Part shown: positions 1 through 64,000 of the stretch, piece by piece
Layout of the letters: each line of letters starts with the position of its first letter
Numbering within the stretch: the stretch's first letter is position 1
Origin: an uncultured Neomegalonema sp.
Lineage (GTDB): Bacteria > Pseudomonadota > Alphaproteobacteria > Rhodobacterales > Rhodobacteraceae
Assembly: GCA_937990185.1 (NCBI GenBank)
Contig: CALKBI010000017.1
Location: 1-64,000, forward strand
DNA: 64,000 bases
Direction of reading: 5' to 3'
Made by a program: the position numbers and the translations under genes
The notes under the pieces: model-generated
Seen by the model: only the letters and a program-made list of their open reading frames with translations
What the model was told of the DNA's origin: nothing
Databases searched by the model: none

Positions 1-1
1 T

Positions 2-1447
2 GTTGGCCTCTCAATGCCGTTCAGTTTTGCCGTAGCGGCACTGATCGAAGGGCGCGTAGACGCGGGATGGGCGCGCTGGGTGCGTCCTTGGGCATTGGCC
101 GCATGGTCCGCTCTTACAATCGGAATCGCGCTCGGCAGCTATTGGGCGTATTACGAACTCGGCTGGGGAGGCTGGTGGTTCTGGGACCCCGTTGAGAACG
201 CCAGCTTTATGCCGTGGCTGGTCGCAACCGCCCTGCTCCACTCTGTTATCGTCGTTGAAAAACGCGGAACATTGCAAAGCTGGACGATCCTCCTTGCGAT
301 TATTGGGTTCTCGTTATCCCTTGTCGGGACGTTTATCGTCCGCTCGGGTATCATTACCAGTGTTCACGCCTTCGCAAACGATCCTGAGCGCGGGGTGTTC
401 ATCTTAGCGATGCTTGGCGTAGCCGTGGGTGGTTCTCTAATCCTATACACATGGCGAGCACCTCAATTACGCAGCGATGCCGTCTTCTCGACCATGAGCC
501 GTGAAAGCGCGCTGGTTCTCAACAACCTGCTTATGAGCGTCTCCTGCGCTGTTGTTTTCATCGGGACGCTGTACCCGTTGATGGTGGAGCTTGCGACGAA
601 CGGTGAAAGCAAGATCAGTGTGGGCGCTCCCTTCTTTGATCTCGCCTTTGCACCGCTCATGGTATTGGTCCTGCTGGTCATGCCAATCGGTACAGCGCTT
701 CCATGGAAGCGAGGGGATCTTCCAAAAGCGATGACCCGGATTTGGCCTGCCGTTTTGCTCGCCTTCTGCGTTGGCACTGTGTTCGCGATGTTGCGTTGGG
801 GCGGACCAATCCTCGCGCCGTTTGCAATCATGTTGGCGTTTTGGGCAATCTTCGGCGTGTTGGCTGACTTGGGAGAGCGGGTAAAACTAGGCCGCGCACC
901 AATCAGCGAAAGTCTGCGCCGTCTGGCTAACCTACCGCGCTCTGTTTGGGGACAAGCCGTCGCGCATATCGGTTTTGGAGCTACGGCCTTTGGCGTAGCC
1001 GCAATCACCGCATGGGCGTCGGAAGACATCCGCACGGCCAATGCAGGCGACATCATACCGCTCTCGACTTACGAAATCCGCTTTGACGGTGTGACCATTG
1101 AGAACGGTCCAAACTTCCGCTCGGATATAGGTCGCTTCACCATTTTTGAGGATGGCGAAGAAGTCGGTAGAACCTCTTCCGAGACGAGGTTTTATCCGGT
1201 GCAAAATGCTTACACGACAGAGGCAGGCATCCGTGCAAGCCTTGTCGAAGATGTTTATGTCTCCCTCGGCGACAAACAAAGCGACGGATCTTGGGCTATT
1301 CGCAGTTACGTGAAGCCTTATGCAAACTGGATATGGCTTGGGGCACTGATCATGACACTCGGCGGTTTGTTGAGCCTTAGTGACCGCCGGCATCGCGTCG
1401 GCGCACCAACACGGGCAAAGCGGCAAAAAGTGGTGGCGGCAGAATGA
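2..1447 (+). CDS. ccmF: Cytochrome c-type biogenesis protein CcmF (5' truncated)
   Basis: Integral membrane component of the System I cytochrome c maturation machinery, which with CcmH forms the haem ligation complex that attaches haem from holo-CcmE to apocytochrome c. The frame is open to the left edge of the window (VGLS precedes the first Met), so roughly the first 170-190 residues of a usual ~650-residue CcmF are missing. The haem-handling WWD segment is visible near the start (GGWWFWDPVENASFMPWL). Many hydrophobic segments follow, then a large periplasmic loop and a final transmembrane helix with a basic tail. The stop overlaps the ccmH start (ATGA), so the two are translationally coupled. 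Identification is secure; only the N-terminus is unseen. Confidence 0.96.
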   Translation, partial: VGLSMPFSFAVAALIEGRVDAGWARWVRPWALAAWSALTIGIALGSYWAYYELGWGGWWFWDPVENASFMPWLVATALLHSVIVVEKRGTLQSWTILLAIIGFSLSLVGTFIVRSGIITSVHAFANDPERGVFILAMLGVAVGGSLILYTWRAPQLRSDAVFSTMSRESALVLNNLLMSVSCAVVFIGTLYPLMVELATNGESKISVGAPFFDLAFAPLMVLVLLVMPIGTALPWKRGDLPKAMTRIWPAVLLAFCVGTVFAMLRWGGPILAPFAIMLAFWAIFGVLADLGERVKLGRAPISESLRRLANLPRSVWGQAVAHIGFGATAFGVAAITAWASEDIRTANAGDIIPLSTYEIRFDGVTIENGPNFRSDIGRFTIFEDGEEVGRTSSETRFYPVQNAYTTEAGIRASLVEDVYVSLGDKQSDGSWAIRSYVKPYANWIWLGALIMTLGGLLSLSDRRHRVGAPTRAKRQKVVAAE

Positions 1448-1917
1448 GGATAATACTCGCCTTCATCGCCCTGCTGATGGCCTTTCCCGCACAAGCGGTA
1501 GAACCGGATGAAATCCTCTCCGATCCGGTTCTAGAATCCCGTGCGCGGGAGCTTTCGAAAGGACTACGCTGTCTCGTTTGCCGCAATCAAAGCATTGACG
1601 ATTCCGATGCGAGTCTCGCCAAAGACCTGCGCGTCGTTGTCAGAGAGCGCCTCGTTGCTGGGGACAGCGATGAAGATGTCATTGAGTTCGTGGTTGATCG
1701 CTACGGCGAATACGTCCTCCTGAAACCTCGGTTCAGCATTGGCAACGCAGCGCTCTATCTCGGGGGGCCGCTCTTGCTGCTCATTGGCGGTTTTGCCTTC
1801 TGGCGGATGACCCGCCAGTCAGAAGTCGCGCATCAAAAAGTAACCGCTGCTGGTGTTACTCCGCTCAGCGATGATGAGCGCCGCAAGCTCGATGCCCTGA
1901 TCGGGAAATCCGACTAA
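1444..1917 (+). CDS. ccmH: Cytochrome c-type biogenesis protein CcmH
   Basis: Membrane-anchored thiol-disulfide protein that keeps the CXXC motif of apocytochromes reduced and presents them to CcmF. At 157 residues it matches the short CcmH/CycL type. A Sec signal peptide covers residues 1-18 (cleavage after AQA). The redox motif LRCLVC places the cysteines at residues 43 and 46. A single transmembrane helix lies at about residues 100-118, followed by a short tail. It starts inside the ccmF stop (ATGA) and its own stop overlaps the next start (TAATG), so three genes are tightly coupled. There is no ccmG/dsbE between ccmF and ccmH, as in the rhizobial cycHJKL arrangement. Confidence 0.95.
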   Translation: MRIILAFIALLMAFPAQAVEPDEILSDPVLESRARELSKGLRCLVCRNQSIDDSDASLAKDLRVVVRERLVAGDSDEDVIEFVVDRYGEYVLLKPRFSIGNAALYLGGPLLLLIGGFAFWRMTRQSEVAHQKVTAAGVTPLSDDERRKLDALIGKSD

Positions 1918-2504
1918 TGCTGCGCGCAGTCAGCGTCATTTCGTTGATGACGCTCGCCGCCGTTACAGATCGCGATGGAGAACTGGAAGCGCCCATCGTT
2001 CTCAACAAAGGCGACGTTATTTGTGTCGGATATGACCGCGAGTCAAACACCTGCATTGTAAAGCAACTCGTCGGCACTGCGGCGGATGACAAAATTACCA
2101 TGCTCGAAGAGATGCAGATTACGAATTTTGGACCACCGCTGAAAATCACGACTCTCTCGACAAGCAAGCGGCAGAATTCCCGATATTGCCTGTCGGAAAA
2201 CAGCATCCGCGCCGTCGTCGTACCAGAGATTCATCATGCTGCGGCATTGCTGACAACGGCAACGATTCAAGGGCTAAATCGCTACGCTCAATCATCCTAT
2301 TGCGTTGAACATCGCGTGTGTAACGACGAGCATGTCGCCATTGCTTATGCGGGCAAAAACCGCTTTCCAGAAGAAGATATGGTCTACACGCTGTTTCCTG
2401 AAAACGACCCTGCGCTTAATACGCTGAGCCTACGCGACATGGAAATAGAACAGCTTGACCAGATCAAAGGCTTCGCCCCGGTATCCTGCCTCCCTGCCGA
2501 ATAA
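1917..2504 (+). CDS. Hypothetical cysteine-containing protein coupled to ccmH
   Basis: A 195-residue protein of no family I recognise. Its ATG overlaps the ccmH stop (TAATG), so it is probably translated as the last gene of the ccm operon. The N-terminus has a short hydrophobic stretch (residues 4-16) that could be a weak signal peptide. Six cysteines are spread through the chain in short contexts such as ICVGY, NTCIV, YCLSE and YCVEH, which suggests disulfides in the periplasm. A role near cytochrome c maturation is only a guess from position. A real gene is likely given the overlap, the consistent frame and the terminator-bounded end. Confidence 0.7.
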   Translation: MLRAVSVISLMTLAAVTDRDGELEAPIVLNKGDVICVGYDRESNTCIVKQLVGTAADDKITMLEEMQITNFGPPLKITTLSTSKRQNSRYCLSENSIRAVVVPEIHHAAALLTTATIQGLNRYAQSSYCVEHRVCNDEHVAIAYAGKNRFPEEDMVYTLFPENDPALNTLSLRDMEIEQLDQIKGFAPVSCLPAE

Positions 2505-2535
2505 AAAAAGGCCCGATCAAATCAATGACCGGGCC
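2503..2535 (-). terminator. Rho-independent terminator of ald
   Basis: Ten-base-pair hairpin with arms 2510-2519 and 2526-2535 (GGCCCGATCA / TGACCGGGCC, one G-U pair), followed on the minus strand by seven Ts (2503-2509). It lies 35 bases after the ald stop. The convergent ccm operon ends next to it and may also be stopped by the hairpin. Confidence 0.85.
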
Positions 2536-2570
2536 ATAAGTCCGCTTTCGCGGGGGAGGAAACTTGTTCG

Positions 2571-3689
2571 TCAGGCTGCGAGCGCGTCCTTCGTCGGTAC
2601 GTAATCGTACCCGAGATCACGCGCCACTGCTTCGTATGTCACCTTACCGTTCCATACATTCAGCCCGTTAGCGAGATGCGCGTCATTGGACAAGGCCGCT
2701 TTCCAGCCGTTATCAGCCAACGCCAACGCATGAGGCAAAGTAACGTTGTTCAATGCGTAGGTAGAGGTGCGTGCGACACCGCCCGGCATGTTTGCGACAC
2801 AGTAATGGACGATATCATCAACCAAGTAAGTTGGCTCAGCATGGGTTGTTGCCTTGGAAGTTTCAAAACAACCGCCTTGGTCAATCGCAACATCCACGAG
2901 AACCGAACCCTTTTTCATCGTGCCGAGCATCGCCCGTGAAACGAGTTTCGGCGCCGCCGCACCGGGGATCAAAACAGCACCGATTACGAGATCCGCTTCA
3001 GCAACACTCTCTTCGAGATTTGCTTTATTGGAAAAACGAGTTTTCGCAGCTGCTTCGAAATGGGTCGACAGTTTTTCGAGGACTTCCGGACTCCGGTCGA
3101 GGATCGTCACATCAGCACCGAGTCCTACAGCCATCTGAGCGGCATTGAACCCAACCACACCGCCACCAATGATGGCAACTTTGCCCGGCATAACACCCGG
3201 TACACCGCCGAGCAGGACACCGCGACCCCCTTGAGCTTTTTCAAGGCAATGCGCACCAGCTTGGATAGACATCCGACCGGCAACCTGACTCATCGGCTTG
3301 AGCAAAGGCAATCCACCACTGCGGTCTGTCACGGTTTCATAAGCAATGCATACAGCGCCAGAATCCACCAAATCTTTAGTTTGTTCAGGGTCGGGTGCAA
3401 GGTGCAGGTAAGTATAGAGAATTTGCCCTTCACGCAGCATCTTGCGTTCGCCCGCTTGAGGTTCCTTGACCTTTACGATCATATCCGCGCGCTCGAAGAT
3501 TTCTGCCGCATCTGACACCATTTCAGCACCAGCAGCGATATAGTCTTCATCCGTAGACCCAATGCCATTACCGGCATTATTCTCGACCACGACTTTATGG
3601 CCGTGATGAACCGTTTCAGCGACACTCTCAGGCGTCATACCAACGCGGTATTCGTGATTTTTGATTTCCTTAGGGATACCGATCAGCAT
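2571..3689 (-). CDS. ald: Alanine dehydrogenase
   Basis: NAD-dependent L-alanine dehydrogenase (EC 1.4.1.1), converting L-alanine to pyruvate and ammonium in the cytoplasm. The 372-residue length is typical. The N-terminal catalytic domain opens with MLIGIPKEIKNHEYRVGMTP, includes the substrate-binding KVKEP segment and the YTYLHLAPD segment with the conserved His. The Rossmann motif GGGVVGFNAA lies in the middle, and the C-terminal part has HYCVANMPGGVARTS. The start is supported by a GAGGA box 8-9 bases upstream. It is divergent from an Lrp-family regulator gene, the usual arrangement for alanine-inducible ald control, and is followed by a strong terminator. Confidence 0.97.
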   Translation of the reverse strand: MLIGIPKEIKNHEYRVGMTPESVAETVHHGHKVVVENNAGNGIGSTDEDYIAAGAEMVSDAAEIFERADMIVKVKEPQAGERKMLREGQILYTYLHLAPDPEQTKDLVDSGAVCIAYETVTDRSGGLPLLKPMSQVAGRMSIQAGAHCLEKAQGGRGVLLGGVPGVMPGKVAIIGGGVVGFNAAQMAVGLGADVTILDRSPEVLEKLSTHFEAAAKTRFSNKANLEESVAEADLVIGAVLIPGAAAPKLVSRAMLGTMKKGSVLVDVAIDQGGCFETSKATTHAEPTYLVDDIVHYCVANMPGGVARTSTYALNNVTLPHALALADNGWKAALSNDAHLANGLNVWNGKVTYEAVARDLGYDYVPTKDALAA

Positions 3690-3787
3690 CGCGCGAATCC
3701 TCAGATGAATATATGATGGCTACCCATACCCCCGACTGGAGCAGCATTTCTTCCGATATAATGCTATGAAAGTTACAGATAATTGAT

Positions 3788-3823
3788 ATTTTTCCGGCAT
3801 TGAGCCAATTTTACCGGAAAATT
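3788..3823. promoter_or_regulatory. Inverted repeat, candidate Lrp/AldR operator
   Basis: An inverted repeat TTTTCCGG ... CCGGAAAA (arms 3790-3797 and 3814-3821, 16-base spacer) lies in the ald-lrp intergenic region and ends 6 bases before the regulator ATG. A-T rich flanks partly extend the symmetry. Position and symmetry suggest an autoregulatory site for the adjacent Lrp-type protein; binding is inferred. Confidence 0.5.
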
Positions 3824-3827
3824 TCCT

Positions 3828-4286
3828 ATGGATTCGATTGATGCAAAGATTCTTACCGTTCTGCAAAGTGATGGCCGCGCTTCCGCCGCTGACCTGAGCG
3901 CGATTGTTAATTTATCTCTTTCAGCGGTGCATCGCAGGATCAAACTTCTGGAGGAGTCGGGTGCGATCAAAGGATACGCCGCAATCCTTGATGCAAAAGC
4001 CATTGGCTACAGTCACGATTTTTTCGTTGAAATAGCTCTGCAATCGCAAAGCGCCGAAACGATGGAAGCCTTTGAGGAGGCCGTCAGGCAGTCTCCCCAT
4101 ATCGTCGAATGTCATCTGCTGACCGGCGCGTTTGATTACCTCATCCGCATCGCCACACGCGGACCTGAAGATTATGAGCGTGTTCACCGCCACGCACTCT
4201 CGGCGCTTCCCGGTGTTATGAGAATGCAATCTAGTTTGGTGCTGAAAACTGTACGACCTTGGGAGGGCTATAGCGTCACCACTTAG
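3828..4286 (+). CDS. Lrp/AsnC-family transcriptional regulator, probable ald activator
   Basis: A 152-residue Lrp/AsnC-type DNA-binding protein. Residues 1-60 form the winged helix-turn-helix (DAKILTVLQSDGRAS, then LSAVHRRIKLLEESGAI) and residues about 70-145 form the RAM ligand-binding domain (HIVECHLLTGAFDYLIRI). It is transcribed away from ald, with an inverted repeat just upstream. By analogy with AldR-type proteins it probably senses alanine or another amino acid and controls ald; this link rests on gene order. It could also be a more global Lrp paralogue. Confidence 0.92.
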   Translation: MDSIDAKILTVLQSDGRASAADLSAIVNLSLSAVHRRIKLLEESGAIKGYAAILDAKAIGYSHDFFVEIALQSQSAETMEAFEEAVRQSPHIVECHLLTGAFDYLIRIATRGPEDYERVHRHALSALPGVMRMQSSLVLKTVRPWEGYSVTT

Positions 4287-4374
4287 AGCACTTTGGGTTT
4301 ACCTTGATCCAAAAGAGTCTTGAAAGGCGTGTGCTCTTGAGACGGTTTTCGATTCAAGATTACCGCAAAGTATT

Positions 4375-5253
4375 TTAATCAGCGATAAGCCAATCCAGCA
4401 TCGCATCGACCAAACGGCCTTCACTGGCAACATCGAAAGCTACGAACATTGGATTTGAGTTTGTTTCGAGGAAAACAAGCTCATCACTACCAGCGCGCGT
4501 TTTGAAATCGGCGGCGGTATAGGTCAGCCCAAATCGATCCGTCAGCTCACGCAACCCATTCAACAAATGCTCTGGTGGCTCGACTTCGGAAACTTTCGCA
4601 TCTCCTCCAACGGTTCGATAGTCCAATGCGTCGGCGTCTATTTGATAAGCAAAAAATGACTCGCCCACACGAAAGATTCTAATTTCCGGCGGCACGAGCT
4701 TATCTTGAAAAATATAAGGGCGCGGCAGATAAGGTTCACTGACGCGGCCCAAAGCATCTGCCTCCAACTCGCGGCACATGTCACCGCCCCCGACAGGCTT
4801 ATAAACGACCGGACCTCGCGCTAACGCAGTATCAGCGACCGCGACTGAAGAATGCAAAACAGTATCAGGCACAGCAAGCCCCGCCTCGCGCGCCCAAACC
4901 AGCGCTAGAGGTTTATTCACTGCATCTTTCATAGCAAAGCCACGGTTGAAGAGACGAATGTCGGGATGAGACCACAGCCATCCGTCAATCATGATCTTCC
5001 AACTGCGCGCATCATCGCGGTCAATCTGCTTATTCGTTTGAAGAAAACGGAACACGTCTTGGCGGACAAAAGCACCCTTCGGCTTAATGGCGGTCCCATC
5101 TATCGATAGCAATCCCGACGCAACATCCCATTCCAATAAAAGCTGCCCACCTTCACGGTGAAGTAGTGTCGTAACCGGCAGGTCACGCGCCTCTGCACGA
5201 TCTATCATGCGTTTGAGTTGCGGGTCTGCGTCTCCTCCTGCGATCAGCAACAT
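4375..5253 (-). CDS. ATP-grasp ligase, probable graspetide macrocyclase
   Basis: A 292-residue ATP-grasp enzyme of the RimK/MvdC-D type. In the graspetide family these enzymes phosphorylate Glu/Asp side chains of a precursor and join them to Thr/Ser (ester) or Lys (amide). Visible signatures: NKPLALVWAREAGLAVPDT (about residues 113-131), the ATP-binding lysine in VVYKP (Lys152), EIRIFRVG (190-197), the DYR triplet (211-213) and the metal/ATP-binding FLETNSNP (261-268, with Glu263, Asn265, Asn267). Length and order fit microviridin- or plesiocin-type ligases. An AGGAG box precedes the start. It lies 104 bases downstream of a lipoprotein gene with two TTxxxxEE motifs, the class-2 graspetide core signature. 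A RimK-like ligase with another substrate remains possible. Confidence 0.8.
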   Translation of the reverse strand: MLLIAGGDADPQLKRMIDRAEARDLPVTTLLHREGGQLLLEWDVASGLLSIDGTAIKPKGAFVRQDVFRFLQTNKQIDRDDARSWKIMIDGWLWSHPDIRLFNRGFAMKDAVNKPLALVWAREAGLAVPDTVLHSSVAVADTALARGPVVYKPVGGGDMCRELEADALGRVSEPYLPRPYIFQDKLVPPEIRIFRVGESFFAYQIDADALDYRTVGGDAKVSEVEPPEHLLNGLRELTDRFGLTYTAADFKTRAGSDELVFLETNSNPMFVAFDVASEGRLVDAMLDWLIAD

Positions 5254-5357
5254 CAGAGATACACTCCTGCAACAAAGGTAAGAGAATTGGTTGATGAAAA
5301 CCGGTAGATCATCACTTCTGAAAGCGCATATCCATGCGGGATCACCGGCATGGCACT

Positions 5358-5795
5358 CTAACCTTCTTCACCAATCGCAAGTGTCGTAGCTGATCCTGTT
5401 TCCGGCGGAATATAAATCCGCTCATATTCACCGGCAACTTCACCAATCGGAGGTGGAGCCAAAGGATCGAACGATGTCTGCCCTGCACTTGCATTCGGCT
5501 GAATGGGAATTAGGCCAGTTCCATCTTCTTCGCCAATGGCTTTAGTCGTAACAAAAACACTTTGAGGCTGTTGCAAAGTATTCACTTCTTGGGGCGGTTG
5601 CACCGTCTCTACACGAGGAGGTTGGACGGTATTTACTGGAGGAATGACAGCAGGCTGCGGCGCAGCAACGGGCCTTTGCACACGGTCGACATCAGAAACC
5701 GCTCGGGGAGAACATCCACTTACTACACTCAATCCAACAAGTGCGGTTACAGACGCAGCCATTCGGCTGCGATTTGATGGAGTGCCTGACTGCAT
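5358..5795 (-). CDS. Proline-rich lipoprotein with two TTxAIGEE motifs (candidate graspetide precursor)
   Basis: A 145-residue protein from the ATG at 5795, which has an AGGGA box about 8 bases upstream; an in-frame ATG at 5849 is less likely. Residues 12-27 form a signal h-region ending in the lipobox VSGC (Cys28); Ser follows Cys, so outer-membrane sorting is expected. A linker at about 40-80 is rich in Pro and Gln, with near-repeats VNTVQPP, VETVQPP and VNTLQQP. TTKAIGEE lies at 83-90 and TTLAIGEE at 137-144, one residue before the end. TTxxxxEE is the crosslinked core of plesiocin-type graspetides, and an ATP-grasp ligase gene follows. The motifs are directly seen; modification is inferred. 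A signal peptide with lipobox on such a precursor is unusual. Confidence 0.72.
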   Translation of the reverse strand: MQSGTPSNRSRMAASVTALVGLSVVSGCSPRAVSDVDRVQRPVAAPQPAVIPPVNTVQPPRVETVQPPQEVNTLQQPQSVFVTTKAIGEEDGTGLIPIQPNASAGQTSFDPLAPPPIGEVAGEYERIYIPPETGSATTLAIGEEG

Positions 5796-5861
5796 GGGAT
5801 TTTCCCTTTTTTGTTGCCTCAAGACAGAGATACCTGTCGATGACGCCAAAGGAAGGCAGCA

Positions 5862-6764
5862 TCAAGGCATTTGAGCACCTTCGCGATTTAGAACAATGCT
5901 GTAAATGCTGGTTGTCGCTGTGATAAACAGCTTATGTTTTGCCCGACCGCCAAAACAAACATTAGATACTAATTCCGGCACAAAGATTTTCCCCATCAAA
6001 ACACCATGGGGACTAATGCAATGCACACCATCGGCGGCAGAGCTCCAAATATTGCCCTCATTATCGCACCGAAACCCGTCAGAATGTCCGGGTGATACCG
6101 TGTAAAAATCCCGACCACCGGTCAGGGTGTTATCTGATGAAACGTCAAAAACACGAATACGCTTGTTTGCATTCGGATCAAAAGCATGGCCACTTTCCGC
6201 AATATAGAGCAAACTTTCATCCGGCGAGAACGCCAACCCATTCGGACAATCAAAGTCGGTCGCGACCGCAGCAATGCCCCCCATGTTAGGATCAACGCAG
6301 TAAACTTGGCAGGAAAGCTCCTGATCGGATTTAAAGCCTTCGTAATTTGATTTGATACCATAGTGCGGATCAGTGAACCAAACCGTACCATCAGATTTCA
6401 CCACAACATCATTCGGAGAATTAAACCGCTTACCTTCAAAGTGGTCCGCGATGATAGTGATCGACCCATCATATTCCGTCCTCGTCACACGGCGCGTTCC
6501 ATGCTCGCAGGATATCAGCCGCCCCTGCCTGTCGCGTGTATGGCCGTTCGAATAGTTTGAAGGCTCCCGATAAACTGAAATGCCGTTACCCTCAGTCCAG
6601 CGCATAATGCGATTATTCGGAATGTCTGAGAACAGCAGACAATTCGCATCGCCAAACCACGTCGGCCCTTCAACCCAATCAAACCCCGTAGCCAATTGTT
6701 TGACCGGCGCATTCTTCAAAACGTAACTGCGAAATGCAGGATCAATAATTTCGAAAAAAGACAT
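5862..6764 (-). CDS. SMP-30/gluconolactonase/LRE family protein
   Basis: A 300-residue six-bladed beta-propeller protein of the SMP-30/gluconolactonase family, metal-dependent hydrolases of sugar lactones and related esters. Family signatures: VEGPTWF near residue 31 (first metal ligand Glu), SPNDVVV (Asn ligand), CPNGLAFSPDE and HSDGFRCDNEGNIWSS (the last Asp ligand). No signal peptide is seen, so it is probably cytoplasmic. It is the first gene of a possible three-gene minus-strand unit, 66 bases before the TTxAIGEE lipoprotein. Whether it acts on a sugar lactone or is linked to the ester-forming neighbours is unknown; ordinary sugar metabolism is the default reading. Confidence 0.88.
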   Translation of the reverse strand: MSFFEIIDPAFRSYVLKNAPVKQLATGFDWVEGPTWFGDANCLLFSDIPNNRIMRWTEGNGISVYREPSNYSNGHTRDRQGRLISCEHGTRRVTRTEYDGSITIIADHFEGKRFNSPNDVVVKSDGTVWFTDPHYGIKSNYEGFKSDQELSCQVYCVDPNMGGIAAVATDFDCPNGLAFSPDESLLYIAESGHAFDPNANKRIRVFDVSSDNTLTGGRDFYTVSPGHSDGFRCDNEGNIWSSAADGVHCISPHGVLMGKIFVPELVSNVCFGGRAKHKLFITATTSIYSIVLNREGAQMP

Positions 6765-6978
6765 TCAATGCTCTTTCACTTGGGAGATTCTTTTTTAAGT
6801 CCAACGCAGCATTCGGGATGCTCATGCTTACATCAAGCGAAAGATTGCATGGAATTTGATGCAAATCCCGCATTGAATTTTACGCCCCTCTATCTGCTTT
6901 CAATTCTGATTTAACCTTTAGAAGCCTCTACTAATCTCAAGACATCTTTGGTTTTTTCAGACAACGGGGCGAGGTATC

Positions 6979-7326
6979 ATGCCAGCATTAGCGCACAAAC
7001 CTATGGACGCACCTATCCATCAAAGGCGCGCACACAAACGTTTCGATTATGAAGCGTGCTGTGAGATTCAACGCGAAACCGTCACCCAACGCGCGCAAGT
7101 TAAGAATATTTCCGAAGGAGGACTAAACCTCACGCTCTTAGAAACAGGCTCTGTTCCAATTGGAAAAGTTGTCACTCTCACCATTGGAACATTCGATCCT
7201 GTCAAAGCAGTTATCCGTTGGCAACAAGGCAACAGCTATGGCGTTCAATTCTTATCTGCGATCAAAAACAACGCTGGCCTGCATTCAGTGATCAGAAATT
7301 TAGAAGCTTGGCACGCCACATCTTAG
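6979..7326 (+). CDS. PilZ-domain protein
   Basis: A 115-residue single-domain PilZ protein, a cytoplasmic c-di-GMP receptor or a degenerate relative. The arginine-rich nucleotide motif is present as QRRAHKRFDY at about residues 15-24, and the second motif as NISEGG (D/NxSxxG) near residue 43. The rest is the predicted beta barrel (AVIRWQQGNSYGVQF). A GAGG box lies 5 bases before the ATG. It stands alone, convergent with the MocR regulator gene, so its effector target cannot be read from context. Confidence 0.86.
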   Translation: MPALAHKPMDAPIHQRRAHKRFDYEACCEIQRETVTQRAQVKNISEGGLNLTLLETGSVPIGKVVTLTIGTFDPVKAVIRWQQGNSYGVQFLSAIKNNAGLHSVIRNLEAWHATS

Positions 7327-7339
7327 ATGAAGCTCCCAA

Positions 7340-8818
7340 TCAGCGCTTCATGTTTGCGATGGCACTCGCAATAATATCGACACCATCAGAAATCTTCTCC
7401 GATGGGATGGAAGAATACGCGAGACGCATATAATTTTTCGGCGGCCTTTGACCGCTCAAACTCTCGGGGGCAAAAAACGGCGCGCCCGGTTCAATCAAAA
7501 CGCCAAGCTCACGCAAGCGCGATCCCAAAATTGCCGTATCAATATTTTCCGGCGCGGCGATCCAAAAACTTGCACCGCCAAATTGAGGCGCACGCGCGCC
7601 GCTCAGCCCCACCCTTTCAAGGGCAGCTTGCATTGCGATACGGCGTTCTGAAAAAGCCGACCGCAATCGCCGGATCAACGCATCATGATGACCGAGTGCA
7701 AGGAAGTACGCAGCCGTGCGTTGCGTGTGTCCGGGCAAGTGCCTCAAGACCAAAGACCGCAAACCCCTTGCCTCCCGGATAACAGGATCAGGGGCCACTA
7801 AATAGCCCAGCCGCAATCCCGGAAATAAAGACTTCGAAAAGCTGCCAACATAAATAACGCGCCCCGACGGATCGAGGGACTTCAAGGCCGGTGCAGGACG
7901 TTGTAAAAAGCCCATCTCAAAATCATAATCATCTTCAACAATGACAAAATCATACTTTTCCGCCGCCTCTAATAAGGCCCGCCGCCGGGCAAGAGGCATT
8001 GTCGCCGTTGTCGGCGCGTGGTGACTTGGCGTGACGAACACGACGTCAGCATCGGCGAGGCGATCATCCACCGGCATTCCATGATCATCTACGGCTAATG
8101 TCGTGACATCCGCACCGAGCCGCAGCAACGTTTCACGTAAATCAGGGTAATTCGGGTCTTCAATGACCACTTTTGCACCGCGCGTACAAAGCATTTGAGC
8201 AATCAAAAACAGCGCATTCTGTGCACCGAGCGTAACAAGAATTTGCTCGGAACGCGCCATGACACCCCGCCGAGGCAATGACCTTGCACGAATATAATCG
8301 ACCAATAACGGGTCATCCGCCGCCCCTTTATCGCCCGCCATAGCCTCAAAGTTTCGAAGTCCCAACGCCTGACGCGCGCAATCGCGCCAATCAGAATGGA
8401 TAAAGAGCGATGGATCAGCTTGACCGTAAACAAATGGGAATTTGTACTCGCGCCAGTTCAAGGGCTTTTCGACCCGTAGCCCATCGGCATAGCTCATTCC
8501 GATCCGCGAACCCCAATCGACGACGCTATCGTCTTCGGATGGATCAATATGCCCGGTTGTCCCGGCAGGCGCTTGCATACCGACGAAATAACCGCTTCGG
8601 TCTCGTCCCTCGAGGTATCCGTCGGCCACAAGTGCCTGATACGCCAATGTCACTGTATTTCTGGAGACCCCAAGTTGTGCCGCCATTCCCCGTGTTGAAG
8701 GCACGGCTTCTCCGGGCATCAATCGGCGCGATAAGATAGCTGAAACCAGCATTTCTCTGACTTGCGCTTGCAAGCCAACCCCGTCGAGAGGGTTAAGATG
8801 AAATAAAGCTTCCTTCAT
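7340..8818 (-). CDS. MocR/GabR-type PLP-dependent transcriptional regulator
   Basis: A 492-residue fusion of a GntR-type winged helix (about residues 10-80, PSTRGMAAQLGVSRNTVTLAYQAL) to a class I aminotransferase-like domain. The PLP-lysine context is SFSKSLFPGLRLGY. Such regulators sense amino compounds or PLP. The gene is divergent from an omega-amino acid:pyruvate aminotransferase, so it probably controls that gene in response to beta-alanine, taurine or a similar amine. The two copies of TCCAAT just upstream of its start are candidate operator elements. PdxR-like control of PLP synthesis is an alternative, but no pdx gene is nearby. Confidence 0.92.
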   Translation of the reverse strand: MKEALFHLNPLDGVGLQAQVREMLVSAILSRRLMPGEAVPSTRGMAAQLGVSRNTVTLAYQALVADGYLEGRDRSGYFVGMQAPAGTTGHIDPSEDDSVVDWGSRIGMSYADGLRVEKPLNWREYKFPFVYGQADPSLFIHSDWRDCARQALGLRNFEAMAGDKGAADDPLLVDYIRARSLPRRGVMARSEQILVTLGAQNALFLIAQMLCTRGAKVVIEDPNYPDLRETLLRLGADVTTLAVDDHGMPVDDRLADADVVFVTPSHHAPTTATMPLARRRALLEAAEKYDFVIVEDDYDFEMGFLQRPAPALKSLDPSGRVIYVGSFSKSLFPGLRLGYLVAPDPVIREARGLRSLVLRHLPGHTQRTAAYFLALGHHDALIRRLRSAFSERRIAMQAALERVGLSGARAPQFGGASFWIAAPENIDTAILGSRLRELGVLIEPGAPFFAPESLSGQRPPKNYMRLAYSSIPSEKISDGVDIIASAIANMKR

Positions 8819-8986
8819 GGGTCCAATACTTGCTCAGATGATAGATCCAATGCACAACTACAGGGCAGTATCTGGCCTCACCTATACGCTGAATTGGCGC
8901 TAAACGGAAATGGCAGATTCGTCTAGCGTTTCTTTGCAATCACACGAGCCAGCATGAGTCTGTGCCGTATTTCGGAGGAAATAAAA

Positions 8987-10333
8987 ATGGACGGATCAGC
9001 ACCAAGTTTCTCGACGAACTCTCTCGAAAGCCACTGGATGCCCTTCAGTGGCAACCGTGATTTCAAGGCGTCACCGCGTCTCGTGACACAAAGCTCAGGC
9101 GCTTACCTTACTGATCATAAAGGCAATAAGCTGATCGACGGATCATCTGGCCTGTTTTGCGTTCCTCTCGGACATGGCCGAAAAGAAATTGCGGACGCTG
9201 TACATGCTCAGATGATGCAAAATGATTATGTCTCGCCATTCCAGACTGGTCAGCTCGGGTCGTTCGAATTGGCAGAAGTCGTTGCGCGTAAATTGCCCGA
9301 CCCGTTCAACCACGTTTTCTTTGTGAACTCTGGTTCCGAGGCCATCGATACTTCGCTTAAGATGGTCATGGCCTATCACCGTGCGCGCGGCGAAGCGCAT
9401 CGGGTACGGTATGTTAGCCGTGAACGCGCCTATCATGGCGTAAACATCGGCGGTGTCTCACTGGCTGGTATGGTCAAGAACCGTGAGACTTTCCCGCATG
9501 TGATGCCAAACGTTGTGACGATGCGCCACACATGGACAGGCGACGATATGTTTGTGAAGGGCCAGCCCGAAAATGGCCGTGAACTCGCCGACGATCTGCA
9601 ACGCCATTGCGAAACCTATGGCGGCTCGACTATTGCGGCTTGCTATATTGAACCGGTCGCAGGCTCGACGGGTACACTCGTTCCGCCAAAAGGATACCTC
9701 GAACGTGTTCGCGAGATTTGTGACGAACACGGTATCGTGCTGGTGTTCGATGAAGTCATTACTGGATTTGGTCGCTTGGGAACCGCATTCGCCGCGCATA
9801 AATTTGGTGTGACGCCAGATATTATGACGATGGCGAAAGCTCTCACGAATGGTGCAATCCCAATGGGCGCAGTTGCTGCGACTGACGAGATTTACGAAAC
9901 CATCACCAATACTGCTCCTGAAAACGCTATCGAGTTCTTCCACGGTTACACATATTCGGGTCATCCCGCTGCTTGTGCCGCTGGTTTGGCGACACAAAAA
10001 ATCATGGATGATGAAGGCCTGTTTGAGAAATCAGCGGCGCTTTCAGAGTACTTCCTGGATGCGCTTTGGTCGCTTAAAGGTCATGAGCTTGTGCGCGATC
10101 TTCGCGGTATCGGCCTGATGGGTGCTGTGGATGTTCACCACGACGGCGTACCGGGTCGGCGCGGTGGCAACCTTCAAAAGGCTCTGTTCTGGAACGGATG
10201 TCACATCAAGTTCACCGGTGATAATGCCGTTGTCGCTCCAATGTTCATCTCTGAACACAGCCATATCGACGAAATCGTTGATTGCCTGCGTAAGACTTTG
10301 GATGAAGAACTTGAGGCTTCCGTCAAGGCCTAG
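8987..10333 (+). CDS. Class III aminotransferase, beta-alanine/omega-amino acid:pyruvate type
   Basis: A 448-residue PLP-dependent omega-aminotransferase (EC 2.6.1.18-like). I start it at the ATG with GGAGG 8 bases upstream instead of the earlier ATG at 8954. The N-terminal LESHWMPFSGNRDFKASPR closely resembles beta-alanine:pyruvate transaminases. PLP-site residues: NSGSEA (114-119), YHG, DEVITGFGR (Asp255) and Lys284 in MTMAKALTNG. It moves the amino group from beta-alanine or another omega-amino acid to pyruvate, giving L-alanine, which could in turn be used by the alanine dehydrogenase encoded 5 kb away. The divergent MocR regulator supports inducible amine catabolism. The exact amine donor is not determinable. 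Confidence 0.93.
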   Translation: MDGSAPSFSTNSLESHWMPFSGNRDFKASPRLVTQSSGAYLTDHKGNKLIDGSSGLFCVPLGHGRKEIADAVHAQMMQNDYVSPFQTGQLGSFELAEVVARKLPDPFNHVFFVNSGSEAIDTSLKMVMAYHRARGEAHRVRYVSRERAYHGVNIGGVSLAGMVKNRETFPHVMPNVVTMRHTWTGDDMFVKGQPENGRELADDLQRHCETYGGSTIAACYIEPVAGSTGTLVPPKGYLERVREICDEHGIVLVFDEVITGFGRLGTAFAAHKFGVTPDIMTMAKALTNGAIPMGAVAATDEIYETITNTAPENAIEFFHGYTYSGHPAACAAGLATQKIMDDEGLFEKSAALSEYFLDALWSLKGHELVRDLRGIGLMGAVDVHHDGVPGRRGGNLQKALFWNGCHIKFTGDNAVVAPMFISEHSHIDEIVDCLRKTLDEELEASVKA

Positions 10334-10368
10334 TGCAAAGTTCGGGCTAAGGCTCTAGCAAAAATTGA

Positions 10369-10401
10369 AGCCCGGAGTGTCATTGCTCCGGGCTTTTTTT
10401 T
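10369..10401 (+). terminator. Rho-independent terminator of the aminotransferase gene
   Basis: Perfect nine-base-pair hairpin AGCCCGGAG / CTCCGGGCT (10369-10377 and 10386-10394) with an 8-base loop, followed by a run of eight Ts (10394-10401). It lies 35 bases after the aminotransferase stop. Confidence 0.93.
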
Positions 10402-10492
10402 ACAGCGCTGGTCCTTCAAACAACGACTCTTTGTCACACGCCTTTTCTGAAACACGCTTTCCCCGGACGCCAAACCGAATTATGGTCCGCGC

Positions 10493-11044
10493 ATGGACGA
10501 AGGATATACAGCAGAGCGACTGCTTGTTTCAGTGGCGCGTAAAGATAGTGAAGCCTTTCGACGGCTCTATGATCTCGCCTCGCCGAAACTTTTCGCGATC
10601 ACATTACGCATATGCCGCGACAGAGGTCTGGCAGAGGATGCCTTGCAAGATACATTTACAGCGATCTGGAGGCGGGCTTCCGCATTTGACTCGCGGCGTG
10701 GAACGGGAATGGTCTGGCTCGCGGCAATAGCACGAAATCGGGCGATAAATGTCTTGCGGCGGAGTTCCAAAGACACCAGCACGCGAGCCGGTATTTATCA
10801 AAAAGATGCGCTCCGTTTGCCTGATCTTTATGATGCACGGCTTGACTACGCAGAACTGGATTCTTTTATGCGATGTCTGGATGAGCTGGACGAAACCCCG
10901 CGCCAAGCAGTGTTGCTCGCTTATTATGAAGGCTGGACACGTGAAGAGCTGGGTCGACGGCTCGAAGAACCAGTCAATACAATAAAATCCCGCCTACGCA
11001 TTGGATTTAACAAGCTCCGTCACTGTCTGGAGCGCGCAAAATAA
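10493..11044 (+). CDS. ECF-type RNA polymerase sigma factor
   Basis: A 183-residue sigma-70 family protein with region 2 (DSEAFRRLYDLASPKLFAIT, then AEDALQDTFTAIWR) and a C-terminal region 4 helix-turn-helix (YYEGWTREELGRRL, NTIKSRLRIGFNKLR). It belongs to the group paired with RskA/ChrR-like anti-sigma factors. Its stop overlaps the ATG of the next gene (TAATG), which encodes that anti-sigma factor. No nearby gene clearly shows a matching promoter, so the stress it answers to is unknown. Confidence 0.94.
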   Translation: MDEGYTAERLLVSVARKDSEAFRRLYDLASPKLFAITLRICRDRGLAEDALQDTFTAIWRRASAFDSRRGTGMVWLAAIARNRAINVLRRSSKDTSTRAGIYQKDALRLPDLYDARLDYAELDSFMRCLDELDETPRQAVLLAYYEGWTREELGRRLEEPVNTIKSRLRIGFNKLRHCLERAK

Positions 11045-11709
11045 TGGCCAGTAAATCAAAGCACATCCAAGCCGCAGAAACAGCGCTCGGAATCGAACCC
11101 ATTGGCGCGGAGACAAAGAAAGAAAGCGAACTACGCCGCCAGTGGGAAAGGTTTTTTGCCCCGCTCGGACTGGCTTTGCGCGAAGAATATCCTCCGCAAG
11201 ATATGTGGTATCGCATTCAAGCCGCCCTTGATCGTGCAGATGATCAGCGGAAAATTCGGCAAACGAAACGAGGAATGAAGCGCTGGCGTTTGGCTGCGCT
11301 CGCAGCGAGTGTCATAGCGGCAGGTCTTGCCGCTTTTGTTGTTATAAAAAGACCTGAAGCGATATCTCTGAGTGTAGAAAAAACCGAACATTATATTGCG
11401 GTTGCGACCTCTAATGAGAACGAAGGCGCTCTTATTGTGGAGTATGATCCTAGTGATGAGATGGTACGGCTCCGTCCGGTCGGCCTAACATTTGATGACC
11501 GTGGCGATTTTCAAATCTGGCATTCTGCAGGAGAGAGCGAGCCTGCTCCCGTAGGTTTGCTATTAGCCAAAAGTGAAACACGCTTGCCACTCGTTGCGAA
11601 TATTGGCGATACAATCGAAGTTAGCCTTGAGCCGAAGGACGCTTCAACGAGCAAAGCTCCAACCGGCCCTGTTCTCTATAGAGGAAAACTCGCGGCGCCC
11701 CAGGAATGA
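11044..11709 (+). CDS. RskA-family anti-sigma factor
   Basis: A 221-residue single-pass membrane protein. The cytoplasmic part (1-78) should bind the sigma factor; a transmembrane helix lies at about residues 80-100 (LAALAASVIAAGLAAFVVI); the periplasmic RskA domain follows, with FQIWHSAGESEPAPVGLL typical of the family. Overlap with the sigma gene (TAATG) and matching order indicate a cognate pair. I see no zinc-binding HxxxCxxC motif, so it is not a ZAS-type anti-sigma factor. Release probably needs regulated proteolysis, as for other RskA proteins. Confidence 0.88.
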   Translation: MASKSKHIQAAETALGIEPIGAETKKESELRRQWERFFAPLGLALREEYPPQDMWYRIQAALDRADDQRKIRQTKRGMKRWRLAALAASVIAAGLAAFVVIKRPEAISLSVEKTEHYIAVATSNENEGALIVEYDPSDEMVRLRPVGLTFDDRGDFQIWHSAGESEPAPVGLLLAKSETRLPLVANIGDTIEVSLEPKDASTSKAPTGPVLYRGKLAAPQE

Positions 11710-12735
11710 CTACTGCGCTCTCGCAATCAAACTATTGAGCACAGGGTCCACAGCGTAATCGCCTGTTTTCAGGAAAACGAGCAATGCCCGTTCATTCAAC
11801 GTCAAAAGCCCCTCACGGCAGAGGTGATTAATCAACCAACGCGCCTCTAATGAATCTACGCGCGCCGCACCGTCAGATTTGTCATTATTACGGAGCGTAT
11901 AAGCATCATCCAAAGGCGACAAATTACCAAATGCTGATTTGATATCCGCGAACTCTCCTGCGGATCTGGTCTCGGGTAAATTCCGCAAGGCAACTGCAGA
12001 AGCAAAACCAATCACACCAGAGCTAGGACGGTTCAACCAGGAATCAATCTCCCGCAACCGATCTCGTGTCGGCGTTACATATCCGTTTTGATCAAGCAGG
12101 TAGTTCGATATGACATTAACGAACAGCATGGTCCAAGCAGGACATTTTACCCCACGATCAATGGTTCTGTTCAAGTCGTAAACCAATGTCGCTTCATCTA
12201 GACTAATAGCATCTGATCGTGATCCGGACTTGGCATAAATCACACGGCGCAGCAGGGACACCTCGGGATCACTGATGATACCCTTTTCCAAAGAAAGGTT
12301 TGCGGTGATGGTTTTGTTTCCATCCGCGATAGCATCACGAACCGTTTCCAGCGCAAGCATTTCAAGTCGGTGCGGCACATGAACGGCGCGCTCTAAGATA
12401 GTTACGAGAGCCTCTAATTCTGCCGCTCCACGAAGTTTTCCTTCATGCAGAATATGTTGCTCAAGCCATCCCGCATCCGCCTCACTGACATATCCTTCAG
12501 GATGTGCCTGATCGACCAGATATGCGGTTAAAGATTCGACCAGAAAATCATCCCATTCCGCACACCCATACTCTATCGCTTTATGCATACGAAAGAGCAT
12601 TTCAGTCTCGGATTTAGAAAGCTTACCGTCGGGCCATACTTGTCGGCGAAGGATAAGCACTTCTTCCAGCGTTACGGTTTTCTTTTTGATGATCGAGGAC
12701 AAAACGTCATGCGGTTCAGCGGCAGAAATGCCCAT
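11710..12735 (-). CDS. Hypothetical protein with internally duplicated helical domain
   Basis: A 341-residue protein of unknown function, started at the ATG preceded by GGAG at 8 bases (an ATG at 12768 is also in frame). It has no signal peptide or membrane segment. Two related halves are visible. The first reads LILRRQVWPDGKLSKSE, a middle W-DDF segment, AYLVDQ, then WLEQHI; the second reads SLLRRVIYAKSGSRSDAISLDEA, W-TMLF, NYLLDQNGYVTPT, then WL. A shorter third copy may lie at the C-terminus (EARWLINHLCREGLLTLNERALL). The acidic loops recall TerB-like or calcium-binding helical repeats, but I cannot assign the family. It ends next to the anti-sigma stop (convergent). Confidence 0.8.
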   Translation of the reverse strand: MGISAAEPHDVLSSIIKKKTVTLEEVLILRRQVWPDGKLSKSETEMLFRMHKAIEYGCAEWDDFLVESLTAYLVDQAHPEGYVSEADAGWLEQHILHEGKLRGAAELEALVTILERAVHVPHRLEMLALETVRDAIADGNKTITANLSLEKGIISDPEVSLLRRVIYAKSGSRSDAISLDEATLVYDLNRTIDRGVKCPAWTMLFVNVISNYLLDQNGYVTPTRDRLREIDSWLNRPSSGVIGFASAVALRNLPETRSAGEFADIKSAFGNLSPLDDAYTLRNNDKSDGAARVDSLEARWLINHLCREGLLTLNERALLVFLKTGDYAVDPVLNSLIARAQ

Positions 12736-12792
12736 AGATCTACTCCGGGAAGACAGGTAGCTCCTCATTAACCAAATTTAGTTAACAACTAT

Positions 12793-14610
12793 TTACGCGG
12801 CTTCACTGGCCTCTTGCCTCTGCCACATTTCGGCATAAAGGCCCGCTTGGAGCAAGAGACTTGCGTGCGATCCGCGTTCAGCAACCTGTCCATCCTGCAT
12901 GACCAGGATTTCATCTGCATCGACAATCGTTGAAAGCCGGTGAGCAATCGTTACCACCGTTCGGTTCTCGGATAACCGCCTCAGACTATCCTGAATGTCC
13001 CGTTCAGTTCCGCTATCTAACGCGGAAGTTGCCTCGTCTAATATCAGGATAGGTGGATTTTTGAGGATTGCGCGAGCAATCGCCACACGCTGTTTCTCGC
13101 CACCCGACAGCTTTAATCCACGCTCTCCAACAATCGTATCGTATCCATCTGGCAGGCTCTCAACGAATTCATGGATGGCTGCATCGCGCGCCGCTTGCTC
13201 AATTTGCTCTGACGTCGCCTCGGGATCGCCGTATCCAATATTATACCGGATCGTGTCGTTAAAGAGCACAGTGTCTTGGGGCACGACGCCAATCTTTTGG
13301 CGCAAGCTTTCTTGTGTCACATCGCGCAAGTCTTGTCCGTCAATGGTAATCCGCCCGCCGCTGACATCATAAAATCTGAACAACAAACGAGCGATAGTCG
13401 ACTTCCCTGCTCCGCTTTGTCCGATCACGGCGACAGTCCCGCCGCCACGCGCAGCAAAATCGACGCCCTTTAAGATGGTACGTTCAGGTTCATAATGAAA
13501 TTGCACGCCTTCAAACTTCACTCGCCCTTCGGTGACGACCAATGCTTTGGCGCCGGGTTTATCCTGAACCTCAGCAGGCTGTCCGAGCAAGGTGAACATA
13601 TCACCCATATCAATGAGCGATTGCCGGATCTCGCGATAAACAGTGCCGAGAAAGTTCAAAGGCATAGTGATCTGCATCATCAAGGCATTCACCAAAACAA
13701 AGTCACCAACGGTCAACTGACCCGCCAGTACTTTATTTGCCGCAAATACCATCACAAAGCCCAAGCCAACCGAGATAATGACAGACTGACCAAGATTGAG
13801 AAACGCTAACGTCGTTTGTGTTTTAACCGCAGCATTTTCATATCCGATCATAGCACCTTCATATCGGTCGCTCTCACGGCGTTCGGCGGAGAAATATTTG
13901 ACCGTCTCATAATTAAGCAATGCATCGACAGCTTTTTGGTTGGCGTCCGTATCCTTGTCGTTCATGTCTCTGCGAATTTTCACACGCCACTCAGTGACTT
14001 TGAATGTGAAAAACACATAGACCACAATCGTCGCGATAATGACCGCGAGGAACCATGGCCCGAAATGCCAAAAGAAAATTCCGGCCACGAGAAACAATTC
14101 CAAGACCAAAGGCACAATCGAGAACAGCATGAACCTCAGCAGAAACTCGACGCCCTTTACGCCCCGTTCGATAATCCGGCTCATAGCGCCGGTTTTTCGC
14201 TCTAAATGAAAGCGCAGGCTAAGACTGTGGACGTGACGAAATGTGCGGATCGCAAGCCGTCGCAGCGCTCGTTGTCCAACACGGCTAAAAACGGCATCCC
14301 TTAATTGCGCGAATAAGATTTGTGAAACCCTAGCGGCGCAATAGGCCATCACCAATGCCACAGGAGCGACTAAGAAAGCACCTTGCGGAATCTCGCCATC
14401 TTTAAGCGGGACAATCGCATCAACAGCATACTTAAAGAAAAACGGCGTAACGACCGTAGCAATCTTGGCGAGTATCAGAAAGCCAACCGCTGTGATCACC
14501 CGGATTTTAGCCTCAGCCTCGCCTTCCGGCCAAAGGTACGGCAAAACTTGCCGCACAACCGACCATTCAGCGACACCGTCGGTATGCTGGCGTTTCTTCA
14601 TTCCACGCAT
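12793..14610 (-). CDS. Atm1/HmtA-type ABC exporter (fused permease-ATPase)
   Basis: A 605-residue half-transporter of the ABCB7/Atm1 family, which exports glutathione-linked sulfur or metal compounds across the inner membrane. About six transmembrane helices occupy residues 35-310. The nucleotide-binding domain has Walker A GQSGAGKS, signature LSGGEKQR, Walker B ILILDEATSALD and the H-loop TIAHRLST. The Atm1-type N-terminus (VLPYLWPEG) and the helix-5 stretch LNFLGTVYREIRQSLIDM are characteristic. It is a single gene; a tRNA lies upstream on the same strand. Substrate is inferred from the family. The alternative start is the Met three residues in. Confidence 0.93.
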   Translation of the reverse strand: MRGMKKRQHTDGVAEWSVVRQVLPYLWPEGEAEAKIRVITAVGFLILAKIATVVTPFFFKYAVDAIVPLKDGEIPQGAFLVAPVALVMAYCAARVSQILFAQLRDAVFSRVGQRALRRLAIRTFRHVHSLSLRFHLERKTGAMSRIIERGVKGVEFLLRFMLFSIVPLVLELFLVAGIFFWHFGPWFLAVIIATIVVYVFFTFKVTEWRVKIRRDMNDKDTDANQKAVDALLNYETVKYFSAERRESDRYEGAMIGYENAAVKTQTTLAFLNLGQSVIISVGLGFVMVFAANKVLAGQLTVGDFVLVNALMMQITMPLNFLGTVYREIRQSLIDMGDMFTLLGQPAEVQDKPGAKALVVTEGRVKFEGVQFHYEPERTILKGVDFAARGGGTVAVIGQSGAGKSTIARLLFRFYDVSGGRITIDGQDLRDVTQESLRQKIGVVPQDTVLFNDTIRYNIGYGDPEATSEQIEQAARDAAIHEFVESLPDGYDTIVGERGLKLSGGEKQRVAIARAILKNPPILILDEATSALDSGTERDIQDSLRRLSENRTVVTIAHRLSTIVDADEILVMQDGQVAERGSHASLLLQAGLYAEMWQRQEASEAA

Positions 14611-14779
14611 ATAGGAACTATCTCTTGGGTCATCTCACGGATAGATAGCGTACTAGATTCATTCCGCAACGCAGGAATAGGTTTAAAGCAACCAACGGGC
14701 TTTGCTTTTGATCTTCAAGCCATAATAGATCGAATCTTGACGCAAAAGACGATCAGTTTCCTAAATATTCTACAGCAAT

Positions 14780-14806
14780 AAGTTAAACGCGAAAGATTTT
14801 TTCGCG
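14780..14806 (-). terminator. Possible terminator after tRNA-Thr
   Basis: Seven-base-pair hairpin CGCGAAA / TTTCGCG (14788-14794 and 14800-14806, loop 5 bases) about 30 bases after the tRNA 3' end on the minus strand, followed by a short T/A-rich run. The T tract is interrupted, so the call is tentative. Confidence 0.4.
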
Positions 14807-14837
14807 CATTATATGTCAACAATATCAATGCATTAAA

Positions 14838-14912
<75 letters not shown>

Positions 14913-15107
14913 GATGCGCGGTCTTTAGACTGGGAGTGCTACCAAATCAACACCAAACCAAGCAACATCAGAAATTGCTTCACCCGCACGCGTTGTCTGG
15001 TCGCAGTATGCAGGTAGCACCATTCACCAACAATTCACCCAAACATTGTAAATCTTTTTAAGCAAATAGCTAATTTTGCTTTTTGCGTGATCGTGTGGAG
15101 ATCTTAC

Positions 15108-16283
15108 ATGGCCGAGATTCTTAATTACAAAGGTAATGAAGAAAATAGCAGCAGCGCTCATTCGCCTATTGCCACGGGCGACTCAACGCTGATGCTGAAA
15201 ATTCTAAAAGACAGCATTGATGCCCTGCCGTCAGGCCTCGCTGTATTCGACGCAGAAGATCGGCTAATTTTAGTTAATAATGTTTACCGTAAAATGCTCC
15301 CCGATGGCGCCGCAATGCTAGACGCGGGAGCAAGTTTCCTTGAGATGGCACGCAGAAATGCAGAAAAGCATTTTGGCATTGATGAAAAAGATATTGACGA
15401 CTGGATGGCCAAACGTCTGGCGTACAGAGATTCTCCAAACGGGTGTTTTGATCAAAAATTGAGCGATGGACGTTGGTGTCGGATTGAAGAAAGCCGCACA
15501 TCGGATGGTGGAACAGTCACGAATTGGACCGACATCACTGACTTGAAGTTGCAAGAACAAGTCACCGATAGTTACTCACAGGCCTTGATGACGACAAACC
15601 AACAGTTAAAAGAATTCGCTCACGCGGCGTCCCATGACTTGCAAGAACCGCTCAGAAAGATTGAAACCTTCGGGGGGCGGTTATCAGAAAAATGCGGTGA
15701 TCAATTAGGCGAGAGTGGTGCCAAATACCTAGATCGAATTATCGATGCGACAGGGAGAATGCGTCGTCTTGTCGAGGACTTGTTAAGCTTCGCGAAAGCC
15801 ACTGACAAAAAATCCACATTTGAAGAAGTTGAACTAAACACCATTCTCCAAGATGCTCTTTACACACTAGATCTCAGCATCGATGAGCAAAATGCGCAAA
15901 TCTGCATCGATGAATTACCGAGAATGATCGGTGACTTTACCCAACTTTCCCGCCTATTTCAGAACCTTCTGTCCAATGCGATGAAATATGTTGCTCCTGG
16001 CACTATTTCTAAGATCCAAGTGGAAGCCAGCTCCCTTGAGCATGATCACGTCACAATTGCAATCCGCGATAACGGCATTGGCTTTGAACAAAAAAACGCA
16101 GAAAAGATTTTCGAGGCTTTCCAACGCCTACACGGGCGCTCAGGACAATACGAAGGTTCTGGCATCGGCCTCGCGTCTTGTCGAAAAATTGTGGATCAGC
16201 ATGAGGGAAGTATCCGTGCTGAAAGCACACCAAATGTTGGCAGCACGTTTTTTGTAACGCTTCCGCTGACTCTCACAAAATAA
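15108..16283 (+). CDS. PAS-domain sensor histidine kinase (soluble)
   Basis: A 391-residue histidine kinase, started at the ATG with GGAG 7 bases upstream. A PAS fold spans about residues 33-145 (GLAVFDAEDRLILVNNVYRKM ... WTDITDLK). The HisKA domain carries the H-box AHAASHDLQEPLRKI with His176. The ATPase domain shows the N box (LFQNLLSNAMKY), G1 (IRDNGIGF), F box (FEAFQRLHG) and G2 (GSGIGL). No transmembrane segment is present, so it senses a cytoplasmic signal. HisKA sequences of the HDLQEPLR type resemble bacteriophytochrome-like kinases, but there is no GAF/PHY module. No response regulator is adjacent (orphan kinase). Confidence 0.92.
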   Translation: MAEILNYKGNEENSSSAHSPIATGDSTLMLKILKDSIDALPSGLAVFDAEDRLILVNNVYRKMLPDGAAMLDAGASFLEMARRNAEKHFGIDEKDIDDWMAKRLAYRDSPNGCFDQKLSDGRWCRIEESRTSDGGTVTNWTDITDLKLQEQVTDSYSQALMTTNQQLKEFAHAASHDLQEPLRKIETFGGRLSEKCGDQLGESGAKYLDRIIDATGRMRRLVEDLLSFAKATDKKSTFEEVELNTILQDALYTLDLSIDEQNAQICIDELPRMIGDFTQLSRLFQNLLSNAMKYVAPGTISKIQVEASSLEHDHVTIAIRDNGIGFEQKNAEKIFEAFQRLHGRSGQYEGSGIGLASCRKIVDQHEGSIRAESTPNVGSTFFVTLPLTLTK

Positions 16284-16609
16284 GCCAGTGCGCGGCTTAT
16301 CGCGCACCCTCATTTTCCCTGACTGACTTACCCCGTCATAAACTTCGGGGTTAAGTACGCTCGCGCGAAATCCTAATGGCTATAGCCAATTCTGGAACGC
16401 AAATGGGCGCAAAAGATTTGCTGATTGTCTTTGAAGGCAATCACTGAACCTTCATGCCGCAGCCAGAGTATTTGCCATTTGGTTAAAAATCCGCCTAGGG
16501 TTTACCAGGACAAAAGCGGGAATGCCCCAGAGGGGCCATATCTGTTTTGGGACGATGGCACGGTATGCGTAATCTACGTGTCATCAATGCGAATAAAGAG
16601 GACAACAAG
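16284..16609. other. Intergenic region, 326 bases, with hairpins
   Basis: No gene is supported here. Its start holds a hairpin (GTGCGCG / CGCGCAC, 16288-16307) that could terminate the kinase gene, and a second hairpin CTTACCCCG / CGGGGTTAAG at 16327-16355 with one bulge. The rest should contain the promoter and leader of the downstream ABC importer operon, but no confident -35/-10 pair was picked. Confidence 0.5.
16288..16316 (+). terminator. Possible terminator of the histidine kinase gene
   Basis: Seven-base-pair GC-rich hairpin (arms 16288-16294 and 16301-16307, loop GCTTAT) directly after the stop, followed by CCTCATTTT. The T run is short and not immediate, so efficiency is uncertain. 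Confidence 0.45.
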
Positions 16610-18217
16610 ATGAAACAAGTTCGATCTCTTATTACGGGGGCTATCTTTAGCGTCTCTGCGGCAGCCGTAGCGTTACCTGCGACTTATGTAAGCGCAGATA
16701 CCCCTGCCAGCATGTTGGTCATCGCGACCAGAATTGATGACATCACAACCCTCGACCCCGCCGAGTCATTTGAATTTGCAGGCAGTGACGTCAGTCGAAA
16801 TGTTTACGGCAAGTTGGTCAATTTTGATCCACTTGATCTCAGCAAAGGCTACCAACCCGATCTCGCGGAAAGCTGGGAAGTTTCCGAAGATGGCAAGACG
16901 ATAACCTTCACAATGCGCGAAGGCGTTACATTCCACTCCGGCAACCCTGTCACGGCTGAAGATGCTGAGTTTTCTCTTCGGCGCGCGGTTATCTTGGGCA
17001 AAACGCCCTCTTTCATCCTGACGCAATTCGGCTTCTCACCTGAGAATGTCGAAGAGACAATCAAAGCCGATGGTAACAAGCTATCGATTACGACCGACCA
17101 AAAATATGCAACATCATTCGTACTGAACTGCCTTACATCAACGATTGGCGGCATCGTCGACAAGAAAACCGTAATGGCAAACGAGGCTGACGGTGATCTT
17201 GGCAATGCTTGGCTGAAAACAAATACAGCCGGGTCAGGCGCCTACAAAGTTCTACGCTGGAATCCAAGCGAGTCCGTTACGATGCAATCGAACCCTGACT
17301 TTTATCTGGGTGAACCAGCAATGAAGCGTGTGATCATTCGTCACATTCAGGAAAGCGCAACACAACGCTTGTTGCTTGAAAAAGGCGACATTGACGTTGC
17401 CCGCAACTTAAACCCTGAAGACGTTGCCGGGGCTAGCAAAGCGCCAAACATTGTCATCGACAGCGAGTTACGTGGCCGGTTGATGTACACATCCTTCAAT
17501 CAAAAGCATCCAATGCTTTCGAAACCCAAAGTCGTTGAGGCGCTCAAATATCTGATCGACTACGAAGGGATGCAGAACAGCTTCCTGAATGGTCAGTACA
17601 CAATCCACCAAGCCTTCCTGCCGCGCACGTATCTTGGCGAGATTGACGACAAGCCCTACAACCTTGATGTTGAAAAGGCGAAAGCCCTTCTGAAAGAAGC
17701 AGGCGTCGAAGATGGTTTTGAAATTGAAGCTGGCGTACGCGAGGCTCAAGAACGTGTCGAGATCGCACAATCCCTACAAAATACGTTTGCTCAGGCAGGT
17801 ATTAAACTGAATTTGACCATCGGGACCGGCAAGCAAATCCTCACCAAATATCGTGCGCGCGAATTGGATATGTATATCGGTGCTTGGGGACCAGATTACC
17901 CTGACCCTCAAACCAACGCAGGTACATTCGCTTTCAACCCCGACAATGGCGATGAGGTAAAAGCAACCGGTCTGCTCGCCTATCGTAACGCTTGGGAGCC
18001 AGGCGAAATGAATGCGATGACAGAAGCCGCTGTTATCGAAGGGGATACGGATAAACGCCGCGAGATGTATGAGGAAATCCAGCGTTTGCACCAACAGACA
18101 GCGCCTTTCGCAATCATGTTCCAAAAGATTGAACAGGTTGGCCGCAAAGATTCAGTCAAAAATCTGACTCTCGGAAGCGCGATTACAGACGTTTCATACT
18201 GGCCTGTAACCAAGTAA
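16610..18217 (+). CDS. ABC importer substrate-binding protein, DppA/OppA family (SBP_bac_5)
   Basis: A 535-residue periplasmic binding protein for peptides or other charged small molecules. The start chosen has AGAGGA upstream and gives a classical signal peptide (MKQVRSLITGAIFSVSAAAV, cleavage near YVSA-D at about residue 31). The family core is clear: DDITTLDPAESFEFAGSDV, LAESWEVSEDGKTITFTMR, YAPDYPDP-like GAWGPDYPDPQTNAG. It is the first gene of a five-gene operon followed by two permeases and two ATPases. The ligand is not determinable; dipeptides, oligopeptides and quaternary amines are all transported by relatives. Confidence 0.94.
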   Translation: MKQVRSLITGAIFSVSAAAVALPATYVSADTPASMLVIATRIDDITTLDPAESFEFAGSDVSRNVYGKLVNFDPLDLSKGYQPDLAESWEVSEDGKTITFTMREGVTFHSGNPVTAEDAEFSLRRAVILGKTPSFILTQFGFSPENVEETIKADGNKLSITTDQKYATSFVLNCLTSTIGGIVDKKTVMANEADGDLGNAWLKTNTAGSGAYKVLRWNPSESVTMQSNPDFYLGEPAMKRVIIRHIQESATQRLLLEKGDIDVARNLNPEDVAGASKAPNIVIDSELRGRLMYTSFNQKHPMLSKPKVVEALKYLIDYEGMQNSFLNGQYTIHQAFLPRTYLGEIDDKPYNLDVEKAKALLKEAGVEDGFEIEAGVREAQERVEIAQSLQNTFAQAGIKLNLTIGTGKQILTKYRARELDMYIGAWGPDYPDPQTNAGTFAFNPDNGDEVKATGLLAYRNAWEPGEMNAMTEAAVIEGDTDKRREMYEEIQRLHQQTAPFAIMFQKIEQVGRKDSVKNLTLGSAITDVSYWPVTK

Positions 18218-18273
18218 GTGTCTGATATAAAAGCACCGTTTCCGGATTTATCCGGGGACGGAGTTAGGACCAC

Positions 18274-19326
18274 ATGACCGACAGCACAGATACAGCCAAG
18301 CGCACGTCGTTCTTTATGCCGACGCTTGTAAAGCTTACGACCACATTAGGCGCTATCGCCTTTACAATGCTGGGCTTGCTGTTCGTCACCTTCATGATCG
18401 GGCGGGTCATGCCGATTGACCCAGTGATTGCGGTTGTCGGAGAACGGGCATCGAAAGAATTATACGATGCGACCTTTCTCGAAATGGGCTTGGATAAACC
18501 TCTGATGGTCCAATTCGGTTATTACCTCGCAGATGTTTTGCAAGGTGACTTCGGAATGTCACGGCTGAACGGGCGGCCTGTTGCCGAAGACATTGCACGG
18601 GTATTTCCGGCGACACTTGAACTCGCAACACTGGGAACATTTATCGGCGTCTTCATTGGTGTTCCTCTCGGCGTGGTCGCTGCGGTTAAACGTGGAACAT
18701 GGATTGATCAAGTCGCACGGGTCATCGCGCTTGTCGGATATTCAATGCCGATTTTCTGGCTTGGATTGGTTAGCTTGTTAGTGTTTTACGGCATCCTCGG
18801 CTGGGTCGGAGGACCGGGGCGCGTCAGTATCTTCTACATGGATATTGTGCCACCCGTCACCGGCATGATCCTCGTGGATAGTATTCTTGATGGTAACTGG
18901 GAAGTTTTTTGGAATGCCGTCAGCCATATCATTTTACCAGCTTCCCTCCTCGGATATTTTAGCCTTGCTTATATCAGCCGCATGACGCGCTCTTTTATGC
19001 TCGAACAACTGAGCGCCGAATATATCACGACCGCGCGGGTGAAAGGATTGCCAGAGCGCTCTGTGATCTGGAAACACGCCTTCGGCAATATCAAAGTCCA
19101 GCTCATCACCGTTATTGCGCTCAGTTATGCAGGGTTGCTTGAAGGTTCGGTACTGACCGAAATTATCTTTTCGTGGCCCGGTATCGGTTCTTACATCACA
19201 ACTGCTTTGCTGTCAGCGGATATGAACGCCGTGCTTGGTGGAACCGTTGTTGTCGGTCTGGTTTTCGTATGCCTCAACGTGTTCTCTGATTTGCTCTACA
19301 AATTCTACGATCCGAGGGCCAAGTGA
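18274..19326 (+). CDS. ABC importer permease, DppB type
   Basis: A 350-residue inner-membrane permease with about six transmembrane helices. The conserved cytoplasmic EAA loop that contacts the ATPase is seen as EYITTARVKGLPERSVIWKHAFGN. The N-terminal family motif G-RVMPIDPV (usual GDP) and the AGLLEGSVLTEIIFSWPGIG segment are typical of DppB/OppB. It lies 56 bases after the binding-protein gene and is followed by the DppC-type permease gene 10 bases later. Confidence 0.94.
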   Translation: MTDSTDTAKRTSFFMPTLVKLTTTLGAIAFTMLGLLFVTFMIGRVMPIDPVIAVVGERASKELYDATFLEMGLDKPLMVQFGYYLADVLQGDFGMSRLNGRPVAEDIARVFPATLELATLGTFIGVFIGVPLGVVAAVKRGTWIDQVARVIALVGYSMPIFWLGLVSLLVFYGILGWVGGPGRVSIFYMDIVPPVTGMILVDSILDGNWEVFWNAVSHIILPASLLGYFSLAYISRMTRSFMLEQLSAEYITTARVKGLPERSVIWKHAFGNIKVQLITVIALSYAGLLEGSVLTEIIFSWPGIGSYITTALLSADMNAVLGGTVVVGLVFVCLNVFSDLLYKFYDPRAK

Positions 19327-19336
19327 GGATTCCTCA

Positions 19337-20260
19337 GTGACAGACAGAATTTCTCAATCGGGGTGGAGAGCATGGCTGACATCAGACACGCCCACCTCTA
19401 GGCGTCAAGCAAAGCTGTCGTCATGGTATCACGGATGGCTCGCGTTTCGCGGTAATCCGATGGCAATGTTCGGCTTGGGGATTTTGATCTTTCTAATCCT
19501 TGTAGCAATATTTGCCCCCCTAATCGCTCCGCATGATCCCCTGGCGCAAGATCTAGGCAACCGTCTAAAGCCATTAGGCGAAAGCGGTCACTTACTTGGC
19601 ACAGATTCGTTAGGGCGCGACATTCTAAGCCGCCTGATCTATGGCGCACGCATCACGCTCTATATCGTTATTCTCGTTGCATTGATCGCGCCGGTGGTTG
19701 GTCTTTTTATTGGGACTGTCGCCGGATACACGGGCGGCATCATTGATGCGATATTGATGCGAATTACCGACATCTTCTTGGCGTTTCCACGTTTGGTTTT
19801 GGCATTGGCTTTTGTAGCCGCGTTAGGAGCGGGAATCGAGAATGCAGTTCTCGCGATTGCACTCACCGCATGGCCTCCCTACGCGCGTATTGCCCGAGCG
19901 GAGACACTGACAATCCGCAATTCCGATTATATCAGCGCCGTCCGGCTGCAAGGCGCGGGACCGCTACGGATCATCACGAAGCACATATGGCCGCTTTGTC
20001 TATCCTCGCTAATCGTTCGGGTCACACTCGATATGGCGGGGATTATCTTGGCCGCCGCAGGTTTAGGTTTTCTCGGAATGGGCGCGCAGCCACCGACACC
20101 GGAATGGGGTGCAATGATCTCTGAAGGCCGCCGGTTTATACTCGACCACTGGTGGGTCGCGACAATGCCGGGATTGGCGATCTTTACCGTCAGTCTTGCA
20201 TTTAATTTGCTTGGCGACGGATTACGCGATGTCCTTGATCCAAAGGACGGCGGTTCATGA
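19337..20260 (+). CDS. ABC importer permease, DppC type
   Basis: A 307-residue permease. I start it at GTG 19337, which has GAGGA about 7 bases upstream and lies just after the preceding stop; the longer open frame from 19235 would overlap the upstream gene by 92 bases. The family segments are DPLAQDLGNRLKPLGESGHLLGTDSLGRDILSRLIYGAR in two halves, the EAA loop DYISAVRLQGAGPLRIITKHIWP, and PPTPEWGAMI near the C-terminus. About six transmembrane helices. The stop overlaps the next ATG (ATGA). Confidence 0.93.
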   Translation: MTDRISQSGWRAWLTSDTPTSRRQAKLSSWYHGWLAFRGNPMAMFGLGILIFLILVAIFAPLIAPHDPLAQDLGNRLKPLGESGHLLGTDSLGRDILSRLIYGARITLYIVILVALIAPVVGLFIGTVAGYTGGIIDAILMRITDIFLAFPRLVLALAFVAALGAGIENAVLAIALTAWPPYARIARAETLTIRNSDYISAVRLQGAGPLRIITKHIWPLCLSSLIVRVTLDMAGIILAAAGLGFLGMGAQPPTPEWGAMISEGRRFILDHWWVATMPGLAIFTVSLAFNLLGDGLRDVLDPKDGGS

Positions 20261-21111
20261 GTTTGCTCGACGTCGAAAACTTGTGGGTTAAGTTTCCAAC
20301 GCGGACAGGGGTATTCGATGCCGTGCGCGGCATCTCATTTTCGCTCGGGCAAGAACGGCTTGGGATTGTCGGGGAATCCGGTTCAGGCAAGTCGATGACA
20401 GGCCGCGCAATTCTCAAACTGATCCGACCACCGGGACAAATCATCGCGGATCGTATCGCAATTGAAGGCGAAGACATAATCGCCATGAACGAACGCCAAA
20501 TGCGAAAGGTTCGCGGCGAACGGATTTCTATGGTCATGCAAGACCCTAAATTTTCGCTCAATCCAGTGATGACAGTCGGCAATCAAATAATGGAAGCATA
20601 TCGCATCCATACGCGCAGCTCAAAAACCGAAGCAAAGCGCAAAGCATTGGAGATGCTGGAAGCCGTTTCCATTCGTGATCAGGAACGGGTGTTTCGCGCC
20701 TATCCGCATGAAATGTCGGGCGGCATGGGACAGCGCATTATGATTGCTATGATGCTAATCCCAGATCCCCGAATTCTTATCGCGGACGAACCGACCTCTG
20801 CGCTTGATGTATCCGTGCAAACTCAAGTGCTCAGCATCATTGATCGGCTCGTTAAAGAGCGCGGTATGGGTTTGATCTTTATTAGTCACGATCTCAATCT
20901 GGTGTCGTCGTTCTGTGACCGCGTTCTGATCATGTATTCGGGGCGGATCGTTGAGACATGCCGGGCCGACAAACTGCATGAAGCGCAACACCCTTACACA
21001 CGCGGATTGCTCAACTCACTGCCCCGGCTCGACGCGCCAAATCGACGCTTAGAGGTTTTACAGCGTGATCCGGCTTGGCGAGATGCGCCGAGCGTGAGTG
21101 GCCGGATATGA
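20257..21111 (+). CDS. ABC importer ATP-binding protein, DppD type
   Basis: A 284-residue ATPase that powers the importer together with the next gene product. Walker A is GESGSGKS, Walker B ILIADEPTSALDVS, and the H-loop FISHDLN. The signature motif reads MSGGMGQR instead of the common LSGGQ, a variant frequent in DppD/OppD. The C-terminal oligopeptide-transporter extension is present (HPYTRGLLNSLPRLD) but short, and I do not see the cysteine cluster found in some DppD proteins. Start overlaps the permease stop (ATGA). Confidence 0.94.
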   Translation: MSLLDVENLWVKFPTRTGVFDAVRGISFSLGQERLGIVGESGSGKSMTGRAILKLIRPPGQIIADRIAIEGEDIIAMNERQMRKVRGERISMVMQDPKFSLNPVMTVGNQIMEAYRIHTRSSKTEAKRKALEMLEAVSIRDQERVFRAYPHEMSGGMGQRIMIAMMLIPDPRILIADEPTSALDVSVQTQVLSIIDRLVKERGMGLIFISHDLNLVSSFCDRVLIMYSGRIVETCRADKLHEAQHPYTRGLLNSLPRLDAPNRRLEVLQRDPAWRDAPSVSGRI

Positions 21112-21881
21112 ACGCCATTGATATTTCTGACCTGAATGTCTGGTTCGGCAAAGGCCGCGACCGCGTTGATGCCGTTCGCAATGTGTCGCTTACATTAGCA
21201 CAAGGTGGTAGCTTGGGTTTGGTGGGTGAAAGCGGTTCAGGAAAATCAACGATCCTACGGGCGCTCACTGGCCTTGCACCAAACTGGACCGGCCAAATGG
21301 CGGTCGTAGGGGAGACGTTAGGGCGTCGCCGGACGCGCAGTTTTTACCAGACAGTGCAGATGGTGTTTCAAGACCCGTATGCCTCGCTTCATCCCCGCCA
21401 TTCGATAGATCAAGTGTTGAGCGAGACGCTAACACTCCACGGTTATCGTGACATAGAACCACGCATCGAAAAACTGCTCGCCGATGTCGGCCTCGGGCCA
21501 AGTTTCAGGTTTCGGTATCCGCATCAGCTTTCGGGCGGCCAACGGCAAAGAGTGGCCATTGCAAGGGCGCTCGCACCGGAACCTGCAATCCTGTTATTGG
21601 ACGAACCAACCTCTGCGCTCGATGTATCGGTGCAAGCAGAAATTCTTAACTTGCTGACGGATATCAGAGCAGAGCGTAACTTATCCTATATGATGGTATC
21701 GCATGACCTCGCCGTCGTCGGGCATATGTGCGAACGGATTGCCGTAATGCAAAATGGCGAGATTGTTGAAACGATGTCAGTCGATGATATGCGCGCCATG
21801 CGCATGACCCACCCCTATTCCAAACATTTGCTCTCGGCGTCTATGGGAGTGCAAACCGACGATATACTCAGCGACCTTTGA
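21108..21881 (+). CDS. ABC importer ATP-binding protein, DppF type
   Basis: A 257-residue second ATPase of the importer. The start used is the ATG overlapping the previous stop (ATGA); an earlier in-frame start at 21075 would overlap more. Walker A GESGSGKS, signature LSGGQRQR, Walker B ILLLDEPTSALDVS and H-loop MVSHDLAVV are intact. The C-terminal HPYSKHLLSASM is family-typical. It completes the set SBP-B-C-D-F. The 3' end overlaps the convergent enoyl-CoA hydratase gene by 14 bases. Confidence 0.93.
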   Translation: MNAIDISDLNVWFGKGRDRVDAVRNVSLTLAQGGSLGLVGESGSGKSTILRALTGLAPNWTGQMAVVGETLGRRRTRSFYQTVQMVFQDPYASLHPRHSIDQVLSETLTLHGYRDIEPRIEKLLADVGLGPSFRFRYPHQLSGGQRQRVAIARALAPEPAILLLDEPTSALDVSVQAEILNLLTDIRAERNLSYMMVSHDLAVVGHMCERIAVMQNGEIVETMSVDDMRAMRMTHPYSKHLLSASMGVQTDDILSDL

Positions 21882-22692
21882 AAACAGCTTTACGTTTTTC
21901 GTTAAAGGCCAGCACCCCTTCGCGGCGATCTTCCGTTGGAACGGTTCGGTTATAAGCTTCGATCTCAAAAGCCAGCCCGTCAGAAAGTGACATGCCAAGC
22001 CCGTGATGAATAGCTTGCTTGGCTTGTCGTACACCGATAGGCGCATTGGCCGCGATACGTTCGGCAGTTTCGAGAGCCGCATCTAATAGCTGGGCTTGCG
22101 GATACACCGCATTGACCAATCCCCATTCCGCCGCCTCGATTGCCGTGAACGGTCGGCCTGACAGTATCAGCTCTTTCGCGCGACGTTCTCCCATCGCACG
22201 GGCGAGCGTCTGCGTGCCCCCTGCCCCGGGAATAATTCCAAGCGTCACTTCGGTCATCGCAAAGCGTGCCGTATCCGCCGCATAAAGAAAATCCATCGTC
22301 GCGGCGATCTCGCAACCACCGCCATAAGCCGCGCCGTTGACAGCGCCGATCATCGGTGTCGGGCAATCAAGCAACGCACGAACCATACGTTCAAAGATCA
22401 GATGCTGACGCCCCCAAGCCTCATCACTCATGCCTTTGCGTTCTTTTAAATCGCCGCCTGCGCAAAACGCCTTCTCGCCCTCTCCGGTCACGACAACACA
22501 GCGCACTTCGCACGGATCAAGCGAAAGCCCTTCAAAAACTTCCGTTACATCCCGTGAAAGCTGCGTATTCATGGCATTAGAAGCCTCTGGGCGCGAGAGC
22601 ATGACCATTAATACATGTTCACGCGGCGTAGACAGCTTGAGCGTTTCATATTCTTTTGCCACAGCAGAGCACCTTCGATTTAGATGTATCAA
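21868..22692 (-). CDS. Enoyl-CoA hydratase/isomerase family protein
   Basis: A 274-residue crotonase-fold protein that hydrates or isomerises an enoyl-CoA. Oxyanion-hole segments are AFCAGGDLKERKGM and NGAAYGGGCEIA; the catalytic Glu region is MTEVTLGIIPGAGGTQTLARAMG, matching true hydratases (two Glu positions, GIIPGAGGTQ). The start is uncertain: the listed ATG or a GTG about ten codons later (before AKEYETLKL, with GAAGGTG upstream). It is divergent from a CaiB/BaiF CoA-transferase gene and may serve the same catabolic route. Substrate unknown. Confidence 0.9.
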   Translation of the reverse strand: MIHLNRRCSAVAKEYETLKLSTPREHVLMVMLSRPEASNAMNTQLSRDVTEVFEGLSLDPCEVRCVVVTGEGEKAFCAGGDLKERKGMSDEAWGRQHLIFERMVRALLDCPTPMIGAVNGAAYGGGCEIAATMDFLYAADTARFAMTEVTLGIIPGAGGTQTLARAMGERRAKELILSGRPFTAIEAAEWGLVNAVYPQAQLLDAALETAERIAANAPIGVRQAKQAIHHGLGMSLSDGLAFEIEAYNRTVPTEDRREGVLAFNEKRKAVFKGR

Positions 22693-22748
22693 GGCTTGCG
22701 ATTGAGCGCATTTCTGTCAACGGTGCAATCATTTGATTGAGGAGCGTT

Positions 22749-23876
22749 ATGGGACTGGATCGCGAACTTGATGGTATTCTTGTCGTATCGCTCGAACAAG
22801 CGGTCGCTGCGCCCTATTGTGGGGTGCTCTTGGCCGACGCCGGAGCACGGGTGATCAAGGTCGAACGACCGGAGGGGGATTTCGCGCGCAGTTATGATCG
22901 TGGAGCCGACGGGCAAAGCACAATCTTTGCTTGGCTGAACCATGGAAAAGAATCGGTCTGCATTGATCTGAACGACCCTCAAGACGAAGCCATCTTACGG
23001 GCGATGTTGCGGAGCGCAGATGTGTTCTTGCACAATCTCGCCCCCAACGCCTTGGCAAAACGAGGATATAGCGGCGATACATTAAGGGCGAACAATCCCG
23101 GATTGATAACCTGTGAAATTACCGGCTATGGAACCGAAGGGGCCGCCGCCAAGCGTAAGGCTTATGACTTCTTGATCCAAGCAGAGGCCGGTTTATGTGC
23201 AGTAACCGGCACAGCAGACCAACCGTCGCGTGTCGGGGTATCAATCACAGACCTATCCGCAGGGCTTACAGCTTTCTCCGCTATTCTCCGCGCTCTGATC
23301 CAGCGAGGACGCACAGGAGTTGGTATTGATCTCTCCATTTCGATGTTTGATGTTATCGCTGATTGGATGAACATGCCGCTGCTCGGGCATCGCTATTTTG
23401 GCCCTGCTCCGCAAAGACTCGGGCTGACCCATACATTCGTCGCCCCTTACGGAGCTTTCGAAGCATCCGATGGTGTCGTTATGATCTCAATCCAAAACAA
23501 CCGCGAGTTTGCGACGTTTTGCGAAGCGATACTCAGCCAGCCATATTTGGCGGATGATCCCCGCTTTGCCGACAATCCCGACCGCGTGGAAAACCGCGAC
23601 GCTTTGACAGCGATCATCAATAATGTCTTTGGTGAGCGAACGCGAGAAGCGCTGATCGACGACCTAGAAACCGCAAAAATCGCCTGCGCGCGATTGAACG
23701 AAGTCTCGGACCTCTCTGATCATGCCTTCTTACGAAATCAGGACGTAATGATTGGAGAAGCAGTGGTTTCGATTGCTGACCTGCCCGTTCAAACCGACAA
23801 CCCCCGCCGCACCAAAGCACCAACCCTTGGCGAGCATACCGCGTTGATTAAGACAGAGTTTGGAGTCTCGACGTGA
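22749..23876 (+). CDS. CaiB/BaiF family CoA-transferase
   Basis: A 375-residue class III CoA-transferase, moving CoA between carboxylic acids through an aspartyl-CoA intermediate. Family segments: SLEQAVAAPYCGVLLADAGA, VIKVERPEGDFARSYD, FAWLNHGKESVCIDL, and the catalytic Asp in AYDFLIQAEAG. The start used has GAGGAG just upstream; a TTG at 22737 is also in frame. Its stop overlaps the GTG of the KAP NTPase gene (GTGA), and the next metabolic gene, an acyl-CoA dehydrogenase, lies beyond that insertion. Substrates are unknown; dicarboxylic or methyl-branched acids are common in this family. Confidence 0.92.
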   Translation: MGLDRELDGILVVSLEQAVAAPYCGVLLADAGARVIKVERPEGDFARSYDRGADGQSTIFAWLNHGKESVCIDLNDPQDEAILRAMLRSADVFLHNLAPNALAKRGYSGDTLRANNPGLITCEITGYGTEGAAAKRKAYDFLIQAEAGLCAVTGTADQPSRVGVSITDLSAGLTAFSAILRALIQRGRTGVGIDLSISMFDVIADWMNMPLLGHRYFGPAPQRLGLTHTFVAPYGAFEASDGVVMISIQNNREFATFCEAILSQPYLADDPRFADNPDRVENRDALTAIINNVFGERTREALIDDLETAKIACARLNEVSDLSDHAFLRNQDVMIGEAVVSIADLPVQTDNPRRTKAPTLGEHTALIKTEFGVST

Positions 23877-25288
23877 CTGACAAAGATCAAGATGTAAGCA
23901 AACTGCCATGGCTCGGGCGGGAAAGCCGCGCCGCGAACTTTTCATCAATTGTAACCAGCCTTTCTAAAGCCCACGTAATTTCAATCGAAGCGGGCTTCGG
24001 TTACGGCAAGACAATCTTTGCGAAAAAATGGACTGGACAACTACGCGACCAAGAAGAAACTGTCATCACATTTGATGCATGGAAGGCTGATCATACGGAC
24101 GATCCTTTGATGGCCTTTGCTGGTAAGTTGTTAGATCATCTACCACCCCCACCGGAAGGTTCCTCAGCAGAGGAAATCAAAGGCTCCAAGGTCTATAAAG
24201 CATTGGGAAACATAACGAAAATTGCATGTATTGCTGGCGGAAAACTCGCAGCCGGAACCTATGGAGCCGATGCTGTCGCAGACTATCTGGAAGCCGCTGA
24301 TAACACGGACGAAAAAGCAGTTATAGAGGCTGTCGTTAAGGCGGCGGGGGGAGAAGCATCAAAACAGTTCGTCAATTTACTTGCGACGCAGTTCATAAGA
24401 GAAAAAATACGCGAAAAAGATTTGCGAAAACAGCTAAAGGCACTTCGCGAGCAATTGGATGAAAGCAATAAAGGCCGGATCATCATTATCATTGATGAAC
24501 TGGATCGTTGCCGACCCGATTTCGCGATTTCTATGTTAGAGGCGATAAAACACCTCTTTGATGTAGAAGGCTACATCTTCGTCCTGATGATTAATCCTGA
24601 GCAAATCGAACGCACCGCAGGCCGGTTATTCGGCAAGATTGAAGGTGGCGAACCCTACTTTGCGAAATTTGTCGACTTACGTCTCGAACTGGGCCTCCCG
24701 GCTTATGACGAACTCACAAAACTCCTTTTCGAGCCACTTGATGACAAATTTACGCCCCTAACTGAGTCACCTGATTTCCGCTTTCCAAAGGCCGCTGAAT
24801 GGATGTCTAAGTTTGCGGAAATATTAGCTGTAACACCGCGTCAGATAGATTCCGCGATGCGACACACCGAAATTGCGATGATGTTAGCTCAAGACAAACC
24901 GGTTGACCCGGTCTATTTATTTTGTGCATTCCTATTAAAAACATCACCCGGTAAAGAAGGTGAGGCCAGCGAACTAATTAATGAACATATCCCGTGGGTA
25001 AGCTTTGGCGTTGAGATCGGAGACAGAATCGACAAAGCATTGGAGAAAACGAATAAGTTATATGAACCAGGAAAGCGCGATGTTTTTGGTTCTGAGATTT
25101 ACGATATTTACGTTAATCTAGAACAAGATGGCTTGCAGTTAATTGGTAAAAATCCTGAGTTTGGCTTTCACAGAAACGTCTTAAACGAGAAATACGAACT
25201 CCTGAAGAATGCCCGAGAAACAGCCAAAGTTTATCATGAATTCCTACCTTCTCTCGTAAACACCTCAGTCGAAATTCAGGCGTCGTAA
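23873..25288 (+). CDS. KAP family P-loop NTPase
   Basis: A 471-residue STAND-like KAP NTPase. Walker A is GFGYGKT (41-47); the KAP-typical FDAWK follows at 68-72; Walker B with the DELDRC signature lies at 203-213 (IIIIIDELDRCRPD). No transmembrane insertion stands out, except a mildly hydrophobic stretch near 118-137. Some KAP proteins, such as F-plasmid PifA, act in phage exclusion; others are membrane-linked signalling ATPases. The GTG start overlaps the CoA-transferase stop (GTGA), and the stop is 4 bases before the next ATG, so it sits exactly between two fatty-acid-type catabolic genes without damaging either. The base composition looks more A/T-rich than its neighbours, suggesting transfer. 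Confidence 0.88.
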   Translation: MTDKDQDVSKLPWLGRESRAANFSSIVTSLSKAHVISIEAGFGYGKTIFAKKWTGQLRDQEETVITFDAWKADHTDDPLMAFAGKLLDHLPPPPEGSSAEEIKGSKVYKALGNITKIACIAGGKLAAGTYGADAVADYLEAADNTDEKAVIEAVVKAAGGEASKQFVNLLATQFIREKIREKDLRKQLKALREQLDESNKGRIIIIIDELDRCRPDFAISMLEAIKHLFDVEGYIFVLMINPEQIERTAGRLFGKIEGGEPYFAKFVDLRLELGLPAYDELTKLLFEPLDDKFTPLTESPDFRFPKAAEWMSKFAEILAVTPRQIDSAMRHTEIAMMLAQDKPVDPVYLFCAFLLKTSPGKEGEASELINEHIPWVSFGVEIGDRIDKALEKTNKLYEPGKRDVFGSEIYDIYVNLEQDGLQLIGKNPEFGFHRNVLNEKYELLKNARETAKVYHEFLPSLVNTSVEIQAS

Positions 25289-25292
25289 TGCA

Positions 25293-26450
25293 ATGACCTA
25301 CGAACTCGACCATCCTGAAATCCGTGAGGCGGTGGCCAAGCTCTGCGAGAGATTTCCGGGTAGTTATTGGCGTGAGTGCGACCGGGCGCAGGCATATCCG
25401 ACTAACTTCGTTCAGGCTCTCACGGAAGCGGGATATCTCTCTGCCCTAATCCCAGAAGAATATGGCGGGCTTGGTCTGCCGCTTTCGGCGGGGTGTGCGA
25501 TACTGGAGGAGGTCCATCGCGCGGGCTGTAACGCGGCGGCGTGTCATGCTCAGATGTATACGATGGGCACACTGCTGCGGCACGGCTCGCCCTCGCAAAA
25601 AGCACAATACCTTCCGCAAATCGCTGACGGATCTTTGCGCCTGCAAGCCTTTGGTGTGACCGAACCGACCAGTGGTACAGATACAGGTGCATTGCGCACG
25701 ACAGCGCGGCTCGAGGGTGATACCTATATCGTCAATGGGCAAAAAATCTGGACGTCTCGTGCGGAACATTCCGACCTGATGATCCTGCTTTGCCGCACAA
25801 CACCACGCGATGAAACGGCAAAGAAAACCGATGGCCTTTCGGTCTTGCTGGTAGATATGCGCGAGGTCCGCGGCAAGAGCCTGACGATCCGGCCCATCCG
25901 CGCGATGATGAACCATTCATCAACCGAGCTGTTCTTCGATGACATGCCGGTCCCTGCCGCCAATCTCATTGGCGAAGAAGGTAAAGGTTTTCGCTATATC
26001 CTCTCGGGGATGAATGCCGAGCGGATATTGATTGCCTCGGAATGTATCGGCGATGCAAAATGGTTTCTATCAAAAGCGTCAGCTTATGCGAGTGAGCGGC
26101 ATATCTTTGACCGCCCCATCGGACAAAATCAAGGCGTCCAATTCCCGCTTGCCAAAGCCTATTCCGAGATGCGCGCTGCTGAACTCATGCTGCGCGAAGC
26201 TGTGCGGCTTTACGAGTCCGGAGCCAATCCAGGCGAAGAAGCTAACCTTGCCAAAATGCTTTGTGCCGATGCGTCATGGGCCGCAGGTGAGGCGTGTCTA
26301 CAAACCCATGGCGGTTTTGGGTTTGCCGAAGAATACGATGTTGAGCGCAAATACCGCGAAGCGCGCCTCTATCAAGTGGCCCCGATCTCAACCAATCTAA
26401 TCCTCAGCTATATTGCCGAGCATGTCTTGGGGATGCCGCGCTCGTATTAA
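25293..26450 (+). CDS. Acyl-CoA dehydrogenase
   Basis: A 385-residue FAD enzyme introducing an alpha-beta double bond into an acyl-CoA and passing electrons to ETF. Signatures: FGVTEPTSGTDTGALRTTA, IVNGQKIWTSRAEHSDLMILLCRT, RPIGQNQGVQFPLAKAYSEM, and QTHGGFGFAEEYDVERKYREARL with the usual ADP-binding and C-terminal elements. The catalytic Glu is expected near the C-terminal segment. It probably works with the CoA-transferase upstream. The substrate chain length cannot be judged. The 3' end overlaps the convergent metallopeptidase-like gene by 4 bases. Confidence 0.93.
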   Translation: MTYELDHPEIREAVAKLCERFPGSYWRECDRAQAYPTNFVQALTEAGYLSALIPEEYGGLGLPLSAGCAILEEVHRAGCNAAACHAQMYTMGTLLRHGSPSQKAQYLPQIADGSLRLQAFGVTEPTSGTDTGALRTTARLEGDTYIVNGQKIWTSRAEHSDLMILLCRTTPRDETAKKTDGLSVLLVDMREVRGKSLTIRPIRAMMNHSSTELFFDDMPVPAANLIGEEGKGFRYILSGMNAERILIASECIGDAKWFLSKASAYASERHIFDRPIGQNQGVQFPLAKAYSEMRAAELMLREAVRLYESGANPGEEANLAKMLCADASWAAGEACLQTHGGFGFAEEYDVERKYREARLYQVAPISTNLILSYIAEHVLGMPRSY

Positions 26451-27130
26451 AATATACCGGCTAATCGGTTCGCCAACGCATTACTGATAGCAGGGTAAGC
26501 CGCTTTGATTTGCCGAGGCGTCAACCCTGATAAACTACCATATGCACTGCGCAGCGCAGTAGTACGGGCCTGGAAATCCGGTTGCGCATTCTCCAATTCG
26601 ATAATGCTCCAATAGGCAGCTTCGTAGTCTTCGTTACCGATATAGTTTGGGCCGATATCAATCCCTGCGCTCTGCACGAACTCTATAGAGTTATATGTCG
26701 CGATGCCCTCTTCCAGAATGCTCGATTGCAAACCCGGACCGATAGGAGACAGAACGTGGATCACCTCATGCCCAAGCTGAAACAATGCCCGCTTTTCGTC
26801 GGTCGCTGTACTTTCAGTGAGCTGAATGACAATATCTTTTCGTCCACCATGCGCACCAGCGTAAAATATCTGGGGCGCGGAAATCCGGGCGAGATCAACC
26901 CCTAGCAAAGTCCAGTCAAGATCACGGCGTCCATACCTGTCTTCCGCGAATTTCAACGCCACACCATAGCGCGTCGCGAGTGTCCACGAAAACGCACATG
27001 AAGCGCCTTCGCCGCAGGGTTCGGCTAGGGCTAATTTTGGGCTGATGTGGACAAGGCCGCTATCTGCATCTGCGGCATTTCCGGTCAAAGCGAGGCTAAC
27101 GGCCACAACGATACTCTTCCAAGCGGTCAT
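26447..27130 (-). CDS. Secreted HExxH-containing protein, putative metallopeptidase
   Basis: A 227-residue exported protein with a signal peptide at about residues 1-21 (WKSIVVAVSLALTGNAADA). The zinc motif GHEVIH gives His121, Glu122 and His125; EEGIATY 15 residues later provides a candidate third ligand (Glu140 or Glu141), as in gluzincins. Two cysteines (39 and 45) could form a small disulfide loop. I recognise no named peptidase family. Substrate and cleavage activity are unknown. It is a monocistronic gene between two convergent or divergent neighbours. Confidence 0.75.
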   Translation of the reverse strand: MTAWKSIVVAVSLALTGNAADADSGLVHISPKLALAEPCGEGASCAFSWTLATRYGVALKFAEDRYGRRDLDWTLLGVDLARISAPQIFYAGAHGGRKDIVIQLTESTATDEKRALFQLGHEVIHVLSPIGPGLQSSILEEGIATYNSIEFVQSAGIDIGPNYIGNEDYEAAYWSIIELENAQPDFQARTTALRSAYGSLSGLTPRQIKAAYPAISNALANRLAGIF

Positions 27131-27321
27131 TTAATGTCCCTTGCTTTGCTCAAACACAGTTAATTCTAAGATAATTTGGCTCGAGATTATGGCTTTTTAT
27201 GTCATCAAATGCTCTCCGCGCAAATCGTATGAGGAGGCTCAACCCATGGTGGGACGTTTTGTATCGTGACGGATGCACTCGCCACAGCTATGCAGGTCAG
27301 ACGATAACCGGAGCCTGCTTT

Positions 27322-28839
27322 ATGACTGCCTACACTTCACTGCGTGACTTTATCGAACGGCTTGAAAAAGACGGTGATCTTGTTCGGATCACTGAGGAAG
27401 TCTCGACTGACCGTGAGATGACCGAGATTCACAAACGAGTCCTCCATGCGGGCGGGCCTGCATTGCTGTTTGAGAATGTGGTGCAAGAAGATGGCAGCAA
27501 GGCAGAGATGCCTGTGCTTTGTAACCTGTTCGGCACGGTTGAGCGTGTGGCGCGGGGCGTTACCCTCGACGGTAAAGAACGGCGGACTGGACAAGAATTG
27601 CGCGAAGTCGGTGAACTCCTCGCCTTTTTGCGTCAACCGGAACCGCCGCGCGGCATCAAGGAAGCCATGGGCCTGCTCCCGCTGGCGAAAACTGTACTGA
27701 CCATGAAGCCGAAAGGTTTTGGCGGAATGCTTGGCAAAAAAGCGCCTTGTCAGGAAGTGGTTTTGACCGGCGATGATATCGACCTCGACCGTCTCCCGAT
27801 CCAGACTTGCTGGCCAGACGAAGCCGGACCGCTCGTGACATGGCCACTGGTTGTGACGCGCGGACCATCGGGTAAGCGCGAAGACGATTACAACCTCGGC
27901 ATTTACCGGATGCAGAAGCTCGGCAAAAACAAGTTGATTATGCGTTGGCTCAAACATCGCGGCGGCGCACAGCATCACCGGCGTTGGAAAGGTGAAAAGC
28001 CCGAGCCGCTGCCCGCCGCAGCAGTCCTTGGCGCTGATCCCGGGACAATCCTCGCCGCCGTAACGCCAGTGCCGGATAACCTCAGCGAATATCACTTTGC
28101 AGGATTGCTGCGCGGCAAACCGGCGGAGCTTGCCGATTGCGTGACACAACCAATTAAAGTGCCAGCCACAGCAGAGATTATTCTCGAGGGCACAGTGAGC
28201 CTTGATGAATATGCCGATGAAGGCCCGTTCGGTGATCACACCGGGTACTATAACTCGGTCGAGCAATTTCCGGTCTTCACCGTCACCGCGATAACGATGC
28301 GCGAAAAGCCGATTTACCTCTCGACCTACACCGGACGTCCACCGGATGAACCAGCAATCCTCGGCGAAGCACTCAACGAGGTCTTTATCCCACTCTTACA
28401 GGCACAGTTCCCCGAGATCGTCGATTTCTGGCTCCCGCCGGAGGGGTGCAGCTATCGCATCGCTGTTATCTCGATGAAGAAAGCCTATCCCGGTCATGCA
28501 AAGCGCGTGATGATGGGCGCATGGTCTTACCTGCGCCAGTTCATGTACACCAAGTTTGTCATTGTGGTGGATGAAGGGATTAACTGTCGGTCATGGGATG
28601 ATGTCTGGTGGGCGGTCACCACCCGCATGGACCCCGCCCGTGATCTGACGATCATAGAGAACACGCCGATTGATTACCTTGATTTCGCCTCGCCGGTCTC
28701 CGGCCTTGGCTCCAAAGTCGGTTTCGACGCCACCGATAAATGGGAAGGCGAAACCGACCGCGAATGGGGCAAAGTCCTCGACATGGACGAGGAGACCATC
28801 GCCAAAGTCGATGCGAAATGGGATAAGTTAGGGCTTTAA
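27322..28839 (+). CDS. ubiD: UbiD family decarboxylase
   Basis: A 505-residue prenylated-FMN-dependent decarboxylase. I start it at ATG 27322 (CCGGAG upstream; [14 protein letters not shown]), giving the family length; the earlier in-frame start at 27199 would add 41 unrelated residues. The core motif [19 protein letters not shown] carries the conserved Glu residues of the E-R-E triad. Best guess is 4-hydroxy-3-polyprenylbenzoate decarboxylase of ubiquinone synthesis (UbiD), since other UbiD-family members form distinct operons, but no ubiX-like gene is present in the window. The 3' end overlaps the next convergent gene by 4 bases. Confidence 0.9.
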
Positions 28840-30311
28840 ATCTCCCGAATAGCGCGTCCGGCAAAATCCGGGGCGGGAAGGTCTTTGTGTCCGCCTTCCC
28901 ATATAGCGGCAAGGCGCGCGGGGACCGGCTCCTCCAACGGTGTCGCCCTGCCCGCTTTTGTATCGACACTTAGCATCATGTGTTCCCCGGTTGCCAAGAC
29001 TTCGCCAGTCTCAGCCTCGCGCATGATATGGCACAGACGCACGCGCTTTTCATCATAACCGAGAAGCTGCGTCTCAAGGGCAAGCGGCTTTCCGGCGGCA
29101 ACTTCTTGGACATGGCGGATATGGCTTTCAACGGTGTAGATTGATCGCTCCCGCGCCATGTACGCACTATCCATGCCGATATTTGTCAGGAAAGCATCGG
29201 TCGCGTCACCGAACACATGCAGGTAACGAAACTCTGTCATGTGGCCATTATAATCGACCCATTCAGGCAGCACCCGCGCCGTGTGTAACGGCAAAGGCTT
29301 GGATGCATCGTGCTCGACCGTACCGCCAAAAGACGCCTCGCGGAGTTGCTTTTCATAAGCGGCCAGCGTCTCGCCTGCCCCCCAAGGTTTTACTTTAAGA
29401 GCCTGCAAAATACCGACGAGGTTATCATCGCGAATACGCTCTAACTCGCGGATAGAATGATGACCTGATTGCGCATCAGATTGTCCCGCGATCAGATCAA
29501 CCAGCTCATCGGTAAATTCCGGCACATCCATCAATTTGGTCCACGGGAACGTAAGGCATGGCCCGAACTGCGCCATGAAGTGTTTCATGCCCGCTTCGCC
29601 GCCTGCTACGCGATATGTCTCGAACAACCCCATTTGCGCCCAGCGGAGTCCAAAACCAAAACGAATAGCATCGTCAATTTCTTCCGTGGTTGCGATCCCG
29701 TCTTTCACGAGCCACAGCGCTTCGCGCCAGACTGCCTCTAAAAACCGATCAGCAATGTGAGCGTCGATTTCCTTACGGACAACCAGCGGCTTCATACCGA
29801 GCGGAGGCAAAACAGCTTCGGCAAAAGCCAACGTCTCAGGTGACGTTGCCGGAGACGGAACCAGCTCAACGAGTGGCAGCAAATAAACCGGATTAAACGG
29901 ATGCGCCACAAGGATTGAACCGGAATTCACCGCTCCCTCTTGCAGCTCAGATGGCTTGAAGCCTGACGTAGAAGACCCGATCAAAGTGTCAGGCGCGCTC
30001 GCTTGGATTTCGGCAAAAACCTTATGCTTGAGTGCGAGAACTTCAGAGACACTTTCCTGAATCCACTGTGCGCCTTCTACGGCTTCGGCAATACTATCTG
30101 CATAGGTGATGGTTCCGGGTTTTGGCAAAGGCGCAACACAAAGCACCCGCAAAGCACGCTCGGCATTTGCATAAACTTCACCAATCTTACGAGGCGCTTC
30201 CGGGTCGGGATCAAAGACGGCGACATCAATCCCATTCAATGCAAACCGAGCGGCCCAACCGCCCCCGATAACACCACCGCCGATAATGGCTGCTTTGCTG
30301 AAATTGGTCAT
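28836..30311 (-). CDS. L-carnitine dehydrogenase fused to betainyl-CoA thioesterase-like domain
   Basis: A 491-residue two-domain protein. Residues 1-320 form a 3-hydroxyacyl-CoA dehydrogenase-like NAD domain ([13 protein letters not shown] at 11-23; [19 protein letters not shown]; helical part [20 protein letters not shown]). This matches L-carnitine 3-dehydrogenase (EC 1.1.1.108), which oxidises carnitine to 3-dehydrocarnitine. Residues about 345-490 form a hotdog thioesterase ([17 protein letters not shown]). The same fusion is known from rhizobial carnitine dehydrogenases, where the second domain hydrolyses betainyl-CoA. A CaiD-like operon lies 10 kb away. The beta-keto acid cleavage enzyme expected between the two reactions is not in the window. 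Confidence 0.86.
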
Positions 30312-30506
30312 AACCCGGCTCCGTCGATTACAAAATTCACGCGCTATCGTTGGCAGAAGATCGCGAATGGGGAAAGTGAATTTCGTCGCTAACGAATTTT
30401 ACTAAGATACGAGCGCTATGAATGCGCAAATACAGCCAATAAGCGCATTAACTAGACATCTCCCCTATTTGCATTGCATGTTCCTATCACAATAGTGAGG
30501 TACATA

Positions 30507-31526
30507 ATGTCAAATTTGCCAAACGTAATAAGCCGTGGCGAGACTTCTCGTCTATTCCCCGTACTATCAGAAACATCGAAAGAAGGCAGAGCTACCGCAG
30601 TTTTCCTTTCCTGTTTAGCGAACGTATTCGAGTATGGCAGTGGTTTGCTATCATCTGTTGGGCAGCGCGTTGGTACACGTGCAAAAATTGAGTGCTTCAC
30701 TGAGGTCGGTTTCGCAACGTCAAAAGGCGACTCGAAATTACGGCCTGACGGATTGATTGTCTTGACTGTTGGTTCAAGAAAATGGACAGCGCTAGTCGAA
30801 GCTAAAGTTGGGGCAAACAATTTAACAACGGAACAGATTGAAGGGTATTTGGCGCTCGCTCAAACACACAAAATAGATGCGGTAATATCAATCTCTAACG
30901 AATTTTCTGCCGCTCCTCAGTTGCACCCATTGGCTATTAAGCAGCGAGCATCTTCAAAAGTCTCCCTCTATCATTGGTCATGGATGTATCTGCTTACAGA
31001 GGCAGATTTATTGCTCACTAATCAAGAAGTTTTAGATATTGGTCAACGGTATATTTTATCGGAATTGGTTAGGTTTCTTACGCATCCAAGTGCTGGCGTT
31101 AAAGGGTTTGATGCCATGCCTAAATCTTGGGGAGAAATGTGTGGAGCCGTGCGCGCAGGAGCACCTATCGGTACAAGTTCTGCTGACGCACGAGAAGTGA
31201 TCGGAGCATGGCATCAAGAAGTAAGAGATTTGAGTTTGATTTTGAGTAGACAAGTCGGTGTAGAAGTAACAAACCGATTGCCGCGTGCCCTGATGGGAGA
31301 CGCAACCGCGAGATTGAAATCTGACCTCGCAGATTTATCGAACACCAAATGTTTGACGGCTTGTCTCCAAGTTCCCGCCGCTGCCGCTCCGATTGATGTA
31401 TGCGTCAACATCGCTCAAAGAACCATCACATCATCTGCAAAGATCAAGGCTCCTGAAGACAAAAAAAAGCACAAAAGCCCGATTAAACTGGGTGTTAAAG
31501 CAACTACAAAAAACGCCCGAAAATGA
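30507..31526 (+). CDS. PD-(D/E)XK nuclease-like protein, frame ends early after an A8 tract
   Basis: A 339-residue open frame with an AGTGAGG box before its ATG. Residues 79-100 show a PD-(D/E)XK pattern: RPDG (Asp81), then VEAK (Glu98, Lys100), flanked by conserved-looking IECFTEV and TTEQIEGYLALA. It resembles a family of stand-alone proteins with this nuclease-like core, some annotated loosely as stress-response proteins; function is unknown. After EDKKK the frame runs into a low-complexity tail (KHKSPIKLG...) and stops, while a sensible continuation (ARLNWVLKQLQKTPENDLHI) lies in the +1 frame. Loss of one A from the A8 at 31461-31468 would join them into about 480 residues. The gene looks A/T-rich and may be acquired. 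Confidence 0.7.
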   Translation: MSNLPNVISRGETSRLFPVLSETSKEGRATAVFLSCLANVFEYGSGLLSSVGQRVGTRAKIECFTEVGFATSKGDSKLRPDGLIVLTVGSRKWTALVEAKVGANNLTTEQIEGYLALAQTHKIDAVISISNEFSAAPQLHPLAIKQRASSKVSLYHWSWMYLLTEADLLLTNQEVLDIGQRYILSELVRFLTHPSAGVKGFDAMPKSWGEMCGAVRAGAPIGTSSADAREVIGAWHQEVRDLSLILSRQVGVEVTNRLPRALMGDATARLKSDLADLSNTKCLTACLQVPAAAAPIDVCVNIAQRTITSSAKIKAPEDKKKHKSPIKLGVKATTKNARK

Positions 31527-31950
31527 CTTGCACATTCGACTTTATTGGCCGGGACGTGGACCACATACACAACATACTCTTAGTGCATTGCGCACTGATC
31601 TTAACATTGCCGATCAAGGTCGCGAAAAAGTGCAAGTCAGAGAAATCGAAATTTGTCTTGTTCGTGAGTTAGGTGGACGTTTTGCTCAGTCGAAAAACTT
31701 CATCAAAGATCTCGAAACTGCGGTTCCTGATTTTTATGAAAATGTGATGCAGTATCTAAAGGCATGGCAACCACCTGCGCCCCGAATGCGCGAAGGACGA
31801 AGCGATGCTTCTGATGTTACGCCTGCTGCATTAGCGGCTACGGTAGAAGTACATCAAGAGCGTACCATATCGACGCCCATACCTTTAAACGATCACCAAG
31901 AGTCCGAACCTCAAATGATACCGCCACAAACGTCCGGGGGTGAGATCTAA
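31393..31950 (+). pseudogene. 3' portion of the frameshifted PD-(D/E)XK-like gene
   Basis: This frame continues the preceding gene after a one-base shift in the A8 tract at 31461-31468. The meaningful part starts near 31469 (ARLNWVLKQLQ, LYWPGRGPHTQHTLSALR, REIEICLVRELGGRFAQSKNFI) and ends with a Pro/Ser/Thr-rich tail. No ribosome-binding site suggests independent translation. It could reflect a true pseudogene, a sequencing error in the homopolymer, or expression through slippage at the A tract. Confidence 0.6.
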
Positions 31951-31958
31951 TTTCATAT

Positions 31959-32516
31959 TCACTGCGGCGTTAGGGTCAGTTGGTTGGTGTCATAACCATT
32001 CTTTTGCAAGGCTTTGATGCCGCGTTGCAGGCGGGCGTTGCTTATCTTTGGTTGGCGGGCCAGAATCCAACCCGCAAAACCATTTGGCGTGCCGACGACG
32101 ACGGTTTCATAACCCTCATCAATGTCGAGAATCCAATAATCGCCCGAGGTGAAGGGCACATAAGGCAAAAAATCGACTTTGAGCTTTGCGCCACTCGCAT
32201 CTACGGCTTCGGCTGATGCCGTTGCCGAACGCGGTTCCGCACTCAACGATCCATCTCGGCATGAGTTTTTAACGATGACAGAACCGTCAGTGTTTAGTGC
32301 GTACTCAGCGGTCACGCCAACGCATCCCTCTTCAAAGAAAACTGGAAACCGTGCAATTTCGTACCAAAGCCCCTGATATCTTTCGAGATCTACCGAAGCT
32401 ACTGTAGAGATCGGAACCGATTGATCCCTATAGTCGCCACCGCTCGCACAGGCGGATAGGACCATAGCGACAAAGCCTGTCATGGCGATTCGAATTGTGT
32501 TTCTGCGATATGTCAT
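31959..32516 (-). CDS. blc: Lipocalin family outer-membrane lipoprotein (Blc-like)
   Basis: A 185-residue bacterial lipocalin. The signal peptide ends in the lipobox LSAC (Cys23), followed by Ala, so outer-membrane location is likely. The lipocalin signature GLWYEIARFPV is at 49-59, and the segment GDYWILDIDEGYETVVVGTP plus GFAGWILARQP matches Blc. These proteins bind lysophospholipids or fatty acids and help with envelope repair. It is monocistronic, convergent with the frameshifted nuclease-like gene. Confidence 0.92.
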   Translation of the reverse strand: MTYRRNTIRIAMTGFVAMVLSACASGGDYRDQSVPISTVASVDLERYQGLWYEIARFPVFFEEGCVGVTAEYALNTDGSVIVKNSCRDGSLSAEPRSATASAEAVDASGAKLKVDFLPYVPFTSGDYWILDIDEGYETVVVGTPNGFAGWILARQPKISNARLQRGIKALQKNGYDTNQLTLTPQ

Positions 32517-32595
32517 CGGCTCTCACGTATTAAAATGTTCACTGTACTAATTGTGCTATTTCTACGCGCAGGCAAGAGCATCACGCCATACGGCA

Positions 32596-33444
32596 TCAAC
32601 GCGCGTGAGAAGCCAGTTGAACTTCAAAGCGTTCGAGGTCATCCGTAAAATCATGACTCGCGAGATAGGAATACTCATCAGGTCGACGCGTCGCGATAGG
32701 GTCAGCAGGGTCTGAGCCGGGCATACCCGGATGGCACATGATCAAAGTGTGATCTTCTCGCCTTGCCACCTTTTGCAACCATCCTTGCATCAATGTCCGG
32801 AAAGATTGTGCAGGGTCAAACGTGTTTACGCCGTAAAACCGATCATTATAGCGCAAACCTGCACTGGCCAGCCGCCCTTTCTGTCTGCGCGACATTGCCG
32901 CGAGCAACACCGCTCTGAGATTCGGCGAGAAGAACAAATCCGATATAGGCGAGTCGCAACATCTAACCCAACAAGACCCGGCTTTAGCCTCCCCCAGCCG
33001 CGACACCACCAAATTAACGACCTCATCTCTGATGCCGGGAAAGATTTGGACATGCTGATGACCATCAACAAAATCCGGCTTACGGCCAAATGCAGATTCA
33101 AAGGCATTAAACTGGCGTTCGAGTTCAAGGAAAACTTCTGCGCGATTGATGCGTCTAAGGTGACTCTTGATTAACAACTGTTCAACCTGAGGAAGCACAA
33201 CTTCTTCCGTAAGTTTCGGCATTGCAGCAAGAGGCGCATATTCCGTCAAAGTCAGATGCAGTCCAATTTCTACTGGAAGAGGTGCTTCGCTAACAGCTTC
33301 GAGCAAGGTAGGCGCATTGAACGCATTGCCGACGGCCATACAGCTAACGGCATTTAATCTCCCATCACGAACGAGAGCATTGATTGCATTATTCACCTCG
33401 GAATTGAGACCATAATCATCGGCGCACAAAGTAAAAGAGACCAA
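32596..33444 (-). CDS. ChbG/HpnK (YdjC) family deacetylase
   Basis: A 282-residue carbohydrate deacetylase of the YdjC superfamily. Metal/catalytic motifs: CADDYGLN near the N-terminus (Asp pair), GLHLTLTEY, DGHQHVQIFPG (HxH), and IMCHPG near the C-terminus. Members deacetylate N-acetylglucosamine units in chitooligosaccharides or hopanoid lipids (HpnK). It is divergent from a GT2 gene that begins a small envelope-glycan cluster, so a sugar substrate on the cell surface or a lipid-linked sugar is likely. No hopanoid gene is in the window. Confidence 0.88.
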   Translation of the reverse strand: MVSFTLCADDYGLNSEVNNAINALVRDGRLNAVSCMAVGNAFNAPTLLEAVSEAPLPVEIGLHLTLTEYAPLAAMPKLTEEVVLPQVEQLLIKSHLRRINRAEVFLELERQFNAFESAFGRKPDFVDGHQHVQIFPGIRDEVVNLVVSRLGEAKAGSCWVRCCDSPISDLFFSPNLRAVLLAAMSRRQKGRLASAGLRYNDRFYGVNTFDPAQSFRTLMQGWLQKVARREDHTLIMCHPGMPGSDPADPIATRRPDEYSYLASHDFTDDLERFEVQLASHAR

Positions 33445-33530
33445 AGAAATTTCCTTTTTACGTCGAGTACACGGAACTTTGAACCAGATGGCAGAAAAAG
33501 CACGTTAGGTATGTTGTTACATACTGCCGT

Positions 33531-34610
33531 ATGCGTCATATTGCGTACAATCTCAACACAGTAGGTGATGTTCTGACTGCTACACTCATACCAGCATCTG
33601 TTCTTACAGATTCCCCTGAAGAGGTGGTTTTGTCGGTTGTTATTCCAACCTTCAATGAAGAGTCTTCAATAGAGTTTCTTTTCGCGCGCTTGATGCCTGT
33701 CCTCGATGCATTGTCCGTGAAGTGCGAAGTGATCGTTGTTGATGATGGCAGTCGTGATGAGACTTCCTCGAGAGTCGCAGCATGTCGTGCAAATGATCAG
33801 CGGATAAAGCTCGTTCGCTTCAGCAGAAATTTCGGAAAAGAAGCAGCCCTTAGTGCGGGCTTAGAACATGCGTCCGGTCGAGCAATCGTACAGATAGATG
33901 GTGACCTGCAGCATCCCCCGGAAATAATCTCTTCGTTCTTCGAGGCATGGCAGAATGGGTACGAGATAATATACGGCACACGCCGCTCACGTGACGATGA
34001 ACCGTGGTTGCGCCGCAAGTTCAAAATGGGTTTTTACCGCCTTTTCGCAGCAATTTCCGAAGTCGAGTTACTCAAAGGTGCTGGTGATTTCATCTTACTT
34101 GATCGTAAAGTTGCGGACGCCTTGTTACGCCTCCCGGAACGTGGTCGCTTCACCAAAGGACTTTACGCTTGGGTAGGATACAAACGAAAAGCCATTCCTT
34201 TTGATGTAGCCCCTCGTGATCATGGTGTATCTGGATGGAGTCCGAGGCATCTTCGCCGCTTTGCTCTTGATGCGATTACGGCATTCGGTTCAGTGCCCCT
34301 AAAGATTTGGAGCTATATCGGTTTGCTCCTCGCAATCCCTTCTTTTGCATACGGCGCATTCCTCACGATCAGGACAATGATCTATGGTATTGAGACACCG
34401 GGTTACGCATCATTGATGGTTGCGCTGTGTTTCTTTTCCGGCGTGCAGCTTTTAGGGCTTGGCATCATCGGCGAATATCTGAGCCGTGTTCTGATCGAGG
34501 TAAAACAGCGCCCACTTTATCTTGTGACAGAAACAATAGGCTTCGATCCAAACCCAGAAACGAAGTCTACAGCTAAAGAGAAACCTATTTCACGGCGACG
34601 AGCATCTTAA
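33531..34610 (+). CDS. GT2 polyprenyl-phosphate glycosyltransferase (ArnC/GtrB-like)
   Basis: A 359-residue GT2 enzyme with a GT-A domain at about 30-250 (VVIPTFNEESSIEFL, VVDDGSRDETSS, the DxD in QIDGDLQHPPE, and GVSGWSPRHLRRFALDAI) and two C-terminal transmembrane helices (about 265-335). It should transfer a sugar from a nucleotide donor to undecaprenyl phosphate, as for ArnC and GtrB. A GtrA flippase-like gene and a large YfhO-like membrane protein follow on the same strand, consistent with lipid-linked sugar donor export and use in the periplasm. The first Met is probably right, though a start a few codons inside is possible. Confidence 0.9.
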   Translation: MRHIAYNLNTVGDVLTATLIPASVLTDSPEEVVLSVVIPTFNEESSIEFLFARLMPVLDALSVKCEVIVVDDGSRDETSSRVAACRANDQRIKLVRFSRNFGKEAALSAGLEHASGRAIVQIDGDLQHPPEIISSFFEAWQNGYEIIYGTRRSRDDEPWLRRKFKMGFYRLFAAISEVELLKGAGDFILLDRKVADALLRLPERGRFTKGLYAWVGYKRKAIPFDVAPRDHGVSGWSPRHLRRFALDAITAFGSVPLKIWSYIGLLLAIPSFAYGAFLTIRTMIYGIETPGYASLMVALCFFSGVQLLGLGIIGEYLSRVLIEVKQRPLYLVTETIGFDPNPETKSTAKEKPISRRRAS

Positions 34611-34781
34611 TGGTCAGCATCATTTACAACGAATTGTCCTTACGACCATGGATGACCAAAAATAGAACGCGGACCGAAGACCATTCTCATTAGTTGTAGT
34701 CTTTAGCTGTACGTGAAAACTTCCCGGCAGAACCAGATATACTTCGCCCTATTTCGGTGATTGCTCTGGATATTCGCCATT

Positions 34782-37055
34782 ATGCAAAGTTATAAGCCAG
34801 TCCGACACCCATCCAGACCAGAGACGTCATATATGTTGAATGATCCGTCGGCGCGCAGAACCGCGCTGTGCTTACTTGCCTTGACGATCATCTGGATAGC
34901 GTTTTGCTGGCCTTGGTTTTTTGCTGGAAGAATTATTCCGTACGACGCCAAGAACCACTTTTACGGCATGATCCGATTTTTCGCGACAGCATTGCATTCC
35001 GGTGAAGACCCGTCTTGGAGTCCTTATCACTTCGGCGGATTTCCTATGATTGCCGACCCTCAATCGGTCATCTGGACTCCTAGCATGTGGTTGCCTGCAC
35101 TTATTAGCGAAGCGCCCTCAATGCGTCTCGTCGATGCTGTGCACCTTGCTCATGTATTGGTCGGAGCAATGGCGATCTTTGCGTTTGGCCGGTTACGTGG
35201 ATGGCGCGACGAAGCGTCTTTTATCGCGGCAATCAGTTTTATGATGAACGGCGCGCTGACGGTCAGACTTGAGCATCTGTTGATGACCGTCAGCACGATG
35301 TGGATCGCGGTTACACTATGGCGTCTGGAAGCGGCAATCCAATTTGGCGGTGTGTGGCGGGGGTTGGCATTTGGAGCGGCACTCGGATTGCTTCTGATAG
35401 ATAGAAACCATGTCGCTTATTTAGGCATATTATTTCTCTTCTTCTATTGGCTCTCGCGTTTAGATTTACGCACACCTCGCGCTTTTTACCGACATGGCAG
35501 CATCGTCATCGGAGGGTTGTTCGCATTTTTTCTTGCGCTGATTCCGTTGTTGTTACTTTTCCAACTCATCGATCAAAGTAACCGTCCTAATTTTGATTTC
35601 AGAGACGCAAGTTGGCAATCAATTCCACCGCCACAGCTTTCCAGTTTTCTGTTTGCCGAATATTTTGGATCATTTAAGCGGCTCGGCGCACACTGGGGAC
35701 CGGCATCAAAGCATTGGGGTGATTTTACGCTCGAGATACACCGAGGCATGATCTACCTCTATGCGGGAACGCTAGCGCCACTTCTGGTTCTATGGATTGG
35801 CGTCGCGCGCAAGCAACTCTTCGCGCCGGGAATGCGCTTCCTCAGTACGATGGCACTCCTCTTTCTCATCTACGCTCTCGGGCGCTACACTCCGGCATTC
35901 AAATTTCTTTATGATTGGGTTCCAGGGGTCGATTTATTCCGCCGCCCTTCGGACGCTCTATTCATATTCGGTGTGATCATGAGCTTGATGATCGGCGTAA
36001 TGCTTGATCGCGCTTTATCCATGCCAAGTATCACCGTTGAAAAAGGTCCAGCGATATTCGCTTTAGTTTTGTTGGGCACGGCAATCGCTCCGTTGATTTA
36101 TATTTCTGCCTCGTTTGGTCGCCTCCATGAACTCGCTCACGACATTGCATTGTTCACAGCGCTTGCGGGTGGTTTTACCGCAATGATTATCTGCGCGCGA
36201 CGTTCGAAACGATGGCGCAAAGCAGCGATAGCCATTTTAACAATTGGGGTAAGTGCCGACCTGATTTACTTTAATTCCAAGACGGTCCTCAGCACCTGGC
36301 GCCCCCCTCATTACAAACCCCTTGAATCTCCTGAGAAGGACTCGTTCTTTTCAAAGCTACCCGCTTTACTAACCGAGTCGGACCCAACGGGTGCACCATG
36401 GCGGGTCGAACTTATTGGGCTTGGTCATACCGTTCAAAATGTTGCACAGGTTGGACTGTATCCAAATATTTTAGGATACAACCCTATTCGTCTTGCCAGT
36501 TTCGAGCGGTATATCGGTCCCGACATGCAAAACAGCGCCGCCAATCATCGCAAATGGGGCCAGCGCATGACTGGCTACAACAGCCCCATGACGGACCGCT
36601 TGGGAATAAAATATATTGTAACCGGCGTTCCGATTGAAACGATTGATCCGTCAATCAAACTGGATCGGTTCCCACTTCTTGATGTTGTAAAGCGGCGTAG
36701 CCGGCGCACAGCATATGTGTACTTAAACTCTCGCGCTGCGCCTCGTGCCAAGCTCATCGATATCGAAGGAAAGCTGCTGGATGGGGATGTCAAGTTTGAC
36801 AGCTACAGAAACACGAAATTACGCTTGAAGGTAACCGCACCCCAAGCAGGGCGTTTGGTTCTGGCTGAGTTTGACTACCCCGGTTGGCGTGCCGCTGTGA
36901 ACGACGTACCCGTGCCAATCGAGCGTCACCGAGATATATTCCGCGCCATCCCTATTCCTGCCGGAGAGAGCGAGGTAAACTTAGATTTCAACGCATTGTC
37001 ATGGCAAAATCTAAAGGATGCGGCTCAAAGCATTATAAACCGGGCAGGGAGCTGA
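34782..37055 (+). CDS. YfhO-like multi-spanning membrane protein (GT-C type)
   Basis: About 757 residues with around a dozen transmembrane helices followed by a C-terminal periplasmic domain from about residue 560 on. The first loop contains IIPYDAKNHFYGMIRFF and WSPYHFGGFPMIADPQS, resembling the YfhO/GT-C loop with its acidic residue. Such proteins are thought to transfer sugars from polyprenyl-phosphate donors. It follows an ArnC/GtrB-like gene and precedes a GtrA-like gene, making a three-gene glycosylation unit. The start is uncertain: ATGs at 34782 and 34833, or a TTG at 34761, are all in frame with weak ribosome-binding sites. Confidence 0.8.
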   Translation: MQSYKPVRHPSRPETSYMLNDPSARRTALCLLALTIIWIAFCWPWFFAGRIIPYDAKNHFYGMIRFFATALHSGEDPSWSPYHFGGFPMIADPQSVIWTPSMWLPALISEAPSMRLVDAVHLAHVLVGAMAIFAFGRLRGWRDEASFIAAISFMMNGALTVRLEHLLMTVSTMWIAVTLWRLEAAIQFGGVWRGLAFGAALGLLLIDRNHVAYLGILFLFFYWLSRLDLRTPRAFYRHGSIVIGGLFAFFLALIPLLLLFQLIDQSNRPNFDFRDASWQSIPPPQLSSFLFAEYFGSFKRLGAHWGPASKHWGDFTLEIHRGMIYLYAGTLAPLLVLWIGVARKQLFAPGMRFLSTMALLFLIYALGRYTPAFKFLYDWVPGVDLFRRPSDALFIFGVIMSLMIGVMLDRALSMPSITVEKGPAIFALVLLGTAIAPLIYISASFGRLHELAHDIALFTALAGGFTAMIICARRSKRWRKAAIAILTIGVSADLIYFNSKTVLSTWRPPHYKPLESPEKDSFFSKLPALLTESDPTGAPWRVELIGLGHTVQNVAQVGLYPNILGYNPIRLASFERYIGPDMQNSAANHRKWGQRMTGYNSPMTDRLGIKYIVTGVPIETIDPSIKLDRFPLLDVVKRRSRRTAYVYLNSRAAPRAKLIDIEGKLLDGDVKFDSYRNTKLRLKVTAPQAGRLVLAEFDYPGWRAAVNDVPVPIERHRDIFRAIPIPAGESEVNLDFNALSWQNLKDAAQSIINRAGS

Positions 37056-37454
37056 ATAGTCATCTCTAACATTCTACAACAAGCGAAAGCATTTCTGGGC
37101 GTTGGCGTCATCGCAACGATTAGCCATTATATTGTTTTAATCGGCTTAGTAGAGACAGGCATATTGACCGTCATACCAGCCTCAGCAGTTGGTGCATTCG
37201 TTGGTGCAGTTGTCGGGTATCGCTTGAATTACCGATACGCTTTTCATTCAGACGCACCGCACCGCGAAACTGCGCCGCGATATATGATCATTGCCGCCGT
37301 GGCTCTTGCTGCGAATACGATTTTAATGGCCATCCTAAATGGATCACTTGGTCTGCCCTATTTAGTGGCCCAAGTGATCACAACAATTCTCGTATTCATC
37401 CTGACTTTTACAGGCAATCGGGTATGGACTTTCGGAACAGGCAGACAAAAATAA
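37056..37454 (+). CDS. GtrA family membrane protein, apparently with an ATA start
   Basis: A 132-residue small membrane protein with four transmembrane helices (FLGVGVIATISHYIVLIGL; AVGAFVGAVVGYRLNYRYAF; MIIAAVALAANTILMAIL; VITTILVFILTFTGNRVWTF), the GtrA pattern. GtrA proteins are linked to flipping undecaprenyl-phosphate sugars. The coding frame clearly includes the first helix, so it must begin before the first TTG (37164). Directly after the upstream stop, AGGGAG is spaced 5 bases from ATA at 37056, where an ATG would be expected. Either a rare ATA start, an ATG lost by mutation, or a sequence error. Confidence 0.8.
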   Translation: MVISNILQQAKAFLGVGVIATISHYIVLIGLVETGILTVIPASAVGAFVGAVVGYRLNYRYAFHSDAPHRETAPRYMIIAAVALAANTILMAILNGSLGLPYLVAQVITTILVFILTFTGNRVWTFGTGRQK

Positions 37455-37472
37455 CTTTTGTTGTCGCGTTCG

Positions 37473-38210
37473 CTAAATCATCGCCATCCCGCCATTTACA
37501 TGAAGAGTCTGTCCGGTGACGTAACCTGCGGCATCTGATGCGAGATAAGCAACGGCGCCAGCTACATCATCGCTGTCTCCCATTTTTCCGGCAGGAATAG
37601 TCGCATTGATTTTCGACTTCTGATCATCGGTCAACACATCTGTCATCGGTGTCGCAATAAATCCGGGAGCAACACAATTGACTGTGATATTTCGCGTTGC
37701 AATTTCCTGCGCCAATGACTTTGACATACCCACAAGGCCGGCTTTAGCCGCGCAATAATTTCCCTGTCCCGGATTGCCTGTGGTTCCGACGACTGATGTT
37801 ATATTCACAATGCGTCCCCAGCGGGCCTTCATCATCCCGCGCAAACTCGCTCGGCAAAGGCGAAAATTCGCGGTCAAGTTCACGGCGATCACCGCATCCC
37901 ATTCGTCATCTTTCATCCGCATAAACAGATTGTCCCGCGTGATACCCGCATTGTTGACCAGAATATCAAGTGAGCCGAGCGAACCCGCGACCGCTCCAGG
38001 CAACGCATCAACTTCGGAAAGATCGGATAGATTACAAGCATGAACTTCTGCTCGATCACCCAATGCGTCGCGCAATTCTTCCAGTGGCCCCGTCCGCGTT
38101 CCTGACAACGCAACCGTAGCACCTTGCGCGTGAAGAGCTTTCGCAATCGCGCCGCCAATGCCGCCTGAAGCCCCTGTAACAAGAGCGTTTTTACCTTCGA
38201 GTGAAAACAT
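37473..38210 (-). CDS. fabG: 3-oxoacyl-[acyl-carrier-protein] reductase
   Basis: A 245-residue SDR enzyme (EC 1.1.1.100) reducing 3-oxoacyl-ACP with NADPH in fatty acid synthesis. Motifs: GASGGIGGAIA for the cofactor, NNAG, catalytic Ser in NITSVVGTTGNPGQGN and the Tyr-x-x-x-Lys in YCAAKAG, then the C-terminal GYVTGQTLHVNGGMAMI. It lies 5 bases downstream of fabD on the same strand, forming a fabD-fabG operon. No acpP or fabF follows in the window, so the gene cluster is split here. Confidence 0.97.
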   Translation of the reverse strand: MFSLEGKNALVTGASGGIGGAIAKALHAQGATVALSGTRTGPLEELRDALGDRAEVHACNLSDLSEVDALPGAVAGSLGSLDILVNNAGITRDNLFMRMKDDEWDAVIAVNLTANFRLCRASLRGMMKARWGRIVNITSVVGTTGNPGQGNYCAAKAGLVGMSKSLAQEIATRNITVNCVAPGFIATPMTDVLTDDQKSKINATIPAGKMGDSDDVAGAVAYLASDAAGYVTGQTLHVNGGMAMI

Positions 38211-38215
38211 TCAGC

Positions 38216-39160
38216 TTATCCTTCAAGCGTTTCAATCAGCGCCGCAATCTCGGCATGTGTTCCTGCGTTTGCAGACGTAACATTACGGTCAATTCTTTTG
38301 GTAAGTCCCGACAGAACCTTGCCAGCGCCCAGCTCAACAAGCTGCGTAACACCTTGCCCTGCCATCCAAATGACACTCTCACGCCAGCGTACAGAGCCGG
38401 TAACTTGCTTCACTAAGAGATCACGAATAACAGCAGGATCACCCACAGCCTGCGCCTCTACATTCGCAACGACGGGCAAAGATGGTGCTGCAATTTCTGT
38501 ATTTCCAAGTGCTTCGGCCATTTTTTCTGCTGCGGGGGCCATCAGCGCACAGTGGAATGGTGCGGATACAGGCAACAACATCGCCCGCTTCGCGCCTTTT
38601 TCCTTCGCTAAATCACAAGCACGCTCAACTGCCGCTTTATTGCCAGAGATAACGACTTGTCCCGGCGCATTGTCATTTGCCGCCTCGCAAACCTCTCCTT
38701 GCGCTGCGGCATGGGCAACAGCTCGTGCGTCGTCTAGATCAAGTCCTAGAACAGCGGCCATTGCACCGACCCCTACTGGAACAGCCTGCTGCATGGATGC
38801 CCCACGCAACCGGAGCAACCGCGCCGCATCAGAAAGTCGCAAAGCACCAGTAGCGGTCAACGCGGAATACTCGCCCAGAGAATGCCCTGCAACGAATACC
38901 CCTTTATCTGACAGAGAAAAACCGCCCTCCGCTTCCAGAACACGGGTCATCGCAACCGATACCGCCATCAAAGCAGGTTGAGCATTTTGCGTGAGCGTAA
39001 GGGCGTCACCATCTTCGCCCCATATAATACTCGACAGAGATTCTCCGAGCGCCTCGTCCACTTCATCAAACACGGCCTTCGCCACTGGTGAAGCATCGGC
39101 GAGGTCTTTTCCCATACCAAGAACCTGTGATCCCTGCCCCGGAAATACAAATGCGCGCAT
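38216..39160 (-). CDS. fabD: Malonyl-CoA:ACP transacylase
   Basis: A 314-residue acyltransferase (EC 2.3.1.39) loading malonyl onto ACP. The start chosen is the Met of MRAFVFPGQGSQ, with a GAGAGAG box upstream. Active-site elements: GQGSQ, the nucleophile Ser in GHSLGEYSALT, an Arg further on, and His in PVSAPFHCALM. It is the first gene of the fabD-fabG unit. Confidence 0.97.
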   Translation of the reverse strand: MRAFVFPGQGSQVLGMGKDLADASPVAKAVFDEVDEALGESLSSIIWGEDGDALTLTQNAQPALMAVSVAMTRVLEAEGGFSLSDKGVFVAGHSLGEYSALTATGALRLSDAARLLRLRGASMQQAVPVGVGAMAAVLGLDLDDARAVAHAAAQGEVCEAANDNAPGQVVISGNKAAVERACDLAKEKGAKRAMLLPVSAPFHCALMAPAAEKMAEALGNTEIAAPSLPVVANVEAQAVGDPAVIRDLLVKQVTGSVRWRESVIWMAGQGVTQLVELGAGKVLSGLTKRIDRNVTSANAGTHAEIAALIETLEG

Positions 39161-39528
39161 AATCTCTCTCGTTTTATCATTCATTAGATCGTCTCAAGAC
39201 AGACTAACAATAAGTGGATCAAATTTCACAGAAATCATGGCGTGAAACTTAATTCAGCGAACTCTCGAAACGATTTATTGAGCCATACGAGCGCGCGCCG
39301 CGAAACTCAAGCCAAGCTGAATCATGAAACCCTTAAAGGGAGTAAGGAGAGACCCAATTCCGGCCTATCCATTCTCTTTGTCGGGTTAACTTTTCGGCAT
39401 CACAAGCCATGACCTGAGCGCAAAGCCATCATGACTGAGAAAGGGGTAGTATCATGCGCAGCTCATTGCCATTTTCGCAGTGCAGCATAATTATTGCGTT
39501 GCAGCAATCACTTCGAAGGACCACTCAA
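39161..39528. other. Intergenic region, 368 bases, no gene recognised
   Basis: Lies between the divergent fabD and a DUF1127-like gene and should hold both promoters. A purine-rich stretch at about 39335-39351 (AAAGGGAGTAAGGAGAG) resembles a strong ribosome-binding site but no good start follows. No clear hairpin or repeat was seen. A small RNA cannot be excluded. Confidence 0.4.
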
Positions 39529-39795
39529 ATGCTTAACAATACAGCGTTGCGACCTCTTTCGACGACAGGAGCAGATAAAATGGCAATGACCTTTTACGAA
39601 ACCAGTGCAGCAATGCCCAAAACGCAGGGTTGGATTGATGCGATCATCAATCGTTTGATCATAGGCACGAAAAAAGTCCAATATAGCAGAATGATATCTG
39701 CATTAATGCGCCTCTCCGATCAGCAACTCGCGGTGATAAACATCACACGGAAACAAATTCCGTCGCACGCACACATCTGCATTTACGGTGAATGA
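39529..39795 (+). CDS. DUF1127-like small protein
   Basis: An 88-residue protein from the ATG with GAAGGA 8 bases upstream (a longer frame from 39454 is possible). The C-terminal half reads MISALMRLSDQQLAVINITRKQIPSHA, the pattern of DUF1127 proteins (a short helix with LSD-x-x-LA-x-I-x-x-x-R-x-x-I). DUF1127 proteins in alphaproteobacteria are often small arginine-rich regulators, some RNA-binding, linked to growth phase or phosphate and carbon metabolism. No function can be assigned here. Confidence 0.62.
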   Translation: MLNNTALRPLSTTGADKMAMTFYETSAAMPKTQGWIDAIINRLIIGTKKVQYSRMISALMRLSDQQLAVINITRKQIPSHAHICIYGE

Positions 39796-39895
39796 TCTCG
39801 CAGCAACCATTGCTGGTGAAAATCTCCCCTCCCGATGAACGGCGTGGCGAGTAAAGCGTCAGTTTATCCGGGGTGGGGTACAAACCCTTAGCGGT

Positions 39896-40681
39896 TTATC
39901 GCCCCTTCCAAACTGGATCGCGTTTTTCCGCAAAGGCTTTAGCACCTTCTAGATTGTCTTCTGAGCCGTAGAGAACATCGACAGTCCTGAGTTGGCGTTT
40001 GGTTACACGGTTCATCACGTCTTGGAATTTCGAATCCTCTGCCTCACGCACAGTCTCCTTAATCGCAGCATAAACAAGCGGCGGGCCAGATTCGAGCAAC
40101 CGCGCCAGCGTCCACGCTTCTTCCATCAACCTATCCGCAGCATAGATATGATTGACGAAGCCCCAACGTGCGGCCTCTTCTGCATCGAGCCACCTGCCCG
40201 TGAAAAGCATCTCCATTGCGATATGATACGGAATGCGTTTGGGCAGCTTTACCGTCGCGGCATCGGCCAAAGTCCCGGAACGAATTTCCGGCAGCGCAAA
40301 ACTCGCATGATCGGCGGCCAAGATAATATCAGCCGATAACGCTACTTCCAGCCCCCCACCACAGCAAATGCCATTCACCGCAGCGACTACAGGCTTGCCT
40401 AAACCTTGAAGCTCTTGCAGGCCGCCGAAGCCCCCAACGCCATAATCCCCATCAACAGCATCCCCATCGGCGGCGGCTTTCAAATCCCAACCGGGACAGA
40501 AGAATTTCTCACCAGCACCGGTGATAATCGCCACACGTAATTCCGGATCATCACGAAAAGCTGCAAAAGTCTCACCCATGATACGCGATGTCTTCAGATC
40601 AATCGCATTGGCCTTGGGACGATCAAGGGTGACCTCAAGAATGCCACCTTCGCGGCGAGTACGGATCGGAGAGTCGGTCAT
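39896..40681 (-). CDS. caiD: Carnitinyl-CoA dehydratase / crotonobetainyl-CoA hydratase
   Basis: A 261-residue crotonase-fold enzyme, the same length as E. coli CaiD. Matches remembered from CaiD include LEVTLDRPKANAIDLKTS, RVAIITGAGEKFFCPGWDLKA, ALPEIRSG and the C-terminus AFAEKRDPVWKGR. It interconverts crotonobetainyl-CoA and L-carnitinyl-CoA. The start overlaps the stop of the upstream synthetase gene (ATGA), so it is the last gene of a three-gene operon with an acyl-CoA synthetase and an acyl-CoA dehydrogenase. Substrate specificity for betaine-type CoA esters is inferred from this similarity. Confidence 0.88.
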   Translation of the reverse strand: MTDSPIRTRREGGILEVTLDRPKANAIDLKTSRIMGETFAAFRDDPELRVAIITGAGEKFFCPGWDLKAAADGDAVDGDYGVGGFGGLQELQGLGKPVVAAVNGICCGGGLEVALSADIILAADHASFALPEIRSGTLADAATVKLPKRIPYHIAMEMLFTGRWLDAEEAARWGFVNHIYAADRLMEEAWTLARLLESGPPLVYAAIKETVREAEDSKFQDVMNRVTKRQLRTVDVLYGSEDNLEGAKAFAEKRDPVWKGR

Positions 40682-42741
40682 GTGATGTCCTTTTCTGGCT
40701 CGCGCATCCTTATCAATGCATCGGCGGCAAATGCACCACGTTCGCAAACAATCAATGGATTGACGTCGAGTTCTTCTAACTTGTTGGCATTAGCTTCGGC
40801 AAATTTAGCAACGACCTGCACCGCTTTGACAATAGCATCAAGGTCGGCAGCGGGCTTTCCACGATAGCCCTCAATCAGTTTTGAAACTTTCAAGCCAGAG
40901 AGTGATGCACGAATATCCTCGTCCGTGATAGGTAACAGCATAGTAGCGGCATCATCTAATAGCTCCGCTATTACGCCCCCTGCACCCAGCGTTAGCATCG
41001 GCCCATAAACGGGATCACGCGTCACACCGATGATCATCTCGACCAAACCACCCTCGATCATCTTTTCAATCAGCAGAGCATCGTTCTGCAAAAAGAGTTC
41101 GGCTGCGGCATTATAAACTTCGTGCTGATCCTTTAGGTTGAGAATAACACCGCCCATCTCGGTTTTATGAGCAATGCCACTAGCCTTCACAACAACCGGA
41201 TACCCAAATCTGTTCGCGGCATCTTGAGCCGCTCCAAGATCTTCGACTTCCCCAAAATTCGGGATATCAAGGCCAAATTCACCCAGAGCGGTTTTACTCT
41301 CCCATTCCGTCCATGTCCGCGAAGAACCATCCGCATGATCACCAATACGCAGGATCGGAGGAACATCTCCCCGCGTCCAAGCCTCACCAATATGCGCCGA
41401 AGCATCTGCCGCGATTAAAGCATCTTCAATCCCGCAAAGCGGCGCAATGCCCGCCGCCATAAATTGCGCACATCGGTCTTCGGGTAGCAATTCGGTCAGC
41501 GATGCGACGATGGCTGTTCGCGCACTCACGCGCGCACTTGCCGCGATGATGCCGCGCACTGCGGGTTCCCATGTCTCATGGCTGCACCGATCTTCGCGCG
41601 GAAAATCGAGGATCAACATCGACAGATCAAACCCCGGAGCCATCGCTGCAGAAAATGTATCCGTCAAAGCCGGTTCATCATTCCAGATAAACGTATGGTA
41701 ATCGAGCGGATTAGCCACTGTAACAAGAGGGTTAAGCGTCTCTGCAATCGCGGTTTTCTCTACAGCTTCATAAGCACGGAAACGCAAATCGAACTGCATA
41801 GCGGAATCGGCAACCAGCGAAGCCTCGCCACCCGAACAACTCATCGACAGAACATCGCGTCCCGGCAACGCCCCGTGGACATGAAGTAATTTCAATGTCT
41901 CAACGAAACTCGGAATACCCGGCAATAAAGGAATACCAAGCCGCTTGAAAAACGCCCTACTCCCCGCATCTGACCCCGCAAGTGATGCTGTATGAGAGAT
42001 CGTTGCGATTTGCGCTTGTTCAGATGCGCCTACTTTAATCGCGACAACCGGGATACGCTTGGCACGGGCACGCGCCGCCAAAGCCTCAAACGCAGCCGGA
42101 TCACCGACCCCCTCGATATGCAGGCCAATGGCCGTCACCCGATCATCATCCAGCAAGGCTTCCGCCATCTGCGCGAGGCCGATTTGCGCCTGATTGCCCG
42201 CCGTCAGCATATACGCAATCGGCAAGCCTCGCCCTTGCATCGACAGATTAATCGCAATGTTTGAGGATTGTGTGAGAATGGCGACGCCGTTCTCAACCCG
42301 CGTCCCGCCATGCTGGTCCGGCCACAGTGTCGCACCGTCGAGATAGTTCAGAGCGCCATAACAGTTCGGCCCGATGATTGGCATGTCAGCGGCGGCGTCG
42401 AGCAAAGCGGTATTCCGGTCCGCGCCGTCTTCCGTCTCTCCGAAACCAGAGGCGAAGCACACCGCGCCCCCAGCTCCGCGTTCTTGCAACCCGCGCACAA
42501 GATCAAGCGTCGCATCCCGATTAACACCGATCCACGCCGCATCGGGAACAGCGGGCAATGCATCAAGCGACGGGTAAGCTGTCACCCCATGTACAGCCTC
42601 GCGCTTCGGATGAACCGGCCAAATCTCACCTTCAAAACCGGCCTTGAGCAGTTGTTCAACAACATTAGCCGCCCAAGCCCCGCCAAAGATGGCAATGCTT
42701 TTGGGGCGCAACAGGCGAGAAAGGTTGGGAGGCGATTGCAT
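40678..42741 (-). CDS. NDP-forming acyl-CoA synthetase (acetate-CoA ligase family)
   Basis: A 687-residue synthetase combining a CoA-binding domain (SIAIFGGAWAANVVEQLLKAGF), succinyl-CoA-ligase-like domains (ATISHTASLAGSD holds the phospho-His) and a C-terminal ATP-grasp domain (YPVVVKASGIAHKTEMGGVILNL, GPMLTLGAGGV, LDVNPL). It activates a carboxylic acid to its CoA ester with ATP/ADP. I start it at MQSPPNL, 16 bases after the dehydrogenase stop, although the frame is open to 42876. Set between a dehydrogenase and CaiD, it probably makes gamma-butyrobetainyl-CoA or carnitinyl-CoA; this is inferred from context. Confidence 0.88.
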   Translation of the reverse strand: MQSPPNLSRLLRPKSIAIFGGAWAANVVEQLLKAGFEGEIWPVHPKREAVHGVTAYPSLDALPAVPDAAWIGVNRDATLDLVRGLQERGAGGAVCFASGFGETEDGADRNTALLDAAADMPIIGPNCYGALNYLDGATLWPDQHGGTRVENGVAILTQSSNIAINLSMQGRGLPIAYMLTAGNQAQIGLAQMAEALLDDDRVTAIGLHIEGVGDPAAFEALAARARAKRIPVVAIKVGASEQAQIATISHTASLAGSDAGSRAFFKRLGIPLLPGIPSFVETLKLLHVHGALPGRDVLSMSCSGGEASLVADSAMQFDLRFRAYEAVEKTAIAETLNPLVTVANPLDYHTFIWNDEPALTDTFSAAMAPGFDLSMLILDFPREDRCSHETWEPAVRGIIAASARVSARTAIVASLTELLPEDRCAQFMAAGIAPLCGIEDALIAADASAHIGEAWTRGDVPPILRIGDHADGSSRTWTEWESKTALGEFGLDIPNFGEVEDLGAAQDAANRFGYPVVVKASGIAHKTEMGGVILNLKDQHEVYNAAAELFLQNDALLIEKMIEGGLVEMIIGVTRDPVYGPMLTLGAGGVIAELLDDAATMLLPITDEDIRASLSGLKVSKLIEGYRGKPAADLDAIVKAVQVVAKFAEANANKLEELDVNPLIVCERGAFAADALIRMREPEKDIT

Positions 42742-42757
42742 CGTTTTAATTATCGGA

Positions 42758-43918
42758 TTACGCCCCCAAAGGCCGCAGCAATTCGCGGCTAATGATATGA
42801 CGTTGAATTTCTGAGGTTCCGTCCCAAATCCGCTCGACCCGTGCATCGCGCCAAAAGCGTTCGAGCGGCAAGTCATTCATCAAGCCCATACCGCCATAAA
42901 TCGCGATGGCCTCATCCGTCACCCGCGCCAGCATCTCTGACGCATAGACTTTCGCGCTCGCAATTTCACGGTTCGCTGGCAAGCCTTGGTCCAGCCGCCA
43001 CGCGCTCGATAATGTCAGCCATTCCGCTGCATCAATCTCGGTAATCATATCGGCCAACTTAAACGACACCCCTTGAAACTTACCGATCTGTTGGCCGAAT
43101 TGCTTGCGCTCGGCAGAGTAGTTCAGCGCATAGTCAAAGACCCGCCGCGCACGGCCAACCGCCATCGTCGCAACGGTGATGCGCGTGGCATAAAGCCACT
43201 CGTTCATCACCGCAAACCCGCCATCGACTTCGCCAAGCACCTGCGCGTCAGGCAAGCGGCAATTATCGAACCGCAAGATCATATTTTTATAACCGCGATG
43301 AGAGACACTCTCATACCCCGGCGCGATTTCAAATCCCGGCGTGCCGCGATCTACCAAGAAAGCGGTGATCCGTTTCTTGGGGCCTTTCGGCGTGTCATCT
43401 TCGCCGGTCGCAATGAAGACGATTATAAAATCAGCATGATCCGCGCCGGAGATAAAATGCTTGGTTCCATTTACGACCCAATCGCCGCCATCGCGTTTTG
43501 CAACACATTTCATGCCACGCACATCTGAACCCGCATCAGGTTCCGTCATCGCCAGCGCATCCATGCGCTCGCCCCGCACGGCGGGCAGCAAATAACGTTC
43601 TCGTTGTTCTCCTTCACAAGCCATCAGGATATTTTGAGGGCGTCCAAAAAAGTGGTTCAGCGCCATTGAACCACGCCCTAGCTCGCGTTCAACCAACGCA
43701 AACTCGAGATGCGACAGCCCCGCCCCACCGACTTCTTCGGGAAAGTTGCAGGCGTAAAAGCCCAAATCCATCGTCTTTTGCTTAATTTGTGCAGCAATCT
43801 CGGCGGGCACTTCGCCGGTGCGGTCCACCAAATCCTCGTGAGGGTAAATCTCTTCCTCGACAAAGCGGCGCACGGTGGAGACAATCATCTCCTGTTCTTC
43901 AGTCAGGCCAAAATTCAT
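42758..43918 (-). CDS. Acyl-CoA dehydrogenase, probable crotonobetainyl-CoA forming (CaiA-like)
   Basis: A 386-residue FAD acyl-CoA dehydrogenase. Signatures: AMTEPDAGSDVRGMKCVA, VVNGTKHFISGADHADFIIVF, RKQFGQQIGKFQGVSFKLADM, YGGMGLMNDLPLERFWRDARVERIWDGTSEIQRHII. It begins the operon with the acyl-CoA synthetase and CaiD. Together they suit gamma-butyrobetainyl-CoA oxidation to crotonobetainyl-CoA. A general short-chain dehydrogenase function is the alternative. The upstream intergenic region ends in the mscL terminator, so the operon has its own promoter. Confidence 0.92.
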   Translation of the reverse strand: MNFGLTEEQEMIVSTVRRFVEEEIYPHEDLVDRTGEVPAEIAAQIKQKTMDLGFYACNFPEEVGGAGLSHLEFALVERELGRGSMALNHFFGRPQNILMACEGEQRERYLLPAVRGERMDALAMTEPDAGSDVRGMKCVAKRDGGDWVVNGTKHFISGADHADFIIVFIATGEDDTPKGPKKRITAFLVDRGTPGFEIAPGYESVSHRGYKNMILRFDNCRLPDAQVLGEVDGGFAVMNEWLYATRITVATMAVGRARRVFDYALNYSAERKQFGQQIGKFQGVSFKLADMITEIDAAEWLTLSSAWRLDQGLPANREIASAKVYASEMLARVTDEAIAIYGGMGLMNDLPLERFWRDARVERIWDGTSEIQRHIISRELLRPLGA

Positions 43919-44030
43919 AGCGCACCCTTGCGTCGATGATCGATTCTGGCCGAACTCTTAGCTTTTTTCGAAGTAGATTTCCCAATCCTTTTTTCGCGGA
44001 AATTACGTGCGGTGGAAATCATAACCCACG

Positions 44031-44063
44031 AAAAAGCAGTTGCACCCTGAAGGATACAACTGC
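44031..44063 (-). terminator. Rho-independent terminator of mscL
   Basis: Long hairpin GCAGTTG-TATCC / GGGTG-CAACTGC (44036-44063, short TTCA-type loop), followed on the minus strand by five Ts (44031-44035). It begins 20 bases after the mscL stop and separates mscL from the caiD operon. Confidence 0.85.
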
Positions 44064-44083
44064 AATTTTATCCGTAACCGCGC

Positions 44084-44476
44084 TTAGCTCCGTTTCAGAG
44101 CATCGCGGATTTCTTCGAGCAGAATCTCGTTACGCGGCGTTTCTTCCGGCGCTTCTTCTTCCGCTTTTTTCGCTTTGTTGATGCCTTTGATGATCATGAA
44201 CAAAACGAACGAAACAATGATGAATGAAATCAATGCGTTAATGAAGAGACCGTATTTCACGAGGACAGGATCACCGCCGTCTGCGCCTGCACCAAGATTG
44301 ATAGCAAGTGCAGAGAAATCAGCACCACCCGTTAGGAATCCAACGATTGGCATAATAATATCACCAACGAGGGACGTAACGATTGAAGTGAACGCAGCAC
44401 CAATAACGATACCGACTGCCATATCCACCATATTGCCTTTTACGGCGAACTCTTTGAACTCTGTAAGCATACCCAT
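44084..44476 (-). CDS. mscL: Large-conductance mechanosensitive channel
   Basis: A 130-residue MscL protein, a homopentameric inner-membrane channel that opens under osmotic down-shock. The first helix [24 protein letters not shown], the following [16 protein letters not shown], the periplasmic loop and the second helix [23 protein letters not shown] are all clear. The C-terminal helix [10 protein letters not shown] completes the family pattern. AGGGA lies upstream of the first Met; the second Met (residue 3) is possible. Single gene ended by a terminator. Confidence 0.97.
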
Positions 44477-44609
44477 AGAAAAATTTCCCTATAATCATAA
44501 CAACGAAAATTACGCAGCTTAGCTTGTTCAGTCCTTTTGCAGATCAACGCAATCTAATACTGCGTCCAGATATAAAAAATAGATCGGCATTGTTGCACAA
44601 GTGTACACA

Positions 44610-47042
44610 TCACCCGCGCAAGACTCCCCCTGTAGCTTTTTCAACTGAGGCAATAACTTTAGCGGCAAGCGCATCAATTTCCTCGTCCTTAAGCGTGGTG
44701 TCTTTAGGCTGCAAACGAACCGCAACGGCAATTGATTTTTTCCCTTCACCAAGTTGCTTAACGGCGTGTGCGCCATCAAAAACGTCAAACACCCGAACTT
44801 CTTCGATCAATGCTTTATCCGCCGAACGCGCCGCTTTGCGAATATCCTCCGCCTCCAGCCGCTCATCAACGACAAAGGCAAAGTCTCGTTCAACCGCTTG
44901 CAACTTATTCAATGTCAACGCAGGCCGCGCTTTAGTTTTTGCTTTCGGGAACGGAATCGCAGCCAGATAGATTAAAAAGGCAACCGCAGGCCCATCAATA
45001 TCCATCCCTTTAATCGCGTTCGGATGAAGCTCGCCTATTTCAGCAATCGTGACTTTCGGTCCCAACTTCAACGCGGCAGAGCGACCGGGGTGAAAGAACG
45101 ACGCGACAGAGCGATCAGTTTGCAGGCGATCAACAGGCGCACCTAAGGCTGTCAAAATGGCTTCGACATCCCCTTTTGCATCAAAGAAATCGAGGCCGCG
45201 ACGCGCTGCCGTCCAATCCCGTCCACTCGCATGACCAACACGGATACCCGCTGCAACAATTGCCTCTTCGCCCGGTTCAGCGCCATGAAAAGCCGCACCG
45301 ACCTCGAACAGCGCCAGATCTTTGAAGCCCTGCGCTTGGTTTCGCGCCGCCGCCGCCAACAATCCCGGCAGTGGGCTTGGCCGCATGTCGGACATCTCAG
45401 ATGAGATCGGATTTTCCAATTTCAGCGCATCAGAGCCACCTCCAAACAGAGCCGCCTCGTTATTGGCTATGAAAGTGTATGTCACACACTCGTTCATTCC
45501 CTGCGCGGCAAGCGCCCGCCGCGCCGTCGCAACACGACGCTGCATCGGTGTCAGGCTGCGTTTAAGCGCCCCCGTCTGCGATCTCGCCAGCGGTTGAGAT
45601 TCAAGATTCGTCAGTGAAGCAACCCGCGCAATTTCTTCAACGAGATCCGCCTCACCCCGTATATCAGGACGCCACGGCGGAACGGAAACCGTCATAGGCT
45701 CACCGGCTGTGACGCCAAACCCAAGCGCCTCTAAAATGCGCGTTTGCTCGGGGATTTCGACCGCCATTCCAACGAGTGTTTCCACCCTATTACCGCGCAA
45801 AGCAAAATCCCGTGCAGTATCTGGCGCTGCCCCGGCAATCACCAGTTCTGACGCTTCACCGCCGCACATTTCGAGGACCATTTTCGTCGCGAGTTCCATG
45901 CCCTCACGTGCAAATTCAGGATCAATACCGCGCTCAAATCGATAACGTGCATCCGAGTTAATCTTTAACTTCCGCCCTGTCGCAGCCGTCCGAACAGGGT
46001 CGAAATACGCACTCTCAATGAAGACATTCACAGTTTCTTCGGTACAGCCGGAGACTTCGCCGCCCATAACACCGCCGATACCCTCTGGACCATTATCATC
46101 GCAAATCAGAGTCATCGCATCATCGAAGGCGTACTCTTTGCCATCAAGCGCAAGCAGCTTTTCACCGGGTTGCGACAGACGGACATGAATGTTGCCATGC
46201 ACTTTATCCGCATCAAAAACGTGCAAAGGGCGAGCGCGGTCATAGGTCATGAAGTTCGTCATATCGACCAGCGCATTAATCGGGCGCAAGCCAATCGCGC
46301 GGATTTGCTGTTGCAGCCAATCCGGTGAAGGGCCGTTTTTCACACCACGAATATAACGGCCAACAAACAACGGACAGGCTTTGTCTTTGACATCATCCTT
46401 CAAAGTCACCGCTATAGGCGAGGCAAAACCATCAGCGATTTCTTCGGTCGGCGCAGGTTTCAGTGTCCCAATACCACGGGCCGCAAGATCACGTGCGACA
46501 CCGCGTACACCCAACGCATCGGGTCGGTTAGGCGTAATCGCAATGTCGATTACAGGATCATTGAGGTTCTTATAGTCAATAAAGCGCGCACCCATCGGCG
46601 CATCTTCCGGCAGATCAATAATGCCGTCATGATCGTCCGAGATCATCATCTCGCGCTCAGAGCAAAGCATCCCATTGGATTCGACACCGCGAATAACACC
46701 GGGCTTCAAATCAACTCCTGTACCCGGCACATGCGTTCCGACAGGGGCGAAAACCCCAACCAGCCCCGTACGCGCATTCGGCGCACCGCAAACGACTTGA
46801 ATCTCTTCGGAAGGAGAGTCGGGACCGTTCGGCCAAGCCTCAACGCGGCAAAGGCGCAGCCGGTCAGCATCCGGGTGCTGTACAGCCTCGATGACGCGGC
46901 AAATCCTAAAGGCTCCAAGCGTTTCCGCCGGATTTTCAATCCCTTCAACCTCTAAACCAAGGTCCGTCAATGCCGCTGCAATATCTTCAACACCAGCGTC
47001 GGTATCGAGATGCGTTTTGAGCCAGGATAGCGTGAATTTCAT
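44610..47042 (-). CDS. pheT: Phenylalanyl-tRNA synthetase beta subunit
   Basis: An 810-residue beta chain of the alpha2-beta2 PheRS. Domain order: N-terminal MKFTLSWLKTHLD, tRNA-binding OB fold (CRVEAWPNG ... VVCGAPNARTGLVGVFAPVGT), B3/B4 editing, B5 (LRGNRVETLVGMAV...), catalytic-like core (RPSPLPGLLAAAARNQAQGF), and C-terminal FDX-ACB (ALTLNKLQAVERDFAFVVDERL). It is not adjacent to pheS: the bd oxidase genes and a small Tat-type gene intervene. A perfect nine-base-pair hairpin covers the region just upstream of the start and includes the presumed ribosome-binding site. Confidence 0.97.
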   Translation of the reverse strand: MKFTLSWLKTHLDTDAGVEDIAAALTDLGLEVEGIENPAETLGAFRICRVIEAVQHPDADRLRLCRVEAWPNGPDSPSEEIQVVCGAPNARTGLVGVFAPVGTHVPGTGVDLKPGVIRGVESNGMLCSEREMMISDDHDGIIDLPEDAPMGARFIDYKNLNDPVIDIAITPNRPDALGVRGVARDLAARGIGTLKPAPTEEIADGFASPIAVTLKDDVKDKACPLFVGRYIRGVKNGPSPDWLQQQIRAIGLRPINALVDMTNFMTYDRARPLHVFDADKVHGNIHVRLSQPGEKLLALDGKEYAFDDAMTLICDDNGPEGIGGVMGGEVSGCTEETVNVFIESAYFDPVRTAATGRKLKINSDARYRFERGIDPEFAREGMELATKMVLEMCGGEASELVIAGAAPDTARDFALRGNRVETLVGMAVEIPEQTRILEALGFGVTAGEPMTVSVPPWRPDIRGEADLVEEIARVASLTNLESQPLARSQTGALKRSLTPMQRRVATARRALAAQGMNECVTYTFIANNEAALFGGGSDALKLENPISSEMSDMRPSPLPGLLAAAARNQAQGFKDLALFEVGAAFHGAEPGEEAIVAAGIRVGHASGRDWTAARRGLDFFDAKGDVEAILTALGAPVDRLQTDRSVASFFHPGRSAALKLGPKVTIAEIGELHPNAIKGMDIDGPAVAFLIYLAAIPFPKAKTKARPALTLNKLQAVERDFAFVVDERLEAEDIRKAARSADKALIEEVRVFDVFDGAHAVKQLGEGKKSIAVAVRLQPKDTTLKDEEIDALAAKVIASVEKATGGVLRG

Positions 47043-47051
47043 CAGTATGGT

Positions 47052-47077
47052 CCGCCTGCGTATATCTTCGCAGGCGG
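47052..47077 (-). promoter_or_regulatory. Hairpin covering the presumed pheT ribosome-binding site
   Basis: Perfect nine-base-pair GC-rich stem CCGCCTGCG / CGCAGGCGG (47052-47060 and 47069-47077) with an 8-base loop. On the minus strand the AGGCGG that would serve as the Shine-Dalgarno lies in the 3' arm, 9 bases before the ATG. No T run follows on that strand, so it is not a standard terminator for the oxidase genes; a T/A-rich run follows only on the plus strand. Translational control of pheT is a possible role. Confidence 0.5.
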
Positions 47078-47107
47078 TTTAACTTAAATGCGCCTCAAGG
47101 CAAAGGC

Positions 47108-47215
47108 TCACATGATCACTGATTTGATCATCCACGCGACAATGCTGATGATTGTCACTCCCGCCAGCCAATAGGCGACAAACCATGCAATACGGCTCAA
47201 ACCTTCTCGTTTCAT
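47108..47215 (-). CDS. Small bd-oxidase subunit (DUF2474/CydX-like), 35 residues
   Basis: A 35-residue gene whose ATG overlaps the cydB stop (ATGA). The product MKREGLSRIAWFVAYWLAGV... has one transmembrane helix with a Trp-rich start and basic N-terminus, the DUF2474/CydX pattern. These tiny subunits stabilise the haem-bearing CydA-CydB complex in the inner membrane. Position directly after cydB and translational coupling make this a real gene. Confidence 0.85.
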   Translation of the reverse strand: MKREGLSRIAWFVAYWLAGVTIISIVAWMIKSVIM

Positions 47216-48219
47216 CAGTGATACCCGTGTTCCGGCCTCACCTTACCGCGAAACACATAATAGGCGTATGCGGTGTATGCGAGGATGATTGGCAGCAAAA
47301 TAACTGTCCCGACTAAGGCAAATTCAAGACTGCTTTGCGGTGCGGCGGCCTCCCATATGGTCAGCGAAGGCGGCACGATGTTGGGATAAAAGCTAATACC
47401 AATCCCGATAAAGCCCAGCACGAATAACGAAATCGACGCAAGGAAAGGCGTCAAGTCACTCTTATTCCGCAATCCGGCGAACAACTGATACGCCGCAAGT
47501 CCGACCAGTGCAGGTACAACACTCGTAATCGCAATCTTTGGCCAAGAGAACCATCGGTCAAAGTAAACCGGGTCAAGAAACGGCGTGATAAGACTCACCG
47601 CACCAATCAGACCAAGCGTCGCAATCGCCAGCTTAAAAGCGGCTTGCCTCATTCGTTCTTGAAACGCGCCTTCGATTTTAAGAATTAACCAAGTCGCCCC
47701 AAGCAACGTGTATCCGGCTGCAACCCCTATCCCCGTCAGGATAGAGAACGGCGTCAGCCAATCCCACCAACCTCCGGCGTAAGCGCGGTTTTCGATTGCA
47801 ATACCCTGAACCAGCGCGCCCAATGCAATACCTTGCATCAAGGCAGCCACCAGCGAGCCACCGAAAAAGGCGAGATTCCATACCCACTTCCAGCGCTCAG
47901 TCCGCCAGCGATATTCAAAGGCAACACCGCGAAACACCAACGCCAGCAACATGGCGATCAATGGCGCGTATAACGCAGGCAATACCGTCGCATAGACGAC
48001 GGGAAAAACCGCAAGCAACCCGCCGCCGCCCATCACAAGCCATGTCTCGTTGCCATCCCAAACCGGCGCAACCGAGTTCATTGCCAGATCGCGCTCGCCC
48101 TCATCCTTGAGAAACGGAAACAAAATCCCGATCCCAAGATCAAATCCGTCAAGAACCACATAGACCAGAACAGCAAAAGCGATAATTCCGGCCCAGATAA
48201 AAGGAAGATCGAATTCCAT
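47215..48219 (-). CDS. cydB: Cytochrome bd ubiquinol oxidase subunit II
   Basis: A 334-residue multi-spanning membrane protein, the non-haem subunit of the bd oxidase. The N-terminus DLPFIWAGIIAFAVLVYVVL followed by DGFDLGIGILFPF, then PVWDGNETWLVMGGGGLLAVFP, is diagnostic of CydB/CioB. It begins 3 bases after the cydA stop and overlaps the small DUF2474 gene by 4 bases. The complex reduces oxygen to water with quinol and builds proton-motive force without pumping. Confidence 0.97.
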   Translation of the reverse strand: MEFDLPFIWAGIIAFAVLVYVVLDGFDLGIGILFPFLKDEGERDLAMNSVAPVWDGNETWLVMGGGGLLAVFPVVYATVLPALYAPLIAMLLALVFRGVAFEYRWRTERWKWVWNLAFFGGSLVAALMQGIALGALVQGIAIENRAYAGGWWDWLTPFSILTGIGVAAGYTLLGATWLILKIEGAFQERMRQAAFKLAIATLGLIGAVSLITPFLDPVYFDRWFSWPKIAITSVVPALVGLAAYQLFAGLRNKSDLTPFLASISLFVLGFIGIGISFYPNIVPPSLTIWEAAAPQSSLEFALVGTVILLPIILAYTAYAYYVFRGKVRPEHGYH

Positions 48220-48222
48220 GAT

Positions 48223-49635
48223 TTATCTCCCCGTCGTGCCAGAAATGAGTTGCTGTGCGGGTGTGATACCGGCGGCTCTGATCGGGCCTTTGTTCAGCCC
48301 CATCTTCACATCAATCGCACCCGGTGTCTTATTCATCATCCGCATGATGTAATAAGTTCCCGCACCGAAAACGAAGAAATAGACAATGATAAAGGCGGTC
48401 AGCGATGCGGCCACCGCTGGCGCTTCAATCGGCGCGAGCGAATCCGAAGTGCGAAGCACACCGTAAACTGTGAAAGGTTGCCGCCCTACTTCCGTTGTGA
48501 CCCATCCAGCAAGCACGGCAACGAAACCCGACGGCGCCATCAACACCATCACGCGCTGCAACCAATTTGCGTCATAAAGCTGTCCTTTCCAACGTCGGAA
48601 CAAGCTCCAGAAACCAATCGCCAGCATCGCAAAACCAATCGCGATCATGATGCGGAAGCTCCAGAATACGATAGCAACCGGCGGTTCTTCATCATCCGGG
48701 ATTGTATCAAGACCATCCAGCGGCGCGTTCAGGTCGTGCTTGAGGATCAGGCTCGACAGCTTTGGAATCTCAATCGCGTAATCAATTCGCTTCTCCTCGG
48801 AGTTCGGAATACCGAACAAGATCAACGGCGCACCCTCTGGATAGCTGTCATAATGCCCCTCCATCGCCATCACTTTGGCAGGTTGGTGCTCCAGCGTATT
48901 CAGACCGTGCAAATCACCTGCAACAATCTGCAATGGCGTAACAATTACCGCCATCCACATCGCCATGGAGAACATCTTACGTGCGGCAAGGTTCGTTTTA
49001 TCCCGCAGCAAATGTAGCGCACCAACACCGCCAACCACAAAAGCTGTCGTCAGATACGCGGCTAAAACCATGTGAGTCAGGCGATATGGGAAAGAAGGAT
49101 TGAATACGATGGCCCACCAATCTTCCGGTACAAATTGCCCATCCGTATTGATGCTGTAGCCCGCAGGAGTCTGCATCCACGAATTCACCGACAAGATCCA
49201 TGTCGCTGAAAGCAAAGTACCGAAGGCGACCATGCCGGTTGCAAACATATGCAGGCGCGGACCGACACGCTCACGGCCAAACAGCATAATGCCGAGGAAG
49301 CCAGCTTCCAAAAAGAAGGCCGAGAGAATTTCATAGGCCATCAGCGGCCCGATAACTGGCCCCGCTTTATCGGAAAAGACGCTCCAGTTCGTGCCGAACT
49401 GATAAGACATCACGATACCCGAGACCACGCCCATGCCAAAAGCAACGGCGAATATCTTTTTCCAATAGTTGAACAGGGATAGATAGACGTCTTTTTTCGT
49501 CCACAACCAAAGGCCGTTCAGCACGGCGAGATAGCTGGCCAAACCAATGGAAAATGCGGGAAAGATGATATGAAATGACACTGTAAAAGCAAATTGGATA
49601 CGCGCGAGCAGCTCCGCCGTCATTCCATCAAACAT
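48223..49635 (-). CDS. cydA: Cytochrome bd ubiquinol oxidase subunit I (short Q-loop, CioA type)
   Basis: A 470-residue haem-bearing subunit. Family features: RIQFAFTVSFHIIFPAFSIGLASYLA with the haem-ligand His, GVVSGIVMSYQFGTNWSVFSDKAG, the quinol-site region with GWVTTEVGRQPFTVYGVLRT. The length and lack of a long Q-loop insertion match the cyanide-insensitive CioA branch. It heads the cydA-cydB-DUF2474 operon lying between pheS and pheT. This oxidase complements the aa3 oxidase suggested by the subunit IV gene at 51.3 kb. Confidence 0.97.
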   Translation of the reverse strand: MFDGMTAELLARIQFAFTVSFHIIFPAFSIGLASYLAVLNGLWLWTKKDVYLSLFNYWKKIFAVAFGMGVVSGIVMSYQFGTNWSVFSDKAGPVIGPLMAYEILSAFFLEAGFLGIMLFGRERVGPRLHMFATGMVAFGTLLSATWILSVNSWMQTPAGYSINTDGQFVPEDWWAIVFNPSFPYRLTHMVLAAYLTTAFVVGGVGALHLLRDKTNLAARKMFSMAMWMAVIVTPLQIVAGDLHGLNTLEHQPAKVMAMEGHYDSYPEGAPLILFGIPNSEEKRIDYAIEIPKLSSLILKHDLNAPLDGLDTIPDDEEPPVAIVFWSFRIMIAIGFAMLAIGFWSLFRRWKGQLYDANWLQRVMVLMAPSGFVAVLAGWVTTEVGRQPFTVYGVLRTSDSLAPIEAPAVAASLTAFIIVYFFVFGAGTYYIMRMMNKTPGAIDVKMGLNKGPIRAAGITPAQQLISGTTGR

Positions 49636-49752
49636 TTTCGCACCCTTAGGCTGAACAACATCTTCGTCTGTCAGCTATATAGGGGGCAAAATTCTATTGT
49701 GCAGGTGCGAAGGGTGCGACCCGGCATCGCACCAACCAGCTAAATTTTTGTG

Positions 49753-49983
49753 CTATGCAACAAGATAGGCGAGTGTAGACATGCTGCTGTGATCGGCCCG
49801 ATAAAACGTCATCGCATTCTTATCGCTGTCAAAGACATATGACGGCGTTGGGCCTAACTTCTTCCGCTCTTCACGCGCTGTTTGTCGTTCCACAACAGAG
49901 GCTGCAGCGAGTTTGGTGCGGCTTAGGATCGCGGGAGCAGCGGTGAGCGCTGCGGCGGACTTCAGAAAATCACGTTTATTCAA
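49753..49983 (-). CDS. Small Tat-signal protein of unknown function
   Basis: A 76-residue frame from a TTG start with GGAG 6 bases upstream. It opens with NKRDFLKSAAALTAAPAIL, close to a Tat signal (the usual second Arg of the twin pair is Lys here) followed by a hydrophobic stretch, then about 45 residues (FDSDKNAMTFYRADHSSMSTLAYLVA at the end). I recognise no domain. It could be a short exported peptide, or a remnant of a larger Tat substrate. It lies between pheS and the bd oxidase genes. Confidence 0.45.
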   Translation of the reverse strand: MNKRDFLKSAAALTAAPAILSRTKLAAASVVERQTAREERKKLGPTPSYVFDSDKNAMTFYRADHSSMSTLAYLVA

Positions 49984-50064
49984 GGTCGTCTCCAGTAGAG
50001 GCCGCACAACACCGTGCAGCTCACTGGATATGGTAATTCATTGCGCTAATTACAAGATGTAGTG

Positions 50065-51141
50065 TTACGCACTCAAACCGCCATGCAAAGTCGGCACATC
50101 AAGGGCGCGGAATCCGTAATGGCGCAGCCAGCGCAAATCGCTCTCAAAGAATCCACGCAGATCGGGAATACCGTATTTCAGCATTGCAATCCGGTCGATC
50201 CCGACACCGAAGGCAAATCCCTGCCATTGATCAGGGTCGATATTGCAGTTGGATAGCACTTTCGGATGCACCATGCCGGACCCTAGAATCTCCAGCCAAT
50301 CATCACCCTCGCCGACTTTTAGGACGCCTTTATCCCACGAACATCGGATATCAACCTCTGCCGACGGCTCCGTGAAGGGGAAGTGCGAGGCACGGAACCG
50401 CAATTCCACATTATCGACCTCGAAGAACGCTTTGACGAATTCTTCCAGCGTCCATTTCAAGTTCGCCATTGTAATGCTTTTGTCGATGGCCATGCCTTCA
50501 ACTTGGTGAAACATCGGCGTATGGGTCTGGTCATAATCCGAGCGATACACCCGCCCGGGCGCAATAAAGCGAACCGGCGCGCCTTCGGCCTCCAGCGTGC
50601 GAATCTGTACCGGAGAGGTATGCGTGCGAAGGACATGGCGCGTGCCGTCTGCCTTTGGCGCCATATAAAACGTATCCATCTCCGCGCGTGCCGGATGTTC
50701 GGGCACAATGTTCAATGCATCAAAATTGTGCCAATCATCTTCGATCTGTGCGCCCTCTTTCACCTCAAAGCCCATATCGGCAAAGATCGCCGTAACTTCT
50801 TCGGTGACGACCGAAACCGGATGCAGCGTCCCTTGCGCACGGGGCCGTGGAGGGAGCGACACGTCTAACCATTCCGTCGCCAAGCGCTCGTTTAAGATAG
50901 CATCGCCAAGCGCGGCTTTTTTTGCGGAAATGGCCGCATTAATCTCATCTTTTAGAGCATTCAGCGCTGGTCCAGCCGTTTGGCGTTCCTCAGGGGTCAT
51001 TTTCCCCAATTCCCGCATTTTCAGCGCGACTTCGCCTTTTTTACCCACAGCGGCGACTCGCGCCGACTCAAGCGTTGCTTCATCCGCTGCCTCATTAACG
51101 GCGGTTAGGTATTTCGTGCGAAGATCGTCAAGATCGCTCAT
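50065..51141 (-). CDS. pheS: Phenylalanyl-tRNA synthetase alpha subunit
   Basis: A 358-residue alpha chain. An N-terminal coiled coil ([20 protein letters not shown]...) precedes the class II catalytic domain: [13 protein letters not shown], motif 2 with [23 protein letters not shown], and motif 3 [21 protein letters not shown]. The start is taken at MSDLD; the frame is open 16 codons further upstream. pheT is found 3 kb downstream on the same strand, separated by other genes, so the usual pheST operon is broken. Confidence 0.97.
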
Positions 51142-51279
51142 CGGTATATCCCGCTGGAAAGTCGTTTCACCGCGACTTATCAGAGCCATTCGGTAATTTC
51201 TACACGCGCGACAGTGCTGGTTATGGACTTTTTCAACATCATGCGCTTAACGTCCGCCCAACAATGGTGGAGAAGACCG

Positions 51280-51429
51280 ATGACGAATTACGACCCAGAG
51301 AACTTTAAGCCCGGCGAAATGGACACAAGCGTTCAATCTGCAACCTTTGATGGTTTCATGAAAACCTGTGTGATCGTGACCGCAGCAACGATTGCCGTTT
51401 GCATTTTCCTGCTGATCGTCGGCGTTTAA
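51280..51429 (+). CDS. aa3-type cytochrome c oxidase subunit IV
   Basis: A 49-residue single-helix membrane peptide (MTNYDPENFKPGEMDTSVQS, then TFDGFMKTCVIVTAATIAVCIFLLIVGV). It matches the short COX4_pro_2 subunit IV of alphaproteobacterial aa3 oxidases, found in Paracoccus and Rhodobacter types. GGAGAAG lies upstream of the ATG. It stands alone, apart from the main ctaC/D/E genes. It is divergent from pheS. Confidence 0.9.
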   Translation: MTNYDPENFKPGEMDTSVQSATFDGFMKTCVIVTAATIAVCIFLLIVGV

Positions 51430-51435
51430 TAGACG

Positions 51436-52464
51436 CTAGGGAAGCTGGGGCGCGGGCATAAATGTCGGCGCACCATTTACAAACGTAAAACCGTTTTTAA
51501 ACGAGACTGCGTAGACCTGCTCACCTTCGCGCTCGCCCTTTCTGGCAAACCCGCCGAGAATGGTTTGATACCATTTGACATCTTTTTCGGCCAAATACCC
51601 GGCGCGAGCGGCATTTGCTAAGAAATCCCCTAATCCTTGTAACCGCAATATTATTGCGCCTTCCGGTTTGCGGTCGCGCACTTCTGCCGCGCCATCACCA
51701 TTCAATGTGATCCCCGCAAGATTAAGCGCCATCCGATCAATCTGGATGGCGTTGACTTGCATGGTTCTATCCGGGCGCACAGAAACATCAGCCTTGGCGC
51801 TCAACCCGATATTGACAGGATCGCGCGGAAAACTCTGCGAAGGATCGACAATATCCCATGCATCCCCATTAACGGCGGCTCCTTTCAGATCAAGCACCCC
51901 ACTCATCTGACCAACGGCATTTTCAGGAGCAGTCCCGGTCGCCGTGAACTTTTCTGCGGTAATCGTATAAGGCGGCGTGAGGGATGACGTGACTTCGATT
52001 TCAATGGCCTCGCCTTGACCAGCCACGTTCACTTCATCAGAGCTTTTTGTCAGGTTCCCAGAAAATCCATTCGACCGGATTACCACATCAAAAGGCGGCA
52101 CTTGTCCGTTAAGCGAGGTAATACGTGCATTTTGCACCTCCGGGACAGTAAAATTCACCGTTCCAAAGTCTGCGACTGAAGACTCGAAAGAAATTACTGG
52201 CGTCTCCCAATCTGCACGCGCTTGTCCTTGTAGAGTTTGCACGATTGATTGCGTGCGGGGAGCGATCAACTTCCCTCGATACGCAAAGGGAAAACCCTCA
52301 ATTTCCAACGATTTGTAAGATGCGGCGACCCCGTGCCCAGCCCATTCCACGATTTGAGCATCAAGCTGTTTGCGGATTTGGCCTTCGCCATAATACCACC
52401 CACCGCTCCATACCACTGCCAATGCGCCAACCGCACCCAGTCCAAGCGCCGCTATTTTAGCCAT
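51436..52464 (-). CDS. DUF2125 domain-containing protein
   Basis: A 342-residue protein from the ATG preceded by AGGAG. An N-terminal membrane anchor (IAALGLGAVGALAVVWSGGWYYG) is followed by the DUF2125 domain with GHGVAASYKSLEIEGFPFAYRGKL. The protein is probably periplasmic and inner-membrane anchored. DUF2125 is mainly alphaproteobacterial and its function is unknown. A beta-rich, repetitive layout (SLNGQVPPFDVVIRSNGFSGN) recalls lipid-binding or AsmA-like folds, but this is only an impression. Confidence 0.88.
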   Translation of the reverse strand: MAKIAALGLGAVGALAVVWSGGWYYGEGQIRKQLDAQIVEWAGHGVAASYKSLEIEGFPFAYRGKLIAPRTQSIVQTLQGQARADWETPVISFESSVADFGTVNFTVPEVQNARITSLNGQVPPFDVVIRSNGFSGNLTKSSDEVNVAGQGEAIEIEVTSSLTPPYTITAEKFTATGTAPENAVGQMSGVLDLKGAAVNGDAWDIVDPSQSFPRDPVNIGLSAKADVSVRPDRTMQVNAIQIDRMALNLAGITLNGDGAAEVRDRKPEGAIILRLQGLGDFLANAARAGYLAEKDVKWYQTILGGFARKGEREGEQVYAVSFKNGFTFVNGAPTFMPAPQLP

Positions 52465-52537
52465 GTCGATGATCTCCTGTCGCGTCTTGGCATTGAGAGA
52501 GATATAGAACACCTCTGTTACGATTGGTAAGGATCAA

Positions 52538-53083
52538 ATGTCAGAGGAATTTTGGGTTTTCGGATATGGCTCACTCATGTGGAAGCCGGGGTTTCCGTTC
52601 GTTGAGCGCTGTAAAGCAGAACTCGCCAATCATCGGCGCAATTTTTGTCTAAAGTCAGTGCGGTTCCGGGGAACGCATGAATATCCCGGCCTCGTCCTCG
52701 CGCTTGAACCCAAAGATGGCGCAATGTGCCAAGGCGTCGCCTACCGTGTGAGTGCATCGGATGCCTCTGAGACGCGCGCTTATTTAGAAGACCGCGAAAT
52801 GGATCGCGGATCATATTTCGAAACGTTCCAAACCCTTGAACTGGAGGATAAGCGTCGAGTTGATGCGCTTTGCTATGTTATAAACCCCGACAACCAAGAC
52901 TATATTCGTGATCTCTCATTTGATGAAAAAGCCCATATCATTGCGACCGCCGTTGGGCCTACCGGCACAAACCGGGACTATCTGTTCAATACGCTCAATG
53001 ACCTCCGCAAAATGAGTCTGGCCGACCCCGAAGTTGAAAGCCTCGCGGAGAGGGTGGCAGCATTACTTGGCGATCAGGATTGA
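52538..53083 (+). CDS. chaC: ChaC-type gamma-glutamylcyclotransferase
   Basis: A 181-residue protein of the ChaC family, which degrades glutathione to 5-oxoproline and Cys-Gly. The YGSLMWKPGFPF motif (substrate loop) and the later catalytic Glu in the YLEDREMD region are visible. The DALCYVINPDNQDYIRDLS segment is typical. It is divergent from the DUF2125 gene. Cytoplasmic. Confidence 0.92.
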   Translation: MSEEFWVFGYGSLMWKPGFPFVERCKAELANHRRNFCLKSVRFRGTHEYPGLVLALEPKDGAMCQGVAYRVSASDASETRAYLEDREMDRGSYFETFQTLELEDKRRVDALCYVINPDNQDYIRDLSFDEKAHIIATAVGPTGTNRDYLFNTLNDLRKMSLADPEVESLAERVAALLGDQD

Positions 53084-53094
53084 ATCTCTCTCGT

Positions 53095-53664
53095 TCAAAG
53101 ATCATCAGCGGTATCAACATCTTGTAGGACTTCTAACAGGCCGATACGGGCATCCTTAGGCAGTGTCGCCACCGTATCGCTAAGAGCATGTTCGCTCGAC
53201 CAACGCACGTTTTTCATGAATGAAGCAGGTACACGAGGGCCTCTCAGTCCGACAAGCCAATAACCACCATCCGGAGCGGGCCCAAATACCGCATCATGAG
53301 AACGCAAACTCTCTATCGCTTCAGTAATATGATGGACCTCGATAGCAGGTATATCCGCGCCAATGATCACTACCGGCGCTGGGCCGAACTGCTTCAACGC
53401 ACGCGCCATCCTTGCTCCGAGATCGCCCGAACCCTGCGGCCAACAAAAGGCGTTCTTTGGCCATACACGGCTGTTTACAGCATTATCGGGAGAAACGGCG
53501 AGGACAGTCCTCCAGCGGGGGTCACGAGACAACCGACGGATCAACGCCCCACTCTGCACCCGAAACCATTGAGCAGCAGCAGCCATTCCAATCCCCGCAC
53601 CCAGCCGCGTTTTCACGCGCCCCGGACGAGGTTCTTTCACAAAGATAACGAGTGTTGGTTTCAC
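53095..53664 (-). CDS. TIGR04282-type glycosyltransferase (DUF2064), arsenosugar-associated family
   Basis: A 189-residue GT-A-like protein of the DUF2064/TIGR04282 family. The signature FVKEPRPGRVKTRLG, GDLGARMARAL, the metal-site GADIPAI and FGPAPDGGYWLVGLRG are clear. The family occurs in clusters for arsenosugar-like metabolites together with TIGR04283 glycosyltransferases. Its start overlaps the aldolase stop (ATGA), so it is the last gene of an operon with the aldolase, methyltransferase, TIGR04283 protein and MFS exporter. The acceptor is unknown. Confidence 0.87.
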   Translation of the reverse strand: MKPTLVIFVKEPRPGRVKTRLGAGIGMAAAAQWFRVQSGALIRRLSRDPRWRTVLAVSPDNAVNSRVWPKNAFCWPQGSGDLGARMARALKQFGPAPVVIIGADIPAIEVHHITEAIESLRSHDAVFGPAPDGGYWLVGLRGPRVPASFMKNVRWSSEHALSDTVATLPKDARIGLLEVLQDVDTADDL

Positions 53665-54464
53665 TCGGCGTAATCCGAGCCTTCTTCATCAAGAATCATC
53701 CGTAATTCGGCAAGGTGCATATCGTGAGAAACAGGATAGCTCTCGATCTCTTTCGCGACTTTCTCTGCGACTGTATCCGCTAACATCTTAAGGGGCTGTC
53801 CGGTCGAGAGTGCGGTGATATAATTTCGGCACGCACGCTCAAACAAATACAACCTATTGAAAGTGTCACCCACGGTTTCGCCAATGACCATGATGCCGTG
53901 ATTACCCATAACCATCACTTTTTTGCGGGGGTCAGAGAACATCGCGGCGCAGCGTTCTCCCTCATCCTCAAACGCGAGGCCACCATATTCACCGTCAATG
54001 ATTTGACGGTCGAAAAACATACAAGCATTTTGATCGAGAGGCGGAAGGACAGGATTTTCGAGACACGCCAGCACGGTGGCGTAATGCGAGTGGATATGCA
54101 TCGCGCATTTCGCATGAGGTACGCGCCGGTGCAGTGCGCCATGCAAGCCCCAAGTCGTTGGGTCCGGCGCATTCGGCCCTTTCAAAACATCAGGATCATC
54201 GGCATCAAGCCACAGCAATTCCGACGCGCATATTCGGCTAAAATGACGCTGATTGGGATTGCAAAGGAACTGCTTTCCATCATCGGACACCGCGAAGGAA
54301 AAATGGTTCGCGACACCTTCATGCAGGTCATAGCGCTCTGCCCAGCGAAACGCCGCCGCAAGATCACAGCGCGCCTCCCAATGCGGATCTCCTGAACGGT
54401 CAGTGATCAGGTCTTCTTCTGCGATAGCATCCATGGCGTTTTTCCCTGAAATATCTTGCGTCAT
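53661..54464 (-). CDS. Class II aldolase/adducin family protein
   Basis: A 267-residue zinc-dependent aldolase-fold protein. Zinc ligands are visible in MHIHSHYATVLACL (HxH) and the third His in GNHGIMVIG. The acidic catalytic residue position and the central ALHRRVPHAK segment fit the family (fuculose-1-phosphate aldolase, adducin-like or decarboxylase-like members). It lies between the TPMT-like and TIGR04282 genes in one transcription unit. Its reaction in this pathway is unknown; a sugar-phosphate aldol cleavage would fit. The second Met at residue 11 is an alternative start. Confidence 0.9.
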   Translation of the reverse strand: MTQDISGKNAMDAIAEEDLITDRSGDPHWEARCDLAAAFRWAERYDLHEGVANHFSFAVSDDGKQFLCNPNQRHFSRICASELLWLDADDPDVLKGPNAPDPTTWGLHGALHRRVPHAKCAMHIHSHYATVLACLENPVLPPLDQNACMFFDRQIIDGEYGGLAFEDEGERCAAMFSDPRKKVMVMGNHGIMVIGETVGDTFNRLYLFERACRNYITALSTGQPLKMLADTVAEKVAKEIESYPVSHDMHLAELRMILDEEGSDYAE

Positions 54465-54511
54465 TCATAGAACATTGTGCGTAATCTGCAAAGCATCTGC
54501 GCCGTGATGCC

Positions 54512-55150
54512 CTAAAGTGCACGCAACAACCAAACCTCTTCCATTGCCGGACAAAGCCCTTTCAGGCCACCTTCAACGGGACCACTTGTAAGTGGCACAA
54601 TATCATATTTCGTATCATATAAACGGCGCACTTCACTGAGCGGTACAGAAAATGGCGGGCCTTGCATCTCGGTTTGAATGTAATCGAATGTAATCAACAG
54701 TTGCGGTGCTGTCTTTGTCAGCTCCGACAGATGCGCCGCATACCGTGTCCGAATATCTTCAGGCAACGCAACCAATGCGGCACGATCATAAATGGCGTCC
54801 ACCGTGCCGAGTACCTCTTGCGAGAGCTCGAAGACATCGCCCGCATAAATATCAATTCTCTCTGCGCTATAGCGCGTAAGAAGCCCGATTTGTGTCTTCT
54901 CAGGCGATATACCCATTGATTGAAACAGCGCTTCAACGGCCAGCTCACTCAATTCAACGCCGAGAACATGGAATCCGCGCTCATGCAGCCAAGCGATATC
55001 GAGCGTCTTTCCACATAGCGGCAGAAAGATCCGCGCGCCCTTTGCGAGTGACACATCATCCAGATGAGCAACCAGCATCGGATGCGCTTCGTTCTTGTGA
55101 AAGCCAATCTCGTTATTGTGCCATTTATCGCGCCAAAATTGGTGGTCCAA
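54512..55150 (-). CDS. tpm: Thiopurine S-methyltransferase family protein
   Basis: A 212-residue SAM-dependent methyltransferase of the TPMT family. The N-terminus FWRDKWHNNEIGFHKNEAHP and FLPLCGKTLDIAWLHERGFHVLGVELSE (SAM site) are diagnostic. In bacteria these enzymes methylate selenium and tellurium compounds and thiopurines, aiding metalloid volatilisation. Its place between two glycosyltransferases of the arsenosugar-type families suggests it methylates a metalloid or sulfur intermediate of the same pathway; this is inferred from context. Confidence 0.88.
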   Translation of the reverse strand: MDHQFWRDKWHNNEIGFHKNEAHPMLVAHLDDVSLAKGARIFLPLCGKTLDIAWLHERGFHVLGVELSELAVEALFQSMGISPEKTQIGLLTRYSAERIDIYAGDVFELSQEVLGTVDAIYDRAALVALPEDIRTRYAAHLSELTKTAPQLLITFDYIQTEMQGPPFSVPLSEVRRLYDTKYDIVPLTSGPVEGGLKGLCPAMEEVWLLRAL

Positions 55151-55159
55151 GTTTTCCTC

Positions 55160-55846
55160 CTATCGACGATAACGCTCAGCCAATACATGCGGTGATGCGC
55201 CTAAACGATAGGCTGTCAGATATCCCCAATTTCGCCAACCCCGTTTCCAGTAACCGTCACGTTCGTATCGCACCGCGTCGGTTACGGCGACCGCCGGTAT
55301 TTTTCTCAAGCGCCGCCGACCGATGGCCAAAATGATAGCAACATCTTCCATCAATGGAATATCTTCGAAGCCGCCGATTTCGTTATAAAGCGCGCGTGAT
55401 ATTAGTAAGCCCTGATCACCGAATGGCAGCTTAAACCAATCAGCCCGAATATTAGTCCAGCCTTCCGTCCACCGCGCATAGGATCGTTCGCTATCAAAGC
55501 GAATGCGAAAATATCCGGCCTTCGATGGATATAATTCGATATGTCGCCGTGCAGCTCTGATCCAATCTCCATCAAGAACGGTGTCTGCATGAAGAAACAA
55601 CAACCACTCTCCGCGCGCTGCTTCTGCACCGGCGCGTAGCTGAGGCCCGCGCCCCTGCTTTGCACTGACAAGATCCGCACCAACCTCGTCCGCTATCGCC
55701 GCAATTCCATCATTCGAGCCAGCATCCGCAATGATAAGTTGACCGATTAAACCATCCGCTGCTCCTTCAACGAGACAAGTAAGCGTTGGCATTATCGTAT
55801 CAGCCGCGTTCAAAGTCGGAATAATAACGGAGACAGGCGCGCTCAT
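55160..55846 (-). CDS. TIGR04283-type glycosyltransferase, arsenosugar-associated family
   Basis: A 228-residue GT2 enzyme with SVIIPTLNAADTI, DAGSNDGIAA, KQGRGPQLRAGAEAARGEWLLFLHADT (acidic metal site) and LPFGDQGLLISRALYNEIGGF. It matches the TIGR04283 family that co-occurs with TIGR04282 in arsenosugar-type clusters. It starts inside the MFS gene stop (ATGA) and is followed 9 bases later by the TPMT-like gene. The donor and acceptor are unknown. Confidence 0.88.
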   Translation of the reverse strand: MSAPVSVIIPTLNAADTIMPTLTCLVEGAADGLIGQLIIADAGSNDGIAAIADEVGADLVSAKQGRGPQLRAGAEAARGEWLLFLHADTVLDGDWIRAARRHIELYPSKAGYFRIRFDSERSYARWTEGWTNIRADWFKLPFGDQGLLISRALYNEIGGFEDIPLMEDVAIILAIGRRRLRKIPAVAVTDAVRYERDGYWKRGWRNWGYLTAYRLGASPHVLAERYRR

Positions 55847-57078
55847 TTAACCTGCCCATCAACCACGCTACGAACTTTACGCACACGCTCTTTCGCGCCC
55901 CAACGAAGCGCGATCAACGCACAAGCGCCGCATATCACATAACCCAATGCAACAGGTTGCGCTGTCCCATCGTAAGACCGCGCAATTTGCGAACCGACGG
56001 TTACAGAAATCAAAGATGACAATGCGCCGACAACAGCGGCCCCTACCCCAGCAATATGTCCAAGTGGTTCCATAGCCATCGCATTGAGATTACCAAAAAC
56101 AATACCGATACTGCCAACGGAACACGCCAACCATAGCAGTGCAATGGGCAACGGAGGGAAGCCAAACAACACCGACCAAAGTGTAAACAAGCTCGACGCA
56201 CCAATCACCATCCAGATGCCAATCGTCGCCATTCGTTGCATTCCGTATCGCAACACCAGTTTTGAATTAAACGCCGAACTGATTCCAACGACCGTGGCAA
56301 GGCAACTGAATGTTATAGGGAACCAGTCTCCGAGTTGATACGCCTCGCCTAAGATTTGCTGCGCCGAACTCAAAAATGCGAGGAACGAAGCAAAAATTAA
56401 ACCCATGCATACTGTACATCCGAGCGACAACCTGTTGTTCACGACCTCGCGCATCGCTCGAAAGATTGGCACAAACCGAAACGGCTTACGCGCTTCTAAG
56501 GGCAAAGTCTCACTTAAACGTAGCTGTGACCACACGCACAACCCTGCCGCCAATACCGCTAAGAACCAAAAGATCATGCGCCAGTTTGACAGCGCCATAA
56601 TCCCCTGTCCTACTAATGGAGCAAAAACAGGCACAACGATAAACACGCTCATCACCAGCGACGTGACGCTCGCCATCGGCCTGCCCTCATAGCGATCTCT
56701 AATAATCGCATTGGCAACAATTCGTGGCCCTGCCGCGCCGATGCCTTGCACGATACGGCCCGCAATCAACGCAGACAATGACTCTGAAAATAAGCAAAGT
56801 GCGCTACCGATCAGGTAAATGACCAAGCCCAAAAAGATCGTAGGCTTACGCCCAAAGCTGTCGGACAGCGGTCCATAAACCAACTGCGCCACGGCCATGC
56901 CGAGAAAAAACAACCCGATAACAAGCTGTGGGTCATTTGGATTCACCGCGCCAAGATCTTCGCCTATATTCGAGAGGGCGGGCAACATGGCGTCAATGCT
57001 GAGGGCAACCATTGCAATCAAGGATGCCATCAGCGCGACAAATTCCCGAAAACCAATGTCAGTTGTGCGTTCTGTCAC
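55843..57078 (-). CDS. Bcr/CflA family MFS drug exporter
   Basis: A 411-residue MFS protein with 12 predicted transmembrane helices and a GTG start (GGAG box upstream). The Bcr/CflA pattern is seen in ALSIDAMLPALSNIGEDLG, the loop-2-3 motif GPLSDSFGRKP, and the helix-5 motif PLVGQGIM. It should export small molecules by proton antiport. As the first gene of an operon with two glycosyltransferases, a TPMT-like enzyme and an aldolase, it could export their product. Confidence 0.9.
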   Translation of the reverse strand: MTERTTDIGFREFVALMASLIAMVALSIDAMLPALSNIGEDLGAVNPNDPQLVIGLFFLGMAVAQLVYGPLSDSFGRKPTIFLGLVIYLIGSALCLFSESLSALIAGRIVQGIGAAGPRIVANAIIRDRYEGRPMASVTSLVMSVFIVVPVFAPLVGQGIMALSNWRMIFWFLAVLAAGLCVWSQLRLSETLPLEARKPFRFVPIFRAMREVVNNRLSLGCTVCMGLIFASFLAFLSSAQQILGEAYQLGDWFPITFSCLATVVGISSAFNSKLVLRYGMQRMATIGIWMVIGASSLFTLWSVLFGFPPLPIALLWLACSVGSIGIVFGNLNAMAMEPLGHIAGVGAAVVGALSSLISVTVGSQIARSYDGTAQPVALGYVICGACALIALRWGAKERVRKVRSVVDGQVK

Positions 57079-57127
57079 AAAAACTCCGCCGCACCACTAT
57101 TAAATTCATCAAGAGAATGAGGCGCTG

Positions 57128-58459
57128 TCACCCGACCCATCCTTCTTGAAAGCGCACGGGCGCTCCGGCAGCTTCGCCCAGAATTTCATCATCCCACATG
57201 ACTCGGCGCCCACGGATAATTGTGCCTCTCGGCCAACCCGTCACATGCTTGCCATTGTAAGGCGTCCATCCGGGTTTGGACTCGATCCAGCTATCCGTGA
57301 TTTCTCGTTTGGCCTTCAGATCAACAATCGTGAAGTCCGCATCATATCCATTCGCAATACGCCCTTTTCCGGCGATACTGAAAATTCGGTTTGGACCATG
57401 CGATGTCAGATCAACAAATCGCTCAAGGCTCAACCGTCCAGCGTTCACATGATCCAACATAATCGGAACCAACGTCTGCACACCTGTCATTCCAGATGGG
57501 GATTCAGGATACGGTTGATCTTTTTCCTCACGGGTATGGGGCGCATGGTCAGAGCCAAGCACATCAATCGTACCGTCAGAAATCCCAGCCCATATCCGGT
57601 CACGATGCGAAGTATCACGCACCGGCGGATTCATCTGGATATAAGTCCCAAGTCTTTCATAATCGTCAGAACTCAGGGTTAAATGATGCGGTGTTGCCTC
57701 TGCCGTGATTAAATCTTTATTCGCCGCAAGGATTGGGATCTCGTCCCCCGTCGAGATATGCAGCACATGAACCCGCCTGTTGGTCTCCCGCGCCAAGCCG
57801 ATTAAGCGTTTGGTACAAAGCACAGCCGCTTCAACATCACGCCACTCAGGATGGGAAGAAGGATCACCGGCACGCCGAATACCCATGCGCTCAATCAGGC
57901 GGCTCTCTTCTTCAGAATGCACAGCAACCCGCCGCCGTCCCGAGGCCAGCACCCGCCGTACATGCTCGGTCTGATCGACAAGCAAATCCCCTGTCGAAGA
58001 CCCCATAAACATTTTGATCCCCGCCGATCCGGGCAAGCGTTCTGCATCGGGTAATTGATCCACATTTTCCGCTGTTGCACCAAAGTAAAACGCAAAATCG
58101 CAGAACATACGCCCCGTTGCACGGCTGATCTTATCAGCCAGAGCGTTCGCGTCCGTCGTCAGCGGTTTCGTATTCGGCATTTCAAAAACAGCCGTTACAC
58201 CACCCATCACCGCTGCACGAGAGCCACTGGCAAGGTCTTCTTTGTGCTCCATCCCTGGTTCACGAAAATGAACCTGAGAATCAATCACCCCCGGTAAAAC
58301 ATGCAAGCCGGTCACATCAATCGTCTCTCCCGCATCGCGGGTCGAAAGATCTCCAATCTCGACTATATTACCTTTTATGACGCCAATATCGGCTTTGCCG
58401 GTTCCATCCTGATTGACGATAGTGCCGTTCTGTATCAACAGATCAAAGGGTGCGGTCAT
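57128..58459 (-). CDS. pyrC: Dihydroorotase (class I, PyrC/AllB-type)
   Basis: A 443-residue amidohydrolase from the ATG with AAAGGA upstream. Metal ligands: DSQVHFREPG (HxR type), the AGIKMFMGSSTG segment, EATPHHLTLSS and GSDHAPHTREEK. It closes carbamoyl-aspartate to dihydroorotate in pyrimidine synthesis (EC 3.5.2.3). Class I dihydroorotases and allantoinases are close; lack of allantoin genes and the pattern of motifs favour dihydroorotase. It is divergent from ygfZ with 47 bases between. Confidence 0.93.
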   Translation of the reverse strand: MTAPFDLLIQNGTIVNQDGTGKADIGVIKGNIVEIGDLSTRDAGETIDVTGLHVLPGVIDSQVHFREPGMEHKEDLASGSRAAVMGGVTAVFEMPNTKPLTTDANALADKISRATGRMFCDFAFYFGATAENVDQLPDAERLPGSAGIKMFMGSSTGDLLVDQTEHVRRVLASGRRRVAVHSEEESRLIERMGIRRAGDPSSHPEWRDVEAAVLCTKRLIGLARETNRRVHVLHISTGDEIPILAANKDLITAEATPHHLTLSSDDYERLGTYIQMNPPVRDTSHRDRIWAGISDGTIDVLGSDHAPHTREEKDQPYPESPSGMTGVQTLVPIMLDHVNAGRLSLERFVDLTSHGPNRIFSIAGKGRIANGYDADFTIVDLKAKREITDSWIESKPGWTPYNGKHVTGWPRGTIIRGRRVMWDDEILGEAAGAPVRFQEGWVG

Positions 58460-58506
58460 GTGAGGTCCTTTCGAAATCCACACCCGCGTAACACGGAGAA
58501 ACGACC

Positions 58507-59307
58507 ATGGCGAGTGAGCAAACCTTCGGCGCTATAATCCAACGCGAAAGCATTATTTTTGAAGGCCCAATAGAGGAGCAAAAAGAGTTTCTGCAATCGC
58601 TTGTCACAAATGATGTGATGGCGGCAACCGCTGAAACTTTGATCTACGCTGCGCTGCTCACCCCACAAGGCAAGTATCTCAGCGACTTTTTTATTCGCCT
58701 AGATGCAGAAGGTAATTTTGTTTTAGATGTTGCGCCGTCTCAAGCCGAAGCGCTCATAAAACGGCTCACCATGTATAAACTTCGACGTCCCATCACAATA
58801 ATACGTGAGGAATCAAAGGTGGCAGTGATTTGGGGTGATAGCGCTCCAACAAACGGATTGATTGATCCTAGAGATCACAAACTTGGTTGGCGCGTCTATG
58901 ATGACGTAGAAACAGCTATGGCTTCGGTTGAATCAGGCGATTATGACTTTCATCGCCTTGAACTCGCAATTCCGGAGAGCGAAGTCGACCTCATCCCCAA
59001 CGATACGTATATTCTTGAAGCCGGATTTGAGAAAATGAAAGGCGTGGACTTCAAGAAAGGGTGCTACGTCGGACAAGAAATCGTAGCGCGGATGAAGCAC
59101 AAAACCGAACTGCGTAAAGGTTATGTTTTGGTGGCAGTCTCCGGCACAGCATCTTCCGGAGAGCAAATCCTCACATCTGAGAACAAACCGGCAGGAACGC
59201 TTTATTCTACAAAAAACGGTATCGGCCTCGCTCTACTCAGGTTTGATAGAGTGAAGGACAATCAATCGCTAAGGTCATCAGATACGAATGTCAGCGTTAC
59301 AACCTAA
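58507..59307 (+). CDS. ygfZ: Folate-binding Fe-S cluster protein YgfZ
   Basis: A 266-residue tetrahydrofolate-dependent protein of the YgfZ/GcvT family that helps repair or assemble certain Fe-S clusters. The defining motif KGCYVGQEIVARMKHKTELRKG (in two pieces here) with the conserved Cys is at about residues 181-202. A start with GGAG 8 bases upstream was chosen. The N-terminus resembles the GcvT-fold first domain. Single gene. Confidence 0.93.
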   Translation: MASEQTFGAIIQRESIIFEGPIEEQKEFLQSLVTNDVMAATAETLIYAALLTPQGKYLSDFFIRLDAEGNFVLDVAPSQAEALIKRLTMYKLRRPITIIREESKVAVIWGDSAPTNGLIDPRDHKLGWRVYDDVETAMASVESGDYDFHRLELAIPESEVDLIPNDTYILEAGFEKMKGVDFKKGCYVGQEIVARMKHKTELRKGYVLVAVSGTASSGEQILTSENKPAGTLYSTKNGIGLALLRFDRVKDNQSLRSSDTNVSVTT

Positions 59308-59500
59308 AGATAATATTAAGAAAAATGCACCCCAAAGCATCAAGGCAAGCATCTAAGTTGTCCTCAAGGTCTCAAATTTTTGACCGCTATCATTCTGCAT
59401 TCATGAGAAAAAATTAACTTAGTCCGCTTATCGAGAAGGCTCGCATGCCCTGACAGATCAGGATCGTTGCAGCCTGCTAGATAACGGATTTGATTTTCTC

Positions 59501-60565
59501 ATGTCGGTTTCACATCCATCTGCCCCTCGTCAGACGTTAAGTTCCATCGAGACGGGGCGCGGCGTTGCGGCTATCTTGGTCGTCCTTTACCACGCCAGTG
59601 TTCATATGAAGAAAGAAACGGGAGAGATGCCATTCTCCTCTGCCTTTCTATTTGGCCATGCAGGCGTTGATTTCTTTTTCGTTATCAGTGGTTTCATTAT
59701 CTGCTATGTCCACCACGCCCATATCGGTCAACCTTCACGTCTTCCACGATACCTGATGCGCCGTATTAGCCGGATTTATCCGCTGTTTTGGGTCGCTTTG
59801 CTCTTTTCTGCGCTTCTCCTTCTCCTCAAAGGAGAAGCGCTGCCGACAAACCAGGCACTGTCCGCCGACGCTCTACTCCTTCCGGGTGAAAGCCTTGTAG
59901 GAGTATCGTGGACGTTACGCTTTGAAATGATGTTTTATGCGCTCTTTGCGCTACTGTTCTTGGTCGGCCAAAGAACCGGCTTTATCCTTTGGGCCGTATG
60001 GAGCAGTGCCATTATCGCCTTTTTACTTTTCGGTAATGGAAAAGCGCCAATCATCCTCGACAGCTATAATCTGCAATTCTTAATGGGCACAGCGGTCGCC
60101 TATATCGCGCTAAAATACGGATTTTCGAAGCAAACCTCGATCATAACATTGCTTGCGGGTATTGCCTTGTTCATTGGTGTAGGAGTTATGGAAAACTCAG
60201 GCATTTTGGACGGGTATGGCAGTAACGCACGTATATATTATGGCCTTCCCGCCGCGTTAATAATTTTAGGCTCTGCGCAGCTTGATCGCAATCACGCGAT
60301 CAAACCGATACAAGTAGGCGTCTTTCTCGGTTCGTTATCCTATTCGATTTACCTGATGCATTTATTCGGGATTGCGATTGGCAATCAGGTTCTCGGCAAG
60401 TTGGGTCTTAATCCGTTTCTGAGCAGCGAAGGGAAAGTTCTTTTACTCTCAGCAGCAGGTTTGATTTTCGGTATAATTGCTGGATTGTTGATCGAGCGTC
60501 CCTTGCAAAAATGCTTCAAAGCGCGTCCTGCTACCGGGCGGAGCAACGCAACCTCTGCCGCATAG
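59501..60565 (+). CDS. Acyltransferase family 3 protein (OafA-like)
   Basis: A 354-residue inner-membrane acyltransferase with about ten helices. It starts with LSSIETGRGVAAILVVLYHASVHM (conserved His near the start) and contains GHAGVDFFFVISGFIICY, RYLMRRISRIYPLFWVALL and GVSWTLRFEMMFYALFALLF. Such enzymes O-acetylate surface sugars using acetyl-CoA. An SGNH-type gene follows 2 bases after its stop, echoing OafA proteins that have a fused C-terminal SGNH domain. Confidence 0.92.
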   Translation: MSVSHPSAPRQTLSSIETGRGVAAILVVLYHASVHMKKETGEMPFSSAFLFGHAGVDFFFVISGFIICYVHHAHIGQPSRLPRYLMRRISRIYPLFWVALLFSALLLLLKGEALPTNQALSADALLLPGESLVGVSWTLRFEMMFYALFALLFLVGQRTGFILWAVWSSAIIAFLLFGNGKAPIILDSYNLQFLMGTAVAYIALKYGFSKQTSIITLLAGIALFIGVGVMENSGILDGYGSNARIYYGLPAALIILGSAQLDRNHAIKPIQVGVFLGSLSYSIYLMHLFGIAIGNQVLGKLGLNPFLSSEGKVLLLSAAGLIFGIIAGLLIERPLQKCFKARPATGRSNATSAA

Positions 60566-60567
60566 AG

Positions 60568-61542
60568 ATGCCGAAATTACTCAAAATCGCTGGCATTTCG
60601 CTGGGACTTATTCTCGCTGCCGAGGTTGGCGCTGGATACCTCAACTTTCAACGTGGCAGCGAAAGAGGGCTTGGCCTGAAATGGCTCGCAGATCGTGTGC
60701 TGAGCCAATTAGACAGTCCCGATCAGCGTGTAATTTCATTGAACGCAGTCTACGAACCTCGTTCTACTGAATTGCGACAAGTTTTGAAGAGAAGCTACGC
60801 GGCGGAATTTGATGCCTTTATGCAGACTGCACGAGAGCGGTCTTGCGCTTTGGCGATGTTGTATATTCCGACAGATCCATCTTTTTCCGATGCACGTGAA
60901 TTTTACGCCAATCTCGCGAACCGCGCCGACATTCCATTCATTGATATGGAGCCGATTAAGCAGAACTTTGGCCCTGAATTATTGTACCTGACGCCCGGCG
61001 ATACCCATCCGTCAAGGTTGTTAGGCCATCTGACAGCAAATGTGGTTGCGAAGCATGTCCGAAATACCGAGGTCGTCTCCTGTAAAAGCGACAACTCGGC
61101 AGAGAAGTCCCTTATCGGACCATGGGTCAAAAGCCTATCCGAAATTCGCGAAACAGCTAAAGGTCTTGCCTTCCGCTTTACCAGTGACGCATTCGGATTT
61201 CGTACAACAGGAATACAGACGGACAAAGAGACTGCCCCGTCAATCCTGCTTATCGGCGACTCGTTCACATATGGAACCTCGCTCGCAGATCAGGATACAT
61301 GGCCAGCGTCATTGCAAAACCGTCTGCCTCAATATCAGGTTTTCAATGCCGGAGTCGGAGGTATCTCTATCGTGCGCCAACATGAAATCTTAAAAAAAGC
61401 GACACCAGACACCCGCGCCGATCTCGTCATTTTACAAGTCAACGAGACCGACCTACAGGGGCTTTTACCGGCTTATTGGACAGAAATGAAACGTCCACCC
61501 GTTCATTCAGAAGAAATCGCGGGCTTCTTCCCTGATAATTGA
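60568..61542 (+). CDS. SGNH-hydrolase-like protein with permuted motif order
   Basis: A 324-residue protein from the ATG just after the acyltransferase stop. A membrane anchor lies at 5-22. Residues 95-165 look like the C-terminal half of an SGNH domain (LAMLYIPTDPSFSD; TPGDTHPSRLLGHLTANVV, with Asp145 and His147). Residues 205-300 look like the N-terminal half (FGFRTTG; ILLIGDSFTYGTSLADQDTWP with Ser232; FNAGVGG; VNETD). The order is thus circularly permuted relative to GDSL/SGNH enzymes, where the Ser comes first. It pairs with the acyltransferase-3 gene, as in O-acetylation systems. Catalysis is inferred; permutation could also come from a broken tandem. Confidence 0.78.
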   Translation: MPKLLKIAGISLGLILAAEVGAGYLNFQRGSERGLGLKWLADRVLSQLDSPDQRVISLNAVYEPRSTELRQVLKRSYAAEFDAFMQTARERSCALAMLYIPTDPSFSDAREFYANLANRADIPFIDMEPIKQNFGPELLYLTPGDTHPSRLLGHLTANVVAKHVRNTEVVSCKSDNSAEKSLIGPWVKSLSEIRETAKGLAFRFTSDAFGFRTTGIQTDKETAPSILLIGDSFTYGTSLADQDTWPASLQNRLPQYQVFNAGVGGISIVRQHEILKKATPDTRADLVILQVNETDLQGLLPAYWTEMKRPPVHSEEIAGFFPDN

Positions 61543-61544
61543 CT

Positions 61545-62147
61545 TTACACCCCGGCAGGGTTTTCGAGATCATGGCCGAGAGCCGCAAGGTCGGAATAAC
61601 GATCGCCGATGCGGTGGTGAGGCCGTCCGCCCGTCGCCGCGCCAAGGGCGACAACCAACTCGTCATGTGCGGGGGCATCATAAATCGAGAACTGCACGGT
61701 CAAGTAATGCGAACGCCGCCCGGTGTCGTGCTTATCCATCAAAGGAATCTGTATCTGCGTATTCGCCGGACCGCGCGTATTGGTAAAACCAAGATAGCTT
61801 TTCGCTCCCACAGCTTCTCGGTAAAAGTTCCCGAATTGCAACGTATGGATCAGAGCGGAGGCATGTTCGATCTCGCAATCCGTACCTGAAATGCAAGCCT
61901 TTCCATAAGCCTCGATGGCATCACCCGACCCTGCCAAAGCGATCAAGCGTTCGGTCAACATTTTGCCTAACGGTGGAGCAAGGCGGCGAATGTCTGGTTG
62001 CAGGTCTTCAACATGACCTTTCCCGTGCCATGGATTCTTGACCACTGCGGCGACCCCAATCATGCGCAATGCGGGATTGGCTGCTTTCGCGCCTTCGCGA
62101 TGAATATCTTCGTCGAAGGTAACGACTTTGCGCAGTTCAGGTTCCAT
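61545..62147 (-). CDS. Amino acid synthesis family protein (DUF1185)
   Basis: A 200-residue protein of the DUF1185/AA_synth family, with MRKVVTFDEDI-like start (LRKVVTFDEDIHREG), VKNPWHGKGH, GKACISGTDCEIEHASALIH and TGGRPHHRIGDR. The biochemical role of this family is not settled. It sits 9 bases after the hydrolase-reductase fusion on the same strand, with a RidA gene at the other end. The order suggests a small-molecule degradation operon. Cytoplasmic; no signal peptide. Confidence 0.85.
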   Translation of the reverse strand: MEPELRKVVTFDEDIHREGAKAANPALRMIGVAAVVKNPWHGKGHVEDLQPDIRRLAPPLGKMLTERLIALAGSGDAIEAYGKACISGTDCEIEHASALIHTLQFGNFYREAVGAKSYLGFTNTRGPANTQIQIPLMDKHDTGRRSHYLTVQFSIYDAPAHDELVVALGAATGGRPHHRIGDRYSDLAALGHDLENPAGV

Positions 62148-62156
62148 GGGGTTCTC

Positions 62157-63914
62157 CTAATAAGTCGATGGTTCACGGGATGCGATGCGATTAACGGTCC
62201 CGCGTGTTTCATCCCCTTGATAAATACCAAATCCGCCTTCGCGATGTTCAGCGGCATAACGGGTCAACATACTGCGTTCAGCAGCATTCCTGACACGGCT
62301 TAGAGGCAGATCGTCGAGCGGGTAAAACTGGTGGCCTTGCGGCAATGCACCTGTGGCGCTTCCGTGATAAAAAATCCCATGCCGCCCCGTAACAGTGTCA
62401 CGAAAGACGGCATAAAGAAAATCTAAATCTACACTCATACCGGCCTGTTTTAATTGGTGCGTCAACACATCAATATCAGGCGATTCACGCGGTGCTTTTG
62501 GGACTTCCAATCCGCCATCATCAGAGTTGGCGAGCAACAGCAACCCATCCGCCGAAATCAAAGCGCCGATCTCGATATCGCCTCCTTGCGACGCGGCATC
62601 GATCAATTCTTGCTCCGTACCGGCAGAGAAATATGTCCCTCGAAAATATCCGAGAGGCTGGCCATGCCCTGTCGCATGATCAACGACGCGGCCCAACAGA
62701 ATGATATGGTCCCCCGCATCAATGACTTTTTCTTGTGAGCAAACCAGATGCGCAAGCGTATCATCAAAGATCGGCATCTCAGCCATGCCGGATCGCCACT
62801 CTACTTTCTCGAACTTATCAGCAGCCCGCGAAGCAAAAAGACCGGACAGTTCTTTTTGTCCTTGCTCCAGAATATTCACCGCAAAATGTGGGGCCGCAGT
62901 AAAGACAGGACAGCTATGAGCCGTCTTGGCCAAACAGACCAAAAGCATGGGCGGATCGAGTGAAACAGACGTGAAAGAATTCGCTGTAAATCCGCGCGGC
63001 GTCCCATCCTTCTGCCGAGTGGTAACAACCGTCACTCCCGTTGCAAAACAACCAAACGCATCACGCAACGCACGCCGGTCGGCGTCAGACATTGGCTCAG
63101 ATGTATTTCTGATGCTTGACGGATGATGACGATCCAGAAAAGCGCGGAGCGGTGCATTCACCGCATTGGGATTTTCCGCAAGCGCCATATGCCTCAGCCC
63201 AGGTAGAATGATAGTCTCCGCTCCTTTAACTTCGGCAGCGATTGCGTTGATCATCTCCGGACCATTGCCGTAATCTTCATCTCCGGTCAGCGCCAATAAA
63301 GGCAAAGCAAGCGGCGGATCGGGTTGGACAATTTCTTCAACACCCTCCGCCAGCACAGAATAGATCCTATGATAGACAGTGATATCATTGGCCAAGACCC
63401 AATCACGCACTCTGCCCATCATCGCAGGATTTTCTGTGCGATAATCATTCGTGAACCAGCGTTCCAATGCGGCCTCTACAGTCGCAGCACTGCCTTCGTT
63501 GCGTGCCTGCTCTACCCTTGCTAGGATCGCCGCTTGAGCATCGGGACTACGCCGGTGCGGAGAATGTAGAATCGCAAGAGCGCTCGCGTGGGCCGGAAAA
63601 TCCTGCGCAAACCGCCGCGCAATCATTCCACCCAATGAAAACCCGACAATGGCTGCGCGTTCAATTACTAAAGATGCCAACAAACTTGAAAGCTGACGCG
63701 CAAATAATGACAGCGAAGGCGTCTCCGGCGGGTTGACGCTCTCGCCATGACCGTAAAGATCATAGGTGACGACGCGATAACGGTCTGCCAGCGCGGGAAC
63801 GGTCCATTCCCAGCATTCGCGGTTGAGGCCAAGGCCATGAATCAGGACGACAACCGGACCTTCCTCAACCCCATGGATCTCGTAAACCGTACCGTCGGTC
63901 CCCATACCACGCAT
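62157..63914 (-). CDS. Alpha/beta hydrolase fused to flavin reductase
   Basis: A 585-residue fusion. Residues 1-265 form an alpha/beta hydrolase: oxyanion HG at 26-27, nucleophile elbow GFSLGG (91-96, Ser93), acid GDEDYG near 211, His242 in LRHMALAENP. Residues 275-430 form an FMN-binding split-barrel reductase: GVTVVTTRQKDGTPRGFTANSF, SLDPPMLLVCL, GDHIILLGRV. Residues 450-585 are an extra domain of unknown type. In the Rut pyrimidine pathway the hydrolase (RutD) and reductase (RutF) are separate genes beside RidA-like RutC. Here a RidA-like gene overlaps the start (ATGA). It probably supplies reduced flavin to an unseen monooxygenase and hydrolyses its product. Confidence 0.88.
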   Translation of the reverse strand: MRGMGTDGTVYEIHGVEEGPVVVLIHGLGLNRECWEWTVPALADRYRVVTYDLYGHGESVNPPETPSLSLFARQLSSLLASLVIERAAIVGFSLGGMIARRFAQDFPAHASALAILHSPHRRSPDAQAAILARVEQARNEGSAATVEAALERWFTNDYRTENPAMMGRVRDWVLANDITVYHRIYSVLAEGVEEIVQPDPPLALPLLALTGDEDYGNGPEMINAIAAEVKGAETIILPGLRHMALAENPNAVNAPLRAFLDRHHPSSIRNTSEPMSDADRRALRDAFGCFATGVTVVTTRQKDGTPRGFTANSFTSVSLDPPMLLVCLAKTAHSCPVFTAAPHFAVNILEQGQKELSGLFASRAADKFEKVEWRSGMAEMPIFDDTLAHLVCSQEKVIDAGDHIILLGRVVDHATGHGQPLGYFRGTYFSAGTEQELIDAASQGGDIEIGALISADGLLLLANSDDGGLEVPKAPRESPDIDVLTHQLKQAGMSVDLDFLYAVFRDTVTGRHGIFYHGSATGALPQGHQFYPLDDLPLSRVRNAAERSMLTRYAAEHREGGFGIYQGDETRGTVNRIASREPSTY

Positions 63915-64000
63915 CAGTTGTCACTCTCTGGTCGGTACGCAACCACCTCAACTTCGACACGGCAATCAACCAACAGGTCGCTGACAACCGCCGAACGTGC
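63914..64000 (-). CDS. RidA family protein (C-terminal 28 residues, cut by window edge)
   Basis: Frame open from the right edge to a stop overlapping the hydrolase-reductase ATG (ATGA). The 28 visible residues (SAVVSDLLVDCRVEVEVVAY then RPESDN) match the end of RidA/YjgF proteins, which deaminate reactive enamine/imine or related intermediates. In the Rut pathway the equivalent is RutC. Only the C-terminus is seen. Confidence 0.75.
   Translation of the reverse strand, partial: ARSAVVSDLLVDCRVEVEVVAYRPESDN

Follow-up and report, generated by a model that had tools for sequence, protein, structure and literature searches.

Genes for a protein with repeated TTxxxxEE motifs and for a stand-alone ATP-grasp enzyme lie side by side at this locus. 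Does the pair make a graspetide, and if so, is the product a free peptide or a protein that the cell keeps? TTxxxxEE is the core motif of group 2 graspetides such as plesiocin (PsnA/PsnB), and the first-pass annotation had proposed a plesiocin-like precursor and its macrocyclase. The window (the whole stretch of DNA analysed here, 64,000 nt) is G000:C17:1-64000, part of a 3.5 Mb draft genome, G000, which we searched genome-wide by DNA pattern and profile. We compared it with a genus sample of 14 Neomegalonema-like genomes, G000 included. As criteria for a graspetide system we used an ATP-grasp ligase of the graspetide-synthetase branch, a repeated core with conserved donor (Thr/Ser/Lys) and acceptor (Glu/Asp) residues, and a precursor beside the ligase; for a bacterial lipoprotein, an N-terminal basic and hydrophobic segment ending in a lipobox cysteine. 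Judged from its genes, this sludge bacterium appears to use one enzyme to tie side-chain loops, themselves predicted, into several of its own proteins and not into a free peptide.

All nine named loci with a close ligase come from MAGs (eight labelled uncultured Neomegalonema, one a Rhodobacteraceae MAG), so calls of gene absence and of linkage depend on draft assemblies. The 14 genomes are a single genus, and co-occurrence among them therefore does not represent 14 independent events. Loci L007-L014 were equated with genomes of the genus scan by inference from identical contig numbers and coordinates.

The closest solved relative of the ligase is the plesiocin synthetase PsnB

4375..5253, minus strand: ATP-grasp ligase of 292 aa, a PsnB-like predicted graspetide synthetase by sequence, fold, and motifs

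The gene after the precursor on the same strand had been read as a stand-alone ATP-grasp ligase with the motif set EIRI...DYR...FLETNxNP. The open reading frame at 4375-5253 (-) bears this out, with EIRI, DYR, and FLETNSNP all present. Searching PDB sequences with the ligase gave three matches up to E 10, the best being PsnB (7drm, E 1.6e-13), the plesiocin synthetase; AMdnB had an E value of 0.14. An AlphaFold2 model built from 12 window and locus sequences (mean pLDDT 86) also has PsnB as its top Foldseek match (7drp, E 6.8e-19, TM 0.78), followed in order by PruB, AMdnB, a Chryseobacterium ligase, and MdnC/MdnB. Other ATP-grasp enzymes first appear at rank 26 (ArgX), 34 (LysX), 39 (Ddl), and 42 (RimK). 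Nine residues (K152, Q183, R192, D211, R213, D249, K251, E263, and N265) do not vary across an alignment of 12 ligases that includes the window's, and manual reading of the PsnB alignment places the same residue types at these positions.

Among curated profiles, TIGR04187 (ATP-grasp ribosomal peptide maturase) is the best of six NCBIfam matches to the ligase (E 1.3e-22), with a score of 80 bits where the cut-off is 350. Matches to MvdC, MvdD, and RimK-type models are weaker, all six fall below cut-off, and a Pfam scan of the ligase returned no family up to E 1. With PsnB best by both sequence and fold, the ligase criterion is met. A RimK-like or D-Ala-D-Ala-ligase identity, which the first-pass annotation had named as a finding that would refute it, is ruled out, graspetide ligases being closer on both counts.

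The ligase is the single match in its own genome, and each of ten genomes searched has one full match. G296 has one partial extra match (G296:C208:7287-7541, the C-terminal 85 positions) that may be a pseudogene or an assembly artefact; this aside, no second ligase was found beside unlinked precursors in these ten genomes. By a simple counting method, dN/dS is 0.053 for the ligase against G054 (dS is saturated against L007), and for the precursor 0.118 against G054 and 0.239 against L017. By these ratios, purifying selection seems to act on both genes in the comparison with G054.

The precursor is a predicted lipoprotein

5358..5795, minus strand: precursor, a predicted lipoprotein with two TTxAIGEE cores (145 aa ORF; homologues in 14/14 genus genomes)
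5715..5795, minus strand: predicted lipoprotein signal peptide, residues 1-27, lipobox VSGC, from lipobox comparison of 14 homologues
5712..5714, minus strand: Cys28, predicted lipidation site and sole cysteine of the precursor
5526..5549, minus strand: core 1, TTKAIGEE, residues 83-90, a strict pattern match
5364..5387, minus strand: core 2, TTLAIGEE, residues 137-144, one residue before the C-terminus, a strict pattern match

The 145-residue product and its two motifs at residues 83-90 and 137-144, the starting point of the earlier annotation, are confirmed. When the residues of the precursor were shuffled, 760 of 200,000 sequences had TT....EE at least once and a single one had it two or more times; TT.AIGEE did not arise in 100,000.

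The lipobox signature, like the extra cores elsewhere in the genome, goes beyond that annotation. In all 14 homologues, the one from the window's own genome among them, a lipobox cysteine at position 25-30 follows a hydrophobic stretch (start codons were chosen manually). The lipobox variants are VSGC, ASGC, ISGC, LAAC, LSAC, VAAC, LAGC, LSGC, and LGAC, that of L016 (ASGC) being weaker. Mean hydropathy over the 15 residues preceding the Cys is 1.17-2.17; the n-region has 0-3 basic residues (0 in L023), and one acidic residue precedes the Cys in three precursors. The residue directly after the Cys is always S, A, or Q, and never D. Beyond the lipobox there is no cysteine in the homologues except one in L022, downstream of a run of N and in a frame that cannot be relied on; contig ends truncate L073 and L075. 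The lipoprotein criterion is met in 14/14, a call that rests on lipobox and hydropathy, without a SignalP-type predictor.

Complete precursors are 141-336 aa long, again with manually chosen starts. The 14 precursors carry 2-10 strict cores each, distributed along the chain in the multi-core proteins. The leader motif Phhx(1,2)h is found in the first 30 residues of none of the 14 lipoprotein precursors, the only protein type examined for it. According to the accessible part of PMC8939145, this motif occurs in about half of graspetide precursors and is hence not strictly defining.

Conservation and distribution of the core motif

A DNA pattern for TTx[STPA][FLIMV]GEE gave 123 matches over 14/14 genus genomes, and a reversed-pattern control gave 1. 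In a family sample of 295 genomes, two of which are genus members, the pattern matched in 20 genomes: five times in each genus member, twice in G056, once in G118, and exactly once in each of 16 others. The reversed control matched 20 times in the same sample. G056 and G118 both carry the ligase of this branch beside multi-core precursors, and none of the 291 family genomes without a detected ligase of this type has more than one core match. A chance origin of the motif is ruled out by the pattern controls and the residue shuffles.

TTxxxxEE had also been predicted to be conserved in homologues, as it proves to be. We picked 33 ORFs with at least one strict core and collected 132 GEE-anchored windows, in which the G, E, and E positions are fixed by the anchor. 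T1 is present in 120 and T2 in 125, which meets the donor and acceptor criterion; L3 is found in 104, A4 in 121, I/L/V5 in 124, and D after EE in 105. Cores at all chain positions follow one consensus. At the third position of the core Thr and Gly codons all four bases occur, so it is the protein sequence that is kept. The uniformity of the core loop, we infer, speaks for a structural role or a single fixed target and against diversified inhibitors caught up in an arms race. What we observe is a repeated TTxxxxEE motif together with one full ligase in each genome; the connectivity of the links is undetermined.

The same cores occur in two other protein types

Placed by contig and position, every one of the 123 genus matches falls at a locus of one of three protein types. 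Besides the lipoprotein, a second, large core protein, unlinked to the ligase, is present in 14/14 genus genomes, its open frame spanning 378-634 codons, or 791 in one genome. Its cores lie near the N-terminus, and in 10/14 a strict core falls within 10 residues of the C-terminus. In the window's genome, this protein is G000:C6:51238-52824, with three cores; its TTG start was chosen manually as the first ATG, GTG, or TTG of the frame. By inspection, the large proteins have no evident signal peptide or lipobox-type start. Their highest 15-residue hydropathy before the first core (0.28-1.51) overlaps the 1.17-2.17 of the lipoproteins, so that a signal is not strictly excluded. No Pfam model matched in three examples, and no NCBIfam model in two.

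The third type, with cores followed by RTX repeats, is found in 5/14 genus genomes, with PF00353 above cut-off in all five. At these loci (L136-L140), TTLAIGEE-type cores stand N-terminal of the repeats, and four of the five proteins have a GPIPVEPDGGIGDGAGPIP-like module in common with the lipoproteins. Counted in the form PVEPDGGIGDG, the module occurs in 11/14 lipoproteins, 4/5 RTX-type proteins, and 0/14 large proteins. As a candidate for a common leader it was rejected: being absent from the large proteins, it is not a general recognition element, and the lipoproteins lack Phhx(1,2)h. Given that three unlike substrate types have little but the core in common, recognition by the ligase may rest on the core and not on a leader.

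Separately, at L014, a protein encoded at 5876-6970 (-), directly after an unlinked ligase, has eight matched RTX stretches (PF00353, E 6.5e-45). The strict core has no match on this contig (C211 of G976, taken as the same genome).

Taken together, the 123 matches in the genus against 1 for the control, the limit of one match in genomes without the ligase, and the unlinked core proteins suggest that one ligase probably serves dispersed surface or secreted proteins.

Linkage of precursor and ligase

3828..4286, plus strand: Lrp/AsnC-type regulator, beside the ligase in several relatives (Pfam and synteny)
7340..8818, minus strand: GntR-plus-aminotransferase gene, beside the precursor in relatives (PF00392, PF00155; synteny)

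Precursor and ligase both lie on the minus strand, with the ligase downstream across a gap of 104 nt. A consensus scan for promoters and terminators found no terminator-like site in this gap, but its match counts did not exceed those of shuffles. No peptidase or transporter gene adjoining the pair in the window was seen by eye or by Pfam on the direct neighbours. The GntR-plus-aminotransferase gene, which we take to be MocR-type, marks the precursor site; it and the Lrp/AsnC-type regulator are both probably outside the system.

The expectation that the two genes co-occur in relatives holds only in part. Both are present in 11/14 genus genomes, but they are adjacent in just 4 of these 11 (G000, G054, G982, and G983, with ~470 nt between them in G982). 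The criterion of a precursor beside its ligase is met in the window and in this 4/11; it is not met in the remaining 7/11, where ligase and precursor lie on different contigs with other genes around each. No ligase was found in G977, G979, or G984 (68, 91, and 78% complete), though substrates are present. The G977 contig ends inside the precursor, a break that we infer to fall just where a linked ligase would follow. At L007, a 138-codon open frame (~1340-1753, +) lies between precursor and ligase, with no counterpart in the 104-nt gap of the window.

In the unlinked genomes, the MocR-type gene adjoins the precursor in 7/7, and the ligase keeps its Lrp and alanine-dehydrogenase neighbours in 3/7. 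In the window, L006, and L007, these two neighbour sets flank one single cluster. The ligases of the seven unlinked genomes form a clade at 99/99 in our second tree, which left out L003 and L046-L050 (long branches or outgroup) and added the G983 ligase. They are unresolved in the first tree, which lacked L005 and L043-L045, whose ligase ORF the search pattern had not picked up. Because more distant ligases are mostly linked to precursors, a single cluster that split once is the simplest history.

Ligase relatives outside the genus

Ligase matches at E 1e-15 or better were found in 12 further genomes of a 389-genome order sample and in 3 further of a 384-genome class sample; each sample includes the window's own genome, and some matches belong to another ligase branch. 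Nine of ten inspected ligases of this branch outside the genus (L003, L004, L036-L042, and L048) adjoin a multi-core precursor; L038-L040, which make up a third of these nine, come from a single genus. No precursor is visible beside the ligase at L042, a more distant one. The N-terminal parts of these precursors differ between loci: L041 has almost none, and L048 has a weak Nif11-like leader (E 0.0025, below cut-off). By eye, none is lipoprotein-like, the start of L003 lying off its contig. A region of roughly 110 residues before the cores is seemingly common to L004 and L036-L040, again by eye, and neither Pfam nor NCBIfam has a match to that of L036, the only one scanned. KTxxxxEE-like cores are found in L037 and part of L004.

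We excluded L005 (G283), L043-L047, L049, and L050 as relatives of the system; they belong to another branch, or look so, with different repeats or no visible precursor. L046, L047, L049, and L050 split from the remaining ligases at 100/100 in the first tree. At L005 (G283:C11, ~1423-3598, -), a subtilase ORF (PF00082, E 3.2e-18) has C-terminal repeats such as GTPVVLDRGGTP and is directly followed by an ATP-grasp ORF of the other branch; the subtilase ORF resembles a fusion of a protease with a multi-core precursor. At L043 and L044 (G397 and G521, ~2421-3534, -), proteins that contain repeated RPTSIIDDRGPTN-type units adjoin ATP-grasp ORFs, and the N-terminal part of the L044 protein matches Trypsin_2 (PF13365, E 2.8e-9).

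A proposed mechanism and its alternatives

Our main reading is graspetide-type side-chain cyclization by one PsnB-like ligase with a lipoprotein substrate and probably further, unlinked substrates. We give it a probability of about 0.72, with esters, export, and function inferred and no mass data. The graspetide interpretation of the pair itself, as first proposed, is well supported by a ligase closest to PsnB and a motif conserved in homologues, the esters remaining an inference.

Graspetide synthetases phosphorylate a carboxylate, which a nucleophile then attacks (PMC13097080, from the portion available). Here, the cytosolic ligase would use ATP to activate the core Glu for attack by the core Thr, and two omega-esters (Thr to Glu) would turn each TTxAIGEE core into a small bicyclic hairpin. 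Sec would then export the window's precursor, which would receive its lipid at Cys28, lose its signal peptide to signal peptidase II, and stay anchored in the envelope; each of these steps and their order are inferred. S, A, or Q after the Cys in every homologue points to the outer membrane as the probable anchoring site. The same ligase would probably modify G000:C6:51238-52824 and, in relatives, the RTX-repeat proteins.

As for function, serine proteases are potently inhibited by plesiocin and by microviridins, and the potency of plesiocin rises with more cyclized motifs (PMC13097080, as far as its accessible text goes). The part of PMC8939145 at hand calls every graspetide characterized by 2022 a protease inhibitor. 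On these grounds, a multi-core lipoprotein could be a tethered multivalent inhibitor. A tethered multivalent hairpin array would likely act either as a serine-protease inhibitor or as a protease-resistant surface coat; by analogy, tethered inhibition is our best guess.

A wider generalization is possible, though we would not yet call it probable: that graspetide chemistry in this genus is not natural-product biosynthesis but modifies a dispersed set of proteins that the cell itself displays or secretes. One vertically inherited ligase would recognize TTxAIGEE without a common leader and equip three protein types encoded at separate sites, the lipoprotein of the outer membrane, the large protein, and the RTX-type secreted proteins, with ester-locked hairpins. 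Several points count against the proposed system. A protein cross-linked in the cytosol must still cross SecYEG, the ligase is far below curated NCBIfam cut-offs, Phhx(1,2)h is missing, three genomes with substrates lack a detected ligase, and beside the L042 ligase no precursor is visible.

The locus could instead be an ordinary plesiocin-like cluster, in which the lipoprotein-like N-terminus is a mere leader and the core is excised and released as a soluble secreted inhibitor. The adjacency of the genes in 4/11 ligase-bearing genomes would fit, as would the GG in the first 30 residues of 9/14 precursors and the classical linked multi-core precursors of more distant relatives. Yet the lipobox cysteine after its hydrophobic stretch is kept in 14/14, cores are spread along the chain in multi-core precursors, no peptidase or transporter gene was seen next to the window's pair, and two other unlinked protein types bear the same cores. 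On balance, we consider release of a free peptide unlikely.

We give somewhat less credence still to the idea that the cores are uncyclized, TTxAIGEE being a binding or sorting motif of surface proteins while the ligase acts elsewhere, for example by adding an amino acid or tag to a C-terminal GEEG. The window and L016, L018, L019, L020, L023, and L061 do end in ..GEEG, 10/14 large proteins have a core within 10 residues of the end, and the fold is related to that of ATP-grasp enzymes such as ArgX, LysX, and RimK; there is no direct chemistry to settle the matter. Against it, one consensus describes cores at all positions, sequence and fold both place the enzyme nearer to graspetide ligases, above all PsnB, than to RimK or LysX, and the donor-before-acceptor layout of Thr and Glu fits plesiocin. 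That the motif is merely a structural, metal-binding, or low-complexity repeat, tied to the ligase by accident of shared ancestry, seems to us very improbable. All 14 genomes do come from one genus, not from independent events, and one substrate type has calcium-binding RTX repeats, but outside the genus, in other genera of the family and in a second family of the class, the ligase branch is likewise paired with multi-core precursors, whose N-terminal parts differ.

Side-chain cyclization of the cell's own proteins thus remains the reading that we prefer. If it is true, graspetide ligases act in trans on unlinked, full-size cellular proteins, and mining limited to the ligase neighbourhood, as with RODEO in the accessible part of PMC13097080, would miss substrates. 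The passage of ester-locked hairpins through the Sec translocon and their role at the cell surface would become testable, and a ligase that may need no leader would be useful for introducing cross-links into proteins.

Comparison with known systems

Our literature search on Neomegalonema, on ATP-grasp or microviridin systems with a signal peptide or lipoprotein, and on leader-independent or orphan cases found no such system among the matches listed; subscription papers and supplements were mostly outside its scope, and prior publication is not excluded. For graspetides with lipoproteins, PMC8939145 was the sole graspetide paper among the matches listed, and in its available text the lipoproteins are neighbours. 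These are the cluster 23 loci, which resemble ours in encoding a predicted lipoprotein near a graspetide-type ligase; there the lipoproteins are suggested to be enzymatic and not precursors, whereas here the lipoprotein is the precursor. For branches 7 and 8, the same portion raises the possibility of precursors encoded at other genomic sites, with none shown.

Groups 15, 34, and 35, in what is available of PMC13097080, have long precursors like those here, with repeated linkage motifs in 34 and 35. They were found by RODEO near the ligase, whereas ours are unlinked in seven genomes. The accessible text makes no mention of lipoproteins or secretion, and no unlinked second substrate was found in it. 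ThfB is described as leader-dependent in the part of PMC13003496 available, in contrast to the possible core recognition by the window's ligase. The multi-core microviridin system AMdnA/AMdnC is similar in that one ligase works on several cores per chain (PMC7823629, accessible part). It differs from ours in core and in ligase branch (AMdnB, E 0.14). Its product is a free peptide.

The closest likeness is to plesiocin, with tandem repeats that have two ester links each (PMC12291112, in the portion available). Both systems have a single stand-alone ATP-grasp ligase and repeated TTxxxxEE cores, and PsnB is the closest solved structure; unlike plesiocin, the precursor here is a predicted lipoprotein of 141-336 aa with spaced cores, the ligase may be unlinked, and cores occur in other proteins too. 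As far as the genomes alone can tell, the system appears to be a graspetide variant whose novel parts would be the lipoprotein precursor, the missing linkage, and the additional substrates.
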